This document shows positions 1 to 32,826 of a DNA stretch of 32,826 nt, one piece after another. Every line of letters begins with the position of its first letter. Position 1 is the stretch's first letter. The DNA lies in NCBI GenBank assembly GCA_030643245.1, contig DAOWME010000004.1, forward strand, positions 1 to 32,826, in the 5' to 3' direction. Both the position numbers and the translations under genes were made by a program. This DNA is from Deltaproteobacteria bacterium. Lineage in GTDB: Bacteria; Desulfobacterota; UBA8473. Below the pieces are notes generated by a model that saw nothing but the letters and a program-made list of their open reading frames with translations, had not been told where the DNA came from and did no database searches.

Positions 1-87
1 ATTTCGAGGATTTTGTGCTTGAAGATCGGTCAAAGATGGCCTGAAGATGAGATGCACAAATGGGGAAGTTATTTCAGCCTCGTCCCC
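1..87 (+). repeat. R1 right half (R1-A), cut by window edge
   Basis: ATTTCGAGGATTTTGTGCTTGAAGATCGG...GGGGAAGTTATTTCAGCCTCGTCCC. Confidence 0.85.
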
Positions 88-155
88 AAGCAAACGAAAT
101 AAGTAGCCGGCAAGCGGTAAACCTGCTCAACCGCACAGGTCGAAAAATTTCCACT
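88..155. repeat. R3 fragment abutting R1-A
   Basis: AAGCAAACGAAATAAGTAGCCGGCAAGCGGTAAACCTGCTCAACCGCACAGGTCGAAA matches reverse complement of 19169-19225. Confidence 0.75.
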
Positions 156-388
156 TTAAATCGATTTATAAAAAAAGAAACCCTGGTGAAGGGAATAAGG
201 TTCCAATAAAAAGAGCAGTAATTGAATCCTTGAAAAGAATTTTATTACGGTGGTCCAGATGGATAAAAGATCAGTCTGGAGATGACCTTTATTAGAGGTC
301 AAATTCTTGGCAGGTTTGTTCTTTTAGTAGGGTTCTTATGACACGGTTGAGGTATATGCTTGAACGATGTTACTTGTCGTCAGTACCC

Positions 389-751
389 CTATGGGCTTTC
401 TCGCTTTTCTTGTTCCTCTTGGTCAGTCTTACAATCGATGCACAGAGTAGTGACAGGTCTTGCCTTCAGCCTACCATCCGAGATATCCTCTCCGCACACC
501 TCACAGATGCCAAAAGTGCCATTATCGATCCTTTCCAAGGCTTCCATAATCTTCGATATCAATTTTCTTTCCCTGTCACGAATCCTCAAGAGAAAATTCC
601 GGTTTGATTCGATAGAGGCTTGGTCTGTCGGGTCAGGAAAGGCTTTCTCTTCATCAATCATCCCGGATACTGTCTTTCCCGCTTCTTGGAGAAGGGTATT
701 CAACCTGTTGTTTAAGAATTCTCTAAAGTATTCCACCCTTTCCTTATCCAT
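389..751 (-). CDS. dksA: DksA/TraR-family C4 zinc-finger transcription factor
   Basis: ORF with DPTDQAS (DxxDxA-like) and CEVCGEDI...TLCIDC zinc-finger signature. Confidence 0.9.
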   Translation of the reverse strand: MDKERVEYFREFLNNRLNTLLQEAGKTVSGMIDEEKAFPDPTDQASIESNRNFLLRIRDRERKLISKIMEALERIDNGTFGICEVCGEDISDGRLKARPVTTLCIDCKTDQEEQEKRESP

Positions 752-942
752 TTTACTGCTCCCTGTAAAAAGAAAAATAGCTGTACACCGGGTACACTAC
801 TTTTTATTTTATCGAACTGCTTTATATACCTTATGGTTTCTGAAAAGTAAAGCATAAATTAACGTCAAAGTGACGGAAGTTTTGATTCTTTAAAGATTTC
901 TATTTAAACTACAGGGAATGTCGGCCGGTTTCGGTGCAATAA

Positions 943-994
943 AGCCCCTTTGCCAAGTTTAGTCCTTTACTGGAAACAAGGGGGCAAAGGGGCT
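943..994. repeat. 12-bp perfect inverted repeat AGCCCCTTTGCC/GGCAAAGGGGCT with 28-nt loop
   Basis: Read directly: 943-954 and 983-994 are exact reverse complements. Confidence 0.8.
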
Positions 995-1205
995 GGGTGC
1001 CCGTAACAATGAAAAAACAACGTGCAATGAATAGAATAGGTTAGGGACGGGGACGATATCGCTGAAAGACGGAAGAAATTAATTAACGATGGAGAATTAT
1101 AATGATAAATTAAATATTAAGATGATTATGGATATAATGAGGCGAAAATCATAGTATTTGTTTATTATTTGGACATAATATCGAAATAACTTTCCAATAT
1201 CGGGC

Positions 1206-1235
1206 TTGCTTTTTGAATTGCATACAGATTATTAT
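1206..1235 (+). promoter_or_regulatory. Putative sigma70-type promoter of groESL (TTGCTT-18-TATTAT)
   Basis: -35-like TTGCTT (1206-1211), -10-like TATTAT (1230-1235), directly followed by CIRCE. Confidence 0.5.
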
Positions 1236-1236
1236 G

Positions 1237-1289
1237 CGCCGTCATGTCGTTAGCACTCATATTAGATGAGTGCTAACGACATGACGGCG
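1237..1289. promoter_or_regulatory. CIRCE operator (HrcA site) inside an extended 22-bp perfect palindrome
   Basis: TTAGCACTC (1250-1258)-N9-GAGTGCTAA (1268-1276); complementarity extends to CGCCGTCATGTCG/CGACATGACGGCG. Confidence 0.95.
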
Positions 1290-1298
1290 AGATTAGGC

Positions 1299-1348
1299 TA
1301 GTGCTCGTCCACAAATGAGCTTCTGAGCTTCTTAGGAAATGAGCGCTA
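1299..1348. repeat. Mini R2-like hairpin in the groESL leader
   Basis: TAGTGCTCGTCCACAAATGAGC...GGAAATGAGCGCTAA resembles R2 termini (TAGTGYYCATCC.GAAATGG). Confidence 0.55.
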
Positions 1349-1450
1349 AGCAGGCACAAGGAGGTGAGAACGGATAGTCTGTTATTCCGAGAAGAATTTC
1401 GAGGTATCGAGGAGGATAAATTTATAACTCAATAGAAGAAAGGAGATTTA

Positions 1451-1744
1451 ATGGCTATGAAGATTAGACCTTTGCAAGATCGGCTGATCGTGAAGCGTAT
1501 TGAGGAGGAAGAGACAACCAAAGGGGGGATTATAATCCCTGATTCCGCAAAAGAGAAACCCATGGAAGGCAAGATTGTCGCAGCAGGCACGGGCAAGGTT
1601 CTGGAGGACGGCAAGAAGCTCCCCCTGGACGTGAAAGAAGGAGACAAGGTATTGTTTGGCAAGTATGCCGGAACAGAGATAAAGATTGACGGGGAAGAAC
1701 TTCTGATTATGCGGGAGGACGACATCCTGGGCATAATAGAATAA
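1451..1744 (+). CDS. groES: Co-chaperonin GroES
   Basis: [35 protein letters not shown]...; RBS AAAGGAG; CIRCE upstream. Confidence 0.98.
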
Positions 1745-3412
<1,668 letters not shown>

Positions 3413-3423
3413 AATTTTCACAC

Positions 3424-3472
3424 AAAAGGGAAGTCCCCGTTCACATGGATGGGGACTCTCCTATCCCTTTTT
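3424..3472 (+). terminator. Putative rho-independent terminator after groEL
   Basis: Bipartite stem AAAGGGA-AGTCCCC ... GGGGACT-...TCCCTTT followed by T-run. Confidence 0.7.
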
Positions 3473-3613
3473 CCGACCTTTACGCATAGCCCTCCGCCTA
3501 CAAACTTCCTTTACCGTCTTATCCTTAAGAATTGTCGGCAATCAGACCAACCCGCCTTGACAACGACTCAATCTATGCTATTTTAGTTTGTCTCTGTAGA
3601 GACTTCTTACGCG

Positions 3614-6424
3614 ATGCTTTTGGAGAATATGATGGACTATAAAGATACCCTGAACCTACCGAAAACCAAATTTCCAATGAAGGCCAACCTTTCGCGAAAA
3701 GAACCGGAGCTCCTTAAAGAATGGGGGGATAAACGGATCTATGAAAGGATAAAAGAGGCATCCAAAGGCAGAGAAAAATTTATCCTCCACGACGGTCCCC
3801 CGTATGCCAACGGGCATATCCATATGGGGACAGCCTTAAATAAGATATTGAAGGACATCATAATCAAATCAAAGACCATGATGGGGTTCAATAGCTATTA
3901 TGTGCCGGGATGGGATTGTCATGGTCTTCCTATTGAACACGAGGTGGAGAAGAGACTGGGAAAAAGAAGGCAGGCCATGTCGATACCGGAAATAAGGACA
4001 CTGTGCAGAGAGTATGCGGAAAGATTCATAGATATTCAAAGAGATGAATTCAAACGCCTGGGTGTATTCGGTGAATGGGGTGACCCGTATCTTACGATGG
4101 ACCCCAAATACGTGGGAACCATAGTCAGAGAGTTCGGCAAATTTGTGGATAGGGGCAGTGTCTATAAGGGCAAGAAGCCAATTCACTGGTGTTCATCCTG
4201 CAGGACCGCTTTGGCGGAGGCTGAAGTTGAATACCAGGATCGCGAATCACCGTCCATATATGTTAAATTTCCCCTCGTTTCGCATATTGGCAACCTTCTC
4301 CCCTCCCTCGAAGGGGAGAAGGTCTCGGTTCTCATATGGACCACAACCCCATGGACAATACCCGCGAATCTGGCCATCACCCTCCATCCCGATTTTACTT
4401 ATGTCGCCGTCAAAGTGAAGGACGAAGTCTTTCTGTTGGCCGAGGGGCTATTGGAAGGCACAATGAGGGAGTTGGGGGCAGGAGATTATGAGATAGTAGA
4501 GACTTTTTCTCCCCTGAAACTGGAAGGACTGAAATGCCGGCACCCATTCATAGACAGGGAGTCTCTCTTAATCCTCGGTAATCACGTGACGCTCGATACC
4601 GGGACCGGATGTGTTCATACAGCCCCGGGTCACGGACAGGATGACTACGAGATAGGTCTCAAGTATGGTCTCGACATCTATACCCCTGTAAATGATGAGG
4701 GGAGGTTTACCGATGATGTGGAATTTTTTGCCGGGGAGTTCGTCTTTGACGCGAATAAATCGGTAAACAAAAAGCTCGATGAAGTGGGTGCTCTGCTAAA
4801 AGAAGCAACTGTACTTCATTCCTACCCCCACTGCTGGAGGTGTAAGAACCCGATAGTCTTCCGGTCCACTGAACAATGGTTTGTCTCTATGGAGAAGAAC
4901 GGATTAAGGGAAGAGGCGCTCGAAAGCATCAATCGGGTTCAGTGGATCCCCAAGTGGGGCAAGGACAGGATCTATGGAATGGTGGAGAGTCGTCCGGACT
5001 GGTGTATCTCCCGACAAAGGGCCTGGGGGGTTCCAATCATCATATTCTACTGTAAATCCTGTGGGTATACCATGGCGGAAAAGGAGATTATAGATTACGT
5101 ATCCGATCAATTTGAAGAAGAGGGCAGCGACATATGGTTTTTAAAGGATGCAGGGGACCTGCTTCCTCCCGGCACAGTTTGCCCCCAATGCAATGGCGCG
5201 GACTTTGAAAAGGAGGCGGACATACTCGATGTTTGGTTCGACTCGGGCGTCAGCTATGCTGCAGTTTTGGAGAAGAGGGAGAATTTAAGGTATCCGGCAG
5301 ACATATATTTGGAAGGGAGTGACCAGCACAGGGGGTGGTTTCACAGTTCTCTCTTAACATCCGTAAATACAAGACGTAAGGCACCCTATGAGGCCGTACT
5401 GACTCATGGTTTTGTTGTGGATGGTAAGGGGAAAAAGATGTCCAAGTCTTTTGGAAACGTGATCGCCCCGGATAAGATCATAAAGAAATATGGGGCTGAG
5501 ATCTTGAGACTCTGGGTGGCTGCGGAGGACTATCGAGATGATATCCGACTATCTGAAGAGATATTGAAGAGGATGTCAGAGGCATATCGCCGCATCAGAA
5601 ACACTTGCAGGTATATGCTGGGGAACCTCTATGACTTCGACCCGTCAAGGGACAGGGTTGAATATCAGGGCCTATGGGAGATTGACAGACTCGCTCTCCA
5701 CAGGCTCCAGAAGCTTATCACGAGAATCAGAGATGCCTATGACAGCTTTTCTTTTCACACGGTCTATCACTCTCTCCATAACTTCTGCGTAGTCGATATG
5801 AGCGCTTTCTATCTGGATGTTTTGAAAGACAGACTCTATATCTCCACCTGCGACTCCGTGGAGAGGAGATCAGCTCAGACCGTCATGTACGATATTTTGA
5901 ACGGTATTCTGAGACTGATGGCGCCGATACTTTCTTTTACTTCCGAAGAGGCCTGGAGCTATTTCCCGTCGGACGGAAGTAAGGCAGAGAGCATTCATTT
6001 GATACGATTCCCTGCTGCCAACGAGGACTACATAGACGATCAGTTGGCAGTCAGATGGGACAAGTTGTTACAGATCAGGGGAGAGGTGTCTAAGGCGCTG
6101 GAACTAGCCCGTCGTGACAAGGTCATCGGTCACTCATTGGATGCTGATGTCAGCATCTTCGCTCCCGAAAAACTCCACGGATTTTTAAAGACCTATCTTA
6201 ATGAATTGAGGCCAATCTTCATTGTTTCAAAGGTAACCCTCTTGAAAAATCAAGAAGGAAAAGGTGAATTTAAAAGCCGGGAGATTGAGGGTATGGAAGT
6301 GGGCGTGATGCAGGCCGGGGGAGGGAAATGTGCCAGGTGCTGGACTTACCACACTACAGTAAATGATAACAAAGAACACCCCGGTTTATGCCGGAGATGT
6401 GTTGAGGTAGTGGAGGGGCCTTGA
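3614..6424 (+). CDS. ileS: Isoleucyl-tRNA synthetase (probable start at 3629 or 3632)
   Basis: [11 protein letters not shown] (HIGH), KMSKSFGN, C-terminal CARCW...CRRC zinc site. Confidence 0.98.
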
Positions 6425-6903
6425 AGAAAAAATACCTTACCACAACCATAATTGTCCTGGGGGTTCTTTTCCTGGACCAATCTTCCAAACTCTATATTGA
6501 CAGGGTTATCCCCCTTCACCATTCTGTCCAAATCGTGAAGGGTTTTTTTCACATCACACATGTGAGAAATACCGGCGCCGCCTTTGGCTTTCTGGCAGGA
6601 CAAGTCGGTGGTCTCAAATCTGTTTTCTTTGTCACCATATCCGTTGTGGCAATTCTGATAATCCTCTTTTTCCTGAGAAACCTCAAGGATAATCAGACCC
6701 CTCTCTTATTAAGTCTCTCCCTGATTATGGGTGGAGCTGTGGGGAACCTCAGCGATAGGGTCAGACTGGGAGAGGTTATAGACTTCATCGACCTTCACTG
6801 GCACACGTACCACTGGCCGACTTTCAACGTAGCTGACTGCGCCATCACTATCGGAGGGGTGTTTCTGATTATTGACGTAGTCTTCAGAAAGGGGGACTCT
6901 TGA
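6421..6903 (+). CDS. lspA: Lipoprotein signal peptidase (signal peptidase II)
   Basis: [36 protein letters not shown] motifs; overlaps ileS stop. Confidence 0.96.
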
Positions 6904-7065
6904 CGAAGGTTTGTAACTCGTCAAAAAGCCGGGGTATGAGCCGCAAGGCACTGATTTAGATATTTACCAAGACCTGATTTATAATTTGTTTATAGGCGTT
7001 AATCAATGAAATTGCCGGTACATATAAAAAATTGTTGACAAATCTCAAATATTTATTAATAATTA

Positions 7066-7245
7066 GTGACGGGGACGAAATAACTTCCTCAAGTTGGCGC
7101 TCAGATTTAGGTTAGATTTGTTCGATCTGAAAACGCAAAACCGCAGGAATAGTCGAACTATTTTGAGGATTTTGTGTTTGAAGATCGGGTAAAGATGGCC
7201 TGAAGATGAGATGCACAAATGGGGAAATTATTTCGTCCCCGTCCC
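7066..7245 (+). repeat. R1 palindromic MITE-like element, full copy (R1-B)
   Basis: Termini GTGACGGGGACGAAATAACTTCC / GGGGAAATTATTTCGTCCCCGTCCC; flanking TTA on both sides; interior matches 1-87, 24806-24986 (inverted) and 32034-32143. Confidence 0.85.
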
Positions 7246-7282
7246 TTAGTCAATAATCGGGTTTGGAAGATCGATGTTACAT

Positions 7283-7358
7283 GCGGGCATAGCTCAGCTG
7301 GTAGAGTACAAGCTTCCCAAGCTTGGTGTCGCGGGTTCGAATCCCGTTGCCCGCTCCA
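7283..7358 (+). tRNA. tRNA-Gly (anticodon CCC), CCA encoded
   Basis: Cloverleaf readable: GCGGGCA acceptor, CAAGC-TTCCCAA-GCTTG anticodon arm, GCGGG-TTCGAAT-CCCGT T arm, TGCCCGC-T-CCA. Confidence 0.95.
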
Positions 7359-7501
7359 CTCCAGATAGGTTGCTTGGCAACGAACTTGAGGATTTACAGA
7401 AGCCAGGAGAGATTATCATGCGATCCCGCAAAACAGATGTGTGCCTCCTGTATATCTTTGAAGTCCGGTATTATTTGGTCCATTAATTAGTGAAGTTCAC
7501 T

Positions 7502-7531
7502 AAAAAGTGGGCTTAAAGCCCACTTTTTTTA
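7502..7531 (+). terminator. Rho-independent terminator
   Basis: AAAAAGTGGGCTTAAAGCCCACTTTTTTT. Confidence 0.85.
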
Positions 7532-7571
7532 TTGTTGAACGGTCCGCGGTCTATCCCCGGGGGCTTATGGA

Positions 7572-8036
7572 TTGGCAATGTCCGATGATATACTAGAATC
7601 TGTGAAAAGGATAGCGGAACCGGTTGTTACGGCGGAGGGGATGGACCTTGTGGAGGCTGAGTACGGAAATGAAGGAGGGGGACTGACCTTAAGACTTTAT
7701 ATTGATAAGGAAGGAGGAGTAACCTTAGATGATTGTTCCAATATCAGCGGACAGGTTGGTCAATTGATCGAACTTAACGATCTGATGCTGCATCCATATA
7801 CGCTGGAGGTCTCTTCTCCGGGGCTCAATAGGCCTTTGAAAAAGGAAGAAGATTTTGTAAAGTATGAAGGTAAACTCGTCAGGTTGAAGGTACGCAACCC
7901 GGTGGATGGACGGAGGAATTTCAGGGGAAGGCTTTTGGGTTATGAACAAGGAACGGTAACGATAGATGTCGGAGATGAGATTGTCAGTTTGCCTTTCAAT
8001 GAGATAAGAAAAGCCAATTTAGTGCACGAGTTTTGA
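7572..8036 (+). CDS. rimP: Ribosome maturation factor RimP
   Basis: GMDLVEAEYGNEGGGLTLRLYID, YTLEVSSPGLNRPL; upstream of nusA (start may be 7578). Confidence 0.95.
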   Translation: MAMSDDILESVKRIAEPVVTAEGMDLVEAEYGNEGGGLTLRLYIDKEGGVTLDDCSNISGQVGQLIELNDLMLHPYTLEVSSPGLNRPLKKEEDFVKYEGKLVRLKVRNPVDGRRNFRGRLLGYEQGTVTIDVGDEIVSLPFNEIRKANLVHEF

Positions 8037-8088
8037 GCTGGGCCTCGAGGCCCATGCTAAGGGCTTGAGCAAAAACAACTTAACATTT

Positions 8089-8217
8089 TGACATACCATC
8101 TTCAGGCCATCTTTGCCTGCTTCTCAATCGGAAAATTCTCGAAATAGACGATACTATTCCTGCGGTTTTGCTCAATCGAAGCAGGCAAATCTGACTTAAA
8201 TCTGGGCGTCTATTCTG
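8089..8217 (-). repeat. Divergent R1-related palindromic element (R1-C) between rimP and nusA
   Basis: Minus strand reads CAGATTTAAGTCAGATTTGCC...GCAAAACCGCAGGAATAGTATCGTCTATTTCGAGAATTTTC...GGCAAAGATGGCCTGAAGATG, collinear with R1. Confidence 0.75.
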
Positions 8218-8256
8218 TCAATTTATTTTTGTGCAAAGCTCTAAGGGAGATTTGAA

Positions 8257-9582
8257 ATGATTTCTGACCTAACCCGCATACTGGATGAGGTTGGGAAAGT
8301 CAAGGGTATTGATAAAGATGTTCTTATTGAAGCCTTGGAGGCAGCTGTCCTGTCAGCCGCCAGAAAGAAATTTGGCCCTCACCAGGATGTGGAGGCACAT
8401 TTTAATGAAGAAGTGGGCGAAGTCGAGCTGTTTGAATTTAAGACTGTGGTAAACGAGGTTAGAGACCCGAACCTCGAAATATCTATTGAAGAAGCCGTGG
8501 AGTTAGACCCTGAGGTGGAAATTTCCGATAGCCTTGGTCTAAAGCTGGACATGGGTAAACTCGACAGGGTCTCAGCTCAAATGGCCAAGCAGGTCATAAT
8601 CCAAAAGGTTAGGGATGCCGAACGAGAAAACGTTTACAACGAATACAAAGACCGTAAAACGGAATTGGTTAACGGGATAGTCCATCGTTTCGACAGGGGC
8701 GACATCATCGTTAGTCTGGGAAAAACAGATGCTATACTCCCGGTTAAAGAACAGATACCAAGGGATACCTATCGCCAGGGAGACCGAGTCAAAGCTTATA
8801 TACTTGACGTTCTCAAGTCTTCCAAGACGCCCCAGATCGTCCTTTCAATGACCCACCCAGGGCTCCTTATACAACTTTTCGGGGTTGAGGTCCCTGAGAT
8901 CTATGAAGGGGTGGTGAAGATTAAAGGCGCTGTCAGGGAACCGGGTAATAGAGCTAAAATAGCGGTCTATTCCGAGGATCCGGATGTTGATCCTGTTGGT
9001 GCGTGCGTAGGGATGAGGGGTTCTCGAGTCCGAAGTGTCGTTCAAGAATTGCGCGGGGAGAGGATAGATATAGTACGCTGGAGTGAAGATCCTTCCGAAT
9101 TTGTCTGTAACGCACTAGCCCCGGCAGAGATTTCCGAAGTCATAATCGATGAAGCTACCCGGACAATGGAAGTGATAGTGGCTGATGATCAGTTATCTTT
9201 AGCCATCGGAAAGAGAGGACAAAACGTCCGTCTGGCCGCCAGGCTCACGGGGTGGAGGATAGATGTCAATGGTGAACCCAAGACTACCGAAATATCAGAG
9301 GAGACATACAGGTCACTTATTGATATCCCTGGAATAGGAGATTCAACAGCAAGGGCCTTATGGAACGGCGGATTTTTTACTGCGGGCGACATCGCCGGGG
9401 CAACCACGGAAGAACTTACCAGGATAGAAGGCATCGGTGAGAAGAAAGCCGGTACGTTCAAAAAGGCTGCAGAGGAGTATCTGGAACAAACGGATTCAGA
9501 GAAAATCAACGAGGTTTCGGCAAAAGACGTGTCTGTAACCAATGAGATTGGGGCTGAGGGTGATGATGAAGCAGTGAATTGA
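8257..9582 (+). CDS. nusA: Transcription termination/antitermination protein NusA
   Basis: S1/KH architecture ([20 protein letters not shown]), C-terminal helix-hairpin-helix repeats. Confidence 0.98.
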
Positions 9583-9617
9583 TTTATGGGGGAGTGATTA
9601 CCTTCTGGGGGAACGTA

Positions 9618-12089
9618 ATGGTTAGGGTTTATGAGTTGGGAAAAGAGCTGGAAATAACAAATAGTAAACTCATCGTCGAGATGGAGAAGCTGGGCATCTC
9701 GGTCAAGAGTCATATGAGTTCCATTAAAGAGGGAGACCTGCCGCGAATCAGAAGTCGTCTTTCTACAAGCAAGACCCATGAGGTTACTGAAAAACGGGTA
9801 AAGACAACTATTATACGGAGAAGGATAAAAAAGATAGAACCGGAAGTCAAACCCGTTGAGACCAAAGTGAAAGCGGGGAAGTTGCCGGAGGTTGAGAAAG
9901 CTCCGCTGGAGAAAGAGAAAGAGAGAAGAGAGCCTTCAGTAGATAAAGAAAGACCCTCTCCATTGGCGGCCCCGGAAAAGGTGGTTGAGAAAAAGGAAGG
10001 GCCTGTTAAGGATGTTGAAAGGATAGAAGCCAAACAGGGGAAAGATGTGTCTAAGCCCGCATCCATCACGGCCAGGCAGAGGGAGGACACGAAACCTCTG
10101 AAAGAACCGGTGGAAGCTAAGCCGGATAAGGTAAAGCCTGGCAAGCCAACGAAGAAAGAGGTCAAAGCGGCGGTAGAGGACAGGTTACCCAAGAAGGTGC
10201 CTTACAAGAAACAAGAGGGCAGGACGAAAGTCTTCTATGGAAGGGGGAAAAATCGTCGTGTGCCAACTAGACTCCGGGGAGAGAAGAAGGCACATCCCAG
10301 GAAGGTGGAAAGAAAGACCGAGATCACTGTCTCAAAGGCAATTAAGAGGAAGATAAAGATCCTGGAGACCGTAACGGTTGGCGAATTGGGAAAGAGGATG
10401 GGCGTTAAGGTAGGTGAAGTGATAAAGAAGTTACTGGACTTTGGAATGGTGGCAACCATTAATCATCCGCTCGATATTGACACAGCCTCGCTAGTCGCCG
10501 GTGAGTTTTCTTATGTAATTGAGAGTACCTCTTTTGAAGAAGAGATTTTGGAGAGGAGGGAAGACGCTCCTGAGGAATTGGTCCAGAGACCACCCGTAGT
10601 TACGGTTATGGGGCATGTGGATCATGGTAAAACATCTCTCTTGGACGCCATTCGCAAGACCAATGTCATGGGAACGGAAGCTGGGGGCATTACACAGCAT
10701 ATGGGTGCATATCGCGTAAGCCTTCCCAAAGGGGATGTGGTCTTTTTAGATACACCAGGTCATGAGGCCTTCACTGCAATGAGGGCCCGGGGGGCACATG
10801 TAACTGATATTGTAATCCTGGTGGTTGCGGCTGATGACGGTGTTATGTCCCAGACTATTGAAGCGATAAACCATGCAAAGGCTGCCGGCGTAACATTGAT
10901 GGTAGCCATTAACAAGATTGACAAACCCAACGCCGATATCAAGAGAGTCAGGGCGAGCCTCATGGAGTATGGACTGGTCCCGGAAGAGCTGGGAGGAGAC
11001 ACGATCTTTGTGGAGGTTTCCGCCAAGAAAAAGCAAGGTATAAATGATCTTTTGGAACTTGTTCTATTACAGGCCGAAATGTTGGAGCTAAAGGCCAACC
11101 CTAACAAGCCGGCCCGGGGAGTGGTTATCGAGGCAAGATTAGATAAAGGTCGAGGGCCGGTGGCCACTGTGCTCGTTCAAGAGGGCACGTTAAAAACAGG
11201 TGATCCATTTGTAGTGGGATCGACTTTCGGGAAAATAAGGACCCTGATCAACGAAGGGGGAGAGACGGCAGCACATGCCGGCCCGGCCATGCCTATAGAA
11301 GTCGTTGGACTCTCCGGAGTCCCCGAGGCAGGGGATAGCCTCGTAGTTATCGATGATGAGAAGAAGGCAAGACAAGTGTCAATGTTCAGGCAGCAAAAGA
11401 AGAGGGAAGCTGGACTTGTCAAGACGAGAAAAATAACTTTAGAGGAACTCCATGATAGGATTCAAGAGGGAGAGGTAAAAGAGCTAAACACAATTATCAA
11501 GGCAGATGTTCAAGGCTCTATCGATGCTCTCCTCAAAGCATTACATAACCTGGGCACTGATCTCATAAAGGTCAACGTTATTCATGCCTCGGTTGGTACC
11601 GTAGTTGAGTCCGATGTAATGTTGGCCTCTGCATCAGACGCAATCATCATAGGCTTTAATGTTAAACCGGACCCAAAGGTGCGGCAGGTAGCCGAACAGG
11701 AAAAGGTCAGTATCAGGACTTACAGTATCATATATGATATGATTTCCGATGTGAGAAAGGCCATGGAAGGCTTATTGGAGCCTGTATTCAACGAAAAGGT
11801 ACTGGGAAGGGCGGAGGTAAGGGACACATTCAAGATATCGAAGGTTGGAACCATAGCCGGCAGTTTTGTTCTTGATGGAAAGATAGTAAGATCGGAAAAT
11901 ATACGCTTGTTGCGAGACAATGTAATCATTCATGATGGAAAGATGTCTTCATTGAAGCGGTTTAAGGACGACGTAAACGAGGTCCTATCAGGTTATGAAT
12001 GTGGGATAGGAATAGATAGTTTTAATGATTTGAAAATTGATGATATTATCGAGTCCTATACCTACGAGGAGATTGCACCAACTTTGTGA
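9618..12089 (+). CDS. infB: Translation initiation factor IF-2 (ORF opens at 9579; [11 protein letters not shown] start at 9618 preferred)
   Basis: [31 protein letters not shown]; lysine/glutamate-rich N-terminal linker. Confidence 0.98.
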
Positions 12090-12121
12090 GGTGGGGCCAA
12101 ATTGTTCCGTAAGTCTTTGAG

Positions 12122-12409
12122 ATGGTTATCGGTATTTGCCAGCTTGATTGTCGTATACACAACAACCTCTCCCTCAAAGGGAAACGCCGGGTGTTGAGAA
12201 AAGTCCTTGATAGGGTTAAAGCAAAGTTCAACGTATCCATAGCTGAAGTGGGTGACAATGACAAGTGGCAAAGATCCCGAGTGGGGTTTTGTCTGGTCGG
12301 TAATGAGAGGAGATATATTAATTCTTCTTTAGATAGGATCATTAACTTTATTGATGGACTGGGCATTATGGAGATACTAGATTCGGAGATAGAGATACTC
12401 GACTGTTGA
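12122..12409 (+). CDS. ylxP: DUF503/YlxP-like small protein
   Basis: IHNNLSLKGKRRVLRKVLDRVKAKFNVSIAEV and position between infB and rbfA. Confidence 0.85.
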   Translation: MVIGICQLDCRIHNNLSLKGKRRVLRKVLDRVKAKFNVSIAEVGDNDKWQRSRVGFCLVGNERRYINSSLDRIINFIDGLGIMEILDSEIEILDC

Positions 12410-12463
12410 CAGACGGTTACTCCCTTTTTGAGATATTTCTAAGGAAAAGGCTGGGGATCAGTC

Positions 12464-12817
12464 ATGGATTACAAAAGGGCCGATAGGGTTTCTGACTTAC
12501 TTAAGAAAGAGATCGCTGAGATGTTATTCAGAGAGATTAAAGACCCGAGGATCGGTTTTGTGACGATTACCGGTGTTAAGGTAAGTAATGACCTCCGTTT
12601 CGCGAAGGTATTCTTCAGTCTTGTTGGGACTCATGAAGAATTGGAGGAGACTACTGCGGGTCTCAATAGTGCATCCAGTTTCATTAAGAAGAAGTTGGGG
12701 AAGAGGCTTAGGATGCGTCACATCCCTGATATTGTCTTCAAGTTTGACAATTCTTTGGAATATGGAAGCCATATCGATAGTATCCTAAGGGATTTAAACA
12801 AAACTGTTCAGGACTGA
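12464..12817 (+). CDS. rbfA: 30S ribosome-binding factor RbfA
   Basis: RADRVSDLLKKEIAEML...DPRIGFVTITGVKVSNDLRFAKVF. Confidence 0.96.
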   Translation: MDYKRADRVSDLLKKEIAEMLFREIKDPRIGFVTITGVKVSNDLRFAKVFFSLVGTHEELEETTAGLNSASSFIKKKLGKRLRMRHIPDIVFKFDNSLEYGSHIDSILRDLNKTVQD

Positions 12818-12821
12818 TGGG

Positions 12822-13790
12822 ATGGAAAGAGAGATAATCGAAGAGATAAGAAATAAAAGCGTATTCCTGATCGCATCCCATATCCGTCCGGAAGGGGACG
12901 CCATAGGTTCGGCGTTAGCCCTGGCGATTTCCTTAAATAATATGGGGAAGGAAGTAACCGTCTTCAACCAGGACCCAATCCCTCGGAACTTACAGTTCCT
13001 TCCCATGAGTACTGAGATTGTTCATGAGATAGATGATTCCTTTCATTATGATGTTGCCCTTGTGTTAGACTGTGGTGATTTGGACAGAGTGGGAAACGTA
13101 GCAGAAAAGATAAGACGGACAGGGAAAATAATAAACATAGATCACCATAAAACCAATAGCGGGTTCGGTGATTTAAGGTTGATTAATACGTACAAGAGCT
13201 CTACAGGAGAGATCTTGTACGATCTCTTGCAGGAAATCCCCATTCCCATTACATACGAGATCGCCGTCAACATCTACACGGCCATATTGACGGATACCGG
13301 TGCTTTTTGCCATTCCAATACTACTGCCAGGACCTTTCAGATTGCGGGCGAGTTGGTGACCAGAGGCGTCAACCCTTCCACAGTGGCTGAGGAAATCTAT
13401 GAGAGACAGTCAGTGTCCAGACTTAGATTGTTAGCGTTGGTGCTAAATACATTGGAGATCTCAGACCATGGAAAGGTGGGCTCCGTCGTGGTTTTGTCTT
13501 CAATGTTGGAAAGGGTTGGGGCTACCCCGGATCTCGGAGAGAACATGGTGGATTACCCAAGATCCATTGAGGGCGTGCGGGTGGCTGTGCTGTTCAGGGA
13601 GGTTTCGAAAGACCAATACAGGATAAGCCTTCGGTCAGATGGATGTATTGATGTTGCTGATATTGCAAAGGAATTCGGTGGAGGTGGGCATCCTCGTGCT
13701 TCCGGTTGTGGTGTCAAGGGTAGTCTTCCGGAGGTTAAGGATAAGGTTTTCCCTGCTATTAGGAGAAGGCTGATCGGGTCTCTTGAGTGA
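12822..13790 (+). CDS. nrnA: DHH/DHHA1 phosphoesterase, NrnA-like oligoribonuclease/pAp phosphatase
   Basis: SHIRPEGDAIGSALAL, NIDHHKTN (DHH), GGGGHPRASGC (DHHA1). Confidence 0.93.
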   Translation: MEREIIEEIRNKSVFLIASHIRPEGDAIGSALALAISLNNMGKEVTVFNQDPIPRNLQFLPMSTEIVHEIDDSFHYDVALVLDCGDLDRVGNVAEKIRRTGKIINIDHHKTNSGFGDLRLINTYKSSTGEILYDLLQEIPIPITYEIAVNIYTAILTDTGAFCHSNTTARTFQIAGELVTRGVNPSTVAEEIYERQSVSRLRLLALVLNTLEISDHGKVGSVVVLSSMLERVGATPDLGENMVDYPRSIEGVRVAVLFREVSKDQYRISLRSDGCIDVADIAKEFGGGGHPRASGCGVKGSLPEVKDKVFPAIRRRLIGSLE

Positions 13791-14722
13791 ATGGTGTTTT
13801 GGTAACAGACAAACCGCCCGGCATCACTTCTCATGATGTGGTGGAGAGGGTAAAGAGGGTCCTTAATGTCAAGAAAGCGGGGCATACAGGTACGTTGGAC
13901 CCTTTGGCCACGGGTGTTCTACCTGTTTGCATAAATCAAGCGACGAAGATAGTACAGTTTCTCATAAATGACGACAAAGAATATAGAGCAACCCTGAGGT
14001 TGGGTATAGAGACAGACACCCAGGACATGACCGGTAAAATTATTAGGGAGTCTGACCGGATTCCGGAAGATCACGGTAAGATAGTTGACGCCTTTAACGC
14101 TTTCACGGGTAATATTAAGCAAAAACCGCCGCCATTCTCAGCCTTGAAATACAGGGGCATTCCCCTCTACAAGTGGGCTAGAAGAGGCATACACGTCGAC
14201 ACTCCGGAGAGGGGAATAACCATCTCCAAAATAAATATTTTCAGGATTGATCTGCCTAGTGTGTGGTTTGAGGTGTTCTGCTCCAAGGGTACGTATATCA
14301 GGACATTGTGTTCGGACATAGGGAACAGACTGGGCTGCGGAGCCCATCTGGTTGAACTGAGAAGAACAAGGAGTGGAATATTTTGTACCGGTGAATGTCA
14401 TTCACTGGAAAGTATAGAAGACCTGGCCAAAAAGGGAATTGTTGAAGACATGATAATCCCGATGGATAGGGCCTTGATTAACCTACCTCGAATAAGGGTG
14501 GATGAGAACTTGGCAAGAAGGATCAGACATGGTAGCCAGATTCTTTTCAGGGACCTAAAAGACGTTTCTTTGTCCCGTTATAGAGCGGGACAGAAAATAA
14601 GGATCAATTCCTTCAAGGATGACTTGATCGCCGTGGCAGAGCTTCTGACGGATTACCCCTTAACCGAGGATAAGCGTGGAGGGGATATGTTTTGTAAATT
14701 GATTCGAGTCTTTAATGCATGA
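13787..14722 (+). CDS. truB: tRNA pseudouridine(55) synthase TruB
   Basis: VTDKPPGITSHDVV, GHTGTLDPLATGVLPV catalytic motif. Confidence 0.97.
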   Translation: MNGVLVTDKPPGITSHDVVERVKRVLNVKKAGHTGTLDPLATGVLPVCINQATKIVQFLINDDKEYRATLRLGIETDTQDMTGKIIRESDRIPEDHGKIVDAFNAFTGNIKQKPPPFSALKYRGIPLYKWARRGIHVDTPERGITISKINIFRIDLPSVWFEVFCSKGTYIRTLCSDIGNRLGCGAHLVELRRTRSGIFCTGECHSLESIEDLAKKGIVEDMIIPMDRALINLPRIRVDENLARRIRHGSQILFRDLKDVSLSRYRAGQKIRINSFKDDLIAVAELLTDYPLTEDKRGGDMFCKLIRVFNA

Positions 14723-14760
14723 GGAATAATTAGATTTGCTGATGTGTCAAGGCACTTATT

Positions 14761-14905
14761 TAGTGTCTGAACGAAAACTAGGATTTTTCGTCAAGTTCAA
14801 GGAAGATCAAAATTTTAACTGCTGGAATATATTGAACATTTCGAGGATTAAAATTTTTATCTGACGCAGAGATTGGCGAAAAAGACAGTTTTCGTTCGGG
14901 CACTA
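14761..14905. repeat. R4 palindromic element (TIR TAGTGYCYGAACGAAAACT...)
   Basis: TAGTGTCTGAACGAAAACTAGGATTTTTCG versus reverse complement of CGAAAAAGACAGTTTTCGTTCGGGCACTA. Confidence 0.8.
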
Positions 14906-14964
14906 TTTACAAAGAAAGAACTGTGCGGCAGTCAGACAATTTCGGGAAGGGGGTAAGGGGGATA

Positions 14965-15231
14965 ATGTTAGATACTGACAAAAAGCGAGCAGTGATTGGA
15001 GAATTCAGGGTTCATGATACTGATACAGGATCTCCGGAGGTCCAGATCGCCTTGTTGAGTGAAAGGATAAAGTATCTTACTGAGCATTTCAAGGTACACA
15101 AGAAGGACCATCATTCACGTAGAGGGTTGTTGAAACTTGTAAGCCAGAGAAGGCGGCTTTTGAATTATCTGATGAAGAACGATGTCGGCCGGTATCGGGA
15201 TGTCATCAAGAGACTTGGCATAAGAAAATGA
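14965..15231 (+). CDS. rpsO: 30S ribosomal protein S15 (ORF opens at 14923; start at 14965 preferred)
   Basis: [61 protein letters not shown]. Confidence 0.97.
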
Positions 15232-15242
15232 GGGAGATATAA

Positions 15243-17336
15243 TTGGAAATCACAAAAAAGGTTAGTGTGGATATAAATGGGACGACCCTTTCCATTGAAA
15301 CCGGGAAACTGGCAAGACAGGCAGATGGATCGGCGCTTGTCACGTTTGGGGAGACAGTAGTACTGGTGACCGCTGTTGCGGAAAACAAGGTAAGGGAAGG
15401 GGTGGACTTTTTGCCCCTAACAGTGAACTATCAAGAGATGAAATATGCTGCCGGGAGGATTCCCGGTGGCTTTATGAAACGTGAGGGGCGTAACACCCTT
15501 AAGGAAACACTTACTTCAAGGCTTATCGACAGACCGGTGAGACCTCTGTTCCCGGACGGGTATTTCTATGAGACCCAGATTATTGCTACGGTATGGTCTA
15601 TGGATCAAGAGAACGAATCGGATACCCTGGCAATGATCGGCGCCTCCGCTGCCTTGGAACTGTCCAACATTCCTTTTGGAGGCCCTTTTGCGGGGGTGAG
15701 GGTAGGACGGATCGATGGTAAGTTTGTATGTAACCCGACATATTCTCAGCTTGAAGATAGTGATCTTGATCTCATTGTGGCCGGCACCCGAGACGCTGTC
15801 GTCATGGTGGAAGGTGGAGCGGACATACTCTCTGAGGACGTTATATTGGAGGCTATATGGTACGGACATCAATCCCTGCAACCGTTACTTGCGATTCAAG
15901 AGGAGCTGAAAGGAGTTGCAGGTAATCCGAAGAGGGAGTTACCAAGCACGATACCGGCACCTGATCTAAAGAAGAGGGTAGAGGATATCGCCCGTGAAAA
16001 GATAGCAAAGGCCATAAGGATTCCTGCAAAGATGGAGAGATACGGGAAATTTGATGAGATTGCAGCAGAGACTGTAGAGGCACTTTTGCCTGACTATGAG
16101 GGAAGGGAAGAGGATATAAAGGAGCATGTTACAGAGTTAAAGGAAGAGATGGTTCGAGAAATGTACATCTCGGAGAAAAAGAGGATCGATGGTCGGGCTT
16201 TTAATGACGTAAGGCCGATTGCCTGTGAAGTCGGAGTCTTACCAAGACCTCATGGTTCGGCCTTCTTCACAAGAGGTGAGACACAGGTACTGGCAACTAC
16301 GACCATTGGAACGTCAATGGATGAAAAGAAGATTGAATCCCTCGTTGGAGATAGTTTCCAGTCTTTCATGCTCCATTACAACTTCCCCCCTTTCTCAGTG
16401 GGAGAGGTCAAGTTCCTAAGAGGCCCTAACAGAAGAGAGATCGGGCATGGCGCTTTGGCAGAGAGGGCAATTGCAAGAGTATTGCCTTCAAAAGACGATT
16501 TTCCATATACCATCAGAGTTGTCTCCGATGTATTGGAGTCAAATGGTTCTTCCTCCATGGCCACTGTCTGCGGGGGGGTCCTCTCCCTTATGGATGCCGG
16601 GGTTCCCATCAAAGCCCCTGTGGGGGGCATAGCCATGGGGTTGATTAAGGAGGATGAAGATATAGCAATCCTTTCAGATATCCTCGGAGATGAAGACCAT
16701 TTGGGTGATATGGACTTCAAGGTTGCCGGCACGCGGGATGGTATTACAGCACTTCAGATGGATATAAAGATAGAGGGGATTACCAGAGATATCCTGGAAA
16801 AAGCCCTCTATCAAGCTAAAGAGGGACGGCTTCATATATTAGAGAAGATGAAAGACGCCATTGCGGAACCCAGAGAATCTCTATCCGTATACGCTCCAAG
16901 GATTCTGACCATCGAGATCAATCCTGACAAGATTCGGGATGTAATCGGGCCTGGTGGAAAAATGATCAGACAAATAGTCGAGAAGTCGGGAGCAAAGATA
17001 GACATTGAAGACTCAGGAAAAATAAATATAATATCGACTGATAACGCTGCCAGTGAGATGGCTGTTGAAATGATTAAAGAAATCTGCCAGGAGGTCCAGG
17101 TGGCAGAGCTCTATATGGGAAAGGTCAAGAAAACCACGAATTTTGGCGCCTTCGTTGAGATCCTTCCCGGACTTGACGGCCTCGTCCATATCTCCCAATT
17201 ATCTAAAGAACGGGTGAAGAACGTAACGGATGTGCTCAAGGAAGGTGATGAAGTATTGGTCAAGGTTCTTGCCATAGATGAAAATGGGAAGATCAAGCTG
17301 AGTCGAAAGGAGGCATTGGGTCAGACCCTTTATTAA
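15243..17336 (+). CDS. pnp: Polyribonucleotide nucleotidyltransferase
   Basis: 697 aa; RNase PH domains, KH ([16 protein letters not shown]) and S1 ([21 protein letters not shown]) domains; follows rpsO. Confidence 0.98.
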
Positions 17337-17437
17337 GGTTAAATAGAGATAGCCAGTGATAATGGGATGTTTGACGTTCAGCGTCATTGATTTGACGCTG
17401 GGGAGACTACCGGGATGATGTCACTGGGATTCGTCAT

Positions 17438-18388
17438 CTATAATTCAAGCTCCTCCAGGACGGCCGCTGCCAGGAGAGGCAGCATTATCTCGTGGTGTCC
17501 GGTTATGGAGTACCCCTTTCCGTTGCCTGAAGTCGGCCTCTTCACCACATTAGTAATGGGACGGTAATGCTGGATGAAGTCCATGTTAACAGTGGTGAAA
17601 TCCTTGACATCAAAGCCCAAGTTACGAACCAGAGTCAGGGCTTTCAGGAATACCTCGGGCAATACCACGGAAGAACCTATGTTCATATAGACCCCTCCTT
17701 GCAGATGGGATATTATTGAAGAGAAAATACGGAAGTCCAGATGAGACCCCTTGCCGACGGCAGCTCCGTCACAAGAGGGATGCATGTGGACTATGTCTGT
17801 TCCGATAGCTATATGGACTGTTATGGGAACTCCTAACCTGGCCCCTGATGCCAGGATGCTCAAGTTGCTGTGAGGAGGGTCGAGTTCGAGTAACCTTCTT
17901 CCCACCGACTCCCCGATCCCCCGCCCTTTTTTAACACCTTCGGAAATGGCCTCATTGATTATCGTCGCTGTCTCCTCTGCCATCCCAAAGGAGCCTCCTT
18001 TTAATCCGTCACTCACATCTTCAGAGGTTTGCCCTGCCATCGCTATTTCTGAATCATGAATAATCCCTGCCCCATTCAGGGCCAGGGAGGTTATTATGCC
18101 TCTTTCCATCAGGTCTATGATGACGGGATTTAACCCGACCTTTATAACATGGGCTCCAAGGCCACAGACGATTACTCTGTGGGCCTTATAGGCCCTTACC
18201 ATCTCAGAGACAACTGCCTTCAGATCCCTGGAAGCCAGGATATCAGGCAGACTCTCCATGAATTGTCTAAAACTTCCGCCCCTGGAATATGTCTTCCCAA
18301 AGTGCCTTATAGTTACCTTGCTGCGCCTCTCCCTCAATGAATGGCTCTTAATTCCATTGAGTTCTATAGGTTCAAACCCCTTCTTCAT
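17438..18388 (-). CDS. Conserved protein of unknown function, glycine-rich NAD-binding-like motifs; overlaps the end of nrdG
   Basis: Full ORF, 316 aa (CGLGAHVIKVGLNPVIIDLMERGIITSLALNGAGIIHDSEIA...GGVYMNIGSSVVLPEVFLKALTL); family not identified with confidence. Confidence 0.75.
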   Translation of the reverse strand: MKKGFEPIELNGIKSHSLRERRSKVTIRHFGKTYSRGGSFRQFMESLPDILASRDLKAVVSEMVRAYKAHRVIVCGLGAHVIKVGLNPVIIDLMERGIITSLALNGAGIIHDSEIAMAGQTSEDVSDGLKGGSFGMAEETATIINEAISEGVKKGRGIGESVGRRLLELDPPHSNLSILASGARLGVPITVHIAIGTDIVHMHPSCDGAAVGKGSHLDFRIFSSIISHLQGGVYMNIGSSVVLPEVFLKALTLVRNLGFDVKDFTTVNMDFIQHYRPITNVVKRPTSGNGKGYSITGHHEIMLPLLAAAVLEELEL

Positions 18389-19091
18389 TTACTTCCTCAC
18401 TGGCATCCTGAAGAATCTCAGAGACCTTATCCTGCAACCTCTTCAAGTCCTCATCATTGTAAGGCGCTACACCCTTCAGTCTGGCGTCTAGGGGGTCAGA
18501 TGGATTGAAATTCTGAAGGGTGAGTTTCTTTGCCCCGGCCAGCTGTCTTGCCAATTCCATGATGTCCACTTCGTTGAGTAAACTGGGGACGATGGTAGTC
18601 CTGAACTCATATGGAAGCGTGCCCCCCTTCAACAGCAAGATGCTTTCCTTTATGCTTTCTAAATTGACCGGCACACCGGCGCATCTGGAATATCTGGTTT
18701 TATCTAAAGGACCTTTAACATCCATAGACACATAGTCTATGAGTCTGTTCCGCAAGAGTTTTTTCATTATCCCCGGGTTTGTCCCGTTGGTATCGAGCTT
18801 TATGAGGAGGCCTTTTGCTTTAAACGTGCAAACAAGTTCGGGAAGAGACGGATGCAGGGTAGGTTCCCCTCCAGTTATGCAGATACCATCAATCCATCCC
18901 CTGAACTCGTCTAAACGATTTAGAATATGATCCATGGAAATTGTCTCATACTTCTCAGGGTTCAGAACAAGCCCATAATTATGGCAATAAGGACAGCGAA
19001 AGTTACAGAGAGGTAGGAATATTACAGAGGCTATCTTACCCGGCCAATCTACAAAAGAAGTCTCCCAGAAACCCTTGATTTCATTCAACAT
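18372..19091 (-). CDS. nrdG: Radical SAM, anaerobic ribonucleoside-triphosphate reductase activating protein
   Basis: CNFRCPYCHN (CxxxCxxC), GGEPTLHP; same strand as nrdD. Confidence 0.9.
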   Translation of the reverse strand: MLNEIKGFWETSFVDWPGKIASVIFLPLCNFRCPYCHNYGLVLNPEKYETISMDHILNRLDEFRGWIDGICITGGEPTLHPSLPELVCTFKAKGLLIKLDTNGTNPGIMKKLLRNRLIDYVSMDVKGPLDKTRYSRCAGVPVNLESIKESILLLKGGTLPYEFRTTIVPSLLNEVDIMELARQLAGAKKLTLQNFNPSDPLDARLKGVAPYNDEDLKRLQDKVSEILQDASEEVNEEGV

Positions 19092-19159
19092 CTTCCAGAC
19101 TTTTTATGGAAAGTAGACGTCCGAAGGGTATTATTCGCTTACCCCTGGCATATATTGCA

Positions 19160-19425
19160 GCAAATTATCGACCTGTGCAGTAGGTCAGGTTTACCACTTG
19201 CCGGCTACTTATTTCGTTTGCTTGTTATGAACTACAATCTGGCATAAGGTTGTATGTTTAATGGTGGATACGTCTCTTATGTATATTTGGATGTTGGCCA
19301 GGTCCTTACGTATAACAAGCAAACGAAACAAGCAGCCGGCGCTTAACGCAATCCTGTTTTAACTGAATCGTAGGAGACACTTTAAGACACTAGGTTTGTG
19401 TAACTTCACAGGTCGCAAATTATTG
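19160..19425. repeat. R3 palindromic element (full-length reference copy)
   Basis: Inner arms 19200-19228 and 19312-19340 complementary at 27/29; outer arms contain CGACCTGTG / CACAGGTCG. Confidence 0.75.
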
Positions 19426-19689
19426 GTAATATCGACCTATGAGCTTCTGTACTTCTTGAGCCGTAGGGACTGTACCTCGAAAATCAGCAATCTGGTTAGA
19501 TTCTTCATCTTCTATGATCATGGTCGGTGTTGCCATAACACTATAGTATGCCCCCTCTGCCAGCCCATTCACAGTATCCAAATCAAAAATTGCCACTTTG
19601 ATGCCTTCTTCCTCCAATATACTCCCAACGCTTTTGGCAGAAGGACACTTAGAACAGTTAGATTTCCAGAATATCTTTACAGATCCCAT
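19420..19689 (-). CDS. Small thioredoxin/glutaredoxin-fold protein (CSKC active site)
   Basis: VKIFWKSNCSKCPSAKSV...ATPTMII (cis-Pro loop); lies between nrdD and nrdG. Confidence 0.85.
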   Translation of the reverse strand: MGSVKIFWKSNCSKCPSAKSVGSILEEEGIKVAIFDLDTVNGLAEGAYYSVMATPTMIIEDEESNQIADFRGTVPTAQEVQKLIGRYYQ

Positions 19690-19757
19690 AAATCTCCTCT
19701 CCTTTTTTACACTTCACCCCGATTGTTCGCTATATGATGGGCGCAATATGACGGGGT

Positions 19758-21908
19758 TCAGTGAGATTTTTGCCTAATATTAATGATATCTGATTCTCCG
19801 TCCTTAAAGAACCCCTGATTTCTAAACCGCTCGTGGAGTTCTCCAATTTTTCCCTTGTTCCAGCTTGAGGTCTTTGTGAAATAGCCAGTAATTCTTGTGA
19901 TACCTTCTACCTCACCGGAACCGCAATACCTGCATTTCTCCATTAACCCCCTGGCTGTCTTACCGCAAGACGAGCAGGTTGTAAATTCAGGAGAAAAGGC
20001 TATCTGATCATTTAAGGTGCGTTTAAAAGTTTTTGTCACAAGGTTTGCCAATGATTCCTTTGATGGCCTCGCCTCACCCAGCCATATATGGGTCAAGGCC
20101 CCTGCCTCTATGAGCGGATGAAAAAGCCCTTCCTTTCTCACCCGTTCGATCGGATTCATCCTGGACGAGACGGGAAGATATGTGGAATTTGTATAATAGA
20201 CCTCTACTTTCGAAATGTCTCCTTTGACGATGTGACCCGATTCCGGCGAATGGTATCTAAGATCCAACTTGGCAAAACGATAAGCGGTGCTCTCTGCCGG
20301 TGTTTGTTCAAGGACAAACCTCATCCCGTGCTTCTTTGTGAACTTATCGACCAATAATTTCATGTGAGCGATTATCTTTAGCCCAAACTTCAGAGCAGTC
20401 TCAGAGTGATCCAGCTCCTCACCTGTATGAATCTTGACCAGCTCATTCAACCCTAACATCCCGATCAAATATGTCGCTCTATGCATTCTCAAATAGGGAG
20501 AGCCATCTTTGTCCATAGTGAGTAATGCCAGGGGACCCTTTTCCTTGAGGGATAGCAACTTTTCTATAAAGGCCTTCTTTTGTAGATGGGCCTGTACCGC
20601 CATTTCCATGAAGTCGGAGATATTGGAGTATAGCTTGGTATCATCTCCCTTTGCCAGGTATCCCATTCTGGGTAGGTTTAAGGTTATGTTTTGAAGAGCC
20701 GTATATCTCATCTTCCACGGCTCCTTTGCATCCTCAAGATCTGAATCCTCCAGTTTGAAGCTCAATCTGCAACACTCCGAAATCTTCGCTGTATCACCCC
20801 TGTCAAATACGAAGTAAGTATTTCCTTTTTCACTTGCAATATCACATATATGGTTTAAAAACGCTTCATGGCCCTCAGTCTGGAAGAACTTCTCTGTAAT
20901 ATGGACCAGAGGTTTAGGGAAGAAGAAAGGTCTGCCGACTCCGTCCCCTTCTTTGAATACATCAAAAAGAAACCATACGAACCTTTGGGCCTCTTCCAGG
21001 TAATATCCGTAAGGTTTCCCGGTATATGTGCCGCCAGGACCGATAGCAGGGACATCTTCAAAGTGTTTTGGAATTTCCCAATAAAGATTAATATCCGTGA
21101 AGATTGCCTGTCCCCCACGGGCCACTGCCTGCTGGGAAAATTCAAAGACAAGCATTTGGGCCAACTGTCTAACTTCTTCGTCGCGTAATCCTACCAGGTA
21201 AGGGGCAAAGAATAGATTAACAGCATCCCACCCGATGGCGCCGGCAAAATTGCTCTGTAATGCAGCAGCGAACTTCACCATATGGGCTAACAGAACTTCC
21301 GGATGCTTGGCCGGTTTTGCTATGGAGAGGGAGTTGGGGAGGTTCAGGCCGAATCTCTTGATATACTCCAGTGACTGCCCTGAGCAATAAGGGCGGTCTA
21401 TAAACCCCAGATCATGGATATGAATATCTCCATGCATATGGGCATCCCCGATCTCTTGTGAAAAGACATTTAACAAAGCATATTCTTTTTTAATCATTTC
21501 TGCCAGAGTCAGGTTTGTAGCTTCAGGGCCATGAGGTACGTTGGCATTCTCTTTGTTGGGGTTTAGGATGAGTTGATCTACGTCATAAAGGGGAACCCCT
21601 AAACGGGTATGCATCTTCCTGGCCTGTTCCAAACCCCTTTCTATGAGTTTGGCATCTACCAATTCCCTTATGAGAGGCGCTGTAACAACCTTGATCTGAT
21701 AATCAATAATCTGAATTTCTACTTCTTTGCTGATCTCTTCCGCAGTATCGATATCAATAAGGGTCTCTTTTACCAGGGCATCAACGATTCGCTGCCTCTT
21801 CCAGTCCAAAAGATCCTCTTTAGAGGTTCGGACAAAAAGAGCCATATCGGTGGTTTCTTCGTCCATTCTTGCCTTATTATGTACATCAATCCCTCTCAAC
21901 GTATTCAT
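19758..21908 (-). CDS. nrdD: Anaerobic (class III) ribonucleoside-triphosphate reductase, ATP-cone containing
   Basis: RPYCSGQSLEYI, ISECCRL, C-terminal CSSCGK...CRYCGSGEVEGITRITGYFTKTSSWNKGK (zinc site and glycyl radical). Confidence 0.95.
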   Translation of the reverse strand: MNTLRGIDVHNKARMDEETTDMALFVRTSKEDLLDWKRQRIVDALVKETLIDIDTAEEISKEVEIQIIDYQIKVVTAPLIRELVDAKLIERGLEQARKMHTRLGVPLYDVDQLILNPNKENANVPHGPEATNLTLAEMIKKEYALLNVFSQEIGDAHMHGDIHIHDLGFIDRPYCSGQSLEYIKRFGLNLPNSLSIAKPAKHPEVLLAHMVKFAAALQSNFAGAIGWDAVNLFFAPYLVGLRDEEVRQLAQMLVFEFSQQAVARGGQAIFTDINLYWEIPKHFEDVPAIGPGGTYTGKPYGYYLEEAQRFVWFLFDVFKEGDGVGRPFFFPKPLVHITEKFFQTEGHEAFLNHICDIASEKGNTYFVFDRGDTAKISECCRLSFKLEDSDLEDAKEPWKMRYTALQNITLNLPRMGYLAKGDDTKLYSNISDFMEMAVQAHLQKKAFIEKLLSLKEKGPLALLTMDKDGSPYLRMHRATYLIGMLGLNELVKIHTGEELDHSETALKFGLKIIAHMKLLVDKFTKKHGMRFVLEQTPAESTAYRFAKLDLRYHSPESGHIVKGDISKVEVYYTNSTYLPVSSRMNPIERVRKEGLFHPLIEAGALTHIWLGEARPSKESLANLVTKTFKRTLNDQIAFSPEFTTCSSCGKTARGLMEKCRYCGSGEVEGITRITGYFTKTSSWNKGKIGELHERFRNQGFFKDGESDIINIRQKSH

Positions 21909-22064
21909 AAAATGCCTCCATGAGCTAAAAACGACTTTGAAAACATCAAATCGTCCTTACTGAAACGTGATGCAAAACGGTAAGGAAAGAGGTTTTCAAA
22001 TGCGCTTTAAATATGTCACAAATTGCTAATTTATAGCCTATATTGTATAATTAGTTATACTATA

Positions 22065-22080
22065 CCACAATATATAGTAT
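22065..22080 (-). promoter_or_regulatory. Putative NrdR box upstream of nrdD
   Basis: CCACAATATATAGTAT; core CAATATATAG matches CWATATATWG. Confidence 0.55.
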
Positions 22081-22376
22081 GTCAAGGAAAAAATTGACAT
22101 GGGGGGGGGGGAGTCTGAGAGAAAAATAAAAGTGCAAACGCCATGAGGGGTGAGGGTTCTGACGTAGCTTGGACCCTCATCTTGTCTATTGGATGAGTAA
22201 CCGAAGCTATAGAGAAACATTAAAGAGGTTCTGAGACAGACGAGGATATTCTATAAAATCCTGTTATGAAGGCCCTGAAGAGCCAGCAAACATAACGATT
22301 TATGATGTGTGTCTGAAAAAGCAGAAATAGACAAGTGAGAAGTAGAAGATCCCTAAGGGGGGAAAACGCGAATCCG

Positions 22377-22790
22377 TCACAATACGCTTCTTTCCCTCTT
22401 TATTCGCTCCATGATATGGTCAACAATTACCTCTCCCGGTGTCCCCTGTCCAAAAAGACCCGTTATACCCATCTTCTCCAATATTGGCTTGTTTTCTTCT
22501 CCTATTCTGCCACCACCAAACACGCATATGTCACCAGCGTCTTTTTCCTTCAATAGCTCCACTACCGAAGGGAAGTAAACCATATAGAGGTCGTCATTGA
22601 GATAACTCAAAACGATGCCGTCAACATCTTCATCTATGGCGGCATTCACGATTTCTTCAACTGTATGAAACGTACCTATATATATTACTTCTATGCCTGC
22701 TTTTCGTAATTCCGATGCTACGTATAATAGTCCGCGATCGTGGCAATCAAGTCCAGGCGCTCCCGCCAACACACGTATTTTTCTTTTCAC
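22377..22790 (-). CDS. Cobalamin-binding (small) subunit of an acyl-CoA mutase
   Basis: KIRVLAGAPGLDCHDRG (DxHxxG), GIVLSYLND, VFGGGRI. Confidence 0.95.
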   Translation of the reverse strand: MKRKIRVLAGAPGLDCHDRGLLYVASELRKAGIEVIYIGTFHTVEEIVNAAIDEDVDGIVLSYLNDDLYMVYFPSVVELLKEKDAGDICVFGGGRIGEENKPILEKMGITGLFGQGTPGEVIVDHIMERIKRERSVL

Positions 22791-22811
22791 CTTTTCACCT
22801 CCGTATCAACG

Positions 22812-24482
22812 TTAAAAAGGATATTCTATCATTTTATAGGGGTCATAATCATATCCATTTGCCATGCGTATTACGCCAACAATCTCACCCAAAGTAGCGT
22901 CGGCTCTAAGCGCTCTGTTTATCGCCGGAATAAGGTTATGCTTTTCTCCTTTCTCTGCTTCGCTTTTGAGGTTTTCTAAGGCATTTTTCGTCGTTTTCTT
23001 ATCTCTTTCCGCCTTGAATTTTCTTACTTGCCTCGCTCTTTCTTCTGCCACGTTTATCTGTTCCTCCGGGGGTCTGTATTTCTCCATATCTATTGTTACT
23101 TCTTGTTCCTTTGGCACTATGAACTCATTTACCCCCACCACATATCTCTCCTTAGTTTCTAACTCCTCCTGCCTTTTCGTCGATTCTTTTTCCAATTCCC
23201 CACGCATCCATCCTATCGCTTTGAGAGCGCCACCCCTTCTCTCCAACTCATCCACTAATTTCCATATCTCTTCCTCTATCTTCGATGTCATCCATTCAAC
23301 GTAATAGGAGCCCCCTAGGGGGTCTGCGGTAGCAGCGACACGGGACTCATGGGAGAGAATATGATGGATGTTCAAACAAGTTAGCGCCTCTGGTTCAGTT
23401 AACAGGTGATGAGGCTCCCCATATCCACAGGGGTCAAAGGATTGAAGACCTCCCAAGACGCAGGCTAAGGATTGCAAGGCTATCCGAATGACGTTATTCA
23501 CAGGCTGCACCACGGTGAGCGAATCCCCTTCAGTATGTGCAGACAAATAAATCCGCATGGACTTAGGGTCCTTTGCTCCGTATTTTTCCCTCATCAGCTT
23601 CGCCCATAACCTCCTAGTAGCTCTGAATTTCCCTATCTCCTCGAAGAAGTCTATATCACAAGAGCAGCCAAAAACATTTATGCGAGGCGCAAAATCATCT
23701 ATGTTATAGCCTCGATCAATCATACGGTCTATGTATTCACGGATGATAGCCACGGTAAATGCTATCTCCTGGACTACATTTGCACCATAGTCGGCCAGGT
23801 TATAAGGATTCGGTGCGAGGGGGTGCAACTTGGACGTATGTTTTATGGAATGTTCTATGACGTCAGTGGATAATTTTACACTTAACTCCTCAGGGAAATG
23901 TTCGACATTAAACATTGTAAGCGCAGAGAAGAGGTATTCATTGATGAATGATCCACTCAGTTTTTTAAGTTCATGCCCCATATCCTCTGCATAAGTAACA
24001 AAAGCGGCATAGATAACCGGTCCTGCCATAGTAGGGGTATTTTGTGATAAACTAATGTCTTCCGGCGATATCCCATCGAAGTAATCATAGAAGTCCTTGA
24101 GCATGGAGAATGATATCCCCGTAACACCGGCATTATATTGGCCTAAAGGATGGTCAGCATCCAAGCCATGACCTGTGGGTGCATCTGACTGCCAATACAG
24201 CCCTGTTTCTCCGTGCTCGATTAGATATTTCCATCTTTTGTTTGTATCCGAAGGTAAACCAAGCCCTGTAAATACACGCTTTGTCCATAATTTCCCACGA
24301 TACATATCGCTCCAAATACCCCTTGTATAAGGATATTCCCCGGGATTGCCCAAATCACGCTGGTAATCTATGTCCTTAATATTTTCAGGGCTATACACCG
24401 CTTTTATTGGTATACCGGAGATGGTTTTAGTTATTGGGCATGGTTCGAACCGTTTTTCTGGTTTTGTCTTTTCTTTTTTCAT
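22812..24482 (-). CDS. Methylmalonyl-CoA mutase-family large subunit, divergent substrate pocket
   Basis: GNPGEYPYTRGIWSDMYRGKLWTKR..., DDFAPRINVF, FFEEIGKFRATRRLWAKLMRE, AATADPLGGSYYVE. Confidence 0.93.
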   Translation of the reverse strand: MKKEKTKPEKRFEPCPITKTISGIPIKAVYSPENIKDIDYQRDLGNPGEYPYTRGIWSDMYRGKLWTKRVFTGLGLPSDTNKRWKYLIEHGETGLYWQSDAPTGHGLDADHPLGQYNAGVTGISFSMLKDFYDYFDGISPEDISLSQNTPTMAGPVIYAAFVTYAEDMGHELKKLSGSFINEYLFSALTMFNVEHFPEELSVKLSTDVIEHSIKHTSKLHPLAPNPYNLADYGANVVQEIAFTVAIIREYIDRMIDRGYNIDDFAPRINVFGCSCDIDFFEEIGKFRATRRLWAKLMREKYGAKDPKSMRIYLSAHTEGDSLTVVQPVNNVIRIALQSLACVLGGLQSFDPCGYGEPHHLLTEPEALTCLNIHHILSHESRVAATADPLGGSYYVEWMTSKIEEEIWKLVDELERRGGALKAIGWMRGELEKESTKRQEELETKERYVVGVNEFIVPKEQEVTIDMEKYRPPEEQINVAEERARQVRKFKAERDKKTTKNALENLKSEAEKGEKHNLIPAINRALRADATLGEIVGVIRMANGYDYDPYKMIEYPF

Positions 24483-24529
24483 ACTTAGTTACCCCCTATT
24501 TAAAGTGTATGAACTAAAACTGCTATTGA

Positions 24530-24706
24530 ATCTCCACCAGGAAATGGCACTTTTTCGCAATCTTTGCATCAGTCTGCGGGATTGTTTGTACGGCGTAAGT
24601 TTATGTGCCTCCGCACAATATTTTGAGCTCGCAAAAAATTGCTTATTTCTGAGTTGGAAACTTGTGAGCGCCTATTTTCAGAGAAGCTCATTAGTGGATG
24701 GGCACG
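24530..24706. repeat. Degenerate R2-related element
   Basis: CCACCAGGAAATGGCACTTTTTCGCAA...CAAAAAATTGCTTATTTCTGAGTTGGAAACT...TAGTGGATGGGCAC; resembles the 27529-27720 copy. Confidence 0.55.
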
Positions 24707-24805
24707 ATTTACTTGAAAACCAGTAAAAGATATGATTACATATACTTGTTATGACGTCAACTCAGTTTTTCTCAACCCGTATAAATCGTGCCAAGAAAAA
24801 CCTAA

Positions 24806-24986
24806 GGGACGTGGCCGAAATAACTTCCCCATTTGTACATCTCATCTTCAGGCCATCTTTGACCGATCTTCAAACACAAAATCCTCGAAATAGGTAAGAC
24901 TATTCCTGTGGTTTTGTATTTTCAGATCGAACAAATCTGACCTAAGTCTGAGCGCCAACTTGAGGAAGTTATTTCGGCCTCGTCCC
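24806..24986 (-). repeat. R1 palindromic MITE-like element, full copy (R1-D)
   Basis: GGGACGTGGCCGAAATAACTTCC ... GGAAGTTATTTCGGCCTCGTCCC, flanked by TAA on both sides. Confidence 0.9.
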
Positions 24987-25006
24987 TAAGCGCCGGCTGC
25001 TTGTTA
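24987..25006. repeat. R3 fragment abutting R1-D
   Basis: TAAGCGCCGGCTGCTTGTT identical to reverse complement of the R3 end near 19330-19346. Confidence 0.7.
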
Positions 25007-25044
25007 TAATTACCCTTATGAGAGTAAAAATATGGAGACATAAA

Positions 25045-26619
25045 ATGATCACATTATTAGACTATGGTGCAGGAAATGTCAGAAGCGTCATTAACGCTTT
25101 AGAGAGCCTGGGCGAGACCGTTAAGGTTGTCGCAAGCGGTGAGGACATCCTGACAGCAGAAAAGCTGGTTTTCCCCGGGGTGGGCGCCTTCGGCAGCATG
25201 ATGGAAATCCTTAAGAAAAATAAATTAGTCGAACCTTTGAGGGAGTATCTCTATTTCGATAGGCCTTTTCTCGGTATTTGCTTGGGTTTACATGTCCTCT
25301 TTGACTCCAGTGAAGAGGCCTCTGACATCAGAGGACTGGGGGTTATTCCTGGGACAGTAAAACGGTTTATCATTAACCTTTCTGTACCTCACATCGGTTG
25401 GAACAACCTCAATATCAAGCAGCCCTCACGAATCTTCGATGGGCTTCAAGGTGATGAAAAATTCTATTTTGTCCATTCATACCACGTAGTACCGGAGGAT
25501 GATTCGGTTGTCCTTACAACAACCGACTATGGGTATAAGTTTACAAGCAGTATTCAAAAAGGGAATATTTTGGCTACCCAATTTCACCCGGAAAAGAGCG
25601 GTATCTCCGGGCTAAGTATTCTGCATAACTTTTTGAATACAAACAGGGCGAGAAAAAGGCTCGTCCAGGTGCAGGGAGAAACGCGGTTGGCCAAAAGGAT
25701 CATTGCCTGCCTGGATGTAAGATCCAACGACGAGGGAGATCTGGTGGTTACAAAGGGGGACCAGTATGATGTCAGGGAAAATGGGTCAGTGAGAAACCTA
25801 GGAAAGCCGGTTGAATTGGCGAGACGGTACTATGAGGAAGGTGCTGACGAGATCACCTTCCTCAACATCACAGGATTCAGGAATTTTCCTTTGGAAGATA
25901 TGCCGATGCTCGAAGTGCTCCGGCAGACCTCGAAAAATGTCTTTATTCCACTGACCATCGGCGGAGGGATTAGAGATTATACGGACAAAAACGGCCGTAA
26001 ATACTCGGCTCTGGAGGTTGCCTCTGAGTACTTCAGGTCAGGCGCAGACAAGGTTTCTATTGGGAGCGATGCTGTTCTCATAGTTGAAGAGTACATGAGA
26101 ACGGGGCGAAAGACAGGCAGGAGTGCCATCGAAGAAATATCCAGCGTATACGGCAATCAGGCCGTCGTTATCTCGATAGATCCCAGGCGAGTCTATGTGA
26201 AATCAAGTAGTGAGGTCAAACACCAGGTAATTGAGTCTTCTGTTCCGGGTCCTAACGGCGATCGGTACTGCTGGTATCAGTGTACCATCAAGGGAGGACG
26301 TGAAGGGAGAGATCTGGATGCGGTGACCCTGGCACAAGAATGTGAAAAGTTGGGAGCAGGAGAAATCCTGCTGAACTGCATAGACAGGGACGGGACAAAT
26401 ATGGGGTTTGATATCGAGTTGATTAACGCAGTCAAAAGGTCAGTTTCCATACCGGTAATAGCCTCAAGCGGTGCCGGTTGCAGGGAGCATTTCCATGAAG
26501 TCTTTACCCTAACAGAAGCAGAATCTGCATTGGCCGCAGGCATCTTCCATCGAAATGAAGTTTCTATTGGGGCGGTAAAGGACTATCTTAAAGGCAAAGT
26601 GGAAATCCGGCCTGTTTAA
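25045..26619 (+). CDS. hisHF: Bifunctional imidazole glycerol phosphate synthase (HisH-HisF fusion); ORF opens at 25018
   Basis: N-terminal glutaminase (DYGAGN, GICLGLH, HPEKSG) fused to C-terminal cyclase ([31 protein letters not shown]); RBS GGAG before 25045. Confidence 0.95.
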
Positions 26620-26623
26620 CCAC

Positions 26624-27364
26624 CTATTTCTTGCGTTTATCCCTTATGTAAATAGCTTTTGATTGACCATCTCCAATCGGCCGTTCGTCTACTTCAAAAA
26701 GCTTAATTGCATTAATTAATTCACCCAGCCTTTTATACCCGTAGTTGCGAGGATCGAATTCCGGTGATTGTTTGGCAATATTGCTACCAACTGGTGCAAG
26801 ATGAGCCCATCCACTGTCATCAGAAGATGCTTCAACAGAGTTTCTTAACAAATTTACAAGCCTTGTGTCTTGTTTGAGTTCGTTAGCAGGTTTGCGCGCA
26901 ATTGTCTCGCTATCATCTTCCTTAGAACGTAACACTTCAGTGTATATAAATTTGTCACATGCGGAAACGAATGCTTCAGGAGTTTTTTTCTCACCAAATC
27001 CATATACAAGAAGACCAGACTCTCTTATCCTTGAAGCTAATTTTGTAAAATCACTGTCGCTGGATACTATACAGAAACCATCAAATTTACTTGTGTAGAG
27101 CAAATCCATTGCATCGATTATCATTGCGCTATCTGTAGCATTTTTACCTTTTGTGTATCGAAATTGTTGTATTGGCTGAATCGAGTACTGTAATAGCACT
27201 TCTTTCCATCCTCTCAGGTCCGGAATTGTCCAGTCCCCATAAATTCTTTTGACGTTAGCTGTCCCATACTTTGCTATTTCCGCCAGGAGGCTATTAACGA
27301 TTGATGGTTGAGCGTTCTCTGCGTCTATTAATACGACCAATTTTTCTGTTGAACCGTTCGTCAT
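26624..27364 (-). CDS. NYN-domain (LabA/PIN-like) protein with C-terminal OST-HTH/LOTUS-like domain
   Basis: VVLIDAENAQPS, KNATDSAMIIDAMDLLYTSKFDGFCIVSSDSDFTKLA; C-terminal YGYKRLGELINAIKLFEVDERP. Confidence 0.85.
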   Translation of the reverse strand: MTNGSTEKLVVLIDAENAQPSIVNSLLAEIAKYGTANVKRIYGDWTIPDLRGWKEVLLQYSIQPIQQFRYTKGKNATDSAMIIDAMDLLYTSKFDGFCIVSSDSDFTKLASRIRESGLLVYGFGEKKTPEAFVSACDKFIYTEVLRSKEDDSETIARKPANELKQDTRLVNLLRNSVEASSDDSGWAHLAPVGSNIAKQSPEFDPRNYGYKRLGELINAIKLFEVDERPIGDGQSKAIYIRDKRKK

Positions 27365-27380
27365 ATTTTACTCCTATTAA

Positions 27381-27526
27381 CTAGTGTTCATCCAGAAATG
27401 GTCTTTTTGCCCAATATCTGCGTTATGCGAAAAAAATAATCCTCAGAATATCAAATATATGCCTGCGGTTATTTTTTTCGCATGCCTTGATCTTGAACAA
27501 AAATCCTCATTTCTGGATGGACACTA
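27381..27526. repeat. R2 palindromic element copy 1
   Basis: TAGTGTTCATCCAGAAATGG... ...CATTTCTGGATGGACACTA. Confidence 0.88.
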
Positions 27527-27528
27527 AA

Positions 27529-27720
27529 TAGTGTTCATCCAGAAATGGCCCTTTTTCCCCTGAGCTGCGTTCTCCTCAGGTTTCCGCCTGCGACGTACGA
27601 TCATGTACGCCTCGGCGCAAACCGTCGTGCGGCCTTGCTCAGAGAAAAAATTGCTCATTTCTGAATTGGAAACCAACTCGTTCCCTTTTCTCAAGAAGTC
27701 CATTTCTGGATGGACCATTA
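27529..27720. repeat. R2 palindromic element copy 2, tandem to copy 1
   Basis: TAGTGTTCATCCAGAAATGG... ...CCATTTCTGGATGGACCATTA. Confidence 0.85.
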
Positions 27721-27754
27721 GATAGAAAACTCTGTGAAGTTTCTATAAAGACAC

Positions 27755-28795
27755 CTATTGGTATTTTGTATCCATTATTTTGCTGACAGTCCTGGCAGTG
27801 TAGTCAACCATTGGAACGATGTCACAGTAGTTCATCCTGGTTGGCCCAATTACTCCCAGGGTACCCGAAGCATTTTCTCCCCAAGTGTAAGGAGAAGCAA
27901 TTATACTGCATTCCTGCATTTCCTGAAATTGATTTTCTGTGCCTATGATTATCTGGATTCCCTCACCCTGGATTACCTGATCCAACAATTTCACCAGGAT
28001 GTTTTTCTCTTCGAATGCCCGAAATAGGGTTTTCACCTTTTCCATGTCGCAGAATTCAGGGCAGTCAAAGATATTAAACTTTCCATCTATAAAGACATCA
28101 TCATCCATGTCGCTGCTAAAGGCCTCCTGGCTGAGCCTCAACGCCTGTGACAACAACCAGTCGCACATATTCTTTTCTTTCTTCATCTCATTGATAATTT
28201 TCTTCCTGACATCCTTCAAACTCAGGTCACTCAAGATCTCATTCAGATATTTGGTAAACTTATGCAACTCATCCTGAGAGAGTTCTTCCTCAGTTTCTAT
28301 TATCTTATTCCGTACTTTTCCTACTTTTGGTATAAAGACAGCAAGTATCTGATTTTTTCGCAGCTTGATAAATTCTATCTGCTCGAAGATCATATTCCCG
28401 AATTTGGGCGCTATAATAATCCCTGTATATTGAGAGAAGTTAGAAAGAAGGCTTGAAGTCTCCTTCATAATATCAATTAGCTGGAGGTTTTGGGGGCGAT
28501 ATGTTCTGTCAATGTTTTGTTTTTCTTTTTTGGTGAGTTTTCTCACCGTTAAGATACAGTCCACGTAGTAACGCAGTCCCATGTCTGTTGGAATTCTTCC
28601 CGCTGATGTATGGGGTTGAGATAAGTACCCTATTTCTTCGATATCCGCCATGACGTTCCTAATGGAAGCTGCGCTCAGATCCAGGTTGTGCTTCTTTGAA
28701 ATCGTACGGGAACCAACAGGTTCACCGGTGGCGATATATTCGCTGACTACTGCTTGCAAAATATTCTTGCCTCTCTTTGAGAGCCGTTCAACCAT
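27755..28795 (-). CDS. hrcA: Heat-inducible transcription repressor HrcA
   Basis: EPVGSRTISKKHNLDLSAASIRNVMADIEEIGYLSQPHTSAGRIPTDMGLRYYVD; CIRCE upstream. Confidence 0.97.
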   Translation of the reverse strand: MVERLSKRGKNILQAVVSEYIATGEPVGSRTISKKHNLDLSAASIRNVMADIEEIGYLSQPHTSAGRIPTDMGLRYYVDCILTVRKLTKKEKQNIDRTYRPQNLQLIDIMKETSSLLSNFSQYTGIIIAPKFGNMIFEQIEFIKLRKNQILAVFIPKVGKVRNKIIETEEELSQDELHKFTKYLNEILSDLSLKDVRKKIINEMKKEKNMCDWLLSQALRLSQEAFSSDMDDDVFIDGKFNIFDCPEFCDMEKVKTLFRAFEEKNILVKLLDQVIQGEGIQIIIGTENQFQEMQECSIIASPYTWGENASGTLGVIGPTRMNYCDIVPMVDYTARTVSKIMDTKYQ

Positions 28796-28828
28796 TTTTT
28801 GTATCCCATTCTATACAATGGTATTTCA

Positions 28829-29025
28829 TTAGTGCCCATCCGGAAATGGGCCTTTGAGAAAATGGGCACTAAACGGTTTCAAATTCAGAAAATGGGGAAT
28901 TCTTTTCTGAGCAAGATCACACGAGCCTCTTGGGCCAACCAATAGATTGTTGTGCGTCCCAAGCGTATACCCCAGGAGAACCCAATACAAGCGTAAAAAA
29001 ACCATTTTTGGATGGGAACGCTATT
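28829..29025. repeat. R2-type palindromic sequence in hrcA leader
   Basis: TTAGTGCCCAT...ATGGGCACTAA mini hairpin (28829-28872) plus R2-like right end CCATTTTTGGATGGGAACGCTA. Confidence 0.65.
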
Positions 29026-29051
29026 AAATAAGGCGCTCACTACGTTAGCAC

Positions 29052-29078
29052 TTAGCACTCTTTGATGTTGAGTGCTAA
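29052..29078. promoter_or_regulatory. CIRCE operator upstream of hrcA
   Basis: TTAGCACTC-TTTGATGTT-GAGTGCTAA. Confidence 0.95.
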
Positions 29079-29084
29079 ACCTAT

Positions 29085-29113
29085 AAGCTAGCAGCCAGTA
29101 ACCTCGTTGTCAA
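29085..29113 (-). promoter_or_regulatory. Putative hrcA promoter (TTGACA-17-TAGCTT on minus strand)
   Basis: Minus-strand TTGACA (29108-29113), 17-bp spacer, TAGCTT (29085-29090), adjacent to CIRCE. Confidence 0.55.
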
Positions 29114-29131
29114 GAAAAAAATCTTCTTCTA

Positions 29132-29172
29132 GGGACGGGGACGAAATAACTTCCTCAAGTCGTCCCCGTCCC
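29132..29172. repeat. Minimal R1 derivative (R1-F), termini only
   Basis: GGGACGGGGACGAAATAACTTCCTCAAG joined directly to TCGTCCCCGTCCC. Confidence 0.75.
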
Positions 29173-29205
29173 TTAAGCGGTAAATCTGACCAACTGCACA
29201 GGTCG
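29173..29205. repeat. R3 fragment abutting R1-F
   Basis: TTAAGCGGTAAATCTGACCAACTGCACAGGTCGAAA resembles 95-155. Confidence 0.65.
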
Positions 29206-29264
29206 AAACTTTCAAGTGCCCACTTTCTTAAGAGGCCATTAATGGGTGGGCACCAATTAACACT

Positions 29265-29798
29265 TTAATTCATCTCTCTCTGAGAGTACCTGAACCCTTT
29301 TTGTTTCTCTAAAAACTCTTGAAGGGTCATATTATTGTAATGTTTATCTTTGATGTACTTCAGTACCCCAATGAACCTATCGGGAGGTACATAGCCGGAA
29401 AGTGGCCCTATGGAAGTGCCGTTATACTCTAAAAACCAAATAGTAGGGAGCCCCCTCACCCCATACTTTGATTTCAGCCCCCTTTCTCTGTCTGTGTTTG
29501 CCTTTATGGTAACAAAGTTCTCTTTCAGACAGTCAATAATTGATCTGTCGCTAAATGTACTATGGTCCATCTTCTTACAATAGTAACACCAGTCTGTATA
29601 AAACATAATCATGATAAGTTTCTTCTCACTCAGGGCCTTTTGCAACCCCATATCATGACTAAGCCAATCCAGCTTTTCAGTTGAGGGGGAACTACTGGCT
29701 GGCAGTAGCGTTTTTCCTGTCTGACCTGTTATGCCTGCAGCCACAGTTGCCAGGATGCCGACAATTACTATACCCACAAATACCATTCTCTTCGACAT
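29265..29798 (-). CDS. Membrane-anchored or secreted thioredoxin-fold protein (CYYC)
   Basis: N-terminal hydrophobic segment; MIMFYTDWCYYCKKMDHSTF...YGVRGLPTIWFL. Confidence 0.88.
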   Translation of the reverse strand: MSKRMVFVGIVIVGILATVAAGITGQTGKTLLPASSSPSTEKLDWLSHDMGLQKALSEKKLIMIMFYTDWCYYCKKMDHSTFSDRSIIDCLKENFVTIKANTDRERGLKSKYGVRGLPTIWFLEYNGTSIGPLSGYVPPDRFIGVLKYIKDKHYNNMTLQEFLEKQKGFRYSQREMN

Positions 29799-29819
29799 CT
29801 GAGATTTACCCTCCTTTCA

Positions 29820-31013
29820 TCAATGTTTCTGCATCAAGCAGCTTACTGTTTTTTCCAGGCCATCAAGGCTCAGTTCAAACATAGGAAATACCTCCCGGAT
29901 AATGTTGATAGTACGGGTGTAAGGCCATTCATGTACGAGCTTGGGGTTGAGCCAGACAGAGTGAGGGAAGGTGTTTGCTATAAATTGGAGCTTTTCAATA
30001 CTGGGCTTTCCTGATCGCTCTTCCATGTGAATGGAACCATCCGCGGCAAGGAGCTCGAAGGGGGCCATGCTCGCATCGCCCACAATAATGATGCGCGTTT
30101 CCGGGTCGAGGCGTATTAGGTCATCTACATGGTATGGCTTCTGTCGTCTCGGAGGGTCTTCCCATAGGTTATCGTAGATTGCGTTGTGAAAGAAGAAGGT
30201 CTTGAGATCCCCAAACTGAGCCCGGCTATAATTGAAAAGGGTCTGAACCATCTCAATATAAGGGTCCATGGACCATCCCCCATTGTCGATGGCCAAGATT
30301 ACCTTCAATCGATCCTTAAGTGCCCGGTCAAATATGATCTCTATCTCACCTGCATTCTTCATGGTCTGATAAATTGTCTCATCAATATTGATTTGGTCTC
30401 TGGGACCCACAGACACCATACTCCTCAGCCTCTTTAGGGCTTCCCCCATCTGGGACTGAGTCAGTGGGCCGTCGTGGGAATAATCCTTATACCTCCTGTC
30501 CAAAGCAACTTTGACGGCTGATTTGTTTCTAGACACCCCACCCACTCGCATGCCGCCTGGGTGGTATCCGGAATGCCCTACAGGTGAAGTTCCTCTGGTG
30601 CCGATCCACTTGTTCCCCCCATGATGTGCCTCGGTCTGTTCCTTTAACCGTTCCAGAAAATAATCGAGTAATTCGTCGGGGCTCAATCGGGAGAGTTCAT
30701 CTTCATTTAGGCCAAGTAAATCGGCCAACTCGCCCGGGTCTTGCAGCCATTCGTCAAGTAAGCACCTGGCAACCTCAGACAGCTCAAAAGAATCCGGCTC
30801 TTGGAGTTCGATGCCTTCAAAATGATACGCAAATACTTGATCGTAAAGGTCAAAATACCGCTCACTTTTTATAAGGATAGAGCGGGATGCAGTGTAAAAA
30901 TCATCAACAGAGTTGATAAGCCCCATACCAAGGGCTTTTTGAAGCCTAAGGAAGGAAGTGGGGGAAACGGGAACACCTACCCTCCTCAATGTATAGAAAA
31001 AATCAGTAAACAT
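29820..31013 (-). CDS. VWA-domain (CoxE-like) protein with degenerate MIDAS
   Basis: RLKVILAIDNGGWSMDPYIEMVQTLF...IIIVGDASMAPFELL; adjacent to MoxR ATPase. Confidence 0.8.
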   Translation of the reverse strand: MFTDFFYTLRRVGVPVSPTSFLRLQKALGMGLINSVDDFYTASRSILIKSERYFDLYDQVFAYHFEGIELQEPDSFELSEVARCLLDEWLQDPGELADLLGLNEDELSRLSPDELLDYFLERLKEQTEAHHGGNKWIGTRGTSPVGHSGYHPGGMRVGGVSRNKSAVKVALDRRYKDYSHDGPLTQSQMGEALKRLRSMVSVGPRDQINIDETIYQTMKNAGEIEIIFDRALKDRLKVILAIDNGGWSMDPYIEMVQTLFNYSRAQFGDLKTFFFHNAIYDNLWEDPPRRQKPYHVDDLIRLDPETRIIIVGDASMAPFELLAADGSIHMEERSGKPSIEKLQFIANTFPHSVWLNPKLVHEWPYTRTINIIREVFPMFELSLDGLEKTVSCLMQKH

Positions 31014-31084
31014 CCTTTTCCTCTTCTAACACCACTTATCTCTTCCCGATGCAATGGCCCCAGGTGACCCCGGTTGCCGCCTCA

Positions 31085-32029
31085 TCATGTCCTGGAACGT
31101 GCCACATTGTTTCTGGCGACAACATAATCCGGACTCTTCTTGAAAAGGACCCCTAAATACGGAACATTACCCTTGATAAGGCTCTTGACCCTAAAGTCGG
31201 GGTCTGCTTTCAGCGCCCTGATCCAGTTGATGAGTTCCCTCGTGGCCGGTTTTTTCTCGACACCCCTGATATCTCTCAAACGGTAAAAAGTTTTCACAGC
31301 ACTATCCATGAGATCCTTGCTGATATCAGGAAAATGAACCGTTATGATCTTTCTCATGAGCTCCTCTTCCGGAAATGCGATGTGATGGAAGTTACAGCGA
31401 CCTAAAAAAGGATCGGAGAGGTCCTTCTTAGCGTTAGACGTTATGACCATGACGGGTCTGTATTCGGCCGTTATGGTCTTATCAATCTCAATAATATCAA
31501 ATTTCATCTGGTCCAGGATATCGAGCATATCGTCTTGAAAATCCGTATCGGCTTTGTCTATCTCATCTATGAGAAGGACTACCCTCTCATGGAAAACGAA
31601 AGACTGTCCGATCTTTCCCATCTTTATGTAGTCTTCAATATTGCTTACATCCCTCTGGGAATCGCCAAACCTGCTGTCATTTAGGCGTGTGAGCGTGTCG
31701 TATTGGTAGAGGGCTTCTACAAGCTTCATACTGGATTTGACATTGAGGACTATAAGGTTCATCTGGAGAGCTTCGGCAATGGCATGCGCCAGCATGGTCT
31801 TGCCTGTACCAGGCTCTCCTTTGAGCAAGAGAGGCATCTCAAGGGCCATGGATATGTTAACGATCTGGGCCAGCTCCTCATCCAGGACATATTTTGAAGC
31901 CCCGCAGAATTGCATCAATGAACTCTCAGCACTCATATGACTACTCTTTGGCATAGTCTGTTCCTCCCCCTTCACGCACGAGGCACCCGTTCGGGAGACC
32001 GAAGGCGTATATGGGATTGTATGGTTCAA
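31085..32029 (-). CDS. MoxR-family AAA+ ATPase (start may be at 31954)
   Basis: GEPGTGKTMLAHAIAEAL (Walker A), VVLLIDEIDKAD (Walker B), ITSNAKKDLSDPFLGRCNFH. Confidence 0.92.
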   Translation of the reverse strand: MNHTIPYTPSVSRTGASCVKGEEQTMPKSSHMSAESSLMQFCGASKYVLDEELAQIVNISMALEMPLLLKGEPGTGKTMLAHAIAEALQMNLIVLNVKSSMKLVEALYQYDTLTRLNDSRFGDSQRDVSNIEDYIKMGKIGQSFVFHERVVLLIDEIDKADTDFQDDMLDILDQMKFDIIEIDKTITAEYRPVMVITSNAKKDLSDPFLGRCNFHHIAFPEEELMRKIITVHFPDISKDLMDSAVKTFYRLRDIRGVEKKPATRELINWIRALKADPDFRVKSLIKGNVPYLGVLFKKSPDYVVARNNVARSRT

Positions 32030-32033
32030 ATTA

Positions 32034-32143
32034 GGGACGAGGCCGAAATAACTTCCTCAAGTTGGCGCTCAGATTTAGGTTAGATTTGTTCGATCTGAAA
32101 GCGCAAAACCGCAGGAATAGTCTGACCTATTTCGAGGATTTTG
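32034..32143 (+). repeat. Truncated R1 element (R1-E)
   Basis: GGGACGAGGCCGAAATAACTTCC...CCGCAGGAATAGTCTGACCTATTTCGAGGATTTTGT, then homology ends. Confidence 0.85.
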
Positions 32144-32149
32144 TATGTA

Positions 32150-32252
32150 TGGTTGGTTCCCCATTCAGAAATGAGAATTTTTTTGCAAGGTCAAGGGATT
32201 GTATTGGGCAGACCGACGTACAGATTGCAAAAAAGGGCATTTCTGGATTAGA
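32150..32252. repeat. R2-like palindrome immediately after truncated R1-E
   Basis: TTGGTTCCCCATTCAGAAATGAGAATTTTTTTGCAA versus TTGCAAAAAAGGGCATTTCTGGATTAGAAC. Confidence 0.65.
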
Positions 32253-32555
32253 ACTACTGATCTCAATATATATCGCTTTGTAAATTCTGTCAAATTTCAT
32301 TTAACAAAACCGGCATTGACGCATGAATGCGTTGGTAATATAGCAATTTGTCATGCATGATCCCGACTCTCCATAACAGCTTTATTACGAGCTTATCGTT
32401 CTTCCTGTATGGTTCCGTACAGGCTCTTGGAGTTCGGGATTGAGGTTTGATTAATTTCTCCGAAAACCATTGCCAATACTAAAACTCTGACATGTGTGTC
32501 AAGGCTGTCGCAGAAAAACAAACCGCAAGTAAAGATCAAGAAACATCTTTTTAAT

Positions 32556-32650
32556 TAGTGCCCATCCATAAATGGTCTTTTTGCACAATCTCTGCGTTAT
32601 GCTCAAAAAATAATCCTCGGAATATTAAACCTTACCTTTCGCTAGTTTTT
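32556..32650. repeat. R2 left half (right end not recognised in window)
   Basis: TAGTGCCCATCCATAAATGGTCTTTTTGCACAATCTCTGCGTTATGC.CAAAAAATAATCCTCGGAATAT matches 27381-27450. Confidence 0.75.
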
Positions 32651-32826
32651 TGTACCTTTTTTAATTTTATTGATTCAATCTCTATGGAAAATTCATTTTT
32701 TCCTATGCCATATCTGAACATGTATCACAATTTTCATAATACCTTATACTTGATCTGTAGAATCGGTATCTCTATCATAAAAAAGATTAGAAGTGGGGTA
32801 AAAGTGTCAAAAAGTGTACGAAAATA

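Follow-up and report, generated by a model that had tools for sequence, protein, structure and literature searches.

A two-part vitamin B12 enzyme of the methylmalonyl-CoA mutase family with a largely rebuilt pocket, and its place in a multi-mutase bacterial genome

The gene pair analysed here, from a 32,826-nucleotide stretch of Deltaproteobacteria DNA (the window), is a real two-part vitamin B12 enzyme of the methylmalonyl-CoA mutase (MCM) family, its pocket has been largely rebuilt, and its function is predicted. We consider it probable that the pair is an adenosylcobalamin (AdoCbl)-dependent acyl-CoA carbon-skeleton mutase that acts on a substrate other than methylmalonyl- or succinyl-CoA, with His316 as the putative donor to the thioester, and that it belongs to a radiation comprising about 30 mutases.

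Gene pair, domains and fold

The large, substrate-binding subunit (556 aa; positions 22812-24482) and the small cobalamin-binding subunit (137 aa; 22377-22790) are both encoded on the minus strand, exactly where a preliminary description of this DNA had placed them, and the small-subunit gene lies 21 bp downstream of the large-subunit gene in the same direction. The mutase-like scaffold and the separate B12-binding subunit claimed in that description were borne out. The large subunit matched Pfam PF01642 with E=4.7e-135 and 451.5 bits (gathering cut-off 22.1) over residues 19-540, spanning positions 1-509 of the 512 in the profile, and hence carries a full-length domain. The small subunit matched PF02310 (B12-binding; E=3.4e-17) and TIGR00640 (95 bits, above the cut-off of 57). 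Its cobalamin motif is intact: the base-off/His-on motif DxHxxG reads DCHDRG (22731-22748, minus strand), and is followed by 41 residues, SYL, 27 residues and GG, the spacing quoted for this motif being DxHxxG(41)SxL(26-28)GG (PMC2702500).

Structure prediction, which had been proposed as a check, was carried out with AlphaFold2 on the large subunit, with 35 relatives as input alongside it. The resulting model of the large subunit (pLDDT 87.6, pTM 0.89) has its barrel strands in place and shows a complete mutase barrel. With Foldseek, the best matches of this model were HcmA (4r3u, TM 0.90), human MCM (0.88), MutB (0.88) and IcmF (0.82), and HcmA was the best PDB match both by sequence and by fold. 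As judged from its sequence, the large subunit is a member of the AdoCbl-dependent acyl-CoA mutase superfamily (PF01642), and its activity is predicted.

Substrate pocket and family placement

The pocket was analysed by pairwise and multiple alignment with human MUT, Propionibacterium freudenreichii MutB, HcmA and all paralogs. Residues are numbered as in P. freudenreichii MutB, with the titles of two PDB entries for its mutants, Y89F (5req) and H244A (1e1c), as anchors. All codons given below are on the minus strand. Three substitutions that had been read from the sequence beforehand were recovered by alignment: RQYAGF is RVFTGL (Tyr89 to Phe71; 24270-24272), the motif LR(T/F)H.QT.G (LRTHSQTSG) is IYLSAHTEG (Arg326 to Tyr312), and TQSLHTNSLDEA is LQSFDPCGYGEP, where the His of SLHT is replaced (His364 to Asp350; 23433-23435). 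The earlier list was right on these three but missed seven others, namely His244 to Asn228 (SGYH to NPYN; 23799-23801), Gln330 to His316 (23535-23537), His328 to Ser314, Gln197 to Ile180, Asn366 to Cys352, Lys604 to Ala11 in the B12 subunit, and the loss of Arg207, where Met190 is aligned only approximately, with an insertion nearby. We take Arg207, and not Arg326, to be the carboxylate-binding arginine of MCM. Position 116 is also changed (Ala116 to Gln98), and a loop of the B12 subunit that usually reads SxLxG-AH is SYLNDDLYM. Arg87, Tyr243, Arg283, Gln361 and Glu370 are unchanged; the last, presumably an adenosyl ribose contact, corresponds to Glu356 (23415-23417) and is present in every listed paralog.

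To compare the pocket with the rest of the protein, a Fisher test was applied to those columns that show 90% or more conservation among canonical relatives. The window protein retains 75 of 122 such columns outside the pocket and two of eight inside it (Tyr243 and Glu370); with p=0.06, the excess of change in the pocket over general divergence is marginal. Identity to most of the more distant relatives is 36-42%. Nearly the same pocket is found in the sister enzymes, a clade of 12 sequences from eight genomes, which favours a selected state over random decay.

Among curated family models, the large subunit scored 328.4 bits against PRK09426 (the MCM equivalog; cut-off 876), a one-chain model that penalises a two-chain enzyme, 164.9 bits against NF045497 (IcmF; cut-off 1500) and 144.8 bits against TIGR00642 (MutA; cut-off 617). 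No fused GTPase (G-) domain was found in either window ORF. By these cut-offs the window enzyme is classed as neither MCM, IcmF nor MutA. A bona fide MCM with an altered pocket is very improbable: family membership and the full barrel are all that speak for it, whereas the pocket trio Tyr89/Arg207/His244 is replaced by Phe71, no arginine and Asn228, Lys604 is missing from the B12 subunit, and the same genome holds better candidates. Among these, the mutase on contig C213 retains all MCM pocket residues, and that on C121 is located with MeaB and an epimerase-like gene. MeaB genes are present in the genome, and the epimerase-like gene falls just under its curated cut-off.

The replacement of most catalytic pocket residues could also mean that the large subunit is catalytically dead or accessory, like the MutA small subunit of heterodimeric MCM. 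At the related C187 locus there is a single B12 subunit for two large ones, an arrangement that could reflect an active/inactive pair. We give this explanation little credence, since the window protein comes with a B12 subunit of its own, encoded next to it and intact in its cobalamin motif, keeps Glu370, and scores 425 bits against the alpha-type domain TIGR00641, far above its score against MutA.

A FastTree phylogeny of 159 sequences, an analysis that had also been proposed as a check, was built with MCM and HcmA as characterised references, and the window enzyme fell outside both lineages. It belongs to a 12-sequence clade restricted to eight genomes of its own bacterial family, f1 (support 1.0), which is nested in a 49-member clade (support 0.975) away from MCM and HcmA. 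In the larger clade, Asp is the usual residue at position 244, with His at 330. Over the whole alignment, the 244/330 pair is H/Q in 92 sequences, D/H in 44, most of them supplied by one clade, and N, V or F with H in five. The solved HCM and MCM sequences that were aligned have His244/Gln330; the window enzyme has Asn/His, its Asn228 being unlike the Asp of the sister enzymes. This pairing points to a shift of the hydrogen-bonding histidine from one barrel strand to another.

If the enzyme were one of the known mutases for isobutyryl/butyryl-, pivalyl- or 2-hydroxyisobutyryl-CoA, its pocket having drifted only cosmetically, this would account for HcmA being the best PDB match, and for Phe at position 89 and the absence of Arg207, both presumably usual for ICM. 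Such an identity nevertheless seems unlikely. His244, His328, Gln330, His364 and Asn366 of HcmA are all changed in the window enzyme, the IcmF equivalog cut-off is missed, and the enzyme is not grouped with HcmA. We take Ile90 plus Asp117, residues seen in 4r3u, to be the HcmA signature; the window enzyme has Phe71 and Gln98. The preliminary proposal of a different acyl-CoA thus stands in part: placement outside the MCM and HCM lineages and scores below the MCM and IcmF cut-offs agree with it, but none of the substrates named (isobutyryl-, 2-hydroxyisobutyryl-, pivalyl- or ethylmalonyl-CoA) is favoured, because Asp117 of HCM is Gln98 and His244/Gln330 are Asn/His in the window.

Genomic context and mutase paralogs

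The window pair is flanked downstream by nrdD, its activase and a GSU2086-family protein, and upstream by a divergent hisHF. Deduction of the substrate from operon context was ruled out for this pair, because the genes on either side of it, nrdD and hisHF, are not catabolic. No cobalamin riboswitch was detected at Rfam gathering thresholds, and promoter and terminator scans gave matches no more numerous than expected by chance. The hisHF gene (25018-26619, plus strand) is a single 533-aa ORF in which HisH and HisF are fused. Its alignment with the bifunctional HisHF of yeast (1jvn) runs end-to-end and scores 567 bits, the top HisF-only entry reaching 176, and five sister genomes matched its HisH half only (a separate 218-aa frame, 45-47% identity). 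Such a eukaryote-type fusion is unexpected in a sulfate-reducing bacterium.

Within its 12-sequence clade, the relatives of the window protein in the same genome are two genes on contig C187 (58-59% identity), arranged mutase-B12-mutase. The C187:2387-type mutase is conserved in all eight family genomes, while the window copy was found only in its host genome, G000. The nrdD genes of six sister genomes have no mutase pair upstream, so that the locus is private to G000 among the genomes examined. The window enzyme is thus a private G000 paralog of a mutase conserved throughout the eight family genomes. A link to sulfate activation was also considered, as in five genomes the C187:2387-type ortholog adjoins sat, and in four of those hdrBC as well; the window copy does not, and the arrangement yields no mechanism. 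In these four the block reads hdrC-hdrB-mutase-B12 subunit-sat (ATP sulfurylase), at 7661-12708 of L144 and in the same order in L145-L147. In the fifth (L143), sat still accompanies the mutase and its B12 subunit, with hdrBC not directly alongside.

The host genome (2.8 Mb, 85% complete) carries 30 PF01642 genes, whose pairwise identities have a median of 38% and never exceed 82%, and its pocket types are nearly as numerous as its mutase genes. The preliminary description had treated the window enzyme singly and did not notice that it belongs to a set of 30 paralogs whose pockets have diversified. The eight f1 genomes have 14-33 PF01642 genes each, compared with 16 or fewer, as candidate counts, in 289 other sampled genomes of the phylum. 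Strain duplication or contamination as the source of the 30 genes was rejected, because no pair exceeds 82% identity and similar numbers occur in eight genomes. One group of paralogs (C271:45, C199, C257, C92, C10 and C141; L012 45-1805, L028, L030, L031, L032 and L027) keeps Tyr89/Arg207/His244 but no longer has any trace of the motifs LRxHxQTxG and SLHTN. The genome paper of Desulfobacterium autotrophicum HRM2, a sulfate reducer with a 5.6-Mb genome, describes one methylmalonyl-CoA mutase gene (PMC2702500). In the open-access main texts searched, we found no account of such a mutase expansion or of a D/H-type pocket.

DsrA was found in seven of the eight family genomes, with a weak DsrA-family match in the eighth, and AprA in six (two as partial genes); ATP sulfurylase is also present. 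Together, these genes indicate that the f1 bacteria are probably sulfate reducers. Many of the paralogous mutases adjoin acyl-CoA dehydrogenases, enoyl-CoA hydratases, CoA ligases or HGD-D dehydratases, and some adjoin periplasmic binding proteins. The presence of about 30 mutases in one small sulfate reducer genome points to a toolkit with which many unusual acids could be rearranged.

G000 also carries at least nine full-length MasD-type alkylsuccinate synthase genes, three of them with an in-frame stop, plus several fragments. The MasD-like genes lie on C254, C280, C197, C83, C70, C214, C124 and C159 (L017, L023) and are 74-100% identical to the C254 query. Mutases stand directly beside masD at C254 and C83, and these also lack Arg207. 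The loss of Arg207 in the window enzyme suggests a substrate with no second carboxylate, albeit weakly, because the masD-adjacent mutases are expected to act on dicarboxylic thioesters. The synthases, the mutases beside masD and the shared loss of Arg207 would fit an enzyme of anaerobic alkane degradation by fumarate addition, namely a (1-methylalkyl)succinyl-CoA mutase. We regard this assignment as rather improbable, given that the conserved clade ortholog is present in G002, G005 and G007, three genomes without a MasD match, that the masD-adjacent mutases belong to other clades of the tree, and that the window pair does not lie near masD.

Proposed mechanism and comparison with known systems

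For the favoured reading, a mutase of a different acyl-CoA, the following course can be proposed by analogy with the family. The TIM-barrel subunit would bind the CoA thioester, and the separate Rossmann-type subunit would present cobalamin in the base-off/His-on state. Homolysis of the Co-C bond would give a 5′-deoxyadenosyl radical that abstracts hydrogen and starts a 1,2-shift of the CO-SCoA group. In MCM, His244 gives a hydrogen bond to the migrating thioester carbonyl. In the window enzyme, where Gln197, His328 and Gln330 are replaced together with the Tyr89/Arg207/His244 trio, His316 at the Gln330 position may take over as the donor, with Asn228 (Asp in sister enzymes) beside it. Members of the radiation would probably serve sulfate-reducing bacteria, some of them putatively alkane-activating, to turn branched or otherwise unusual acyl-CoAs into forms ready for beta-oxidation. 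More tentatively, it is possible that in a large mutase class the catalytic histidine has shifted from position 244 to 330 and that this class rearranges acyl-CoAs not known so far as B12 substrates, the window enzyme being a family-specific branch of it within the toolkit of about 30 members.

To our knowledge, few substrates have so far been established for mutases of the B12 acyl-CoA type. With 14-33 mutases per 2-3 Mb genome, nearly each with a different pocket, these bacteria hold a natural collection of enzymes for radical carbon-skeleton rearrangement, and the lineage points to new anaerobic routes for branched or hydrocarbon-derived acids. The substitutions in the window enzyme also make it possible to ask directly whether another residue can stand in for His244 in such reactions.

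Among known systems, 2-hydroxyisobutyryl-CoA mutase (HcmAB, 4r3u) resembles the window pair in its separate large and B12 subunits, its fold (TM 0.90), 35% identity and the lack of an arginine at position 207. It differs in belonging to another clade and in having Ile90, Asp117, His244, Gln330 and His364 where the window enzyme has Phe, Gln, Asn, His and Asp. MCM (human MUT and P. freudenreichii MutAB) shares the barrel fold (TM 0.88), Glu370, Tyr243 and the cobalamin motif, whereas its Tyr89, Gln197, Arg207, His244, His328, Gln330, Asn366 and B12-domain Lys604 are all replaced in the window pair, whose B12 domain is on a separate chain, unlike in the compared MCM. The fused isobutyryl-CoA mutase IcmF is of the same family, and the Phe at the Tyr89 position is, we assume, as in ICM; the window pair, however, has no fused G-domain, its fold match is TM 0.82 and its equivalog score is 165 bits against a cut-off of 1500. 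The phylum also contains uncharacterised 'YD(L/M)RE' mutases (e.g. L159-L172), which share with the window enzyme 40-45% identity, Asp244 plus His330, mostly Cys at position 366 and no Arg207. To these features the window clade adds H364D, Q197I/L and the changed B12-subunit loop SYLNDxLYM, and the window enzyme itself has Asn at position 244.
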